Shown piece after piece: positions 1 through 42,996 of a stretch of DNA of 42,996 bases. How positions within the stretch are numbered: position 1 is the first letter of the stretch; every line of letters starts with the position of its first letter. This DNA is from a virus. The notes beneath the pieces are model-generated. The model made no database searches. It worked only from the letters and a program-made list of their open reading frames with translations, and had not been told where the DNA came from. Made by a program: the position numbers and the translations under genes. Location of the stretch: IMG/VR virus record IMGVR_UViG_3300025115_000024, positions 1 through 42,996 of that record; one strand, written 5' to 3'.

Positions 1-637
1 CTCTTACTCTTGATTTTGAGTTCTTAAAGTCTTCAGTTAGAACTTTAGCCCATTTGATGTGACCAAATCTATTTCTGTAATTATAATTCTTGATGACAAT
101 TCCTTCACCTAGACCTTCAGTAATAAGCCAATCACCTGTTTTATCAAGATATGACTTAATAATGTCTTCAGTTGGATTTTCAAGTTTTGCAATAATAGGA
201 ATAAATTTAATGTTCTTAAATTCTGCTTCAAATTCTTTTGAGTAAACATCATAGTTGATATAACTATCAGTGTCTGCATCAAAGATGTCAAACACGTAGA
301 GTTTTCTCCATGCATCTTTATTATATTTAGCAAGAGTGTGTCTAACTAGCCATTCACCATAAATGATGTGACTAGAATGTCTTTTCAAATAGTTTAAAAC
401 ATCATTGTATTCATCTGTGTAATCTTTACTAGACACAGTATTTAGAAAGCCTGCATTATCCTCAGACACACTTAGTTCTCTTTTTCTTGAGCCAAAGCCT
501 AATGTCTGGTCATCTTTCAACCAGACACAGGCATTAGTTCCGTCAATCTTATAAGATAAGTAACATGTTCCAGATAAAATACCTTCTACATCTGTTGTTC
601 CTAATTTTTCAATGTGTTGATATGTTTTATAGTTCAT
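1..637 (-). CDS. RNA ligase, Rnl2-like (3' end of gene cut by window)
   Basis: This is the first 212 codons of a nucleotidyltransferase-type RNA ligase; the gene runs off the low-coordinate edge. Motif I is YKIDGTN, with the expected adenylated lysine at residue 30. YGEW lies near 93-96, YVFDVFD near 114-120 (motif III region), EGLGEGIVIK near 174-183 (motif IV) and KWAKV near 195-199 (motif V). Known family members seal nicks or breaks in RNA, often repairing host-inflicted tRNA cleavage. The ATG at 637 follows AGAAAGGAATAATAG, a good ribosome binding site. It is the last gene of a run starting with the clamp loader. A DNA ligase of the same superfamily is possible but less likely given the short, Rnl2-like motif spacing. 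Confidence 0.85.
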   Translation of the reverse strand, partial: MNYKTYQHIEKLGTTDVEGILSGTCYLSYKIDGTNACVWLKDDQTLGFGSRKRELSVSEDNAGFLNTVSSKDYTDEYNDVLNYLKRHSSHIIYGEWLVRHTLAKYNKDAWRKLYVFDIFDADTDSYINYDVYSKEFEAEFKNIKFIPIIAKLENPTEDIIKSYLDKTGDWLITEGLGEGIVIKNYNYRNRFGHIKWAKVLTEDFKNSKSRVR

Positions 638-663
638 TCTATTATTCCTTTCTAATAGACCAT

Positions 664-1902
664 TTAAATATCTAAATCAATACTAACATCAATAACATCA
701 TCATCTTCAAAGAAAAGAATCTTTTGTGATGGTTTGTTAAATAGTCGTTTGCTGAGAGCATACTGCTCAGTTCCCACAATTGAGCCATTGATGAACACTC
801 TCAGTCCTTGATATGTCTTCATCTTCTCAGCATGATAATGAGACAAAAGAGCATAGTGAATAAATCTATTTGTCGCACCAATAAAGTTTTGAAATACATT
901 GTTCATTGAATCTTGATGTCCGTGAGCAAATACAACTGTCTTTCCATTAAGAAGATTGAATGTTCCGAGTCCATCATCTAGATTGTCGTGCATGAACTTA
1001 ATCTTACTGCTCTTTAATCTTTCTTCAATGAACCAATCAATGATTTTATTAAAGTTTTCTTTTTCAATATGTTCTTCTTTACTCGCCATTGCTCTTGAGT
1101 GATTATCAACTACACTTCTGTAGACAACCTCAGGAGCACATTCTTGAAGTCTATTAAGTGCTTGAGATAGAATCTCAGCCGCCTTCATGATTTGTTCTGT
1201 AACAGCAAGCCCAACTTCTAGTCTAGCATTTGTATGAATGATGCCATGAATCATATCACCCATGTTAAGAACAGTTAGTCTGTTAATCTTATGTCTTTGA
1301 CAATATTGAATTGCCTTGTCTACAAGATGAGAAACTCTTTTGACAGCAATCTCCGGATTGTAAGTGTTGTAGAAGTTCTTACAATTAACTCCCATGTGCA
1401 TATCAGATAACATTAGAATTGCCTCTTTAGTAATATCTGAGTCTGTTCTCTTAGGACATTCAACATTTGATAACTCACCTAGATTCTTCATTGCATCAAG
1501 AAGACCTTGTTTGAATAAATCAACTCTGGCCTCATCTCTCATTGCTCTTCTATAGTAGTTTAATGTGTCTCTTGTCTTAGTTTGTTGAATATACAATGCA
1601 CGAGTTTTTTCCTCAATTGTATCAGTGACATCTTCTAACCCAATTTCATTGACAGTCTTATCAGAAAGTATTTTAGGATTTTTTGGCAGAGTGTTGTTTT
1701 CCATCTGACGATACTTAATCCAATTTCTTAAGGCTTCTCCCGTTTTGGAAATTCCTAGAATTTCTGCTAGTTCATTCCAATTTTTGTCTGTGTGTAATAA
1801 AGCCTTGTGAGCAACACCTATGGCAAAAATTTCCTCCCCAGTATACTCACCGTGTTTCTTATTGAACGAGTGAATATACTCGTAAAATTCGTGTTTTGTC
1901 AT
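664..1902 (-). CDS. Metallophosphoesterase with N-terminal helical/HTH-like region
   Basis: This 412-aa protein has a calcineurin-like phosphoesterase domain in its C-terminal 60 percent. The metal-binding motifs run in order: LSDMHMG (D167, H169), MGDMIHG (D216, H219), DNHSR (D266, N267, H268, the GNH(D/E) equivalent), FAHGHQD (H327, H329) and SHYHAEK (H355, H357). The first 70 residues are helical and include WNELAEILGISKTGEALRNW, which looks like a helix-turn-helix. The substrate cannot be told from sequence; a nuclease or phosphodiesterase acting on nucleic acid fits an HTH-bearing phage protein. It is distinct from the SbcD-like enzyme at 6295-7380. The start at 1902 has GGAGAATTTTTA upstream. 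Confidence 0.8.
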   Translation of the reverse strand: MTKHEFYEYIHSFNKKHGEYTGEEIFAIGVAHKALLHTDKNWNELAEILGISKTGEALRNWIKYRQMENNTLPKNPKILSDKTVNEIGLEDVTDTIEEKTRALYIQQTKTRDTLNYYRRAMRDEARVDLFKQGLLDAMKNLGELSNVECPKRTDSDITKEAILMLSDMHMGVNCKNFYNTYNPEIAVKRVSHLVDKAIQYCQRHKINRLTVLNMGDMIHGIIHTNARLEVGLAVTEQIMKAAEILSQALNRLQECAPEVVYRSVVDNHSRAMASKEEHIEKENFNKIIDWFIEERLKSSKIKFMHDNLDDGLGTFNLLNGKTVVFAHGHQDSMNNVFQNFIGATNRFIHYALLSHYHAEKMKTYQGLRVFINGSIVGTEQYALSKRLFNKPSQKILFFEDDDVIDVSIDLDI

Positions 1903-1929
1903 TAAAAATTCTCCAATTTCTTTGTATTT

Positions 1930-2115
1930 TTATTCTGCTGATAAAATCTTTTCAATTGCCTCATTGTAAAGAAAAGATAACTTCTTATAGCGTTTAATAA
2001 CACTGTCAATTTGAAGTCTTAAATCAGCATTTTCTTTGACTACACGGTCAAAATCTGCTTGAGTAATTTCTTTCTTTTCAACAACTTGTTCAACTTGCTT
2101 CATTTCTTTTTCCAT
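1930..2115 (-). CDS. Small coiled-coil protein, unknown function
   Basis: A 61-aa, highly charged protein that is predicted to be almost entirely helical, with heptad-like hydrophobic spacing (roughly VVKENADLRLQIDSVIKRYK). The start has a textbook AAAAGGAG site, which supports it as a real gene despite its size. It sits between the metallophosphoesterase gene and an unknown gene, with 20-27 bases on each side. I do not recognise the family; a small multimerising accessory protein is the most that can be inferred. Confidence 0.65.
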   Translation of the reverse strand: MEKEMKQVEQVVEKKEITQADFDRVVKENADLRLQIDSVIKRYKKLSFLYNEAIEKILSAE

Positions 2116-2135
2116 GATTTTTCTCCTTTTATTTT

Positions 2136-2660
2136 TTAGTCTTCTTCATTACTTATATCTTCAATGTCAATTACATCTTCTCTTGCTCCGGGCTCTGAGA
2201 TGAAAGACATTAATGATTTAATTGCATCTACAACTCGCTCTTTTGAATCTCTGTCTAATGATGTTGCACCTAGATTTATATTAACCTCATTCTTTTGCTG
2301 ATTGATAATCAATCCAGAAGTTGTGTCATCAAGTGTTCCTAGAGTCTCAGTTGTCTTTTCAATAGTAGTCAAGATTGTTGTCATAAATGTCAGCAAATCT
2401 CTATTACTAATTTCATCTGGACGATTTTCAAGTCTTTGTAGAGTTTGATTATTTACCAGGTCTACCATATCATAATACTTTATCAATCTTATGATATTCT
2501 TTTTTGCCATGTGAACCTTAAATAGATGTGTTAAGTCCTTTAACTTAGAAGGATTCTCTTCTGCTATGATTGCATTTACAAGATTGGTGGCAGATGTATC
2601 TAGTGATAAAGCATTAATCTGTGACTTTGGTTTAACTATATCATGCTTTTTCTTTCCCAT
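2136..2660 (-). CDS. Unknown phage protein, 174 aa
   Basis: I do not recognise this protein. It begins with a basic segment (MGKKKHDIVKPK), continues as a helical region to about residue 110, then has a polar strand-like part (QQKNEVNINLGAT) followed by DRDSKERVVDAIKSL and an acidic tail (VIDIEDISNEED). Basic head, helical middle and acidic tail resemble small oligomerising DNA-packaging or adaptor proteins, but nothing here proves that. The start at 2660 has AAGGA about 12 bases upstream. It lies two bases after the stop of the 108-aa gene, so the two are probably co-translated. Confidence 0.65.
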   Translation of the reverse strand: MGKKKHDIVKPKSQINALSLDTSATNLVNAIIAEENPSKLKDLTHLFKVHMAKKNIIRLIKYYDMVDLVNNQTLQRLENRPDEISNRDLLTFMTTILTTIEKTTETLGTLDDTTSGLIINQQKNEVNINLGATSLDRDSKERVVDAIKSLMSFISEPGAREDVIDIEDISNEED

Positions 2661-2662
2661 GT

Positions 2663-2989
2663 TTATAATAGTTCCTTATATGTATTTGTGATTCTTGTGA
2701 CTAATGTCATTTCAAGTGTATCTTGTAATAAGTTTCTCTTATTAACAATGGTATTCTTCACTGCTACCTCAAGTTCTTTGCTAGGTATAAACTTATATCT
2801 TACATTCTCAGAATTAAGTTCTAAATAAATTGTTCCAATTCCAATGTCAATCTCTGCAAATCTTTTTTGTTCAAGAATAGATTCTTCAATTTCATCGCTG
2901 ATGCAGTATACTGCTTTTTCAACAAGTTTATTTAACACGCCATCAGGAATAGTTGTCAACTTAGAAATATCTTCCACTAAATTACTCAT
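2663..2989 (-). CDS. Unknown protein with HU/IHF-like C-terminal pattern
   Basis: A 108-aa protein. Residues 17-42 are helical, followed by IDIGIGTIYLEL and then YKFIPSKELEVAVKN. That order (helices, then a beta strand with a GxG turn, then FxPSKxLxxAVK) matches the HU/IHF fold, in which the last motif is usually FKPGKxLKxAV. The long DNA-binding beta arm with its Pro-containing tip is missing, so DNA binding of the HU kind is doubtful. The start has a strong AGGAGG site, and the gene overlaps the end of the preceding 77-aa gene by 8 bases. The HU resemblance is my inference and could be chance. Confidence 0.6.
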   Translation of the reverse strand: MSNLVEDISKLTTIPDGVLNKLVEKAVYCISDEIEESILEQKRFAEIDIGIGTIYLELNSENVRYKFIPSKELEVAVKNTIVNKRNLLQDTLEMTLVTRITNTYKELL

Positions 2990-3215
2990 CTTGCTTTACC
3001 TCCTCTTCTTTCAAAAGCCTTAAAACTGCTTTTGGGTCCTTTGAGATTAGATATCTGCAGGTATCTTCAAGATTACTAGCGTATTTCTGAAGAGCATTGT
3101 TTAGTTTGCTTCTCACAGCATTTTCCATAACATCTGTTTGATAAACTTTATCCATCTCACTCTCTATATACAATAAATTTCTTTTGAACATATTATTAAA
3201 ATCTTTTGAAGTCAT
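2982..3215 (-). CDS. Unknown helical protein, 77 aa
   Basis: A short, wholly helical, charged protein that I do not recognise. Its first 20 bases overlap the 3' end of the preceding gene. No convincing Shine-Dalgarno precedes the ATG at 3215, so translation probably depends on ribosomes ending the upstream gene; an alternative ATG lies at residue 9. It overlaps the next gene by 8 bases. Position suggests a shared role with the 108-aa and 174-aa proteins. Confidence 0.55.
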   Translation of the reverse strand: MTSKDFNNMFKRNLLYIESEMDKVYQTDVMENAVRSKLNNALQKYASNLEDTCRYLISKDPKAVLRLLKEEEVKQDE

Positions 3216-3564
3216 ATTTGTCTAGAATGTCGCCAATAACACAAAAGCAGTGTTTAACATCTTTCAGTTTATTTTCTTCTAAGTCAATCATTTTTACCGC
3301 TTTGTTGAACTCAATATTCTCAAGTTTAACATATTGATATAGCATCAATGCTTTAATGACAACCTTAAACTCACTCATTGTTGGAACTGTGATTGTTGTT
3401 CCACCAAAATACTCAAAGAAATTTAGCAGACTATCTTTCTTTAAAACATATGATAGTTCACTAAGAGTTGCATATTCAGGAACATCTTTCATCTTGTAAA
3501 TTGCAAACAGCATCAGTGAGTATATATCATTAACCTTTAATGCATTTAATTCTTCCATCTTCAT
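3196..3564 (-). CDS. Unknown protein with Mor-like GG motif
   Basis: A 122-aa protein. The central part, FEYFGGTTITVPTMSEFK (about 50-67), followed by a helical pair containing KALMLYQYVKLENIEF, resembles the Mor/Mor-like activator layout, in which FGG..IYIP leads into a C-terminal helix-turn-helix. The helical C-terminus ends in a short Cys-containing segment (HCFCVIGDIL). If the resemblance is real it would be a small transcription regulator; it may equally be an unrelated small fold. The start at 3564 shares one base with the upstream stop and has GGAG eight bases before it. Confidence 0.6.
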   Translation of the reverse strand: MKMEELNALKVNDIYSLMLFAIYKMKDVPEYATLSELSYVLKKDSLLNFFEYFGGTTITVPTMSEFKVVIKALMLYQYVKLENIEFNKAVKMIDLEENKLKDVKHCFCVIGDILDKYDFKRF

Positions 3565-4412
3565 TAGTAGTTCTCCTCATAATTATCTTTATTAGAGATT
3601 GCTGTTGCCATAATTCCTTCTAACTCTGAATCAGTTAGACTGAATGACTTTTGAGTGTCAGTTATCTCATTCTCAATATCTCTTCTTATTTTATTAGTGA
3701 GAATTCTAACATAGTCCTTAAAAGAATCATCAAGATGCCAAGTCATCACAGCATCCTGTCGCTCTCTCTGAAGACTCTTGATATATAAATCTTCTTTATC
3801 AGCACTGTTACTCTTACTTGATATTTTTTTAATTTTATCATTGCTTAGTGTCATGCTATTAATGAAGGTAAGAAGACATGACATATACAACCTCTTGCTC
3901 ACTAATATGTCATTTTTATATGGTGTATCTTTTATTCTATTTCTTATAATTCCTGGAAGTATTTTAAGTGTGTCAAATACTGCCTCTACAAGTCCTTGTG
4001 AATAATCTTTTTGAATGTATTGTTTTGTCATATTCACAAGATTTTCCATTTGACCTTCATCAGCATAGTTATATGTCTGAGCAAAGTTTTCTCTTTGATA
4101 ATCAACCTTAAGAGGATAAATGGTTGCCTTAGTATAGTTTAGTATTGATTTAATTTTCTTCTCAGGAAGTGTGTCAGCACATGTGTCTTTTGAAGGATAT
4201 CTAAGATAAAGTCTTGATGATGAATACAGTGCAAAGATGTCATAATCATCAAAGTATTTGAAGTATCTTCCCTTACTGGCCAGCATGTAACAAATGTGAT
4301 ACAGATACTGATAAAGAATGTTATCATCTCTATCTGCTTTATAGATATTTGCATCGAAATATATGCACATATCTGTATACTTCATGTTTGGTTTCTTGTA
4401 TGTCATTCCCAT
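3564..4412 (-). CDS. Unknown phage protein, 282 aa
   Basis: I do not recognise a named family. The N-terminal half is rich in aromatic residues (CIYFDANIYK, YQYLYHICYMLASKGRYFKYF, YDIFALYSSSRLYLRY) and is predicted helical; the C-terminal half is polar and helical, ending with DSELEGIMATAISNKDNYEENY. The compact aromatic helices resemble the core of sigma-like or RNA-polymerase-associated phage factors, but no diagnostic motif is visible. The start overlaps the sbcC-like stop as TAATG and lacks a strong ribosome site, so it is probably coupled. It is soluble, with no signal peptide or membrane segment. Confidence 0.65.
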   Translation of the reverse strand: MGMTYKKPNMKYTDMCIYFDANIYKADRDDNILYQYLYHICYMLASKGRYFKYFDDYDIFALYSSSRLYLRYPSKDTCADTLPEKKIKSILNYTKATIYPLKVDYQRENFAQTYNYADEGQMENLVNMTKQYIQKDYSQGLVEAVFDTLKILPGIIRNRIKDTPYKNDILVSKRLYMSCLLTFINSMTLSNDKIKKISSKSNSADKEDLYIKSLQRERQDAVMTWHLDDSFKDYVRILTNKIRRDIENEITDTQKSFSLTDSELEGIMATAISNKDNYEENY

Positions 4413-6295
4413 TATTTGATTTTACTCACTCCCTTCTCATCTTTTTCTACATTGATTTCACCTTCAAATAGACCTTTAAGCAGTTCAGTGTGATGAGTGA
4501 TGATAAATACACTTTCAACATCTGTGAGTCTGTTAGAGATTAGATTGATGACCTTGTCACATCCTTTTGCATCAAGATTATCTGTAATCTCATCAAGAAC
4601 TAGAATGTTACTTGAGAAGTTTAGATATTGACACAACATGTCTCTAATTGAGAATTGAATGATTAAGTCTACCTTTTGCTTTTCTCCACCACTTAAGTTT
4701 TCATAATCTTTTCCACAGTATGAAATATCAATGCTGTTTCCATTTAACTTAAACTCAATCTCATTGGTCTCAAATACATAAGAGCAATATTCCTTTGCTT
4801 TAACATTAATGAAATCAATAACATGTGTCAATAAAAAGCCTCTGAAGTCTCTCTTGACTAATGAATTCATTTTGTCCACAGCAATAATATGAGAGTTCAA
4901 TATATCACTCTCTTTATTAATATACAATATTTTATTCTTGACAGAACTTATTGACTCTTGAATTGACTTAATTTTATTCTCAATTTGTTTTTTATTAACT
5001 TCAAAATTACTCTTATTGTTCTTTAGTTGTAAAATCTCAGACATAAGAGTGTTCTTTTCTCTTGTTAATGAATTGATTGTATTGGTAATTGTTGTAATGC
5101 TATTTCTACTTGCTGTCAAGGTATCTCTTAATGATGTCTCACTTTGTGCATATCTTGTGTTAATCTCATTGACTGCACTGTTATAGACAGTTGTTAAATC
5201 TCTTTCCTTTGCTCTTTCCTCTTCCTGTTGCTTAATAAGATTTGCAAGAGTTGTCTTCATATCAGTTGTATCAGACTTATGAACATGTGGAAGTTTTTGA
5301 CCGCAGGTTGGACATACATCTTTAATAGAGTCAAGTTTTAAAATCTCATTTCTTAAATGAGCCTGCTCTGATTCTATTTTTGTAATACTAACTCTTACAT
5401 TAGAAACATTTGTATTGTAGGAATCTTTTAATGATGAGATTTCACTTGATTTAAGATTTACTGTGTTTAGTAATGACGCATTAATTTCTAACTGCTTTTT
5501 ATTTTCTGCACTAAGTTCATTTCCTATATGTTCACTATTTTCATCAATTTTGTGAATTTGAGTCTCCTTAGTTAGAATGTCACCATCAAAATTAGGCATA
5601 ATCAAGTAGTCAGATAATTTAGCATTCTCTTTATTCAATTCCTCAGTATACATCTTTTGCTGAGTATTTGCTTGAAGTAGGTCATCTTCAAGTGTTCTTT
5701 TGACTGTTGCAAGTTCTCCACTTCTCTTAGAAATTCTTGCTTTAATGTCTTCAATCATGAAATCAGATTTAGACAGTTTCTCAAGAACTTCTTTACGACC
5801 CAAGGGAGTATTATTTGTAAATCTATGAGGTAGTCCTTGACCTAGAATAATGACACTGCCAATTAGAGATGATGTCATGTCAGGAATATACTGCTCTAAA
5901 AGTGCTTCAGACTTTCTTACACCATCACCTGACCTGTCTTCTCCATTGATAAATATCTTTAGGTCTGCACCTTTTTTACCATTGTAGTCTTTGTATCTGA
6001 TGATTCTATACTCATTCTCATCAATTCTAAATGTCAATTCAACAAAACAGCCTTCATTGACAAAGTTGATGTTGCAGATGTTACTGCTAAGACCTTGAAT
6101 TGTTTCACCTGTAAGTGCCCATGAAATAGCACTCCATATTGAAGACTTTCCAGAGCCATTACTCAGTGCGCCATCTTTGGGATTCTTATTTATTCCTGAT
6201 ACAAGAACATATCCTTTATTGCGAAAACTTAGTTCTGCATCTCCAAAACTAAGAAAATTATGAATCTTTATTTTTTCAAATACAATGTTTGCCAT
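4412..6295 (-). CDS. SbcC/Rad50/gp46-type recombination ATPase
   Basis: This 627-aa protein is the ATPase half of an SbcCD (Rad50-Mre11, T4 gp46-gp47) complex that processes DNA ends for recombination-dependent replication. It has an N-terminal Walker A (SNGSGKSS, K50), a long coiled coil broken by a zinc hook CPTCGQKL near residue 320, and a C-terminal half with the ABC signature LSGGEKQKVDL and Walker B ILVLDEITDNLD. The coiled coils are short compared with bacterial SbcC (about 1000 aa), close to the T4 gp46 size. It is TAATG-coupled to its nuclease partner upstream and has AAGGTGG before the start. Confidence 0.95.
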   Translation of the reverse strand: MANIVFEKIKIHNFLSFGDAELSFRNKGYVLVSGINKNPKDGALSNGSGKSSIWSAISWALTGETIQGLSSNICNINFVNEGCFVELTFRIDENEYRIIRYKDYNGKKGADLKIFINGEDRSGDGVRKSEALLEQYIPDMTSSLIGSVIILGQGLPHRFTNNTPLGRKEVLEKLSKSDFMIEDIKARISKRSGELATVKRTLEDDLLQANTQQKMYTEELNKENAKLSDYLIMPNFDGDILTKETQIHKIDENSEHIGNELSAENKKQLEINASLLNTVNLKSSEISSLKDSYNTNVSNVRVSITKIESEQAHLRNEILKLDSIKDVCPTCGQKLPHVHKSDTTDMKTTLANLIKQQEEERAKERDLTTVYNSAVNEINTRYAQSETSLRDTLTASRNSITTITNTINSLTREKNTLMSEILQLKNNKSNFEVNKKQIENKIKSIQESISSVKNKILYINKESDILNSHIIAVDKMNSLVKRDFRGFLLTHVIDFINVKAKEYCSYVFETNEIEFKLNGNSIDISYCGKDYENLSGGEKQKVDLIIQFSIRDMLCQYLNFSSNILVLDEITDNLDAKGCDKVINLISNRLTDVESVFIITHHTELLKGLFEGEINVEKDEKGVSKIK

Positions 6296-7380
6296 TACAT
6301 AACCACCTTATTTAATTCTTCCTTTAGAATTTCTGGAGATACAACAGATGCGTCAATGTTTGTGAGAATGAAGTTATAGAACTGACTCAAATGGTCTGTG
6401 ATGTTTAAACTCTGCTTAACTTCTGTTTCATCTACACTATCTTTAATATCTTTATAGGAAATGATTCTATGCTCAATTATGCTTGGCAAAGATGCTATCA
6501 CTTCTCTTGCTCTGTCAATTAAAGATTCCTCACATCTTAGTGTTATTATAGCATTATTTTTTAATCTTGTCAAGAACTGTAAATCTCTCTCTTTAGCAAT
6601 TTCCAGTTTATAGAAGTTGAATGCGTGTGGATTTTCAATGAAATCAAGTTGTAAAGTTTCAGTATCAAGAACACAAATAAGGTGTGGATGCTTATGTGCA
6701 TCTTCACCGAAGTTTTGTCCTGACAGAATACCAAGATTTAATATTGATTCTTTATCATTGAGAAACATTCCATTATGAATATGACCATTGATGTATAAAT
6801 CTGAGTTTACTTCAATTTCTTTCAAATCAAATCCATCTGTTGATGTGTATGCACCATACTGAACATTCTTTAAATCATTATGAGAGAAGATGATTCTATT
6901 CTTAACTTCTTGTGTAACAAAGGTGTTAGGCTCTTCAGTGTCATTCCAATAATCTAAAATTGACTTTCTGTTTTCTTCAAGAATATAAGGAAGAAATAAG
7001 ACATCAGTTTTATAACTAATTAATCTTTGTGGTTTATCTACGATGACAAAGCCATCATTGTTTAATGCATTTGTTGAATTATATTCAAGAGTTGAAACAG
7101 TTGACTCATGATTTCCAACAATAAAAAAGTGTTCTTTTACACTTCCTTTTGCCCATTTGATTCTTAACAACGCTGATAATTCTTCAGCGTTTAAATCAGG
7201 TCTGTCAAAGAAATCTCCTAGACAAACTACAGCATCACAATTATTTTTTTCTGCCTGTTCTTCTGCCCAATTGACACTTCTAATTAGATTCTCTAGTCTT
7301 GTTGAGTATTCTGTTCCTCTAGACCTTACAATGCTTGAGTAGGTGCTCCAATGGACATCACCATATACCAGTATTTTCAT
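6295..7380 (-). CDS. SbcD/Mre11/gp47-type nuclease
   Basis: This 361-aa calcineurin-like nuclease is the partner of the ATPase encoded next to it. Motifs in order are GDVHW (D8, H10), GDFFDR (D56), GNHES (N90, H91), FSHND and INGHIHNG near residue 200. These are the metal ligands used for exo- and endonuclease activity at DNA ends. The capping region follows in the C-terminal third. The start ATG has AAGGAAGAACT upstream, and the stop overlaps the sbcC-like start by one base, so the two subunits should be made in balanced amounts. Confidence 0.95.
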   Translation of the reverse strand: MKILVYGDVHWSTYSSIVRSRGTEYSTRLENLIRSVNWAEEQAEKNNCDAVVCLGDFFDRPDLNAEELSALLRIKWAKGSVKEHFFIVGNHESTVSTLEYNSTNALNNDGFVIVDKPQRLISYKTDVLFLPYILEENRKSILDYWNDTEEPNTFVTQEVKNRIIFSHNDLKNVQYGAYTSTDGFDLKEIEVNSDLYINGHIHNGMFLNDKESILNLGILSGQNFGEDAHKHPHLICVLDTETLQLDFIENPHAFNFYKLEIAKERDLQFLTRLKNNAIITLRCEESLIDRAREVIASLPSIIEHRIISYKDIKDSVDETEVKQSLNITDHLSQFYNFILTNIDASVVSPEILKEELNKVVM

Positions 7381-7389
7381 AGTTCTTCC

Positions 7390-8001
7390 TTACTTTGTGT
7401 TGACATTATATCTGTCATTTACAAGATGAATTTCTTTTGTTCTTGGATTAATTTCACCTGTTTTAACTTGATGTCTATATGCTTGTAGACCAATCATATA
7501 CTTATTGTCCATAAACTGTGACCACTTCTTATATGATGAATCATCAAAATAAAGTTTTGCAGTATTTTCTTGTCCATGATGCTTTGTGCTGTTATAATTC
7601 TTAATAAACATATCAGCAAACTTATCACTAATGCCTAATGCATTTGCATAAGACCAGTTATCAGTTCTTGTTGCAAGTGAGATTGTATGACCTGCAACAT
7701 CTCTAATCAAACAATACTTTCCCTTGATGGTGGTAAGATATTTCGCAGACTCTCTGAATCTGTGATTCTTATCTTTATGAGAAAGTGCGAGTGTGGTCCA
7801 TCTTTTATGAAACTCTTCAATGTCTTTAAATGTAAACACTTTGTTTCCATTATGTTTAGTTATATAAACAATTTGAGTTCCCTCAAGAAGTTTTCTCAAC
7901 TCTTCTTTGGCCTCTATTCTTAAGACAGAAAATGATTCAACTTCATCACAATCTTTTGTTGTAATCTCAACAACACAATCCTTAGTTCTAATGGCTAACA
8001 T
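7390..8001 (-). CDS. Unknown phage protein, 203 aa
   Basis: I do not recognise this protein. It mixes strands and helices: an N-terminal beta-rich section (CVVEITTKDCDEVESF, TQIVYITKHNGNKVF), then a polar helical region, with no nucleotide-binding or metal motif. Either an in-frame GTG at 8010, which overlaps the upstream stop as TAGTG, or the ATG at 8001 could be the start; I prefer the ATG although both have weak ribosome sites. It lies between an unknown coiled-coil gene and the sbcD-like gene, ten bases from the latter, so it belongs to the same transcript as the recombination pair. Confidence 0.65.
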   Translation of the reverse strand: MLAIRTKDCVVEITTKDCDEVESFSVLRIEAKEELRKLLEGTQIVYITKHNGNKVFTFKDIEEFHKRWTTLALSHKDKNHRFRESAKYLTTIKGKYCLIRDVAGHTISLATRTDNWSYANALGISDKFADMFIKNYNSTKHHGQENTAKLYFDDSSYKKWSQFMDNKYMIGLQAYRHQVKTGEINPRTKEIHLVNDRYNVNTK

Positions 8002-8009
8002 AGTTATCA

Positions 8010-8549
8010 CTAATCCATATAGTAGATTAATTCATATTCACTGAATGGACTTGAATAATCTTTATTGTCTTCAAATACACCACGAACACTATATTCCCAT
8101 TTGTTTTTAATGTGTTCATATTCATCAATCATCTCATTGATTCCTTCAATATGATTATCAAGTTCCTCAATGTCTTCTTTCATCTTCTCATAAACATCAA
8201 CTGACGCAACTTTTGGCATCATTTCATTTAACATCTTAATTTGATTTTTTCTGCCTTCAAGTTCTTTTAGAAGTTCTTCAATTGTATGTTCATAGAAGTG
8301 AATAATTTCATTCAACTTTTCAGAACTAAGAATCACATAATTGCCATACTCTTTTTCTTTTGCAAGTTGCTCATCAGAAATACCCTCATGATTAACTTGT
8401 TCTTCAAACAATCCTTTTCCTCCATTATAAACAAGAGAAACTTCTCTTGACAGTTCTCTTGTAGGAGTTGTTGAAAGCCACATTAAAGTAATTGCATCTT
8501 CATGAGATTGTCCTTTGTGCTTAAGTTTAATTTCAATTTGACTGCTCAT
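8010..8549 (-). CDS. Unknown protein with central coiled coil, 179 aa
   Basis: A 179-aa acidic protein. Residues about 75-150 form a predicted coiled coil (KLNEIIHFYEHTIEELLKEL, DIEELDNHIEGINEMIDE). The N-terminal 40 residues look beta-rich. No catalytic motif is visible and I do not recognise the family. TAAAGGAG precedes the ATG at 8549. It follows the clamp-loader delta gene, with a 30-base gap, and overlaps the next gene region at base 8010. Confidence 0.65.
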   Translation of the reverse strand: MSSQIEIKLKHKGQSHEDAITLMWLSTTPTRELSREVSLVYNGGKGLFEEQVNHEGISDEQLAKEKEYGNYVILSSEKLNEIIHFYEHTIEELLKELEGRKNQIKMLNEMMPKVASVDVYEKMKEDIEELDNHIEGINEMIDEYEHIKNKWEYSVRGVFEDNKDYSSPFSEYELIYYMD

Positions 8550-8579
8550 ATTGTTCTCCTTTATATTTTATATTTTGAA

Positions 8580-9461
8580 TCAAAGAATATTAATTAACAG
8601 ATAGTCAATAATCTTGTCATTGGGAAGATTGCCACTCTTTAATTGATAATCAACAAGTGTAATCATGTCAAATATCTTTATTAGTTCTGTGTTAGTGAAC
8701 TTTCCTAGATTATATTTGATTGCACTAAATTGTTTTGGATTCATTCCTAGAGATTCTGCGGTTGCATTAGCAGACATTTGAATATCTAGAATATTCTTAA
8801 ATGACTTGTAAAGAATTGAGACAACACCCATGGGTTCTACATCTATTGTTTCAATTGTTTCTAAGATGTTTTTTGCTGTCTTAATATCTCTCTTTGTAAT
8901 TGCATTTGTGAAGTTGAAGATAGTGCTAGAATTTAAATCACCATAAGCATCTTCTTTGTTAAGTAAACTAAATATTTGTCCCTGGTCTTTCTTATTAAAT
9001 ATTTTAATTTTATCAACTTCATTTGATAGTCTGTAAATATCTTTAGCAACATCACTGAGCCAGTTTATCTCTTCATTTGACAGTCCAGGAAGATTCTTTG
9101 CTGTGTAGGCTCTAATTTGCCATTGTTGTAGTTTTGGTATCTCAATTACATATTGCTTCATACCTTCAAGAACATCTACATCAATTGATTTGCATATGAC
9201 AATCTTATTGTTTAATGAATCAGACCTAAATTGTTTATCAATCTTGTCAATATTCATTACATACAGACTATCATCTTCACCAAAAATGTCAGATGTGATA
9301 TCATCAAGTGATTCTACATACACAATAGGCTTTTTTTTAAACTCACTGATTGCCTCAACATATTGTCTAGCAATAAATGGAAAGTCAGAATATTTTAAAA
9401 TGAGAAAAGAATCATTAAGAGTTTTATCTTCAATGTTCTTCTTTAATTCAATAATATTCAT
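8580..9461 (-). CDS. Clamp loader delta subunit (HolA-like)
   Basis: This 293-aa protein matches the bacterial delta subunit, the wrench that opens the sliding clamp. Domain I contains DDITSDIFGEDDSLYVMNID; the Ile59-Phe60 pair sits where E. coli delta has its Leu-Phe hydrophobic wedge that inserts into beta. The C-terminal collar domain has the typical pattern ending LVDYQLKSGNLPNDKIIDYL. It has no Walker motifs, as usual for delta. The start at 9461 overlaps the delta' stop as ATGA and has AAGGAG ten bases upstream; an ATG seven codons earlier contains that site and is less likely. Length fits, slightly below the 330-340 aa of bacterial delta. Confidence 0.85.
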   Translation of the reverse strand: MNIIELKKNIEDKTLNDSFLILKYSDFPFIARQYVEAISEFKKKPIVYVESLDDITSDIFGEDDSLYVMNIDKIDKQFRSDSLNNKIVICKSIDVDVLEGMKQYVIEIPKLQQWQIRAYTAKNLPGLSNEEINWLSDVAKDIYRLSNEVDKIKIFNKKDQGQIFSLLNKEDAYGDLNSSTIFNFTNAITKRDIKTAKNILETIETIDVEPMGVVSILYKSFKNILDIQMSANATAESLGMNPKQFSAIKYNLGKFTNTELIKIFDMITLVDYQLKSGNLPNDKIIDYLLINIL

Positions 9462-10258
9462 TGTGTTCTCACTCCTTGCCAAAGTGCTGATAAGTAGTTC
9501 TCAACAAGATGCTTTCTATTGAGTCTTTTGTCACGCATCTTTTTAACATATTCAACAGTTATATTATACAAGATTAAAATCTTCTTATCATTAGTTGTTT
9601 TAAATTCATTCAACATGACATGAGTTAGCATATTGAAGAAAAGTTCAACATCAAACTTATTGAACTCATCTTTGTAGTTAAGTTTGTCTGAAATGGACAG
9701 TGTATTAGGATATGATGCTATAGAAGTCTTCTGAACCATTTTGGTGCATAAGGTGTGTAAGTCTGATAGATTTATCATTGTCAGTGCTTTAAGTTGACCA
9801 GGAGTCAGGCAAACACTCAATGCGAGTTCTTTATCAACATTGATGTCTACAAACTGTTCCAACACGCTTCTTGAGTATTGTTCCATTTCAAAAATAATGC
9901 ATCTATTCATGATTGTAGGCAACAAATTAACTCTGTCTTCTGCAAGAATAATAATGAACGAATATTCAGAAGGCTCCTCTAGAAATTTTAGAATCATATT
10001 TTGTTTTCTATCATCAATCTTAGATGCATCAATTACATAAAGAGATGGAGTAACTCTTGCTGAGATATTGTTGATGAACTCTTGAGATATTTGTTCTGTA
10101 ATGTCTATTAACTCAAGTTTGAATTTGTCTGCAATATATGAAGACATTAAATGTTTACCTGAGCCAGATGCGCCAAGCATAATAACTGATTTTGGATATG
10201 TTTGATATGTATAAGAATTGATTTTAGATAATAATTTTTCTTGACCTAATATTTTCAT
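9458..10258 (-). CDS. Clamp loader delta' subunit (HolB-like), ATPase-degenerate
   Basis: A 266-aa AAA+ clamp-loader subunit. The P-loop reads GASGSGKH, with His where Ser/Thr should bind Mg, and the Walker B region is LYVIDASKID without the usual catalytic Glu. This fits delta', the non-hydrolysing stator. The arginine-finger motif normally written SRC appears as NRC in PTIMNRCIIF, so it can still act in trans on DnaX. The ATG at 10258 has TAGAGG upstream; an in-frame GTG two codons earlier is less likely. It follows the dnaX-like stop by a few bases and overlaps the delta gene by four. Confidence 0.85.
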   Translation of the reverse strand: MKILGQEKLLSKINSYTYQTYPKSVIMLGASGSGKHLMSSYIADKFKLELIDITEQISQEFINNISARVTPSLYVIDASKIDDRKQNMILKFLEEPSEYSFIIILAEDRVNLLPTIMNRCIIFEMEQYSRSVLEQFVDINVDKELALSVCLTPGQLKALTMINLSDLHTLCTKMVQKTSIASYPNTLSISDKLNYKDEFNKFDVELFFNMLTHVMLNEFKTTNDKKILILYNITVEYVKKMRDKRLNRKHLVENYLSALWQGVRTQ

Positions 10259-10266
10259 ATGCACCT

Positions 10267-11280
10267 CTATCTACAAAGTTGAAGTAACATAATTTCAATG
10301 GTTGTCTTCATATTTGAATCATATTTAATTGTATTCTTAATGTTTAATACCTTATCAGTTAAGTTGTTAAAATAAGCACGATTATTCTCAATGCCTACAC
10401 AGAACTTCAAATCTTCTTCCATTGACAATGGTATCATGGTCACAGACATATCTTTGAATAGACAGTATTTTGCAAGGTCTAAGGAGAAGTTTAGATATTG
10501 TTCTACAAACAGTTTCAAGTCATTTCCTGAATTATAAAATGAATTGATAAGATTGATAACAATTTGTTCTTGACCATCAATGATTGCATTTGTCAATTTG
10601 AAGAATGAATCATAAGAGTAGTTACCAAGTGCCTCTAGAACATTTTGAATTGATATATCAGTTGAGTATCCACTACACTTGTCAAGCATTGCCAAAGCAT
10701 CACGCATGCCACCAGAACTGATTTTAGAGATGTAGTCAATACTTTCTTCATAGTTAATGTAATTCTCTCTTAAACAGACAAAACGAAGTCTTTCTTTAAT
10801 CTCTTGAGTATTAACTTTAGTTAGATTGAATCTTTGAACTCTATTTAAAATAGTTGCAGGAATCTTTTGAGCATCAGTTGTGCAAAACATAAAGATTGTA
10901 TACATAGGCGGTTCTTCAAGAACTTTTAAAAATGCATTCCAACCTGCTGTTGTAATCATATGACACTCATCAACAATGTAGATTTTATATGTAGAATCAA
11001 GAGAGCGTTCAACTGCACCTTGAATAATCATTTTAACATTATCAACACCATTGTTTGACGCACCATCAATTTCAATTGGGAAGCCTTGATATTGATTAAT
11101 CTCATTAGCAAAAATTCTAGCGAGAGTAGTTTTACCTGTTCCACTAGGTCCACTAAAAAGATAAACATTCTTGAACTGCTTGAGTTCAAGTTGTCTCATT
11201 AGAATTTTCTTAATTGATAATTGTGAGCAAACTTCTGAGAAAGTCTGTGGTCTATATTTTACTGCTAATGTTTCATTCAT
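10267..11280 (-). CDS. dnaX: Clamp loader ATPase (DnaX gamma-like)
   Basis: A 337-aa AAA+ protein that opens with the DnaX hallmark LAVKYRPQTFSEV. Walker A is SGPSGTGKTT, Walker B/DExx is IYIVDECHM, sensor 1 lies in FCTTDAQKIP, and the arginine-finger segment is ILNRVQRF. The four-Cys zinc module that bacterial DnaX carries between Walker A and B is absent. The protein stops after the collar domain, so it corresponds to a gamma-type subunit without the tau tail that contacts helicase and polymerase. It is the driver ATPase of the loader, with delta' and delta encoded directly downstream. AAGGAG lies nine bases before the ATG. Confidence 0.93.
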   Translation of the reverse strand: MNETLAVKYRPQTFSEVCSQLSIKKILMRQLELKQFKNVYLFSGPSGTGKTTLARIFANEINQYQGFPIEIDGASNNGVDNVKMIIQGAVERSLDSTYKIYIVDECHMITTAGWNAFLKVLEEPPMYTIFMFCTTDAQKIPATILNRVQRFNLTKVNTQEIKERLRFVCLRENYINYEESIDYISKISSGGMRDALAMLDKCSGYSTDISIQNVLEALGNYSYDSFFKLTNAIIDGQEQIVINLINSFYNSGNDLKLFVEQYLNFSLDLAKYCLFKDMSVTMIPLSMEEDLKFCVGIENNRAYFNNLTDKVLNIKNTIKYDSNMKTTIEIMLLQLCR

Positions 11281-11298
11281 GTGTTGTATCTCCTTATG

Positions 11299-11664
11299 TT
11301 ATAGTTTCTGAATAATCTCTATACCATCAAGAGGCACCCAGCCTGACCACATCTCATTCAGGTCAGTGTTTGTATTGATGTTATATGCTAGACCAGTTAT
11401 TTTTATCATCTGACCTAGCACTCTTATAACTTCACATTTGTAATGAGTGTGCTTTGGTATACTTCCTTGATTCCAGTTTGATGCTAATAATGAGTTTGCG
11501 GTAGGATTTAAAACACTCGCACTTATTTCAATTAAATAATACTCACCTTCAACAATCTTTACTTCTTCATACTTCTTTATTGATATATAAGTTGTGTTAT
11601 CATCAAAGGGGGGAATCTTTGCTGTAACAACTTTTTGCAGTTGTTCTTTTACAATCTTATTCAT
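11299..11664 (-). CDS. Unknown beta-rich protein, 121 aa
   Basis: A 121-aa protein that is mostly predicted strand (YYLIEISASVLNP, YKCEVIRVLGQMIKITGLAY, WSGWVPLDGIEII). The SH3- or OB-like spacing would suit a small nucleic-acid or protein adaptor, but this is only a guess. The start overlaps the HD-gene stop as TAATG and has no clear ribosome site, so it is probably translationally coupled. It precedes the dnaX-like gene by 18 bases. Confidence 0.6.
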   Translation of the reverse strand: MNKIVKEQLQKVVTAKIPPFDDNTTYISIKKYEEVKIVEGEYYLIEISASVLNPTANSLLASNWNQGSIPKHTHYKCEVIRVLGQMIKITGLAYNINTNTDLNEMWSGWVPLDGIEIIQKL

Positions 11665-12335
11665 TAGAAAACTTTTTCATCAATATAGCAGGCAACTAAG
11701 TCGGCCATATGAAGAAGAAGTGCAAGGCTGTATTTGGTGTAGATTGTTGGAATAATGTTTTGTGAACTGTCTGCCCCCATTCCACCAAGATGATTGAGAA
11801 TGGCACTACTTTCTTCCACAGATAGAGGAAAGAATGAATGAGTAATGAACTCACTGTTTTGCTCATGATTTCCATAAATAAATCTTTCACCGGCTTCACG
11901 AATCTTAAACTCTTCTCTTTGTTCCCATTTGCCTGTATCTTCATTCTTGACATTTCTCATGAATGTTGTAAAGTAATTTGCCTTGCCAATATCATGCATC
12001 AGAGCAACAATTTTCAAAGTATTCTCAGAATAAATTGATTGCATGACAACGTGGGCAGACTCAGGAATATATTTTCCTTCTTCATCAACTTCCCATTTCT
12101 TCTCAGGAATCAATGCAAACATGTCCGAAAGTTTAACAAGATTCTCATATACACACAAACTGTGGGCACATAATCCACCAGCATAACTTCCATGATATCT
12201 AGTTGTTGCAGGAGCAGTGAAAAAGTCAGACACTTCCAGCCACCTAATAAGACCTTGAATATCAGAATCTGGAACAGTGATTGATGAAATCAGTTCAAGA
12301 TATCGCTCTTTGTTTCTAATCATTTGTTCTGTCAT
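11664..12335 (-). CDS. HD-domain phosphohydrolase
   Basis: A 223-aa HD-superfamily hydrolase. The ligand set is complete: H58 in GGLCAHSLCVYENL, the doublet H114-D115 in LMHDIGKA, histidines in GNHEQNSEFITHSF (157, 166) and NHLGG (182), and D212 in HMADLVACY. The spacing resembles Bacillota YhaM-type and related phage HD proteins that act on nucleotides or RNA ends. The substrate cannot be inferred; phage homologues are often found with replication genes and may remodel nucleotide pools or signalling nucleotides. AGAGAGGAAG precedes the ATG. Confidence 0.82.
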   Translation of the reverse strand: MTEQMIRNKERYLELISSITVPDSDIQGLIRWLEVSDFFTAPATTRYHGSYAGGLCAHSLCVYENLVKLSDMFALIPEKKWEVDEEGKYIPESAHVVMQSIYSENTLKIVALMHDIGKANYFTTFMRNVKNEDTGKWEQREEFKIREAGERFIYGNHEQNSEFITHSFFPLSVEESSAILNHLGGMGADSSQNIIPTIYTKYSLALLLHMADLVACYIDEKVF

Positions 12336-12368
12336 ATTATTACTTCCTCTCTAGTGAGTTATACAATT

Positions 12369-12728
12369 TTATTTATCTTCTACAGACAATGTAATAGAAG
12401 ATTTTTTAGTGAGCATTGAGCCTAGTCCTTCATTAAGCATAGTGCTTGTCTTCAATTCTTTGTTCAGAAGTGTTGCATTAATACTCTTTGTGATGTAGGA
12501 GTTCATATTCTTCTTTTCAAGCCATTCTATCATTGCAGGCTCATCATTGTATGTAACTGTGACTTTTGTAGTCAGTTTGGCGGTGATTCCTTCTTCAGTG
12601 ATAAATGTGGTCTGATTCAGGGCATCCATGTCATTGATAATTAAAGGCTTCAATTCATCCATTTTATTCTTGACCTTATCAGCCAATTTTTTCAACTTTA
12701 GATATTTTTTAACATTTTCTTTTAACAT
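12369..12728 (-). CDS. Unknown protein with N-terminal coiled coil, 119 aa
   Basis: A 119-aa protein. The first 35 residues form a basic amphipathic helix (YLKLKKLADKVKNKMDELK), followed by a strand pair around EGITAKLTTKVTVTY and a helical end. Phage proteins of this layout often accompany nucleases or recombination proteins, but I do not recognise the family. It is the first gene behind a strong promoter at 12761-12789, with a GAGGAAAATACT leader before the ATG, so it should head an early transcript carrying the HD and clamp-loader genes. Confidence 0.65.
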   Translation of the reverse strand: MLKENVKKYLKLKKLADKVKNKMDELKPLIINDMDALNQTTFITEEGITAKLTTKVTVTYNDEPAMIEWLEKKNMNSYITKSINATLLNKELKTSTMLNEGLGSMLTKKSSITLSVEDK

Positions 12729-12760
12729 AGTATTTTCCTCTTTTCTTTCTATCTATACAT

Positions 12761-12789
12761 ATTATATCACTTGTTGTGAATAAAGTCAA
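12761..12789 (-). promoter_or_regulatory. Sigma-A/sigma-70 promoter P1
   Basis: On the minus strand, -35 TTGACT (12784-12789) is separated by exactly 17 bp from -10 TATAAT (12761-12766). TGA precedes the -10, giving the extended TGnTATAAT form. It points at the 119-aa gene that starts at 12728. Confidence 0.85.
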
Positions 12790-12792
12790 GTG

Positions 12793-13233
12793 TTAAGGTT
12801 TAAGTTTCTTTTGATAAGAACTAATTTTTCTCATCTTGCATTTAATCAATGGATTATCATTTACATTGACTTTGTATTCATTGATTAAAAGTTCAATAAG
12901 TTCTGTTGCTGTTTCAATAAACTTATTCTTAACTCTATCAACATCATTTTGAGCAAGGGCTCTGCTCATGTTGTCATTTGCATCTTTAATTTTGTCATAG
13001 GCATCCATTAAAATAAGAGATGATACAATCTCATTGTTTGGATTATACTGAATATTTTTATCAGTTCCTGATGCAACATAAGACACAAAAAGATGATGTA
13101 TCTCAGCAGGAACATCTTGGGCTCTGTATAGACCACACATGATGCTGTGATTCTTCTCATCTGAAGAAAAAATCTCAATGAATTGAGTGGGTTTTAAGGT
13201 TTTTAAAAATTGACCAATTGTTATTAGTGACAT
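12793..13233 (-). CDS. Unknown helical protein, 146 aa
   Basis: A 146-aa protein that I do not recognise. It begins with a hydrophobic helix-like segment (LITIGQFLKTLKPTQFIEIF), has a short Cys-containing strand (IMCGLYRAQDVPAEIHHLF) and is otherwise helical, ending basic (KMRKISSYQKKLKP). It has its own near-consensus promoter (13259-13287) and a GTAGGAG ribosome site, and it ends just before promoter P1. It may therefore be a one-gene early transcription unit with read-through, often a sign of a host-directed phage protein. Confidence 0.65.
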   Translation of the reverse strand: MSLITIGQFLKTLKPTQFIEIFSSDEKNHSIMCGLYRAQDVPAEIHHLFVSYVASGTDKNIQYNPNNEIVSSLILMDAYDKIKDANDNMSRALAQNDVDRVKNKFIETATELIELLINEYKVNVNDNPLIKCKMRKISSYQKKLKP

Positions 13234-13258
13234 AGTGTTTTCTCCTACTTATGTATTT

Positions 13259-13287
13259 ATTATAACACAACAAACATAGAATGTCAA
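13259..13287 (-). promoter_or_regulatory. Sigma-A/sigma-70 promoter P2
   Basis: A perfect minus-strand TTGACA (13282-13287), 17 bp, TATAAT (13259-13264). TGT before the -10 gives an extended -10. The TGA stop of the upstream 130-aa gene lies inside the -35 hexamer, so coding and promoter sequence overlap. Confidence 0.9.
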
Positions 13288-13676
13288 TTAGAATTTTCTT
13301 CATTCTGTTTGTTTTTTATTTCTTCTAGAATTCTTTGAGACTCTGCCTTCACAACTTCCTCATAAGAGAAGTATTTATATCTTATATCATTCACAGATAC
13401 TTTGCCTCTGAGAAAAACATAGTTGTGCTTAGGATTAACAACTTCTAAATATTTACCCCATGAAGATTGATTTTCTGAATATTCATGAACACTGCACCAC
13501 ATCTTGTAGTGTTCTGAGTGTCTTAGCATCATGTAGTTACTATAAACTATGATGAGATTTCTCTTCTTTTTAAAGTAACAATCAGCAATGTTTCCTTCTT
13601 CATCAACTTCTCTTAGAATATATACTGTTCCAAGTTTTCTTGCTAACTTTGATTTAATCCAGTCAATAATTTTCAT
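13284..13676 (-). CDS. Unknown protein, 130 aa
   Basis: A 130-aa protein with a basic N-terminus (MKIIDWIKSKLARKLG), several aromatic strand-like segments (VYILREVDEEGNIADCYF, YKYFSYEEVV) and a charged helical tail. No known motif is visible. It overlaps the end of the upstream nuclease gene by four bases and has GAGGAAAACAA before the ATG. Its TGA stop is shared with the -35 element of promoter P2. Confidence 0.65.
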   Translation of the reverse strand: MKIIDWIKSKLARKLGTVYILREVDEEGNIADCYFKKKRNLIIVYSNYMMLRHSEHYKMWCSVHEYSENQSSWGKYLEVVNPKHNYVFLRGKVSVNDIRYKYFSYEEVVKAESQRILEEIKNKQNEENSN

Positions 13677-14026
13677 TTGTTTTCCTCACTCAATTTCTCA
13701 ACTAAGAATCTCATTAGTTTAGAATCAATTACAAAGTAGTTAGGCTGATTTGGACCGAAATTAAAGGCAATGACACCACTTGAAAGTCTTTGAGAAAACT
13801 TTTCTTGATTGTTCTTTTCAATCCAATCCTTCTTAATTGATATAGAGTCTTTGTCACTCAACACAGTTTTACATTCAATAAGAAGTGATGCGTCATGTTG
13901 AACAACATCACCCTTACGAAACTTACCACTTCCAGAACTTGACTGTTGCTGAGCATTTAATAGTTTGCATACTGACTTTTCATGAATGTCTGAGAAGTAT
14001 CGTGTTGACTCTTTATTTACTGACAT
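13673..14026 (-). CDS. PD-(D/E)XK nuclease (Hjc/resolvase-like)
   Basis: A 117-aa protein with a compact PD-(D/E)XK core: a helix with E16, then a Ser/Gly loop (SSSGSGKFRKGD) supplying D40, then LLIECK with E51 and K53, followed by a helix (KKDWIEKNNQEKF) and a strand. This is the arrangement of small archaeal-type Holliday junction resolvases and related phage nucleases. It is a second nuclease of this fold in the window, unlike the RecU-type one at 17305. It overlaps the previous gene by 14 bases. Branched DNA as the substrate is an inference. Confidence 0.75.
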   Translation of the reverse strand: MSVNKESTRYFSDIHEKSVCKLLNAQQQSSSGSGKFRKGDVVQHDASLLIECKTVLSDKDSISIKKDWIEKNNQEKFSQRLSSGVIAFNFGPNQPNYFVIDSKLMRFLVEKLSEENK

Positions 14027-14762
14027 CTTCCCACAGTCCTGTCTTTATAATAGTTTCTTTAGACTCAGTTAAGTCCTCAAGATTATATTTATTATTTTCT
14101 TTATTGAGGTCATTGTTGTGTTTTGAGTATCTTTTCCAAGCAACCATCATGTCACCTTTAAGTTGTGATTCTTTTCTAACTTTTTCTCCTGAAGGATAAT
14201 GGGTTGTTCTAACAGGAATGTCTGACCATGTGAGTTCAAAATATCCAAGATTAGGTCTCTCTTTAATTTTTTCTTTAAAGCAATCTTCACTGATATATGA
14301 AATCCAGCCTGTTGTTACATATTTAGTTGGCTTTCCAGTTTCTATACACACTAACATAGATTTATCTGCATAGTAATCAATGATATCTGAAAACTCATCT
14401 GATATTACTTTAGGCACCCCATAATCATACCAACGAAGAGTTCCATACTTCTCTTTGATTTGTGTGATAACATATTTATCAAGATAATCTGCCTTCAATA
14501 AACACTTCTTAATCTTTTCACACATTTCAATTCCAAATGATTCTCTCCATGGTGTAGGCATGTCGTAATCTAACTCAGTATAAGTGTAATCATAGTCAAT
14601 AGGAACTTGTCCACTAAATCTGTTTCTTACTAAAAGAAATGGAAATTCTTTAATCAATTTTTTATTTTTCTTGATTAATTCTTTATCTTCTTTTGAATAT
14701 TTGTGAAAAATGTTTTTAATCTTCCACAGAAGACGCTTAATTTTCAACTTTAGTTTTCTCAT
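14013..14762 (-). CDS. Conserved phage protein of unknown function, 249 aa
   Basis: A 249-aa protein with a very basic helical head (the first 45 residues are Lys-rich). The middle contains ITQIKEKYGTLRWYDYG, a motif I associate with phage and bacterial hypothetical proteins that share a (Q)xKEKxGxLRxY core; it is followed by CIETGKPTKYVTTGWISY and DCFKE, where isolated Cys residues could bind metal. No function is known to me. GGAGG lies 12 bases before the ATG and the start overlaps the upstream stop as TAATG. Confidence 0.65.
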   Translation of the reverse strand: MRKLKLKIKRLLWKIKNIFHKYSKEDKELIKKNKKLIKEFPFLLVRNRFSGQVPIDYDYTYTELDYDMPTPWRESFGIEMCEKIKKCLLKADYLDKYVITQIKEKYGTLRWYDYGVPKVISDEFSDIIDYYADKSMLVCIETGKPTKYVTTGWISYISEDCFKEKIKERPNLGYFELTWSDIPVRTTHYPSGEKVRKESQLKGDMMVAWKRYSKHNNDLNKENNKYNLEDLTESKETIIKTGLWEDVSK

Positions 14763-15133
14763 TAGTTGATGTTACCTCCACTACTCTTTAAGTCTTTTGA
14801 TTCAGACAATTCTTTATCCACTTCGTCTTCTGTTTCTTTAATAGAGTTTGCAAGGTCAAGTGCTTCACTCTCATATTGTTTCAAGTTCTTTTTTGCAATA
14901 TAAATTGAAACATAATTCGCCTCATCAGGAAATAAGTAGTAAGGATAAGGCTGAAGACTTAAAGGATTTGCTGGCACATGTTCAATGATAACAACATCAG
15001 AGTTGTCATCAGGACTAAAGATTGTGCAGAGATTTCCTGCTTCAATCAGAATCTTAACCTGCTGAGCAACCTTGATGTAAAGTTCATCACCAAATCTTTC
15101 TTTTGTAAATAGAATTCTATTAACAATGTTCAT
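14762..15133 (-). CDS. Unknown protein, 123 aa
   Basis: A 123-aa protein with a helical N-terminus, a beta-rich middle (LCTIFSPDDNSDVVIIEHVP, YVSIYIAKKNL) and a charged, disordered tail. I place the start at the ATG at 15133, one base after the recA stop and preceded by GAGG; the open frame extends 15 codons further into recA but has no better site there. The tight junction suggests coupling to RecA synthesis and perhaps an accessory role, which is inference only. Confidence 0.65.
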   Translation of the reverse strand: MNIVNRILFTKERFGDELYIKVAQQVKILIEAGNLCTIFSPDDNSDVVIIEHVPANPLSLQPYPYYLFPDEANYVSIYIAKKNLKQYESEALDLANSIKETEDEVDKELSESKDLKSSGGNIN

Positions 15134-15134
15134 T

Positions 15135-16307
15135 CTATTCTGCCTCTTTTTGAAGGTCAATTCCAAATCTTTCTTCAATACTTGTGTTTAACATTTTTTC
15201 AAATGCAACAATGTTTGCGTCTTCTTTAATTCTTAATTTGTCATAGACCTTGGTATAAAGTTTCTTCCAAATATCAGGATTTGCATCAAAGAATGGACGA
15301 AGATTCTTTCTACCTCTGATTTTAATATCTTTACCATTAACATCTTTCATTACTTCACCAGTATCTGGGTCTAAGATGAGATAACTGCCTTGAACACTAT
15401 TATCAATGAATCCAAAATGAGTTGCAACATCGAGAGTATCCTCAAGAATATCAACACCTCTGTCATAATTAAGATGCATATAACCTAATTTTCTATCCCA
15501 CTTACAAACTTTTGTTTTAAGAACTGCAACTTCAATTAGATTTCCTGCGGGGGAGTCAGCATTCTTTGTTAGTTTATTTCCATCTTCATCAAAGAATTCT
15601 CCTCTTTTAAACATGAGACGAACTGAGCATTGATGCTTCCAAGCACGACCACCTGGAGTAACCAAGAAGTCCCCATAACCACTCACGTTTTCTCTGACTT
15701 GATTGATTCCAATAAGAGTTGCCTTATATTTTCGCAATACTCCTACAATTGTGTTTGCAAATCGAGTTAGAGATGCCGCCACACCCCCCATTTGTTTCTT
15801 TTCCATGGACTCTTCAGCAATTTGTTGTGGAACTAATGTCGCAATTGAGTCAAAAACAAGAAGACCAATCTCACCTGTCTTTAACATACTGATTGCCATG
15901 TCAAAGATTTGTTCCGCACTTTGTGCCTCTGGACGAATCAAGATTGTTGACACTTTTGCATTTGCACTCATGTCATATCCCATTTTCTTTGCCCAGATTG
16001 GGTCAGCAGTTCCTTCATTGTCAAGATAAACAATTGCTCGTGGCTTATCAGAATTTCTCTTAATCTCTTCTCTTTGATAAGACGCCGCTGTTAAGAAGGC
16101 GGTTGTTGTTTTTCCACTTGATTCCGGTCCACTGAACTCAACCATACGACCTTCAGGAATACCTCCATAAATGCAAAAATCAAATGAAGGAGAACCTAGT
16201 GATAGAATGCCATCAACATCTAGTGATTCAACACCAACTTTAACAACACCGTCTCCAAAATCCTTTTTAATTTTCTTTAATACATCAGATAATGTTAGTT
16301 CAGCCAT
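15135..16307 (-). CDS. recA: RecA-family recombinase
   Basis: A 390-aa strand-exchange ATPase. Walker A is GPESSGKTT (60-68), Walker B is LLVFDSIA, the L2-region equivalent follows GINQVRENVSGYGD, and the ssDNA-contact segment TPGGRAWKHQ is present. It is closer to bacterial RecA than to T4 UvsX in the QMGGVAASLTRF and INQVREN segments. Its acidic C-terminal tail is short. It should pair the ends made by the SbcCD-like complex and work with the gp32-type SSB and the two resolvases. GAAAGGAAAAAATT precedes the ATG. Confidence 0.95.
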   Translation of the reverse strand: MAELTLSDVLKKIKKDFGDGVVKVGVESLDVDGILSLGSPSFDFCIYGGIPEGRMVEFSGPESSGKTTTAFLTAASYQREEIKRNSDKPRAIVYLDNEGTADPIWAKKMGYDMSANAKVSTILIRPEAQSAEQIFDMAISMLKTGEIGLLVFDSIATLVPQQIAEESMEKKQMGGVAASLTRFANTIVGVLRKYKATLIGINQVRENVSGYGDFLVTPGGRAWKHQCSVRLMFKRGEFFDEDGNKLTKNADSPAGNLIEVAVLKTKVCKWDRKLGYMHLNYDRGVDILEDTLDVATHFGFIDNSVQGSYLILDPDTGEVMKDVNGKDIKIRGRKNLRPFFDANPDIWKKLYTKVYDKLRIKEDANIVAFEKMLNTSIEERFGIDLQKEAE

Positions 16308-16324
16308 AATTTTTTCCTTTCAAA

Positions 16325-16708
16325 TTATTTGTCAAATTCAAGACATAGATTTATATAATGCTCTTCTATATCTTTCAATGATTCTGTTACAATTTCAATA
16401 GATGCTTTACATAAAGCGTGTTCATAATATTTTTCTTTGAGCCAATCTTTAAATAAATGGTCCTTGTATAGAGTTATTGTATCCAATGTATTGTGCCACC
16501 ATTGATACTCAATCTCTTTTACAAACTCATTTGCACCATTTTCTAAATACCATGCACGAGGCTCATATTTAATTTCAAATCTCTGTTCATAAAGATATTC
16601 AATAATGTCTTGAAGGTCTTCATCAATGACATATTCAAAGTCTTTGGTGTTTACATTAGCACCATTATATTGCTCATTATTAAAACTAAAGTGTAAATCA
16701 TATCTCAT
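16325..16708 (-). CDS. Unknown acidic protein, 127 aa
   Basis: A 127-aa protein rich in aromatic and acidic residues (DLQDIIEYLYEQRFEIKYEP, YQWWHNTLDTITLY). Predicted alpha/beta with a helical C-terminus containing a single Cys. I do not recognise it. GAGGAATAATT gives a good ribosome site. It sits between the recA gene and the helical 197-aa gene with 2-17 bases on either side, inside the recombination operon. Confidence 0.65.
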   Translation of the reverse strand: MRYDLHFSFNNEQYNGANVNTKDFEYVIDEDLQDIIEYLYEQRFEIKYEPRAWYLENGANEFVKEIEYQWWHNTLDTITLYKDHLFKDWLKEKYYEHALCKASIEIVTESLKDIEEHYINLCLEFDK

Positions 16709-16710
16709 AA

Positions 16711-17304
16711 TTATTCCTCTGTTACCTCTCTATTTGTTGAAGTGAATCTTCCATTGCCATACATTGATAGTTGTTCCTCTGTCATTCTGTGAGTTATAAT
16801 TTTTCTCAGTGTATTCATCATATCTTTACCAGAGTCTATCTTGCCTTTAACAACCTTATATGCATGGTCGTAAATGCTTGATACAATCGTTTCATATTGA
16901 GCGTCAATTTCTGCTTGTGCTTGAAGTTCAGCAACTGTGGTCTTGTTTTTGCCTGTTCCTGATTCTTTTACTTGATTTGATAAGTAACTCTTTGAATAAA
17001 CTTCTTTAGATGCACTTTTAGACATGTCTGCAAAAACACTTATCTGCTCAAGTTTTTCAATCATGAAGTAAATCATATTGCTCAACTCAAGATAATACTG
17101 CTCTAAAATATCTGTAGTTGCATTTTTGTTTTTGATACATTCAATATACAAATCACTCATTAAATTATCAAGTGATTCAGAATATTTTTTAACTACCTGA
17201 ATGACAGTTGAGTTAAAATAATCAACATTTGTCTCAGTGTCATTCATTAACTTTTGAACTTTTTCAACATCTGTTGATTTTAAAAATGTTTCATTTCCTG
17301 ACAT
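16711..17304 (-). CDS. Unknown all-helical protein, 197 aa
   Basis: A 197-aa protein that is nearly all helix, with a polar break (KESGTGKNKTTVAELQAQ) around residue 115. No motif is recognised. AGGAGG lies seven bases before the ATG. It is placed between the RecU-like nuclease and the 127-aa protein, so it may be part of the recombination machinery, perhaps an oligomeric scaffold. Confidence 0.65.
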   Translation of the reverse strand: MSGNETFLKSTDVEKVQKLMNDTETNVDYFNSTVIQVVKKYSESLDNLMSDLYIECIKNKNATTDILEQYYLELSNMIYFMIEKLEQISVFADMSKSASKEVYSKSYLSNQVKESGTGKNKTTVAELQAQAEIDAQYETIVSSIYDHAYKVVKGKIDSGKDMMNTLRKIITHRMTEEQLSMYGNGRFTSTNREVTEE

Positions 17305-17778
17305 CTAATTTCCTCCTAACTTTGTGAGAACGCTATAATCACTGTCTAAAAACACACGCTTCTTGACAGATGGTATTGTCACTATATCATACACTTTTTC
17401 TCCTACCATCTTCACATTAATTGACTTTTTTCCATCATTTTTCATCTTCATTACTTCTGTAACAGATATCCATGCAACAGTGTCGTGGTCAACCCACCAC
17501 ACAATAACACCAGGAAATACACCTTTAATGTCTTTGTAATCAACTAATTTTTCAAACTGAGTAAGATTAGTAAATGAAAGAGTGTTTCCATGAATGCTTT
17601 TACATTCAATTAAAAATAAATTTGGATAATTATAGCCAATAAAATCACAGATGTTAGAAGAGTATCCAGCATAATTTGAAACTTGGTCAGGAAGGCGAAG
17701 AAGAAAAGAGGCAGGAACTGTCCTAGCCCAATCTTCACGAAACTTTGCCTCAAATTGTTTTCCTCTATTTACTGCCAT
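17305..17778 (-). CDS. RecU-type Holliday junction resolvase
   Basis: A 157-aa PD-(D/E)XK nuclease. The NRGKQFEAKF start, NICDFIGY (D45), LFLIECKS (E58, K60), the NTLSFTNLTQFEKL segment (Q74) and the downstream VIVWWVDHDTVAWI match the Bacillota RecU family, which takes the place of RuvC. Its product should cleave four-way junctions before packaging. It has CTAAGGAG before the ATG and lies ten bases after the ABC-GNAT gene. The RecU assignment is a main argument for a Bacillota host. Confidence 0.88.
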   Translation of the reverse strand: MAVNRGKQFEAKFREDWARTVPASFLLRLPDQVSNYAGYSSNICDFIGYNYPNLFLIECKSIHGNTLSFTNLTQFEKLVDYKDIKGVFPGVIVWWVDHDTVAWISVTEVMKMKNDGKKSINVKMVGEKVYDIVTIPSVKKRVFLDSDYSVLTKLGGN

Positions 17779-17787
17779 CTTGTCTCC

Positions 17788-19038
17788 TTAGAATAAACTA
17801 GGCTTTACAATAGCATCATCTGTGCTTCTGTCTTTGAAGGTCAAATAATCATACTGTCTGCCGACAACATTTTCACAAGGTGCTATATACTTAAATGAAG
17901 TTGATAATCTTGTTTCATGAACTCTTCTTCCACTTAAAGCACCTGTGTCAGCATGAGACTTTTCTAAGACTCCATCACCTTGCCATCTTTTGCTGTGCCT
18001 CATATAAGCAATCAGTTTGACATGTGATGTTCTAATATAAATAACTCTTTCTTGCTTTGCAAACAAGTCACAAACATACTCAAGCAATTTTACAGCAACT
18101 CCAAGACCTTGATAGTCTGGAAGAACAACAAGTCTGTGAACTCTCCAAGCAGGATGTTTCAGACCTGCAACACCGGGTTGTGGAAGTATAGCACACATTC
18201 CGACAACCTCATCATTTAGATATGCAACAAACATTTTACTTGCAATATTTAAATCTGCACTTAAATAGTGATGTTGTTTAAAAATGTTCCAAATTTCGCG
18301 TTTGTTTTGTTTTTCATAGATTTGTAACTCAAATTTTCGCTGAAGTAACCCCCTTGTGTCATATAGTGCTTCATCATCAAGGTCGATAACATAGTCTGGA
18401 CAAAGCACATCTATGAAATCCTTGTGACAAGACACAAAGACACAACTGTGTAAGTTATTTTTTCTGATGTATTTACTAACTGATTTTGATGTTGACATAG
18501 CAACATTTCTATCAACTGTAGATGTAAACTCATCAATTACACAGCCACTTTTTAGCCTACGGGCCAGGTCAGCACGGAAACCTTCTCCAACGCTGAGAAC
18601 ACTACGAGGTTTGCACCAAGTTGGAATACTGTTTAGTCCAACAGCACCAAGTTTCTCTACTGCTTCATCAGACGATGAAAAGTTAGAGATAATGGCTTTT
18701 GAATTATTCCATTCAATTTTTTCTTCTTCACCAAAGAATTTACTAAAGGTTGATTTACCAGACCCACTAGCCCCTGTGATAACAAGAACTTTAAAGTCAA
18801 GATTCTTAATAATTTCATTTAACTTAAAAGGATAGAACTTAATTTCACCTGTGAAGTCATAATCAAAGAAGTTGTTTGTTTTTAGTGTTGCCTCATCAAG
18901 TTGCACTTTAGATACCAGTGGAGTAGTCTCTCTGTGCAGGTCACAAATCTTAATAATATCTTTCTTGTAATCATCATTTGAGAATAGATTAGTTGAATAG
19001 ATATCAAGACTTGTTTCAATTGGTTGTGTCTTACTCAT
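17788..19038 (-). CDS. ABC-type ATPase fused to GNAT acetyltransferase
   Basis: A 416-aa two-domain protein. Residues 80-225 form an ABC ATPase: Walker A GASGSGKST (89-97), signature LSVGEG (148-153), Walker B CVIDEFTSTVD with D-loop, and the switch H205 in VFVSCHKD. Residues 240-385 contain a GNAT fold, with acetyl-CoA motif A as VHRLVVLPDYQGLGVAVKLL. The combination matches the poorly studied COG2401 type (ABC ATPase plus acetyltransferase). No transmembrane segments or permease neighbours are present, so transport is unlikely. It lies directly after the clamp gene and its last residues are PSLF, a partial clamp-binding-like tail. GAGG precedes the ATG. Confidence 0.88.
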   Translation of the reverse strand: MSKTQPIETSLDIYSTNLFSNDDYKKDIIKICDLHRETTPLVSKVQLDEATLKTNNFFDYDFTGEIKFYPFKLNEIIKNLDFKVLVITGASGSGKSTFSKFFGEEEKIEWNNSKAIISNFSSSDEAVEKLGAVGLNSIPTWCKPRSVLSVGEGFRADLARRLKSGCVIDEFTSTVDRNVAMSTSKSVSKYIRKNNLHSCVFVSCHKDFIDVLCPDYVIDLDDEALYDTRGLLQRKFELQIYEKQNKREIWNIFKQHHYLSADLNIASKMFVAYLNDEVVGMCAILPQPGVAGLKHPAWRVHRLVVLPDYQGLGVAVKLLEYVCDLFAKQERVIYIRTSHVKLIAYMRHSKRWQGDGVLEKSHADTGALSGRRVHETRLSTSFKYIAPCENVVGRQYDYLTFKDRSTDDAIVKPSLF

Positions 19039-19059
19039 ATGAACCTCTTTTCTTTACCA

Positions 19060-20175
19060 TTAAGCACTAACAATACATTCTGGTAAAATGTTTTTAATGT
19101 TAGGACGGTCAATAATAATCGCTCTCTTGTTACCAAAATTAAGAGTGATGTATTGGTCATTATTTGTTTCTAGAGTGATTCTGAAGTCATTTGTATCAAG
19201 AACAAACTCATAAGACTCATCAGAATTATAAGCACTTACTGTTGAGATTTGTTCATAGTTATTTCTACGAGTATCATAGATTACAAGACCTTCTCTTGAG
19301 AAATTCATATAGGTATAAAGTGTAACAACATTTGTCTTATCAAACAATGATAGACGATTGATTGCATCCAATACTGCTCTTTTTTCAACTACAACACTGC
19401 GAGCAAATTGTGAAGAAGCAAGACCACGAATTGCATCAACAGGAACACTGTTAATCAATGAACTGTCTGATGATAGAATGGTTGTAATCTCAACATCTTT
19501 GTCTTTGAAACGAGCCTTTGTCTGAATAGTGTTATTTGATGTCACATCAGCCCCAAGAGTAAACTCAACTTCATCAGAAAGAAATAGTTTGAATAACTTA
19601 ACAATCTTCTCAGTTAGAAGTAGTTTGATTGGTTTTTGAAGAGTGAAAGAGTTTACACACGCACCATTAGTAAATGTGATTGCACCTTTCTCATCAATAT
19701 AAAACATTTTTTGAACAATCTTCTTGATTCCACTCTTTTGAAGTTCTTTACTGTTGAACTTTAAAACACTTTGAAGAATCTCATTTGAAATAGTGAAATT
19801 GCTTGTGACTTCACCAATATTAATCTTTGGCAACTGAACAAGTTTGTCATGTTCAAAAATCAAAGGAATTCTGTAATTACCATTTGATTTGATGACAAGT
19901 GAATTGTCTTTGATTGTCATTTGCATGTCTGCTGTAGTAAGTTTGGAAATGAGATTTAAAAATAGTGACGCATTTACAACAGCATGAAACTCACTATCAT
20001 CATCAACATCAATAGTCACCGTTACATAATACTCATTGTTTGTAACATTAAGATGAAGTTTCTTGTTAATTGTCTCCAGTTCTAGAGTTTCACTAACTAA
20101 TACAACGCCAGACGAATCAACTGCCTCTAAAATCTTCTTGCATACTTCTTGAAACTGAGTTACTTTTATAATCAT
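19060..20175 (-). CDS. dnaN: Beta sliding clamp (DnaN-like)
   Basis: A 371-aa protein, the length of three-domain bacterial beta clamps (about 366-380 aa) rather than the 228-aa T4 gp45. The pattern MIIKVTQFQEVCKKILEAVD, AVVNASLFLNLISKL, NSLVIKSNGNYRIPL and the C-terminal strand run (YITLNFGNKRAIIIDRP) fits the DnaN domain triplets. It should form a dimeric ring that keeps the phage PolA on template and be loaded by the DnaX/delta'/delta proteins. It is the first gene behind promoter P3 and has GAAAGGAAC before the ATG. Confidence 0.9.
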   Translation of the reverse strand: MIIKVTQFQEVCKKILEAVDSSGVVLVSETLELETINKKLHLNVTNNEYYVTVTIDVDDDSEFHAVVNASLFLNLISKLTTADMQMTIKDNSLVIKSNGNYRIPLIFEHDKLVQLPKINIGEVTSNFTISNEILQSVLKFNSKELQKSGIKKIVQKMFYIDEKGAITFTNGACVNSFTLQKPIKLLLTEKIVKLFKLFLSDEVEFTLGADVTSNNTIQTKARFKDKDVEITTILSSDSSLINSVPVDAIRGLASSQFARSVVVEKRAVLDAINRLSLFDKTNVVTLYTYMNFSREGLVIYDTRRNNYEQISTVSAYNSDESYEFVLDTNDFRITLETNNDQYITLNFGNKRAIIIDRPNIKNILPECIVSA

Positions 20176-20210
20176 TTGTTTGTTCCTTTCAATAATTATT
20201 TTTTATGTGT

Positions 20211-20221
20211 TATCTCTACAC
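20211..20221 (-). promoter_or_regulatory. Shared 11-bp motif near P3 start site
   Basis: The minus-strand word GTGTAGAGATA lies about 8 bases downstream of the -10 of P3, within a short dyad GTGT..ACAC. The same 11-mer sits at the same relative place downstream of P6 (29571-29581). It could be an operator or a leader element; evidence is only this recurrence. Confidence 0.4.
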
Positions 20222-20228
20222 ACTTTAT

Positions 20229-20257
20229 ATTATACACTTTTTAATTCTATCTGTCAA
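20229..20257 (-). promoter_or_regulatory. Sigma-A/sigma-70 promoter P3 (clamp gene)
   Basis: Minus-strand TTGACA (20252-20257), 17 bp, TATAAT (20229-20234), with TG directly before the -10. The -35 begins immediately after the polA TAG stop. It drives the clamp, ABC-GNAT, recU-like and recA genes. Confidence 0.9.
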
Positions 20258-22771
20258 CTACATTATAATTTCTGATTTATAGATGACTCCACGAAGACTG
20301 TCAATCTCTAATTCAGTGTGATTATCACAAAGAACTTTAAATGCTTTCTCATCAGACATCTTAGCAGTTAATTTCTTGTATTCTGCTTGTAAAGATGCTG
20401 TCATTTCATCTGCATACCAATGAGATACAATATAGGTATCACACTTCATTGGAACTTTCATATAAGGTTTTGCAGTGTCTGCCATGACCTTAGACAGTCT
20501 TTCAGCAACCTCTTCAGCATTCTCTTTAGGGCACTCACCCATTAATTCATCATGCACTGTAAGAAGCATTTTGAATCCAAGTTCTTTTAATACAGGGTCT
20601 CTATGAATGTTGAGCATTGCCATCTTAGTAAGAGTGGCCGCACCACCTTGAACAATAGCGTTGACTGATTGTCTTTCTGCCTGTGCAATCTTGTTTGTAT
20701 TTGCTTGAATCTTAATTCCTTCATTCTCAGCAACCAATCTGAGTTCTTCAAAGTCTTTGTAAGAACGAATGTTTTTTGTTAAAGCAAGATATTCATTGAT
20801 AAGTTTATCATTATCACTCTTGTTCTCACAGCCTAAGAATGGATTAAAGTTTTCAAGATTGACTTCACCATTATCTTTATTTAACACTTCTACAACATAA
20901 GGTTGTAATAGAATATCAGGCAATCTTCTTCGTCTTCCATAGAAGTCTTCTACATAGCCCGTTGTCTTAACATGTTCATAAACACTGTCAATCCATTTCT
21001 TTACTTTTGGAAATGACCTGTAGAATCTATCAATAATTTCTTGACCTTCTTTTGCAGTCTTGTTTATTTGTTCGCCAATTGACTTAGCACCACGACCATA
21101 TAGTAGTCCTAATAGAACTGATTTTGCTTGAACACGACGCTCTTTACCTACCTTGTTTTGATGTGTCTTTTTTCCTGTAATTACTTCTTTTCCTTCAATG
21201 ATTAGTTTTGTTCCTGAGGAATAGAACTCAAGATTGTCTTCATAGTTATTGTTATACATACTCTGAGCAATAACAGCATACAAGTCTTTATCTTCTTCAT
21301 ATGCTTTAAGCATGTTTTCATCTTGAGAGTAGTGAGCGGTAAGTCTTGGTTCTTGAGATGAAAAGTCTCCACCTACAAACATATAACCATCACGAGCCTT
21401 GAACATCAAGCGAATTTCTCTATTATGAGATGGAATGTTCTGCATGTTTGGTTCACTTGAACTAAATCTACCCGTATCTGTTCCTAACTGATTAAAGTAA
21501 CAGTGAAGTCTATTGTCTTTTTTGTTAAGCATTGTAGGAAGTTTATCAACATAAGTATCAATCAGTTTTGTTAGTCCACGATATTCAAGAATAAGATTAC
21601 ATAATGGAATATCATTTTGTTCTGTAATAAGAGTTAGAATCTCTTCACCTGTTCCTCTTGATTTTAGTTTATCTACTGATTTTACTTTAAGAACATCATA
21701 TAGCAGAATAGCGAGTTGAGTAGGACTGCCAAAGTTAATTGGCTCTGTGAGTTTACTTGCAAGTTTTGAGCCTTCTGATGATAATTTCCATGCATCAATG
21801 ATTGAACGATACTTGTCAATTTCTTTATTGATTTGTTCATTTACTATCTTCAATTTCTCATGATATTTAACACTTAGTTTTTCAGTGTAAGATAAGTCAA
21901 GTTCAATTCCAGCCAATTCCATATCAGCAGTAACTTCAACCAGTGGGCTCTCTAGTGTCATGAGAAGATTTAAAACATGTTCTGTGTCAGAATTGTTTTC
22001 AAAGAATTTCTTTTGCCATCTATATAACTCATCTGTCATGAAAGCATCAGTCGCCGCATAAAGAGCAAAAATATCAGGGTCAACCCACGCATATTGCACA
22101 TTTTCAAATAGATGGTCAATAGCATACTTCTCTTGATTTGAGTCAATTTTATCAATGTATTGATTCTTAAGACCTGCAGAGCGTTCATTCTCATCAATAA
22201 GTCTGGCCGCAATCATGGTATCCCAATATGCAACTAACTCAACTCCAGTGGTGCATTTAATGACTTGAGTGTCAAACTTAGCGTTATGCATGATGATTTT
22301 AACATTTTTTAAACGCAATAATTCATCTCTGATATCATTCTCAGTGAGTTGCCAAGAAAGTCTTTCACCTGTTTGATAGTTGATATGATTTAGAGGAACA
22401 TATACTTGCTTATGACCTTTTGTAAAAAAGCAAGGTCCCATCAATAGACAAGTTAAAGGGTCAAGACTGTTGTTAGTTTCTGTGTCAATTACAATCTCAC
22501 CGTTCTTAATAGCAAGATTGAAAAAATCAGTCAACTGCTGTCTTGATTTAACAACCATGATATTATCTCTAAATTGTCCTAAGATTTTGAGAACATTTTC
22601 AGTAATTAAAGAAAGTCTGTCTTCAACAGACAGTTTCTTTGACTTAATTTGTTTCTCAACCACAACCTGTAAATCTTTAGGATTTGAAATCTTATCAATG
22701 ATTTTCTTTATTTTGTCAGGGGTGCTGACTACAGTAAACTCAGCACCCCATAGACTTTCTAATGCTGTCAT
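20258..22771 (-). CDS. polA: Family A DNA polymerase with 3'-5' exonuclease
   Basis: An 837-aa replicative polymerase. The 3'-5' exonuclease has DTETN (D96, E98), MHNAKFD and YAATD. The polymerase has motif A DFSSQEPR (D469), motif B RVQAKSVLLGLLYG and motif C VHDE (740-742). There is no 5'-3' nuclease domain. The residue aligned with E. coli Phe762 and T7 Tyr526 is Leu554. Around 70 extra residues separate motif B and the YGRRRRLPD segment from the AERQSVNA helix. The ATG at 22771 has AGGTG six bases upstream; a GTG three codons earlier is less likely. It is encoded with SSB, primase and helicase. Confidence 0.95.
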   Translation of the reverse strand: MTALESLWGAEFTVVSTPDKIKKIIDKISNPKDLQVVVEKQIKSKKLSVEDRLSLITENVLKILGQFRDNIMVVKSRQQLTDFFNLAIKNGEIVIDTETNNSLDPLTCLLMGPCFFTKGHKQVYVPLNHINYQTGERLSWQLTENDIRDELLRLKNVKIIMHNAKFDTQVIKCTTGVELVAYWDTMIAARLIDENERSAGLKNQYIDKIDSNQEKYAIDHLFENVQYAWVDPDIFALYAATDAFMTDELYRWQKKFFENNSDTEHVLNLLMTLESPLVEVTADMELAGIELDLSYTEKLSVKYHEKLKIVNEQINKEIDKYRSIIDAWKLSSEGSKLASKLTEPINFGSPTQLAILLYDVLKVKSVDKLKSRGTGEEILTLITEQNDIPLCNLILEYRGLTKLIDTYVDKLPTMLNKKDNRLHCYFNQLGTDTGRFSSSEPNMQNIPSHNREIRLMFKARDGYMFVGGDFSSQEPRLTAHYSQDENMLKAYEEDKDLYAVIAQSMYNNNYEDNLEFYSSGTKLIIEGKEVITGKKTHQNKVGKERRVQAKSVLLGLLYGRGAKSIGEQINKTAKEGQEIIDRFYRSFPKVKKWIDSVYEHVKTTGYVEDFYGRRRRLPDILLQPYVVEVLNKDNGEVNLENFNPFLGCENKSDNDKLINEYLALTKNIRSYKDFEELRLVAENEGIKIQANTNKIAQAERQSVNAIVQGGAATLTKMAMLNIHRDPVLKELGFKMLLTVHDELMGECPKENAEEVAERLSKVMADTAKPYMKVPMKCDTYIVSHWYADEMTASLQAEYKKLTAKMSDEKAFKVLCDNHTELEIDSLRGVIYKSEIIM

Positions 22772-22787
22772 TGTTTGCACCTATTGA

Positions 22788-23636
22788 TTAATAGGTATAG
22801 CGACGAGGTCTTTGTGAGGTTGGGTCAGACTCTGTTGGTTGAGTTGATTGAGTTGCAGATGCTGGATTTGGAGCCACATAAGGAGTGGTTGTTACAGTAG
22901 ATTGAACAGGTGCTCCTGTGGTTGTTTGTTGAACATATCCGCCGGTTTGAGTTTGAGTAATGACTGGTTGAGATGGAGTAGGAACTGCTGGTGCAATTGT
23001 AGATGTTGCAGTCTTTTGCTTTTCAGGAAATTTTCCTGTTGTCAAGAAAATACGCATCTCATCAGCAGTCTTCTCAGTATAGAAGAACTTGTTGATTTCA
23101 AAGTTATCAAAATCAGTGAAGTTTTTCACATAGATGTTTTCTTTGTAAATTGCAGGATTTGCATAAAGAATGTCATAAGTGGTTTTAGTATCACCTTTTT
23201 TGCCACGACGCTTAATCTTGAATACACTGTCTGCCAAAGGACCATACTCTTTGAAATAGTTTTCAAGAGTTTTACTGAAGTATGCGGGTCTTTCCCAAAT
23301 CTTCGCTTGAAATTGAACATGACCACTTGCATCAGTTGTGTATTGAATGATTTTGACAAACATCTTATCATAAACACGATTTCCTGCTTCACATAGTGGA
23401 CACTTGCTAAGAGGTTCATTTCCAGTTCTTAGACAACTAACACGCTTTTGTTTTCCTTCTACTTCAATTGCATGAACAGTTGCAATGTGAAAGTCTTCCA
23501 CACTGTCATAAGCAAATCGAACAACTGCTTCATCTCCATCATCCTTCAAAGCAAAGAATGATACTTTGTAATCTTTGTCACCAGAGTTTTGGTTTGATTC
23601 TTTTTGAACATAGGTCGAATAATCTAGTCTTGCCAT
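22788..23636 (-). CDS. gp32-type single-stranded DNA-binding protein
   Basis: A 282-aa ssDNA-binding protein of the T4 gp32 type rather than bacterial SSB. The zinc site reads H55, C68, C79, C82 (H-x12-C-x10-C-x2-C); T4 gp32 has H-x12-C-x9-C-x2-C. The core ends near 205 and is followed by a Pro/Thr/Gln-rich flexible tail of about 75 residues. The extreme C-terminus is basic (RPRRYTY), not acidic as in gp32 and most SSBs, which may change how it contacts partners. It is the first gene behind promoter P4, with AAAGGAG about 12 bases before the ATG. Confidence 0.85.
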   Translation of the reverse strand: MARLDYSTYVQKESNQNSGDKDYKVSFFALKDDGDEAVVRFAYDSVEDFHIATVHAIEVEGKQKRVSCLRTGNEPLSKCPLCEAGNRVYDKMFVKIIQYTTDASGHVQFQAKIWERPAYFSKTLENYFKEYGPLADSVFKIKRRGKKGDTKTTYDILYANPAIYKENIYVKNFTDFDNFEINKFFYTEKTADEMRIFLTTGKFPEKQKTATSTIAPAVPTPSQPVITQTQTGGYVQQTTTGAPVQSTVTTTPYVAPNPASATQSTQPTESDPTSQRPRRYTY

Positions 23637-23684
23637 AATTTGTAATTTCTCCTTTTTAAATTTTTTGAGTTTTTTCTCATTTTA

Positions 23685-23713
23685 ATTATACAGTTTATTT
23701 TCTAGGCTGTCAA
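23685..23713 (-). promoter_or_regulatory. Sigma-A/sigma-70 promoter P4 (SSB gene)
   Basis: Minus-strand TTGACA (23708-23713), 17 bp, TATAAT (23685-23690), with TG adjoining the -10. The TAG stop of the primase gene lies in the spacer. It should give high expression of SSB followed by PolA. Confidence 0.9.
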
Positions 23714-24643
23714 TACTAATTTATCAAATTCTTCTTTTGTTAAGTCATTGACATCTTTTCCTCTTGGAATTTTTATAACATTTATTAGTGCACCCTTATC
23801 TTCAAGATGTTTTATAAAGTTTGCTGTTCCCTTATCGCCAGGAGTGTCACCATCAAAGCACAGATTATAAACTCTTATTCCTGATTTTGATAGTATTTCA
23901 TATTGAGTCTTTGAACCTGTTCCAAATAGTGCAACAGCAGGATAACCCCATGACCATAAAGTTAGTGCGTTTATTTGTGATTCACAGATGTATACACTTG
24001 TTATATTCTGACTCTTAATGAAGTTGAGAAGATAAACAGGCTTTTCTTTGTCCTCATCAATAAGAAACATCTTATTTTCAACACTTCTTTTTGTGAGCAT
24101 TAAAAGTTTGCCTTTTTCATCCCACACAGGAAACACAATACATTTTGTTTCTGTATCATATCTTATCTTGAATCTTTCAATAATCTCACTAGACAACTTT
24201 CTTTTTGTCATGTAAGGATGATAATTTTGAAGTGTATCTAGAATCTTCTCATCTAAATAATCAACTTTATGACGCTTTAAATCAATTGGAAGAAGTTGTG
24301 CTTTTCTTTCAACAAGTGTGTTACCATATCTTTCAAGTAACCACTCTTTTCCAAAATCTTGATTTGCATTAAAACATTCACCAACAAACTTAGTTAATGG
24401 ACCAGTTTCTCCACAAGTGAAGCATTTGAACCATCCATATTCAATTGTTGGCTCATCTCCACAATATATTCCACATGATGGATGCGATTCTTTACCATCT
24501 TTATGAAAAGGACATGTTACAACTACATTGTCATGCTTTTCATGATATGTAGCAAGTTTTCCTGTTGTTATTTCAGATTTAATTTGTTTTAAAATCTTAA
24601 CAATAGGAGTATCAATAAGACGATTGTTAATAATTAGATTCAT
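23702..24643 (-). CDS. DnaG-type primase
   Basis: A 313-aa primase. The N-terminal CHC2 zinc ribbon is C44-x2-H47 ... C74-x2-C77, and the TOPRIM core follows: YICESQINALTLW with the catalytic Glu, then CFDGDTPGDKG with the DxD-type acid pair. It is shorter than bacterial DnaG (about 600 aa), lacking the C-terminal helicase-interaction domain. It starts at a TAATG overlap with the helicase gene and has AAGGAAG upstream, so helicase and primase are made together. Confidence 0.92.
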   Translation of the reverse strand: MNLIINNRLIDTPIVKILKQIKSEITTGKLATYHEKHDNVVVTCPFHKDGKESHPSCGIYCGDEPTIEYGWFKCFTCGETGPLTKFVGECFNANQDFGKEWLLERYGNTLVERKAQLLPIDLKRHKVDYLDEKILDTLQNYHPYMTKRKLSSEIIERFKIRYDTETKCIVFPVWDEKGKLLMLTKRSVENKMFLIDEDKEKPVYLLNFIKSQNITSVYICESQINALTLWSWGYPAVALFGTGSKTQYEILSKSGIRVYNLCFDGDTPGDKGTANFIKHLEDKGALINVIKIPRGKDVNDLTKEEFDKLVLTA

Positions 24644-25917
24644 TAGAACACTTCCTTACCTGTGGACTCAACATCATATCTTCCAGAGTAGTTTTCACTG
24701 TGATTAGATGCCAACTCATCTTCAGCCTCAGGAATGTATACAAACATGCCAGTATTGAAATCAACTTTATATGAAATTGTTTTACCATTCTCACTGTCTC
24801 TAGATTTAACAAGTGTTAGTTTAATGATATCATCTTTTTTCTCTAGAAATATGATTGAGGTTGAGTCTTGTCCAATTCTGTCAGACTGAGCAATTTGAGT
24901 GGTGTCAACTTTTCCTGTTTCATTTATAGTTCTGTTTTGCTGAGACACACTAATGATAGGAATCTTCTTCATGACCTGCAGATTCTTCAAGTCTCTTGAT
25001 ATGTTGGCAGCCCTTTCAACAGGATTCTTTGCTTTTCTATCGTCTTCAAGCAATGAGTGTTGGTCAACAAATAGAATGTCTAATTTTTCTTTTTCAATGA
25101 ATGTTCTAAGTGAGTTTACACCACCAGGACCATCAATCATTGTGGGTGTTAGAACCTTAAGAGAGCCGGTATATTTTTTAGGTAGTTCATCTATATATTT
25201 CTTGTAATCATTTTGAACTGCAATGTTTCCATGGGTTAGACTTCCATTTGAAAGATGTCCAATCAATGTGTCAATACGATATCCAATCTTTCTCTCACTC
25301 ATTTCACCTGAGTAGATTCCAACTCTTAGACCTTGCTGAACTGATGCAACAGCACTCTTTAATAGAATCCAGGTTTTACCATAATTAGTTCTTGCAACAA
25401 TTGTTCCAAGTTCTTCTTCTCTGTCCCAACCACCCATAATTTTATCAAGTTCATCAAAACCTGTGCTGATGTAGAACTTCTGAAAGTCTTTTGTTCTTTC
25501 AACATACGCATCATATCGAGAGGTGTCTTTTAAAATGTCTACACATTGCAATGCAACACCCGTGGATAGAGTTGAAGAAGAATCTTTAAATAGATTCATT
25601 GCCTCATCTGTCTTGCTGTCCATGAGCAGTGTTCTAATCTTATTAAACACGGTGGCTAGATTTCTAGTATTCTTATCTGCAATCAACTCTGATAGAAGAT
25701 ATGAGTTCTTTTCTTCTACATTGATAATCTCAAAATCAGAGAATCTATTTAAGAATGATTCTGTATCTGGAATATTTCCATATCTGCTAAGATGATTTTT
25801 AATGAAAGTAAACTCATCTACATACTCAGAAAAATAATCTTCATTTAGATTGTTCAGCACAATGAAGGAAGTGTCTTTTTCTTTAAGTATTCTATTTAAC
25901 GCTTGTAATTGTATCAT
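24643..25917 (-). CDS. Replicative DnaB-like helicase
   Basis: A 424-aa RecA-fold helicase. The Walker A is ARTNYGKT (K181), with Ala in place of the first Gly; Walker B is DILFVDQHSLLED; a switch segment VSQQNRT and the late IIFLEKKDDIIKL strand fit DnaB. The N-terminal domain (about 120 aa) is helical. It should unwind the fork with the coupled primase and be placed by the DnaI-like loader encoded upstream. GGAAAGGAAAT precedes the ATG. The polymerase of this phage is Family A, so the replisome resembles T7 in polymerase type and bacteria in the rest. Confidence 0.92.
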   Translation of the reverse strand: MIQLQALNRILKEKDTSFIVLNNLNEDYFSEYVDEFTFIKNHLSRYGNIPDTESFLNRFSDFEIINVEEKNSYLLSELIADKNTRNLATVFNKIRTLLMDSKTDEAMNLFKDSSSTLSTGVALQCVDILKDTSRYDAYVERTKDFQKFYISTGFDELDKIMGGWDREEELGTIVARTNYGKTWILLKSAVASVQQGLRVGIYSGEMSERKIGYRIDTLIGHLSNGSLTHGNIAVQNDYKKYIDELPKKYTGSLKVLTPTMIDGPGGVNSLRTFIEKEKLDILFVDQHSLLEDDRKAKNPVERAANISRDLKNLQVMKKIPIISVSQQNRTINETGKVDTTQIAQSDRIGQDSTSIIFLEKKDDIIKLTLVKSRDSENGKTISYKVDFNTGMFVYIPEAEDELASNHSENYSGRYDVESTGKEVF

Positions 25918-25948
25918 CTACATTTCCTTTCCTGCAAACAAATCAATA

Positions 25949-26620
25949 TTATATTCCACGCTTGTCAGCACCATTTAACTCAATGTCCTGACTGAGATTA
26001 ACTATTCTTGAGTAAAGCCTATCTCCCAGTGATTTATGCATCTCTAGAGCAGTGAGGTTTGATGTAAAGATGTTTGATTTGCCTTCTGCTATTCGAGCCT
26101 CAATCATACTATAAAGATGTTCTGACTCAAATATAGAGGTCTGTTTTGTGGCAATATCATCCCAAATAATAATATCAGCAGTTAGCATATTTTCTTTGAT
26201 GTGAGCGACATAATCACTTCTATCTGAAATGTTTTCTTTTAGTGCTAGTAGAAATCTAGGAACATTGATAAACAATGCTTTACATCTTAGAGATGATTTG
26301 AGCCATATTTTATTGAAATAGGTTTGAACAAAACGAAGTGCCCAACTTGATTTACCATTTCCTGTGTTAGTCGAGTGAATATATAGATTCTTTCCTTGTG
26401 CAATAAAATCTTCAATGTTATTTTCTATGTTTTTTAATTTTATGAAAGCATCTTCATCAGTGCCGTCCGCATCAATACACAATGCAACATGTTTTCTTTG
26501 TTGAGCCGAAATTAATGCTTCTTTATATAAGTAATCAAGTTTAAAAAGTCTCATGCAGAAGTCTCCACAATCCTTTTGATTACATTCATTTTTTAACCAA
26601 CATTCTTTGTTTTCAGTCAT
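25949..26620 (-). CDS. DnaI/DnaC-type helicase loader
   Basis: A 223-aa AAA+ protein. A Cys cluster (C7, C13, C18, C22) at the N-terminus recalls the zinc-binding domain of Bacillus DnaI, which contacts helicase. The P-loop TNTGNGKSS (K90) has Thr for the first Gly, and Walker B is IIIWDDIAT (D154, D155). The sensor region FTSNL and the arginine-rich end GDRLYSRIVN fit DnaC/DnaI. It lies directly upstream of the helicase gene it should serve and has GGTGGAGAG before the ATG. Confidence 0.85.
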   Translation of the reverse strand: MTENKECWLKNECNQKDCGDFCMRLFKLDYLYKEALISAQQRKHVALCIDADGTDEDAFIKLKNIENNIEDFIAQGKNLYIHSTNTGNGKSSWALRFVQTYFNKIWLKSSLRCKALFINVPRFLLALKENISDRSDYVAHIKENMLTADIIIWDDIATKQTSIFESEHLYSMIEARIAEGKSNIFTSNLTALEMHKSLGDRLYSRIVNLSQDIELNGADKRGI

Positions 26621-26657
26621 TATTTTCTCTCTCCACCTATCTTGTTATACAATATTT

Positions 26658-27083
26658 TTATAGGTCTGTGCTGTATTTTGATTTATCTAGAGTTAAATGA
26701 ACATCTCTTTTATCATTGAGCCAAGCAGTTTTAATAAACGCATGAGTTGAATCAGTTCTAGTTGCAATGACAAATGTTACATCACGATAAGTGTCATAAG
26801 GAACTCTAACAACAAACTTAGTTACATGCCAACCTGGTCCAAACTTATAGTAATCCTTACTGAGTTCAATCTCAAAAGGGTCAACTTGATTTTTCTTTAA
26901 TGAGTCAATTGCAGACATAATCTTTGTCTTTTCTAGACAATGTTTTTTGTCAAATGTGTCAACATGTTGCTCTTCAAAGTGTTTTGAAAGTTCAACTGTC
27001 TGTATATTTTTTTGAATATTACGAACATCTTCAAATGCAAATTCTGGAACAAATACTTCTGAATGAAATAATTTACTATACAT
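26658..27083 (-). CDS. Unknown protein, 141 aa, with WLN.K..H.TLDKSKY end
   Basis: A 141-aa protein. The C-terminal half is beta-rich (WHVTKFVVRVPYDTYRDVTFVI, then FIKTAWLNDKRDVHLTLDKSKY). The last segment resembles the end of small BECR/barnase-EndoU-like phage proteins, which often finish in W.N...H.TLD.SKY, so an RNase-like fold is possible; the catalytic residues cannot be assigned. The ATG at 27083 has GTGAGG six bases away; a GTG four codons upstream lies inside that site. It is the first gene of the P5 transcript that carries the helicase and its loader. Confidence 0.6.
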   Translation of the reverse strand: MYSKLFHSEVFVPEFAFEDVRNIQKNIQTVELSKHFEEQHVDTFDKKHCLEKTKIMSAIDSLKKNQVDPFEIELSKDYYKFGPGWHVTKFVVRVPYDTYRDVTFVIATRTDSTHAFIKTAWLNDKRDVHLTLDKSKYSTDL

Positions 27084-27115
27084 TTTATACCTCACAATGT
27101 TATTTATCTAACTCT

Positions 27116-27144
27116 ATTATACACTTTTTTTAATTATCTGTCAA
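27116..27144 (-). promoter_or_regulatory. Sigma-A/sigma-70 promoter P5
   Basis: Minus-strand TTGACA (27139-27144), 17 bp, TATAAT (27116-27121), with TG before the -10. The spacer closely resembles that of P3 (GATA..AATTAAAAA.GTG). Confidence 0.9.
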
Positions 27145-27161
27145 CAAAAGAAACAAAGTCT

Positions 27162-27908
27162 TTAGTAAACTTTGTCTCCAACAGTGTCAGCAGTTGCTCT
27201 CTTCTGAGTAGTGACACGAGGTTGTTTATCTTGAATTGATTTTTTAATTTGGTTATCTTTTTCATAGACAGATATTGCCCACTGACAATCACGATAACCT
27301 TGTATGGTTGCTATTTGAACAAGTCTAAGAGCAAGGTCTAAGTCACCTTTAGTATAAGAATTCAAAGTGTCTTGAAACAGTTTTACTGACGCATTAGACA
27401 GATAGTTTCCTTTAGGACTTGCAAAGATGGCATCTACCCAATCTCTGAGGGCTGTAAGCAGTTCATAATTAGACACTTGAATAGAGTTTTTTAAAGCAGT
27501 GATAACAGCCTGTCTCTTTGATTCTTTAGGGTCTTTTTTATTGAGTCCTCCAAGTTTTCTTGATAAGTCATCAATCAGTATAACATCTTCACTTGTGATT
27601 ATTGAAGCATACATCTTAGTATCAACTTTAATGATGTCAGGATTGTCTTGATGCTTAAATAGAATGCCTACCTGAGCAAGTTTTGAATCTATTCTAAGTT
27701 GCTCTTCAATAGACAAAGTAGTTCTCATGAACACATATTTTCGGTCAAGTTTAAAGTATTCCTTATCAATCAACTTATCTTTGTTTCGTGCCTTTTCAAA
27801 GATACTTAAAAGTTCCGTCATGTATACCGCTGTATTTAAACCAAAGATTTGTGCGGTTTTAATGTTATAACTTATATAGTTGTTTGAATTAAGAAGTTCA
27901 ATTAACAT
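27162..27908 (-). CDS. DnaD-like replication initiation protein
   Basis: A 248-aa protein. The N-terminal 80 residues form a winged-helix-like unit (TAQIFGLNTAVYMTELLSIF, YVFMRTTLSIEEQLRIDSKL), and residues about 150-215 follow the DnaD C-terminal pattern (LLTALRDWVDAIFA ... KGDLDLALRLVQIATIQGY). In Bacillota phages such proteins bind the origin or ssDNA and recruit the DnaI-type loader, which is encoded two genes downstream. The end is basic and disordered. AAGGTGG precedes the ATG, and the start overlaps the upstream stop region by seven bases. Confidence 0.72.
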   Translation of the reverse strand: MLIELLNSNNYISYNIKTAQIFGLNTAVYMTELLSIFEKARNKDKLIDKEYFKLDRKYVFMRTTLSIEEQLRIDSKLAQVGILFKHQDNPDIIKVDTKMYASIITSEDVILIDDLSRKLGGLNKKDPKESKRQAVITALKNSIQVSNYELLTALRDWVDAIFASPKGNYLSNASVKLFQDTLNSYTKGDLDLALRLVQIATIQGYRDCQWAISVYEKDNQIKKSIQDKQPRVTTQKRATADTVGDKVY

Positions 27909-28978
27909 AAAATATCAACCACCTTTTTATTCTTTGACAAACTTGAAATAACCTTATTAACAAATCTAGATAGTTGTTTTCTATCATCAAGGTCCTTTAT
28001 CTTTTCAATTGCATGAATAACATCAGAAGACTCCACTTGATATGCTTCACTGAAGTAGGTCACATAGTCATCTCCAAGTTGTCTCATTTGAGCCATTAAT
28101 TTTCTCAAAGAAAACTCAGAACGATAACTAACCTTTTTAGTCATCTTGACTTCTACTTGTTTTTCTTCTTCAAAATCTTCAATGTTCTCTTCACTGTCAT
28201 TCTTTTCAAAGTCATCTGATTCAATAATATCTGAGTCTGAAAAGTCTTCGTCATCAATATTGTCAGAATTAAGTTCTTGACTCTCATCATCATTTTCTCC
28301 ATCTTCAGTTGTAATGTTGTCTGAATCATCATCTTCAGCACTAACTCTTGTAATAGTTTTTATTCCTCTAAAAGTGTCACCATAACAAATGATGTCAACA
28401 ACAATACTATTGAAAATAAGACCTTTTGATATTAGATAGTTAATGACTTCTAAACATTGGTCATCATCTTCTTTAATATCATTTGTGCTTAGAAGACTAT
28501 AGACCTCCGCTGTTTGGCCGAATGTCTCAATCTGTCTGTCAATTGAGTCTGTGATGTAGTTAATCTTACGCTTGTCCATGTTATAATACTGATAGTATCT
28601 CATGCGAGTTGAATAGATACAGCGATTGATTACTTTGTCTGGTCCTTGTGGGTCATTATATAGTTTATTATTAGGGTCTGTCCATTTACGATATTTAAAA
28701 GCAACAAAGAAAGACTCCGCCAACCAACTTGTGAAGTCACTTATTTCAAGTCTAGCACTTCTTGATGTCTTGTAGAACTTGTAGACATTATTCCAATATC
28801 TAAGCATTAAAGCAGAGAAGTAGTAACTCTTTTCAGGCTCCTTATGCTCATACTTTAGATATAAATTGGCTAATAGATTTTTGTCCATAGTCTGCCAATC
28901 AGAAATGTTGTTTGCACTTTGTAGGTATGATTTTTTAATATCTTCAAGCATTAGCATCTCCTCCCTTGAAATTTTCAT
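27902..28978 (-). CDS. Possible sigma-like factor with acidic insert
   Basis: A 358-aa protein. The N-terminal half is helical and aromatic (SYYFSALMLRYWNNVYKFYK, SWLAESFFVAFKYRKW, INRCIYSTRMRYYQYYN), like region 2 of distant sigma factors. A long acidic segment (about residues 210-285, almost all Asp, Glu, Ser, Asn) follows, and the C-terminal 75 residues are helical with FSLRKLMAQMRQLGDDYVTYF. Sigma identity is inference; I see no classical -10-recognition residues. I chose the ATG at 28978, which has AAAGGTG six bases upstream, over a GTG three codons earlier. Confidence 0.6.
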   Translation of the reverse strand: MKISREEMLMLEDIKKSYLQSANNISDWQTMDKNLLANLYLKYEHKEPEKSYYFSALMLRYWNNVYKFYKTSRSARLEISDFTSWLAESFFVAFKYRKWTDPNNKLYNDPQGPDKVINRCIYSTRMRYYQYYNMDKRKINYITDSIDRQIETFGQTAEVYSLLSTNDIKEDDDQCLEVINYLISKGLIFNSIVVDIICYGDTFRGIKTITRVSAEDDDSDNITTEDGENDDESQELNSDNIDDEDFSDSDIIESDDFEKNDSEENIEDFEEEKQVEVKMTKKVSYRSEFSLRKLMAQMRQLGDDYVTYFSEAYQVESSDVIHAIEKIKDLDDRKQLSRFVNKVISSLSKNKKVVDILC

Positions 28979-29011
28979 GTATAACACCTTTCATTTTATT
29001 GATGTTTTTCA

Positions 29012-29545
29012 TTAGGATAATTTGGTGAACACAATATTATATCTTTGACCATCTTTACGAAAGAACCAGCCCTTGTATTCATCATGATATCCACGACACT
29101 TCTTGTAAATATACTTACGATAACCAATTTCAGGAACCTCAATGATTCCAATAGGTTTCTTTGTTACTTGAACCTTAGATGTTAAATCTTGTCTTTGTTC
29201 ATTAGACAGTCTGTAGGTTCTTGTAATATTATACCCAAGGGCAGAGCCTACTTTTTGAGCAACTTGCTTCCAACCTGCTCCATGACAATCACCTTTTTCA
29301 TTATAGGCATGACACAATTCATGAACAATAGTGTTTTTAGTTTCTTCAATACTACGCACACCAGCAAGAACACGACTAATTCTGATAACAGCATTTCTTG
29401 ATGTTGAAGATGTCTTGTAACAAGTTCCAGCAGTGCGAACAGCCTTAGATAATTCAACAGAAATATTCATTGGAGACTTTCCAAGAATCTCAGCAACTTT
29501 AGTATTGAAGTGATAAACATATTGACTAATTTCTCTGTCTGTCAT
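29012..29545 (-). CDS. SprT/Spartan-type metalloprotease
   Basis: A 177-aa zinc metalloprotease. The HELCH motif (H75, E76, H79) is followed nine residues later by H88 in CHGAGW, the SprT arrangement of ligands. The C-terminal part is basic with aromatic residues (YRKYIYKKCRGYHDEYKGWF) and lacks the four-Cys zinc ribbon found in many SprT proteins. The family includes Spartan, which removes proteins crosslinked to DNA; a role at the phage fork is plausible but not shown. It is the first gene of the P6 transcript, with AAAAGGGG before the ATG. Confidence 0.88.
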   Translation of the reverse strand: MTDREISQYVYHFNTKVAEILGKSPMNISVELSKAVRTAGTCYKTSSTSRNAVIRISRVLAGVRSIEETKNTIVHELCHAYNEKGDCHGAGWKQVAQKVGSALGYNITRTYRLSNEQRQDLTSKVQVTKKPIGIIEVPEIGYRKYIYKKCRGYHDEYKGWFFRKDGQRYNIVFTKLS

Positions 29546-29570
29546 TCTAATTACCCCTTTTCATGAGTGA

Positions 29571-29581
29571 TATCTCTACAC
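29571..29581 (-). promoter_or_regulatory. Shared 11-bp motif near P6 start site
   Basis: The minus-strand word GTGTAGAGATA lies 5 bases downstream of the P6 -10, inside an AGTG..CACT dyad. The identical 11-mer lies after P3 (20211-20221). Confidence 0.4.
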
Positions 29582-29586
29582 TATCT

Positions 29587-29615
29587 ATTATATCACTAAA
29601 TCAATCATTTGTCAA
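29587..29615 (-). promoter_or_regulatory. Sigma-A/sigma-70 promoter P6 (SprT gene)
   Basis: Minus-strand TTGACA (29610-29615), 17 bp, TATAAT (29587-29592), extended -10 with TGA. A short dyad TTGTC..GACAA (29609-29621) overlaps the -35. Confidence 0.9.
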
Positions 29616-29641
29616 GGACAATGAGGTTTTGCAAAAAAAAC

Positions 29642-29809
29642 TCATCTAGATAAATTTGAGTGAATTTCCTTTTTTCCGTCATGTAAAACCTCAGCGGTAA
29701 AGTAAAATGTTCCCATTTCAAGAACTTCAATGAGTTTAATAAAGTCTTTCTGTGTCAATTCAATTCCATCAAATTGATGATAATTTGTAATGCTAATAAT
29801 TTTATACAC
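29642..29809 (-). CDS. Small protein, 55 aa, GTG start
   Basis: A small gene that starts with GTG at 29809, with AGGAAGATAAGAT giving a good ribosome site and promoter P7 just upstream. The product begins MYKIISITNYHQFDGI and ends KKEIHSNLSR. It has alternating strand and helix, no Cys and no membrane segment. An overlapping ATG in another frame stops after 18 codons, so GTG is the sensible start. I do not recognise the protein. A strong promoter in front of one tiny gene suggests an early host-takeover peptide, which is inference. Confidence 0.6.
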   Translation of the reverse strand: MYKIISITNYHQFDGIELTQKDFIKLIEVLEMGTFYFTAEVLHDGKKEIHSNLSR

Positions 29810-29843
29810 ATCTTATCTTCCTTTCATTCTATCATATACACTA

Positions 29844-29872
29844 ATTATACAGTTAAAAAATAAAATTGTCAA
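29844..29872 (-). promoter_or_regulatory. Sigma-A/sigma-70 promoter P7
   Basis: Minus-strand TTGACA (29867-29872), 17 bp, TATAAT (29844-29849), with TG before the -10. It drives the 55-aa gene and perhaps the SprT gene. The -35 lies inside a palindrome at 29862-29879. Confidence 0.88.
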
Positions 29873-29879
29873 CAATTTT
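29862..29879. promoter_or_regulatory. 18-bp palindrome over the P7 -35
   Basis: Eight-base arms AAAATTGT and ACAATTTT around a two-base centre, covering the -35 of P7. The arm ACAATTTT occurs again at 29893-29900. It could be a repressor operator; since the minus strand continues into a U-rich run, a weak terminator is also possible. Confidence 0.45.
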
Positions 29880-29920
29880 TTTATCTTGCTGAACAATTTT
29901 GTCTTTGTGTTTGATTTTAA

Positions 29921-30223
29921 CTACTTCTTCTTGAGAAAAGTTTTCTTATATTTAGCGTATTCTGCATCTCTAATCTTAATAAGTTCTGGTGTAAGGTCTC
30001 CCTCACTTTGTAACCAATCTAGTGGAACTTCATAGCAAGGAATTTTTCCATTTGTTCCTACTCTGATTTCACTTATTACTCTTGAGCCATCATATGAATA
30101 TAAATCGGGCTTGTTTCTGTCACAGCAGAAAAATACATAACACTTATCTCTTCGCACATCCATCTTGCTAATGAGAACTTTTTGGTCCCAATATCGTGGT
30201 TGCCAAATACAGGTTGCTTTCAT
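29921..30223 (-). CDS. Unknown basic protein, 100 aa
   Basis: A 100-aa protein with a beta-rich core and aromatics (TCIWQPRYWDQKVLI, CYVFFCCDRNKPDLYSYDG) and a basic helical tail (AEYAKYKKTFLKKK). Several Cys residues are present but not in a clear zinc pattern. I chose the ATG at 30223, with AAAGGAG eight bases upstream; an earlier in-frame ATG contains that site. It lies just before promoter P7 in transcription order. A weak promoter may precede it. Confidence 0.65.
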   Translation of the reverse strand: MKATCIWQPRYWDQKVLISKMDVRRDKCYVFFCCDRNKPDLYSYDGSRVISEIRVGTNGKIPCYEVPLDWLQSEGDLTPELIKIRDAEYAKYKKTFLKKK

Positions 30224-30271
30224 GTTAATTTCTCCTTTCATTTAAAAACTAACAGATTCTAGTTCAACAAT

Positions 30272-30299
30272 AATATACAACTAATTCTAATGTTCACAA
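30272..30299 (-). promoter_or_regulatory. Weak promoter candidate before the 100-aa gene
   Basis: Minus-strand TTGTGA (30294-30299), 16 bp, TATATT (30272-30277), with TG before the -10. It fits less well than P1-P7 but occupies the only sizeable gap (65 bp) between the SNF2-like gene and the 100-aa gene. Confidence 0.35.
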
Positions 30300-30306
30300 C
30301 AAATTT

Positions 30307-31974
30307 TTAAATTTCTTCCATTAAATATTTTCTGAGTCTATCTACACCATGCTGACCAATCTTATCATCAATAACATAATCACTGATGGCTTGTTTAGTA
30401 TAAACAATATCTCTTACTCTCTCATCAACTGAGTCTTTGCAGATTAGATTGTATATAAAAACAGATTTACTTGTTCCAATTCTATAGATTCTGTCTTGAC
30501 TCTGCTCAAACTCACCCCATGTCCAAGGAGTGTCAATAAAAATCATATAGTTGGCCGCAGTCAGTGTGATTCCTGTTCCTGCTTTTTGCCAGGTTCCAAT
30601 AAAAACCTTACAAGAAGATTCTGTTTGAAACTTTGTCTTGACCGCTTCAACATCTTCTTCTCTTGTGTCGCCTGTCATTATAGCAGGATTGAACTCTGAT
30701 AGCAATTCTTTTAATTGATTAACAGTCTCTTTAAAAGTTGAGAAGATAACAACCTTGTCACCATTACTTATAATCTGTTCTGCAAGGTCTACGGCCCTCT
30801 CAATCTTACTTGAAGTAACTTCACTTGATGTTAAAATGCTAGGACATGCTGTAGACTGTCTCAATCTTGTAATCATGGCAAGAACTGATTGTGTTGTCAG
30901 TTTTACCTTGTCAACCTCACTTTTAATTCCTTTTCTGACATCATCATAGAACTTTCTATGTTTATCATTCATATCAACATACTCAGTAATAATTGTTTTT
31001 GGTGGCAAATTCAATAAATCTTTAGTTCTTCTGAGTGAACATGAGTTAAGATGATTCTTTAATATATTCATGTTTTTAACACCTGTCACTTGATTAGTAT
31101 CTGAAAATTCACAGTAGAAGTGTTTAAATGTTGTTAGTGTTGATTGTTCTTCACCTATCCATGCTAGAGGAACATATGCATCTAGTGGATTATTTAATAA
31201 AAGAGTTCCGGTGGCACCAATTCTATATTTTGCTTTTGTTAATTTAAGAAGATTTTTACCTTGTTGACTTTGATTTGATTTTGCTTTGTGAATCTCATCA
31301 ACAACAATCATGTTAATGTCATTCTTTCCTTTTTTAATCGCGTTTAAAACATCATCACTTCTCAGTGTTTCAATGTTTGTAATAATAAAGAACTCATCAA
31401 TAGATTCCTTAATTTGCTCCGCTCTTTTATCAACAGAGTCAATTACTGCTGAACCTGTTCTAGTCTTTCTTTCTCCAAGAATCATGCAACTCAGATTAGA
31501 ATGCTTTTCAATCTCACTCTTCCAATTTGTCTTAAGAGATGCAATGCCACAAATAATCAGACAGTGCTTCAATCCTCTTGTTTCTTTCAACTCTTCTGCT
31601 ATATGTATGATTTGTGCTGTTTTACCAAGCCCTGGTGCATCTAAAAGCAACCATCTATCTTTATTCAGTCCAAATTTAATACCTTCCATTTGATAATCAA
31701 ATGGGTCTAATTTGTATCTCAATGTAGGCTCAATATCAGAGATATCTTTTTCATCAGACATGAGATGCAGTTCAATATTATCATAGTAAACAAGATTATC
31801 AATTATATAAGAAAGACTGTTGATTGGAAGTTCCCACTCTAAAGATTTCTTATCAAAGAAGTAAGCATCACAATTCTTAATTAAATTGATGATTTCTTTA
31901 TGATATGAAAAAGAAAGAAATAAAGACGTTATTCCTGGTAACTTCTCACATTTATCTTCTCTTATTCTTATCAT
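30307..31974 (-). CDS. SNF2-family remodeller with HARP-like N-terminus
   Basis: A 555-aa superfamily-2 ATPase. Motif I is APGLGKTAQ, motif II IVVDEIHK (DEIH), motif III GATGTLLLNN, and the C-terminal lobe has IGTWQKAGTGITLTAAN and QDRIYRIGTSKSV (motifs V and VI). The first 80 residues, with FSYHKEIINLIK and YFFDKKSLEWELPI, look like the HARP-type substrate domain of SMARCAL1-like annealing helicases. T4 UvsW is a functional parallel in fork reversal and recombination. The start overlaps the zinc-ribbon stop as ATGA. Binding to forked DNA is an inference. Confidence 0.9.
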   Translation of the reverse strand: MIRIREDKCEKLPGITSLFLSFSYHKEIINLIKNCDAYFFDKKSLEWELPINSLSYIIDNLVYYDNIELHLMSDEKDISDIEPTLRYKLDPFDYQMEGIKFGLNKDRWLLLDAPGLGKTAQIIHIAEELKETRGLKHCLIICGIASLKTNWKSEIEKHSNLSCMILGERKTRTGSAVIDSVDKRAEQIKESIDEFFIITNIETLRSDDVLNAIKKGKNDINMIVVDEIHKAKSNQSQQGKNLLKLTKAKYRIGATGTLLLNNPLDAYVPLAWIGEEQSTLTTFKHFYCEFSDTNQVTGVKNMNILKNHLNSCSLRRTKDLLNLPPKTIITEYVDMNDKHRKFYDDVRKGIKSEVDKVKLTTQSVLAMITRLRQSTACPSILTSSEVTSSKIERAVDLAEQIISNGDKVVIFSTFKETVNQLKELLSEFNPAIMTGDTREEDVEAVKTKFQTESSCKVFIGTWQKAGTGITLTAANYMIFIDTPWTWGEFEQSQDRIYRIGTSKSVFIYNLICKDSVDERVRDIVYTKQAISDYVIDDKIGQHGVDRLRKYLMEEI

Positions 31975-32285
31975 TTTGGCTCTTCAAGTTTTATTCTGTT
32001 CTTATAGATTGTTGTCTCATATTCTTCATCAAAGTCGGTTTTTGTATCATATGATGTTGTAAATGTCATTGTTGTTTCAACTTCAAATGCAACACCACAA
32101 TTCTCACAATCAAATTCCTCATGTGTATTTAATGTGTCACCATTAAAAAACTCTATTGAACCATTCTCATCTCTGATAATATCTCTTGGTTTTCCAATTA
32201 GTGAATTTGGAAATATTATCTCTGCGGGCAGATATTCATAACCACATTTTGGACATTTTATTACAGCAAAATTTTTATTTTTCAT
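31971..32285 (-). CDS. Zinc-ribbon protein, 104 aa
   Basis: A 104-aa protein with CPKCGYEYLPAEIIFP near the N-terminus and DCENCGVAFEVE about 50 residues later, forming a CxxC ... CxxC zinc ribbon. The tail is acidic with strand-like parts. It is ATGA-coupled to the SNF2-like gene downstream, which suggests a partner or adaptor for that enzyme. It begins soon after the stop of the glycine-rich protein, at the border between tail and DNA-processing genes. GAAGGTAAGAAATAG precedes the ATG. Confidence 0.75.
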   Translation of the reverse strand: MKNKNFAVIKCPKCGYEYLPAEIIFPNSLIGKPRDIIRDENGSIEFFNGDTLNTHEEFDCENCGVAFEVETTMTFTTSYDTKTDFDEEYETTIYKNRIKLEEPK

Positions 32286-32319
32286 CTATTTCTTACCTTC
32301 ACTCATTTTTATATTATGA

Positions 32320-33540
32320 TTAGTAAAAGAACTCATAGTAGGTAGAACCACCATTACCTCCATTACCTCCACCACCAATTTTAAATGCTCCTCCACCTCC
32401 GCCAGAACCTTTAGAACCATTTAGTCCTGAAGAACCTGAACTTCCACCATTACCTCCATTAGCATACAGTGAGGCACCTCCACCACCTCCACCGCCTGAG
32501 TAACCTGTTCCACCTGATTTTTGTGAGAAATGCTTTTGATTTACTCCATACCAGTCATGAGGATTGTTTGTAGAGTGAAATGTTTTTGATGTCATATTGC
32601 TCCCATCATTATGCATCCTTCCTCCAGATACTCCGGAATATGCTCCACTTGAAACTGATAATGAAGATTTATATCTAAAGAAATAATTATTATCATGAAT
32701 ACTTGAAATTTCAAATGAACCTCCAGTTCCTAATTTATTATTTCCTCCATTTCCTGCACCTTTTCCTCCAAATACTCTAAGTAGTTCTAAATAAGAAGTT
32801 CCTGAATTAAATAATAAATTTGTAGTTCCTCCATCTGTTCCATCGTTATTTCCAGTTCCACCAAGACCTCTGGCACCAACATTAAAAAGATAGGAGGCTC
32901 CTTCCTGTTCTAATAATTTATCTAAATTTAATATCAAAAACACAAAACCTCCTGAGCCTCCGCCATTACCAGAGTATAATCCTTCATCGGCTCCGCCTCC
33001 ACCACCTGCACCTTGAAGATTCATAATTAGTCTACTAGGAACAACTCCATCTTTAAAATATGTAGAATAAAATTTATTTGATATTTGAGTATCTTCATAG
33101 ATAAATAATAATTCAAGATATGTTGGATATTTTCTTATTCTTAATTGATGAGCAGAGAAAAAATCACCTGATGTGTAAATAGGACCATCTGTCATAAATT
33201 GAGGTTTATAACCTCTTTTTGTCCAACGCTGTGTTATTCCATTCTGATAATAAGGAAGAGTGTGAGAAACAACACTTGTGTCTTCTGCATAATTAAATCC
33301 ATACCCTGGATATTCTAGAATAACATAATACCCACCAAATGATTTAGGAGTTCCTTTTAGTGTTTCATCATTTTTTGTATATCCACTCAAAGAAGCAAGA
33401 GTTGAACTTTCATAAATTGGACAAAGGTCTCTAACTAAAATATCTTCTTCACCCTCTTTTGTATAAAATGATGATATTCCAGTTGCTGTTGCAGAGGCTG
33501 TTCCTCCTTCACCATTAAACTGTATTTCAATAAAAGGCAT
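32320..33540 (-). CDS. Glycine-rich fibre-tip adhesin candidate (gp38-like position)
   Basis: A 406-aa protein. The first 170 residues are beta-rich; the rest alternates short strands with Gly-rich runs (GAGGGGGADEGLYSGNGG, GGTGYSGGGGGGGAS, GGGGNGGNGGSTYYEFFY at the C-terminus). Such Gly-rich motifs build the polyglycine helices of the T2 gp38-type receptor-binding adhesin. The gene starts two bases after the long fibre gene, the same order as gene 37-gene 38. It is not obviously homologous to gp38 in its N-terminal part. A different surface protein is possible. AAAGGAGG precedes the ATG. Confidence 0.7.
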   Translation of the reverse strand: MPFIEIQFNGEGGTASATATGISSFYTKEGEEDILVRDLCPIYESSTLASLSGYTKNDETLKGTPKSFGGYYVILEYPGYGFNYAEDTSVVSHTLPYYQNGITQRWTKRGYKPQFMTDGPIYTSGDFFSAHQLRIRKYPTYLELLFIYEDTQISNKFYSTYFKDGVVPSRLIMNLQGAGGGGGADEGLYSGNGGGSGGFVFLILNLDKLLEQEGASYLFNVGARGLGGTGNNDGTDGGTTNLLFNSGTSYLELLRVFGGKGAGNGGNNKLGTGGSFEISSIHDNNYFFRYKSSLSVSSGAYSGVSGGRMHNDGSNMTSKTFHSTNNPHDWYGVNQKHFSQKSGGTGYSGGGGGGGASLYANGGNGGSSGSSGLNGSKGSGGGGGAFKIGGGGNGGNGGSTYYEFFY

Positions 33541-33541
33541 A

Positions 33542-35767
33542 TTACTCCTCCTTTAACTTTTTAATTTCTTCTTTTAGCATCTTAACTTCTTCAATAAGAA
33601 GATAAACTAATTTGCTTTCTGATATTGATAAATATCCTTTTTCATCTTCTTTAACTAACTCTGGAAATTTTTCCTGAAGTTCCTGAGCAATGAAACCAAT
33701 AGCATGAATACCTGATTCTTTATAATCAAACTCTCTAACAGTTAAATCAAGAATTGAATCATGATACTTATAGTCAACAATATTTTCTTTTAATCTTCTA
33801 TCAGATGTTGCATAGAAATTTGTTGCTGTCACTGTGTTCGCTGTCAATGCACCACCAACCATTGAAATTCCTGTGTTACGCTTTAATGTAGTTGTTGCAC
33901 CACTTGTAACACCTATTGGATAAAGAGTGCTTGAAACATCGGAAGTTGTTGTTGCATTTGTTGCGGAGCCTCCGTCTGTAGTTGAACCCGCCCTGTTTGG
34001 AAAATCACTAACTTGTGATTTAGTAATGCTGATATCTTGTGAAGTGATTGAAATCTTCCCATCTGTTTCAGACCAAGCACTAATTGTCTTATTCGCACCA
34101 AAGGTTGTTGTTCCTGTTACATCAAGAGTTCCTAAGGCGGCTGCCACTGCGGTTCCTGTTACAGCAACTGTTCCTGTTGATGAGTATGTATTTGTCTTAT
34201 CACTGATTTGAGATGATGTAATACTAATGTTTTGAGATGTAATTGATACAATGCCATCTGTTTCTGACCAAGCACTGATTGTTTTTCCTGCTCCAAAGGT
34301 TGTTGTTCCTGTTGCATCTAATGCTTGAATATTTGCAGTTGTTGCAAGAGTTCCTGAAACAGGTAAAGTAACAGAGGTGTCTCCACTTGTGGCTAATGTC
34401 AAAGTATTAGTTCCTGTTCCGAGATTAATCACACCCGTAGTTCCTGCAAGACTTAAACTATTTGCAAGAGTTAACTTTGTTCCCGCTCCTGCAAGTTCTT
34501 TATTTGCATCGGAGACTTTTAAGATTCTATCTTCACCAGATGCAGTTAATGTAATTGCATTATCATTTGAAACAGTTAAATTTTTGTTAACTGTTGCTGT
34601 TGCTGTTCCTGCAAGAGTAACTGAATCATTAACTGTTAATGTTTTTCCATTTGCAATTGTAAGTGTTGAGCCTGTTGTAGGAGCAGTGATTGCAACTTTG
34701 TTAATTGATGTTGCAGTTGCAACTCCTAATGAAGGAGTTGTAAGAGTTGGACTTGTAAGAGTCTTATTTGTTAATGTTTGAGAAAAATCTTTGAATACAA
34801 ATTCATCATTTTCTGTTAATGCTGGAAGTGTTATCGTTCTATTTTCAGGCAGTTCTGAAACAGCAAAGTCATAAGTATGATTTGATGATGTATCATTAAT
34901 TTTAGGAGTGGTTAAAGTTTTACTAGTTAGTGTTTGATTATTACTTGTTCCAACCATTGTTCCTGAAACAAGAACTGCTGTCCCATTATCTGGACCCTGA
35001 ATGATTGTTGAACTTGTTCCTGCTGACCTAACTGTAACTGGTCCTGTATATGTTGAAACTGCTCCAATTGTTAGTCCTACATTATCTACTAATGTTTTTC
35101 CATCTGCAATGTCAAGTGTTCCTGTTGTTGTATCAACAGTAAGTCCATTAATTTTACCTACAGTTAAAAGATTTGTATCAAATTCATTTGATATCGCTTT
35201 AGATTGAACAACACCAGACTTAACATTACTTATCTCAGATGATGCCTTTTTAAGCATACTTGATTCTGGAACTGACCATACACCTCCAACATTCTCAAGT
35301 ATCTTGAATGAATAGATATCTGTTCCTGTTTCTTCCGTCTCTGTTAATGATAGACCAATGAAGTCTCCATCTGCTGTGCCAGAGTCAAGAATATTTCCTG
35401 CTCCAACAACAGGTCTTAATACAGGAGCAGTGTCAACAGTGTTTGGTTTAGTAGGGTCATCTGTTGCAACATTGACAAGTTTAATTTTTGCCCAAATGTT
35501 GCTTGTGAAACTTGAAAGATATGGTGCCATCTTGATTGTAAATAAGTATCCTTTTAATCTAACTGTGATTGTCTTATCTACTCCTGCACTATCATATTCA
35601 ACAACAAAAGAATGATGCTCACTACTTGCAATAGAAGCAAATGAAGTTAGATTTTGCTCTGTGGTTAATCTTGAGCCTGGATTGAAAACAACATTTCCAG
35701 TGGTGTCATATTTTCCTCTAAATGCTGATGGGAATAATTTTATATCTTGACTTTTTACATAACTCAT
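33542..35767 (-). CDS. Tail fibre with S74 intramolecular chaperone
   Basis: A 741-aa fibre protein. A beta-rich N-terminus is followed by low-complexity Thr/Ser/Ala repeats (TLTNKTLTSPTLTTP and similar), then two near-copies of a module containing TTTFGAGKTISAWSETDG and TTTFGANKTISAWSETDG. The C-terminus carries the S74/endo-N-acetylneuraminidase-type chaperone: SDRRLKENI (self-cleavage site before the Ser-Asp), HAIGFIAQELQEKFPELV and a final coiled coil LIEEVKMLKEEIKKLKEE. Chaperones of this type trimerise the fibre and are then cut off. ATAAGGAG precedes the ATG. Confidence 0.9.
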   Translation of the reverse strand: MSYVKSQDIKLFPSAFRGKYDTTGNVVFNPGSRLTTEQNLTSFASIASSEHHSFVVEYDSAGVDKTITVRLKGYLFTIKMAPYLSSFTSNIWAKIKLVNVATDDPTKPNTVDTAPVLRPVVGAGNILDSGTADGDFIGLSLTETEETGTDIYSFKILENVGGVWSVPESSMLKKASSEISNVKSGVVQSKAISNEFDTNLLTVGKINGLTVDTTTGTLDIADGKTLVDNVGLTIGAVSTYTGPVTVRSAGTSSTIIQGPDNGTAVLVSGTMVGTSNNQTLTSKTLTTPKINDTSSNHTYDFAVSELPENRTITLPALTENDEFVFKDFSQTLTNKTLTSPTLTTPSLGVATATSINKVAITAPTTGSTLTIANGKTLTVNDSVTLAGTATATVNKNLTVSNDNAITLTASGEDRILKVSDANKELAGAGTKLTLANSLSLAGTTGVINLGTGTNTLTLATSGDTSVTLPVSGTLATTANIQALDATGTTTFGAGKTISAWSETDGIVSITSQNISITSSQISDKTNTYSSTGTVAVTGTAVAAALGTLDVTGTTTFGANKTISAWSETDGKISITSQDISITKSQVSDFPNRAGSTTDGGSATNATTTSDVSSTLYPIGVTSGATTTLKRNTGISMVGGALTANTVTATNFYATSDRRLKENIVDYKYHDSILDLTVREFDYKESGIHAIGFIAQELQEKFPELVKEDEKGYLSISESKLVYLLIEEVKMLKEEIKKLKEE
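34008..34327 (-). repeat. Duplicated module within fibre gene
   Basis: Two similar stretches (about 34008-34132 and 34202-34327) encode the matching TTTFGAxKTISAWSETDG...ITSQxISIT modules. DNA similarity is high (for example the shared ccaaaggttgttgttcctgt), with many third-position changes, consistent with an old tandem duplication in the shaft. Confidence 0.75.
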
Positions 35768-35779
35768 AATTATTTCTCC

Positions 35780-36295
35780 TTATATAATTGCAATGGTAGC
35801 ATTTCCAACTGTTATTGTCCATATAACAAGATAGTTAGTTTGTCCATCACCTATGATAGGGTTTTCACCTAAATCAACTTCTGCAAAGACTTGAGCATTG
35901 TCACTTGCAACACCATACAAACGAAACTTAGTTGTTGGAGTAGTTGTGCTTATTTGTGTAAATGGTATTAAGAATTCAAATCTCACAGAAGCACTATCTA
36001 AATTCTTTGTAATGACTGGATTGTTGTAAGAGATAAAAGATGTTGTTGTAGGAACAGGAGTGAGTGATGCATCAAATCCTCTTATGTATTGAGGCATTCC
36101 AGAGGTAGCATTTATCTTTGCAATACATTGAACAATTAAATCAAAGAAAGGAACCTTTCCTGAATTATGTTTCTGTGTTTTTTTGTCTACTTTTCCTGTT
36201 ACTGCATTAATTTTTTTAATTGTAACATTGCCTTGAAGGGCTATTGTTACAGGCTCTTTAGAATCTACAACTGATTCTTTTTTTGTGTTATTCAT
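35780..36295 (-). CDS. Virion protein, tail-fibre/baseplate adaptor type
   Basis: A 171-aa protein. Disordered head (MNNTKKESVVDSKEP), then beta-rich body with VTIALQGNVTIKKINAVTG, a conserved-looking HNSGKVPFFDLIVQCI and a C-terminal strand pair. Its position between the gpI-like gene and the long fibre gene suggests a fibre-attachment or small fibre protein. AATAAAGGAG precedes the ATG. No enzymatic motif is visible. Confidence 0.65.
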   Translation of the reverse strand: MNNTKKESVVDSKEPVTIALQGNVTIKKINAVTGKVDKKTQKHNSGKVPFFDLIVQCIAKINATSGMPQYIRGFDASLTPVPTTTSFISYNNPVITKNLDSASVRFEFLIPFTQISTTTPTTKFRLYGVASDNAQVFAEVDLGENPIIGDGQTNYLVIWTITVGNATIAII

Positions 36296-36312
36296 TTCTA
36301 TCTCCTTTATTA

Positions 36313-36966
36313 TTAATTTCCATCAATATAATCTTTACCTGATTGAGAGTCATTAATGTCCTCAGCAGTAGGTTCTCCAGTTACTAATGATGTGTTTGTA
36401 TAAGAGTCAATTCTTGAGAATTGTTGACTTGTTCCACTGATGCTAACTTGTTGATTTTCCATTGCAAAACTTTCATCAATTAGATTTTGACCTAGGTCTC
36501 TAGCATAAATTTCATAAACAAATCCTGCTGGTAAGATATAATTTAGCATGTCTTCAAGAAGTATAATATCGGATAATTCTGCAGGAACATAAATCTTTAC
36601 TGTATAAGGCTTCTCAGTTGTGTTTACAACAAAGTTTTCTCTTATGTTTTGAGACTTTAGAAGCATACTAATGCACTCTTCTATTGCCTTTCTTGTTCCT
36701 TTTTTACTCATTATTTTTTTGAAACTACTTACTAGAGCAAATATGTTTTCTGAGTTGTAGTTGTGCTTTGATTCAAACCCAAGGGTTTTTGCTATTAAAT
36801 CTAAAAATCTTTCATCGACATTTTTTGACAGAGGAACATTTACAATTTCATCTACACTCATTTTTGAGTAATTTAAAACCGCATCATAGATTCTACTTAT
36901 TAATTGATAATCTCTTGACTCTTTACTGTAGATGCTTGGAGTCATTTTTATTGTGCTAATAATCAT
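36313..36966 (-). CDS. P2 gpI-like baseplate/tail protein
   Basis: A 217-aa protein. A helical core (residues 15-85) with SRIYDAVLNYSK and FLDLIAKTLGF, then KGTRKAIEECISMLL and KPYTVKIYVPAELSDI, ending near LNYILPAGFVYEIYAR, matches the P2 gpI/tail protein I family that joins baseplate to fibres. It directly follows the gp6/J-like gene. The last 45 residues are polar and probably disordered. GGAGG precedes the ATG. Confidence 0.82.
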   Translation of the reverse strand: MIISTIKMTPSIYSKESRDYQLISRIYDAVLNYSKMSVDEIVNVPLSKNVDERFLDLIAKTLGFESKHNYNSENIFALVSSFKKIMSKKGTRKAIEECISMLLKSQNIRENFVVNTTEKPYTVKIYVPAELSDIILLEDMLNYILPAGFVYEIYARDLGQNLIDESFAMENQQVSISGTSQQFSRIDSYTNTSLVTGEPTAEDINDSQSGKDYIDGN

Positions 36967-36978
36967 ATTGTTCCTCCA

Positions 36979-39900
36979 TTACACCATTGATGACCTTACA
37001 ATGCTTATAGTTGAGCCATCAACATCAATTTGTGATAATGTGAATTGATTTGCAAGATTGTTGTAATCAAACAATGCATAAGGAGTAGACAAGTCTTCAA
37101 TCTCAATTAAATGAGAGTTGTCAAGAGTTGCTATATAGTTAAATATATCTCTCTCTTCAGCACCAGAACCTCTAGTTGATAATTCACTAATTCTTGCCAA
37201 TAGAGAGGTTGTCAAAACAGTTTTATCTGTATCACTAAATCCAAATCTTGAGTAATTTAAATCATTGATTGGTGTTATTTTACCAATGATGATACTATCA
37301 TTTGTGCTTTCTAATGCTGTCCCTGCAATTGTAATACTAAGACTTGAAACAGTTCCTGTTAGTTGAATGATGTTTAATCCTGAAACTAATACACCATCTG
37401 AGCCTGCCTGATTGTATTTATTAACTGCTCCTCCACCAACTGCGGAAACAGTAATAGAGGCAACAGTTGAGCCACTTTCTGACTTATTCCAATAGAAAAG
37501 TATAAGTGTATCTTTGTCACTTAATTTAACAAGAGGAAGAGATAGTGTTGCTGTGTAATCTTTGACCTCATAAACAATTAATTCATTTTCACTATTCTTA
37601 ACAAGAGTCTCTGGCATAATTCCTTTATTATAAAGATATGCAGATGCTAGTCTTTCTTCTGTAATACTCTGGTCTGTAAAAACAGTAACCTTAAGGTCAA
37701 TATCTACACCACCAGAACGCTGTAAAGGTATATTAAGATTGAAGAATGTGTTGTTTGTGCCGTCTTTTGTAACTACAACTGAAGTCTGAGGAATTCCACT
37801 TGAATTTGTGTAGTCAAATGTTATGGTGTGATTTGAAAGTATTTCTTGTGATAGAGTTGAACTTGTGTTTATATCAAGTCTTGAGTTAATTAACCATTCA
37901 TTTCCTACAATACTGTATTGAGGAATATCAATAAAATCAGATGAATCTGATTCTTTATATTGAATTGTCTCTGTTATAGCAATTGAAATTGGGGTGTTTG
38001 TAATGTTTGTTGAAACATCAGAAATCTTAATTGTTGAGCCTTCTCCAATTGTATATATGGCCATCTCTTGAATTGTTAAATTGTTATCAGTAAAATTAAT
38101 TGTTTTCCAATCAATACTAGAAAAGGCGGCTAAACCTTTATCATTAATATTTTCTGAACTAATTAAATTTGCCCTGTCTAGTGTCCATGTATTTTTTGAT
38201 TCTGCTTCAGTTACTACATTTTGTAATTTTAATTTTGTTCCTGAGCCTAGAATAACTAACTCAGTCATTGCATCATCTGTGTATAGAAAAGACTCTCCTT
38301 CAGAAAGAGTTATTTCTTTTTCATTTGTCTTGAACAGTGTGTTTGAAGGATTCTTTCTTTCATCCAGTAACCAATAACATTTCCAAGTTGTTTCTAGTGT
38401 TGAAGTAATAAAATCTCTTATCTCAATTGTTTCTTTTGCTGTTAGTGTTGCCATATTCAGCGGAGTTCCATTGAAACTCTTAAGTATTTTTGCTCTATTG
38501 TCTGTTGAGGTATTAGTTAAAGTAAAATTACTTACTCTGATTATTGTTCCTTCCGGATAAGTTATGTTCCTTTCTACATCATTTGTATCTGTGTAGTTTA
38601 TCTTTAATTCTTCATTTGTTTTTAATTGATATTCAATTCCAGGCAAAACATCTCCACCTGTGTAGTGAAAGTTAATATATACTGGATAGGTTACAACAGT
38701 GGTTAGATTAGGTCCAATTAATTGAACAATCTCATTTTCTCTAAGTTTATATCCTGACTCAATAGAAGCCTCTGAAATAACAACCTCTGTTGTCATTCTT
38801 TCTAGATAATTAATGACAGATGGTTTTCCTGTAACAACTGTTTGAAAGAACTCAAACTCAAAATCACTATAATAGTCAAATAATGATATTCTTCCAGCAA
38901 CAATATTCTTTGCAAGAAGTTTTTGATGCTCACTTGAGTTTGAAACAACTGCATTATAGTTAATCTCAGATGCATCAACATTGGCCTTCATTATCTTTGT
39001 TGTGAGTTTTGGCTCATCTAGACTAACATTTTTAATTCTTGAATCTGCAGTTTGAATAACTTTTAAAATAGTATCAAAAGGAATCTCATAGCCATAGTCA
39101 ACTTCTCTAGCATTGAAATTCTTATATAAAGCAAGTTTAATATTTCCAATAATAGAAGATGCCTCAGAAGGAGTAACCTTTCTTGTTGTAGTTATTCTTG
39201 CATTAAGATTGTAGTAATTTTTATATAAATAGTTGTCAGTTTCATCTAACTCTTTCATGCTGTGAGAAATCGTTTTAACTTCATCTAGTCTATTATTAAA
39301 GTAGTTACTGTCAATAACCTTTCTCTTAAAAGATTTATAGTATGATGCTGAGTCATAGTTTGATTTTATGCTATTAAGTGGATAAACACATAAATCAAAT
39401 GGAGTTATCTTTGTTGTGTCTTCATTTGAAACTGAGAACTGCCCAAACTCACTAAAAGTAACAACTGTGTTTGCATAGTTAATATCAGTTCTTCTGTCCG
39501 ACACTTGAACATTTGAAACCTCAAAGTTGTTTGAACTGTCTACAAGTCTATAAATAAAGTTTGCATAGTCACGAGAGGTAACAAGAGTTGTAAATGTTCC
39601 TACAACCTTTTTAAAATTGTTATACGCCTCATCTATGGTCTCAGGATTTTTACCATTTCCAGATGCTGAGTTATTTGTCATAACTAAATCTGAAAGAACA
39701 ACCGGAAGTTTTGATTTGTCTGCACCTGTTGTCCAAACTGTAAATGATGTTAGGTCTGTTGTGTTGTAAAGTTTGTTTAAAAGATTTGCCTTAATGTTTC
39801 CATCAGAACCTCTTGTTATAATATACTTAATGTCTAAACCAACACCAATGAGTGAAGCAATATCTTTTGGAAATTCAATGTAAGGTAAATTCTTTACAGA

Positions 39901-40593
39901 ATCAAAGCCAAATTTAAAGCACTTTGTTCCAGGAACTTCAGTTGATAAATTGTCAACTCTGTCCCATAAGTTATTAGGCTCATCTTCTTTTGAGATATAT
40001 ATTCCATTAACTGCAACAAATCTTTCTGAAAAGAATATTCTATTGTTATCATCTAGATTTGTAATCTGAACAAGACTTGAATCAGTTCCTCTAAGATATT
40101 TTAAAGTTCCTTCAATTGCAGGCTTTGTTATAGAAACTCCTCTTGATGTCAATTCAACACGGTCAAGAAGAACATAGGTAGATGTAATATCTGTTCCTGT
40201 CACAACAGTGCTGTATGCAGGAAGAGTGATTGACATACTACCTGAAATCTCACTCATTAAACCTCTATACATGAAAGTAACATCTGTAGTTGCAGAGTTG
40301 TAATAGCCCATTTCATAGCCATTCATTTCACTCAGTTTTCTCATGGAAGATTCTTGAGTTGCAGAAGGCATAAATGCTTCTAAAATATTTTTGTCAATAT
40401 TATAATTTGTCTTATCTCCAATGAAGGCAAGCAACTTTAAAAGAACAACACCTGGGTCACTCTCATTAGATGTTGAGGGGTCCCACTTGTTGGTTAGTTT
40501 TTTAGCCAGTTCTAGTAATTCTGGATAAATGGTAGCAAAGTCTTTATTTGTATAAGATTTATTTGCTATGATTAGTTCATTCTCATTAATCAT
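36979..40593 (-). CDS. Baseplate wedge protein, gp6/gpJ family
   Basis: A 1204-aa structural protein. The N-terminus has the family pattern DFATIYPELLELAKKLTNKW, SNESDPGVVLLKLLAFIGDK and the nearby MRKLSEMNGYEMGYY, typical of T4 gp6 and baseplate J proteins that form the inner wedge ring. The middle contains the TTRKVTPSEAS and ALYKNFNAREVDYG segments. The C-terminal 500 residues are beta-rich and make it longer than most J proteins, near twice the T4 gp6 length. GAAGGAGAG precedes the ATG. It is placed between the gp25-like and gpI-like genes. Confidence 0.9.
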   Translation of the reverse strand: MINENELIIANKSYTNKDFATIYPELLELAKKLTNKWDPSTSNESDPGVVLLKLLAFIGDKTNYNIDKNILEAFMPSATQESSMRKLSEMNGYEMGYYNSATTDVTFMYRGLMSEISGSMSITLPAYSTVVTGTDITSTYVLLDRVELTSRGVSITKPAIEGTLKYLRGTDSSLVQITNLDDNNRIFFSERFVAVNGIYISKEDEPNNLWDRVDNLSTEVPGTKCFKFGFDSVKNLPYIEFPKDIASLIGVGLDIKYIITRGSDGNIKANLLNKLYNTTDLTSFTVWTTGADKSKLPVVLSDLVMTNNSASGNGKNPETIDEAYNNFKKVVGTFTTLVTSRDYANFIYRLVDSSNNFEVSNVQVSDRRTDINYANTVVTFSEFGQFSVSNEDTTKITPFDLCVYPLNSIKSNYDSASYYKSFKRKVIDSNYFNNRLDEVKTISHSMKELDETDNYLYKNYYNLNARITTTRKVTPSEASSIIGNIKLALYKNFNAREVDYGYEIPFDTILKVIQTADSRIKNVSLDEPKLTTKIMKANVDASEINYNAVVSNSSEHQKLLAKNIVAGRISLFDYYSDFEFEFFQTVVTGKPSVINYLERMTTEVVISEASIESGYKLRENEIVQLIGPNLTTVVTYPVYINFHYTGGDVLPGIEYQLKTNEELKINYTDTNDVERNITYPEGTIIRVSNFTLTNTSTDNRAKILKSFNGTPLNMATLTAKETIEIRDFITSTLETTWKCYWLLDERKNPSNTLFKTNEKEITLSEGESFLYTDDAMTELVILGSGTKLKLQNVVTEAESKNTWTLDRANLISSENINDKGLAAFSSIDWKTINFTDNNLTIQEMAIYTIGEGSTIKISDVSTNITNTPISIAITETIQYKESDSSDFIDIPQYSIVGNEWLINSRLDINTSSTLSQEILSNHTITFDYTNSSGIPQTSVVVTKDGTNNTFFNLNIPLQRSGGVDIDLKVTVFTDQSITEERLASAYLYNKGIMPETLVKNSENELIVYEVKDYTATLSLPLVKLSDKDTLILFYWNKSESGSTVASITVSAVGGGAVNKYNQAGSDGVLVSGLNIIQLTGTVSSLSITIAGTALESTNDSIIIGKITPINDLNYSRFGFSDTDKTVLTTSLLARISELSTRGSGAEERDIFNYIATLDNSHLIEIEDLSTPYALFDYNNLANQFTLSQIDVDGSTISIVRSSMV

Positions 40594-40596
40594 GTT

Positions 40597-40968
40597 TTAT
40601 TGCTCTCCTTCTTGAAATATTACAATGTTAAATAAATCTGTTGTAAAATCTAATCTATTAATACATTTTATTCTTGCATATAAAGTATACTTATCTTGAA
40701 TAATTGTAATGTCGTTTCTCTTGACATTTAGTTGAGGCATGAAAACTGCAATCTGAGTATAAATCTCATCAATAATAATATCTCTCAGTGCTAATGTGTT
40801 TTGCTCAAATGTATATCTCTTCAATCTAATTCCAAAGAAAGGGTCACTCAAAAACTCTCCTTTTTCTGTTGAAAGAAGAGATTTTAAATTTCTTAGTGTG
40901 GCCTCTTTGTTTTCAATTACTCTTGTTGAGTTTGAATTAAACATGCTTGGAAATGAGATTGATTTCAT
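40597..40968 (-). CDS. gp25-like baseplate protein
   Basis: A 123-aa protein of the T4 gp25/GpW family that starts sheath assembly at the baseplate. The key region is EATLRNLKSLLSTEKGEFLS, followed by DPFFGIRLKRYTFEQN, and the C-terminal strand pair. It lacks lysozyme activity by current understanding of the family. It is three bases before the gp6/J-like gene, the usual order. TAAGGAG precedes the ATG. Confidence 0.88.
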   Translation of the reverse strand: MKSISFPSMFNSNSTRVIENKEATLRNLKSLLSTEKGEFLSDPFFGIRLKRYTFEQNTLALRDIIIDEIYTQIAVFMPQLNVKRNDITIIQDKYTLYARIKCINRLDFTTDLFNIVIFQEGEQ

Positions 40969-40980
40969 CTAGTTAACTCC

Positions 40981-41340
40981 TTATTCTGTTATAGTGTATG
41001 AATCTGTTCCAATTCCTGAATCTGTTCTTCCAGATATTGATGCATAAGCATCAACAATAATCTCATAAGGATAAAAACCAGGGTCAGGAAAGGCCATATT
41101 TATTTCAAGTTCAAATCCAGAGGCTCTTATTTCTCTATCTACCCATGAACCTCCCTGAACTCTTGTCCAAATTCTTGCAGATAATGAGTCATTGTTTCTT
41201 ACTGTAAAATATAGTGTTCCTGGTGTAGGTGTCCAGTATGTATCAAAAACTGTTGGAGTTGCAACAGGTCCTTCACTTTTAAATGTAACTGTTCCACCTT
41301 TAAATGTTATTGTCCCCGTCTTAAATGTTATTTGTCCCAT
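40981..41340 (-). CDS. Small beta-repeat structural protein, 119 aa
   Basis: A 119-aa protein that opens with three near-repeats (ITFKTGT, ITFKGGT, VTFKSEG), followed by an Ig-like beta sandwich (LYFTVRNNDSLSARIWTRVQ, FYPYEIIVDAYASI). No catalytic residues are evident. It is probably a small virion decoration or baseplate component. The ribosome site AAAGGAGATATCT lies inside the overlapping 34-aa reading frame, so its translation may be modulated by it. Confidence 0.65.
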   Translation of the reverse strand: MGQITFKTGTITFKGGTVTFKSEGPVATPTVFDTYWTPTPGTLYFTVRNNDSLSARIWTRVQGGSWVDREIRASGFELEINMAFPDPGFYPYEIIVDAYASISGRTDSGIGTDSYTITE

Positions 41341-41425
41341 AGATATCTCCTTTTATTTCATTAATTATGTCATCATTTAATTTAGCACTAAATATTATTG
41401 AACCAAACTGTGTAATTGATTTCAT
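41321..41425 (-). CDS. Tiny ORF (34 aa) coupled to both neighbours
   Basis: A 34-codon ORF that begins MKSITQFGSIIFSAKLN and ends DIYGTNNI, filling the only gap in this module. Its ATG overlaps the stop of the upstream gene as ATGA and its last 20 bases overlap the next start, whose ribosome site it contains. It may be a true small protein, a remnant of a longer gene or simply a translational bridge. No own ribosome site beyond coupling is evident. Confidence 0.45.
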   Translation of the reverse strand: MKSITQFGSIIFSAKLNDDIINEIKGDIYGTNNI

Positions 41426-41817
41426 GATGTCTCAATCTCACTTTTCTGAGTCTCAAGAATATTAATTTCTTCTCTCCACACTTTTCTTTGTGCTTTCAGT
41501 GTCTCAAAGTCATATGGTAGAGGTTCTTCTGAGTCCTTTGCTTCCAAACATTTGAAGACCTTATAATCTGTTGATAGTAAACTCTCTCTTAGATTATTTA
41601 TCTTAATTTGAATATCAAGAATAAGGTCTTCATTTGTTTTTATTAATTCACTTTCTACTGCACCAATAAAGACTACTTCTTCATTAACTATACCATGATA
41701 GCCAACTTGAATGTCTTGTATACTTTCTAATTCAATCTCTGAATCTGTCTCATCTTCTTTAATAAGACCTATTCTTATGAATCTGTTAAATGTATCTAAC
41801 TGATAATAATATTTCAT
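41422..41817 (-). CDS. Tail-fibre assembly-like protein
   Basis: A 131-aa protein. Beta-rich N-terminus (MKYYYQLDTFNRFIRIGLIK) and a helical C-terminus with STDYKVFKCLEAKDSEEPLP followed by a segment with ETLKAQRKVWREEINILE; the pattern DYK..KC.EA......PY....L..QR..WR.EIN is shared by phage tail-fibre assembly or accessory proteins. It follows a fibre gene, as expected. AAGGAG precedes the ATG. Confidence 0.7.
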   Translation of the reverse strand: MKYYYQLDTFNRFIRIGLIKEDETDSEIELESIQDIQVGYHGIVNEEVVFIGAVESELIKTNEDLILDIQIKINNLRESLLSTDYKVFKCLEAKDSEEPLPYDFETLKAQRKVWREEINILETQKSEIETS

Positions 41818-41827
41818 TTTATTCTCC

Positions 41828-42996
41828 TTAATCTAATTGAAGTGCTATAAATCTACCATTAAGAGTGGTTCCTAGACTTGAAACAGAAGTTCTAACACCA
41901 AGATATAAAGTTCTTGTTACTCCTGTTCCTGCATAAACAGTGCCTTGAAAACTAATTGGACGATTTGTGCCAGTTGCTGTATATGAAGGACCAGTTACAA
42001 AACTTCCTGCTGAGCCTGATGCTAGTGTTGATGCAGTATAATAAGTAAATCCATTTAATGCTGTTCCTGTTGCGGTGCTGTTTATATAACCTGTTGCACT
42101 GATGGTTGGAACAACACTTGTTGTTGTGTCACTGAAGAATACTCCAATTCCAGGAGTTCCAGATGTTCCTCCATATGTCATAGAGTATCTTCCGGCAAAT
42201 GAAATATAATATGTTTTTCCTTGAACAAGATTGAATGAGCCAACACTTGTAAAAGATGTGTTGTTTACTTGTGCAGATACCGCCGCACTTAATACAGTTG
42301 GCTTAGTATTTAATTGAGTTTGAATAGCAGAGGTTACACCACTGACATAACCAATTTCAGTGCTGGTAGTTGTTGCGACTGCAACTTTACCACTTCCATC
42401 AGAAACTAATGCTCTTGATGCTGTTAAGTTTGATGTTGCAATTGTAGTTGCTCCGCCTGTAATTGTTGCTTGTTTAGTTCCTAGTTGAGTTTGAATAGCA
42501 GATGTTACACCTTTAACATAAGATAATTCTGTTAGTGATGGATAAGTTGCTGTTGACAGTGACGCTAATGTAGATGTGTCTGTGAAATATGCAATTTGAT
42601 TGGAAGTTCCTGTTCCTGAAACGCCTCCACCAAGTGGTGTTGTAGAACCATTTACATAAAGACCGCCGGACTTGATTTCAAGTCTTGTATTTGCTCCATC
42701 TTTAAATGTGAGAACATTGGCAACTGCATCATCTATTGTCCAAGTTGATGAACCTGTTCCAACATTGAGTGCAGTTCCAGAGATTGCTCCCGCACTGAAC
42801 TCTCCACTTGCTCCTCTTTTTACAATTGTATTTACTGTGTTAGCAGAGGTTGCAGTGTTTACTCCTGTGTATGCTGAATCCCAGTTAGTGTTTGTTACAC
42901 CTGTTAATGCAAGTGTCGCTGAGGCTCTATTTAAAGCAACAGCAGTAGTTCCTATATTTACTGTTGAGTTACCTAAAACTGTTGAAGGAATTGTTC
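41828..42996 (-). CDS. Tail fibre, C-terminal part (5' end beyond window)
   Basis: The reading frame stays open from the window edge to the stop at 41828, giving about 388 residues. It is beta-rich with low complexity: PSTVLGNSTVNIGTTAVALN, a middle with TWTIDDAVANVLTFKDG, two near-copies of YVSGVTSAIQTQLNTK (YVKGVTSAIQTQLGTK in the other), and a C-terminal jelly-roll-like domain (KTYYISFAGRYSMTYGG ... NGRFIALQLD). The repeats are common in phage fibres. The C-terminal domain may be receptor-binding. An internal ATG at 42181 is not the start. Confidence 0.8.
   Translation of the reverse strand, partial: TIPSTVLGNSTVNIGTTAVALNRASATLALTGVTNTNWDSAYTGVNTATSANTVNTIVKRGASGEFSAGAISGTALNVGTGSSTWTIDDAVANVLTFKDGANTRLEIKSGGLYVNGSTTPLGGGVSGTGTSNQIAYFTDTSTLASLSTATYPSLTELSYVKGVTSAIQTQLGTKQATITGGATTIATSNLTASRALVSDGSGKVAVATTTSTEIGYVSGVTSAIQTQLNTKPTVLSAAVSAQVNNTSFTSVGSFNLVQGKTYYISFAGRYSMTYGGTSGTPGIGVFFSDTTTSVVPTISATGYINSTATGTALNGFTYYTASTLASGSAGSFVTGPSYTATGTNRPISFQGTVYAGTGVTRTLYLGVRTSVSSLGTTLNGRFIALQLD

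Follow-up and report, generated by a model that had tools for sequence, protein, structure and literature searches.

What does a phage protein that fuses an ABC ATPase to a GNAT acyltransferase do beside a gene for a sliding clamp? The question is raised by the gene at positions 17788-19038 of the virus record IMGVR_UViG_3300025115_000024, whose 42,996 nucleotides, the whole stretch of DNA analysed, are called the window here. We propose that the protein is an ATP-dependent DNA-base acyltransferase protecting phage DNA, clamp-tethered in many lytic-phage members and, in prophages, partnered by ParB, an account that we hold to be reasonably probable. The gene, its flanking genes and the motifs of its product are given below; motif conservation refers to an alignment of 62 relatives, and the motifs were re-read from the window coordinates.

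19060..20175, minus strand: phage-encoded beta-type sliding clamp, 21 bases upstream of the ABC–GNAT gene (phrog_947, 2.3e-14; PF00712, 4e-4)
17788..19038, minus strand: ABC ATPase–GNAT fusion, 416 residues, member of PHROG 11143 (profile match, AlphaFold2 model, ribosome-binding site)
18349..18861, minus strand: ABC ATPase domain, about residues 60-230 (invariant ABC motifs; Foldseek matches to ABC nucleotide-binding domains)
18751..18774, minus strand: Walker A, GASGSGKS, residues 89-96 (G89, S91, G92, G94 and K95 invariant in 62 sequences)
18583..18597, minus strand: ABC signature, LSVGE, residues 148-152 (S149 and G151 invariant; L148 and E152 nearly so)
18508..18543, minus strand: Walker B and D-loop, CVIDEFTSTVDR, residues 166-177, with catalytic glutamate E170 (D169 and E170 invariant)
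18418..18429, minus strand: H-loop, CHKD, residues 204-207 (H205 and D207 invariant)
17878..18333, minus strand: GNAT acyltransferase domain, residues 236-387 (PF00583, 9.8e-12; Foldseek match to Naa50, TMt 0.70)
18265..18273, minus strand: HHY motif at the start of the GNAT domain, residues 256-258 (Y258 invariant; H256 and H257 at 90% or more)
18094..18111, minus strand: acyl-CoA pyrophosphate-binding motif, QGLGVA, residues 310-315 (Q310, G311 and G313 invariant)
17791..17877, minus strand: C-terminal tail, residues 388-416, past the conserved fold and mostly predicted to be disordered (pLDDT below 50 at 397-416)
17791..17805, minus strand: KPSLF terminal peptide, candidate divergent clamp-binding motif (aligned with QLSLF of the nearest relative, L016)
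17305..17778, minus strand: RecU-like Holliday junction resolvase, 9 bases downstream of the ABC–GNAT gene (phrog_843, 9.4e-15)
15135-16307: RecA (identified from its sequence, not by profile search)

The list of open reading frames confirms the gene as real: the frame begins with ATG, and an AGAGG ribosome-binding site lies directly 5' of the start codon. The initial annotation had described an ABC ATPase and an acetyltransferase in one protein without a permease, and this description holds. The GNAT domain is significant in Pfam (PF00583, residues 248-337), the acetyl-CoA motif is intact, and the residues that define the ABC and acyl-CoA motifs are invariant or nearly so throughout the alignment. 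The ABC domain is short and too divergent for PF00005, whose match to the window protein (0.012) lies below the cut-off, and every catalytic motif is kept. An AlphaFold2 model is confident (mean pLDDT 87.6, pTM 0.84), with low confidence at residues 1-18 and 397-416. In Foldseek searches with this model, ABC nucleotide-binding domains and GNATs were matched separately, and in the viral library a homologue from Leptospira phage LE4 was matched over the full length.

What does the GNAT domain acylate? GNAT enzymes more often act on proteins or small molecules, which counts against a DNA substrate, and the nearest solved GNAT folds are protein N-terminal acetyltransferases, with Naa50 at the TMt given above. 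The phage GNAT Rac acetylates host RNA polymerase (PMC7824862). The window protein could likewise be a protein acetyltransferase, regulated by its ABC domain and delivered by its tail to a target at the fork that belongs to the replisome or the host (clamp, polymerase or RNA polymerase), but such an enzyme would leave unexplained both the invariant ABC ATPase and the Mom, ParB-like, terminase and DNA methylase genes that neighbour its relatives; we consider it unlikely. RNA offers another conceivable substrate. TmcA, an ATP-dependent GNAT that acetylates the wobble cytidine of tRNA-Met, is among the Foldseek matches (2zpa, E 1.3e-5) and provides a precedent for an ATPase and a GNAT acting together on a nucleobase, and phage Jace, which encodes a relative, has tRNAs nearby. 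The ATPase of TmcA is a helicase and not an ABC protein, and clamp tails, ParB and Mom neighbours all favour DNA, so that TmcA-like acylation of tRNA or mRNA retains only a slim chance. An antibiotic or small-molecule acetyltransferase carried as a moron gene seems barely credible: weak matches to aminoglycoside acetyltransferase models were obtained, but all lie far below the cut-off, and neither the conserved ABC partner nor the DNA-metabolism neighbourhoods fit. For the ABC–GNAT protein the preferred reading remains acylation of DNA bases, and the earlier guess of an ATP-dependent modification is likely to be right.

The window protein belongs to a large family. Phage homologues, for which a profile search had been recommended, are united in PHROG 11143; phrog_11143 matches the window protein at 8.6e-93 over residues 43-387, full length through the ABC and then the GNAT domain. 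More than 1,000 relatives were found, in 51 phage records, at least 592 viral stretches and at least 500 genome stretches, and the architecture can no longer be called rare, as had been supposed. Scans of the collections used conserved or query-derived patterns and retained the best 80 loci, so that frequencies are those of a sample; among the best 80 genome loci, Planctomycetota predominate. The nearest relative, L016, shares 58% identity, and a collection scan with L016 as the query for nearer relatives returned L016 alone. L015 represents the same phage as the window (100% over 17 kb). Laboratory phages with the gene include Nonlabens phage P12024S (as gp24), Aeromonas phage PX29, Lactococcus phage P335 and Leptospira biflexa phage LE3. 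In streptococcal, lactococcal, oenococcal and other phages the ABC and GNAT proteins are encoded by separate adjacent genes and so probably work as one complex.

Iyer, Aravind and colleagues reportedly predicted in 2013 that systems coupling ABC and GNAT proteins carry out an acyl modification of DNA bases. According to PMC7824862, the 2013 prediction is that of an uncharacterised DNA-base acyl modification made by ABC ATPase-coupled GNATs such as that of Tenacibaculum phage pT24, and pT24 is a direct match of our query (hit H32). The view that the protein represents an undescribed activity is consequently only partly right: the activity of pT24-type systems had been foreseen, though solely as a prediction.

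Genes that neighbour the relatives form the surroundings of DNA-modification systems. A ParB-like gene lies directly upstream in 73 of 219 full-length members, and this is the usual arrangement in prophages and temperate phages, as seen at 67 of 81 genome loci. Among three ParB-like neighbours compared with Pfam ParB_N, one passes the cut-off and two fall below it, and several bear a ParB-like annotation in their records. Terminase-type genes follow downstream in many ParB-adjacent loci. A Mom-like (PF25680) gene cluster is found within a few genes of ABC–GNAT at five non-redundant viral loci, in two of which Mom overlaps the ABC–GNAT gene by 4 bases; overall, a Mom gene occurs in 9 of 44 ABC–GNAT contigs or records and in 0 of 14 control genomes. 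A DNA methylase cluster is likewise present among the neighbours. The co-occurrence of Mom, ParB-like genes beside terminase, and DNA methylase backs the prediction of DNA-base acylation. Homology between the GNAT domain and Mom was considered and rejected, as profile comparison aligned only a short HHY/HY stretch (Prob 2.7, P 0.017).

Two further gene associations may bear on the acyl group. In one clade of the ParB type, a gene with a formyltransferase-like domain (PF00551) follows ABC–GNAT (L204:8971-9492, L013:5897-6514, L014:1823-2473 and L194:9038-9685), which perhaps points to the nature of the acyl group or to a second step. In phage Jace, a gene resembling CoA-transferase family III (L007:6322-7005) closely follows both ABC–GNAT and an 'aspartate decarboxylase' gene, and may provide an unusual acyl-CoA supply.

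How closely is the family linked to replication? In the window, the flanking clamp, RecU-like nuclease and RecA genes are all as initially described, and the RecU-like resolvase and ABC–GNAT are likely to share an operon. Across the family this neighbourhood is not kept: a beta-type clamp is encoded in 4 of 46 relative-bearing contigs or records, and adjacency to a clamp gene was rejected as a family trait on this count. Clamp gene and ABC–GNAT are close together in the window and are separated by about 1.7 kb in L017 and about 0.7 kb in phage EastWest; in L094 and L142 they are far apart. The predicted link to replication rests in the protein's tail and not in gene order.

The window record has further genes of this kind. 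Three consecutive genes at 8580-11280 resemble a phage-encoded clamp loader, to match the phage's own clamp; the first matches phrog_20214 (clamp loader) at 1.7e-9, and the other two are AAA proteins, judged from sequence only. A second Holliday-junction-resolvase-like protein is encoded at 13673-14026 (phrog_2002, 6e-21), besides the RecU-like protein. No ParB-like gene adjoins the ABC–GNAT gene of the window, its upstream neighbour being the clamp, and the Mom profile PF25680 finds no match in the window protein or anywhere in the window record. PADLOC matches for the window protein were set aside as P-loop-only, with no sign of a defence system.

The conserved fold ends near residue 387, and what follows in relatives from lytic phages is either no more than a few residues or a tail some 12-70 residues long. 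Among 99 non-ParB viral members at 80% non-redundancy, the pattern Q..[LMI][FL] occurs in 33 of the 49 tails of at least 12 residues and in none of the 50 shorter ones, with ends such as AQNQISLF, KQMDLF, EQLSLF, EQLTLL and QQESLF. The bacterial clamp-binding consensus is QL[S/D]LF or QxxLF (PMC12309361), and we infer that the tail motif is a sliding-clamp-binding peptide. Control C-termini from open reading frames of the same loci have the motif in 2.3% and its strict form in 2 of 2208, and non-ParB members at 60% non-redundancy have it in 9 of 47 and in 4 of 47, respectively. Many motif-bearing members fall in one clade, so that these counts overstate independence. On a tree built without the tails the motif needs seven changes, at least six of them forced by well-supported branches; it has thus been gained, or gained and lost, repeatedly. 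One apparent case, L105 (…GQNELL), was discarded as a false motif, its glutamine lying at the end of the fold and not in the tail.

Could these tails serve another purpose? ABC–GNAT might act on DNA while its QxxLF tails bind something other than a clamp, or the KPSLF of the window protein might be a functionless chance remnant. Short linear motifs arise easily, the window end is not significant, and few of the contigs or records (the 4 of 46 above) encode a beta-type clamp; among the searched QxxLF-tailed phages, many of them contig fragments, the profile detected no beta-type clamp belonging to the phage. This last result is expected if the host clamp is used, and clamp-less phages can use the host clamp, which binds exactly this motif (PMC12309361). 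The joint occurrence of tail and motif, the repeated changes on the tree and the T4-type epitope carried by the T4-like phage PX29 all speak against non-clamp tails, to which, together with a chance remnant in the window, we assign a small probability. A clamp-binding role for the tails is the interpretation retained here.

Several loci present variations on this theme. L047 has two full-length tandem copies, ending in QQESLF and QGSLF. A GNAT-only paralogue stands directly behind ABC–GNAT in L116 (1653-2258), L124 (7125-7727) and L132 (7119-7712), possibly as a two-subunit variant, and two of the three have clamp-type ends (…DSQFGLF and …NNQISIF). In L016, the upstream protein (5027-5596) has the acidic DDDLPF end typical of SSB and QQDLF, a clamp-type motif, near its C-terminus. 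In L115, both ABC–GNAT (4399-5544, KQISLF) and the adjacent Mom (5577-6224, …DSQFGLF) have clamp-type ends. Ends matching Q..[LMI][FL] are found in 17 of 69 distinct sampled Mom C-termini, and a sizeable group of the Mom proteins at loci L341-L420 (e.g., L374, L386, L397 and L404) shares a conserved tail of the type …YDSGxxVxTQQLLF, which fits QxxLF. Mom may therefore also be clamp-tethered.

The tail motif and the ParB-like neighbour do not occur together. The motif is present in 58 and an adjacent ParB-like gene in 73 of the 219 full-length members, and no member combines them (Fisher p=0.003 at 60% non-redundancy); since the tree is largely divided in the same way, phylogeny explains part of the exclusivity. 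Clamp tail and ParB would be alternative routes to DNA. Neither adaptor is present in roughly half of the non-redundant non-ParB viral members, which are short-tailed and lack both the motif and a ParB neighbour.

In T4-like phages, the clamp-binding epitope has a different form. The C-termini of T4 gp43, gp55 and gp33 are interchangeable clamp-binding epitopes (PMC2988020), and the ABC–GNAT of PX29 ends in SGLDFMFGI, resembling the ASLDFLFG of T4 gp43. Of 2969 control C-termini a single one reaches this score, in a control set that includes the PX29 protein itself; PX29's own gp43, with the end TSLTDLFGDW, matches less well (61 of 2969). The enzyme of VmeM-32 ends in IKDILDI and the gp43 of that phage in LNAVLDI, again weaker (34 of 2969). 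A T4-type polymerase is found in 2 of 21 other relative-bearing contigs, both without a motif-bearing tail, and no further pairs of enzyme and polymerase are therefore available. As cognate controls, the polymerase tails of L299 and L054 gave weak partial matches that are uninformative, and L017 yielded no match.

Does the window protein itself have such a tail? It ends in ...DAIVKPSLF, and the alignment places VKPSLF opposite the EQLSLF of L016. The glutamine is missing from KPSLF, and an equally good score against the consensus is reached by 352 of 2969 control C-termini (about 12%). The initial annotation had likened PSLF to a clamp-binding tail; the likeness stands for the family, many of whose members carry the canonical QxxLF, but the window's own end is weak when taken alone. 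No other convincing KPSLF-like clamp motif was seen among the window proteins. KPSLF could be matched to the divergent beta clamp of the window phage, and we rate the chance that the window protein binds a clamp as about even.

Taken together, we suggest the following mechanism. Powered by ATP, the ABC domain, probably as a head-to-tail dimer, would clasp and distort the DNA and thereby bring a base within reach of the GNAT domain, which would then acylate an exocyclic amine with acyl-CoA as the donor. Through the clamp peptide on its flexible tail, the enzyme would follow the fork and modify each strand as it is newly made. Prophage members, which are tail-less, adjoin a ParB-like protein as the probable alternative adaptor to DNA. 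In a more general form, GNAT-type DNA-base acyltransferases, namely ABC–GNAT and apparently a clade of Mom, would have been made clamp clients repeatedly through a C-terminal peptide matched to the clamp in use (host beta or T4-type gp45), coupling hypermodification to replication, with prophage members relying on a ParB-like partner that is itself possibly a DNA-sliding adaptor; we would put this broader proposal evenly balanced between true and false.

What is the relevance of such a tail? DNA modification by ABC–GNAT is a prediction that has stood since 2013, and a clamp-binding tail would direct attention, on physical grounds, to DNA and to the replication fork. The mark has to be on the viral DNA before host restriction enzymes encounter it, and we speculate that, as a rule, the marking enzyme for this reason travels with the replisome; the family may mark viral DNA while it is being copied. 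A five-residue tail peptide would provide a simple handle on replication-coupled modification.

How does this proposal compare with known systems? The predicted ABC ATPase–GNAT DNA-acyl system shares full-length homology with the window protein; the available part of PMC7824862 mentions neither clamp-binding tails nor ParB exclusivity nor paired tail-bearing Mom genes, and the 2013 work of Iyer and colleagues may already have noted the ParB link or the tails. TmcA, like the enzyme proposed here, joins a P-loop ATPase to a GNAT that acts on a nucleobase, but its ATPase is of the helicase type and its substrate is RNA. The Mom protein of phage Mu (PF25680), a DNA-base modifier of the GNAT superfamily, is a neighbour of ABC–GNAT in several phages, and both families include members with QxxLF C-termini; Mom is without an ABC domain and has no significant profile similarity to the window GNAT. 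A precedent for coupling modification to replication is provided by a methyltransferase encoded on a plasmid, whose partner is DNA polymerase I (PMC7736820). The T4 alpha-glucosyltransferase, a DNA hypermodification enzyme, binds the sliding clamp gp45, and this contact is not the main cause of its dominance, which calls for caution on the importance of a tether (PMC13216743). Its chemistry is that of a glycosyltransferase, and it is a single enzyme, in contrast to a family in which tails have been acquired repeatedly.
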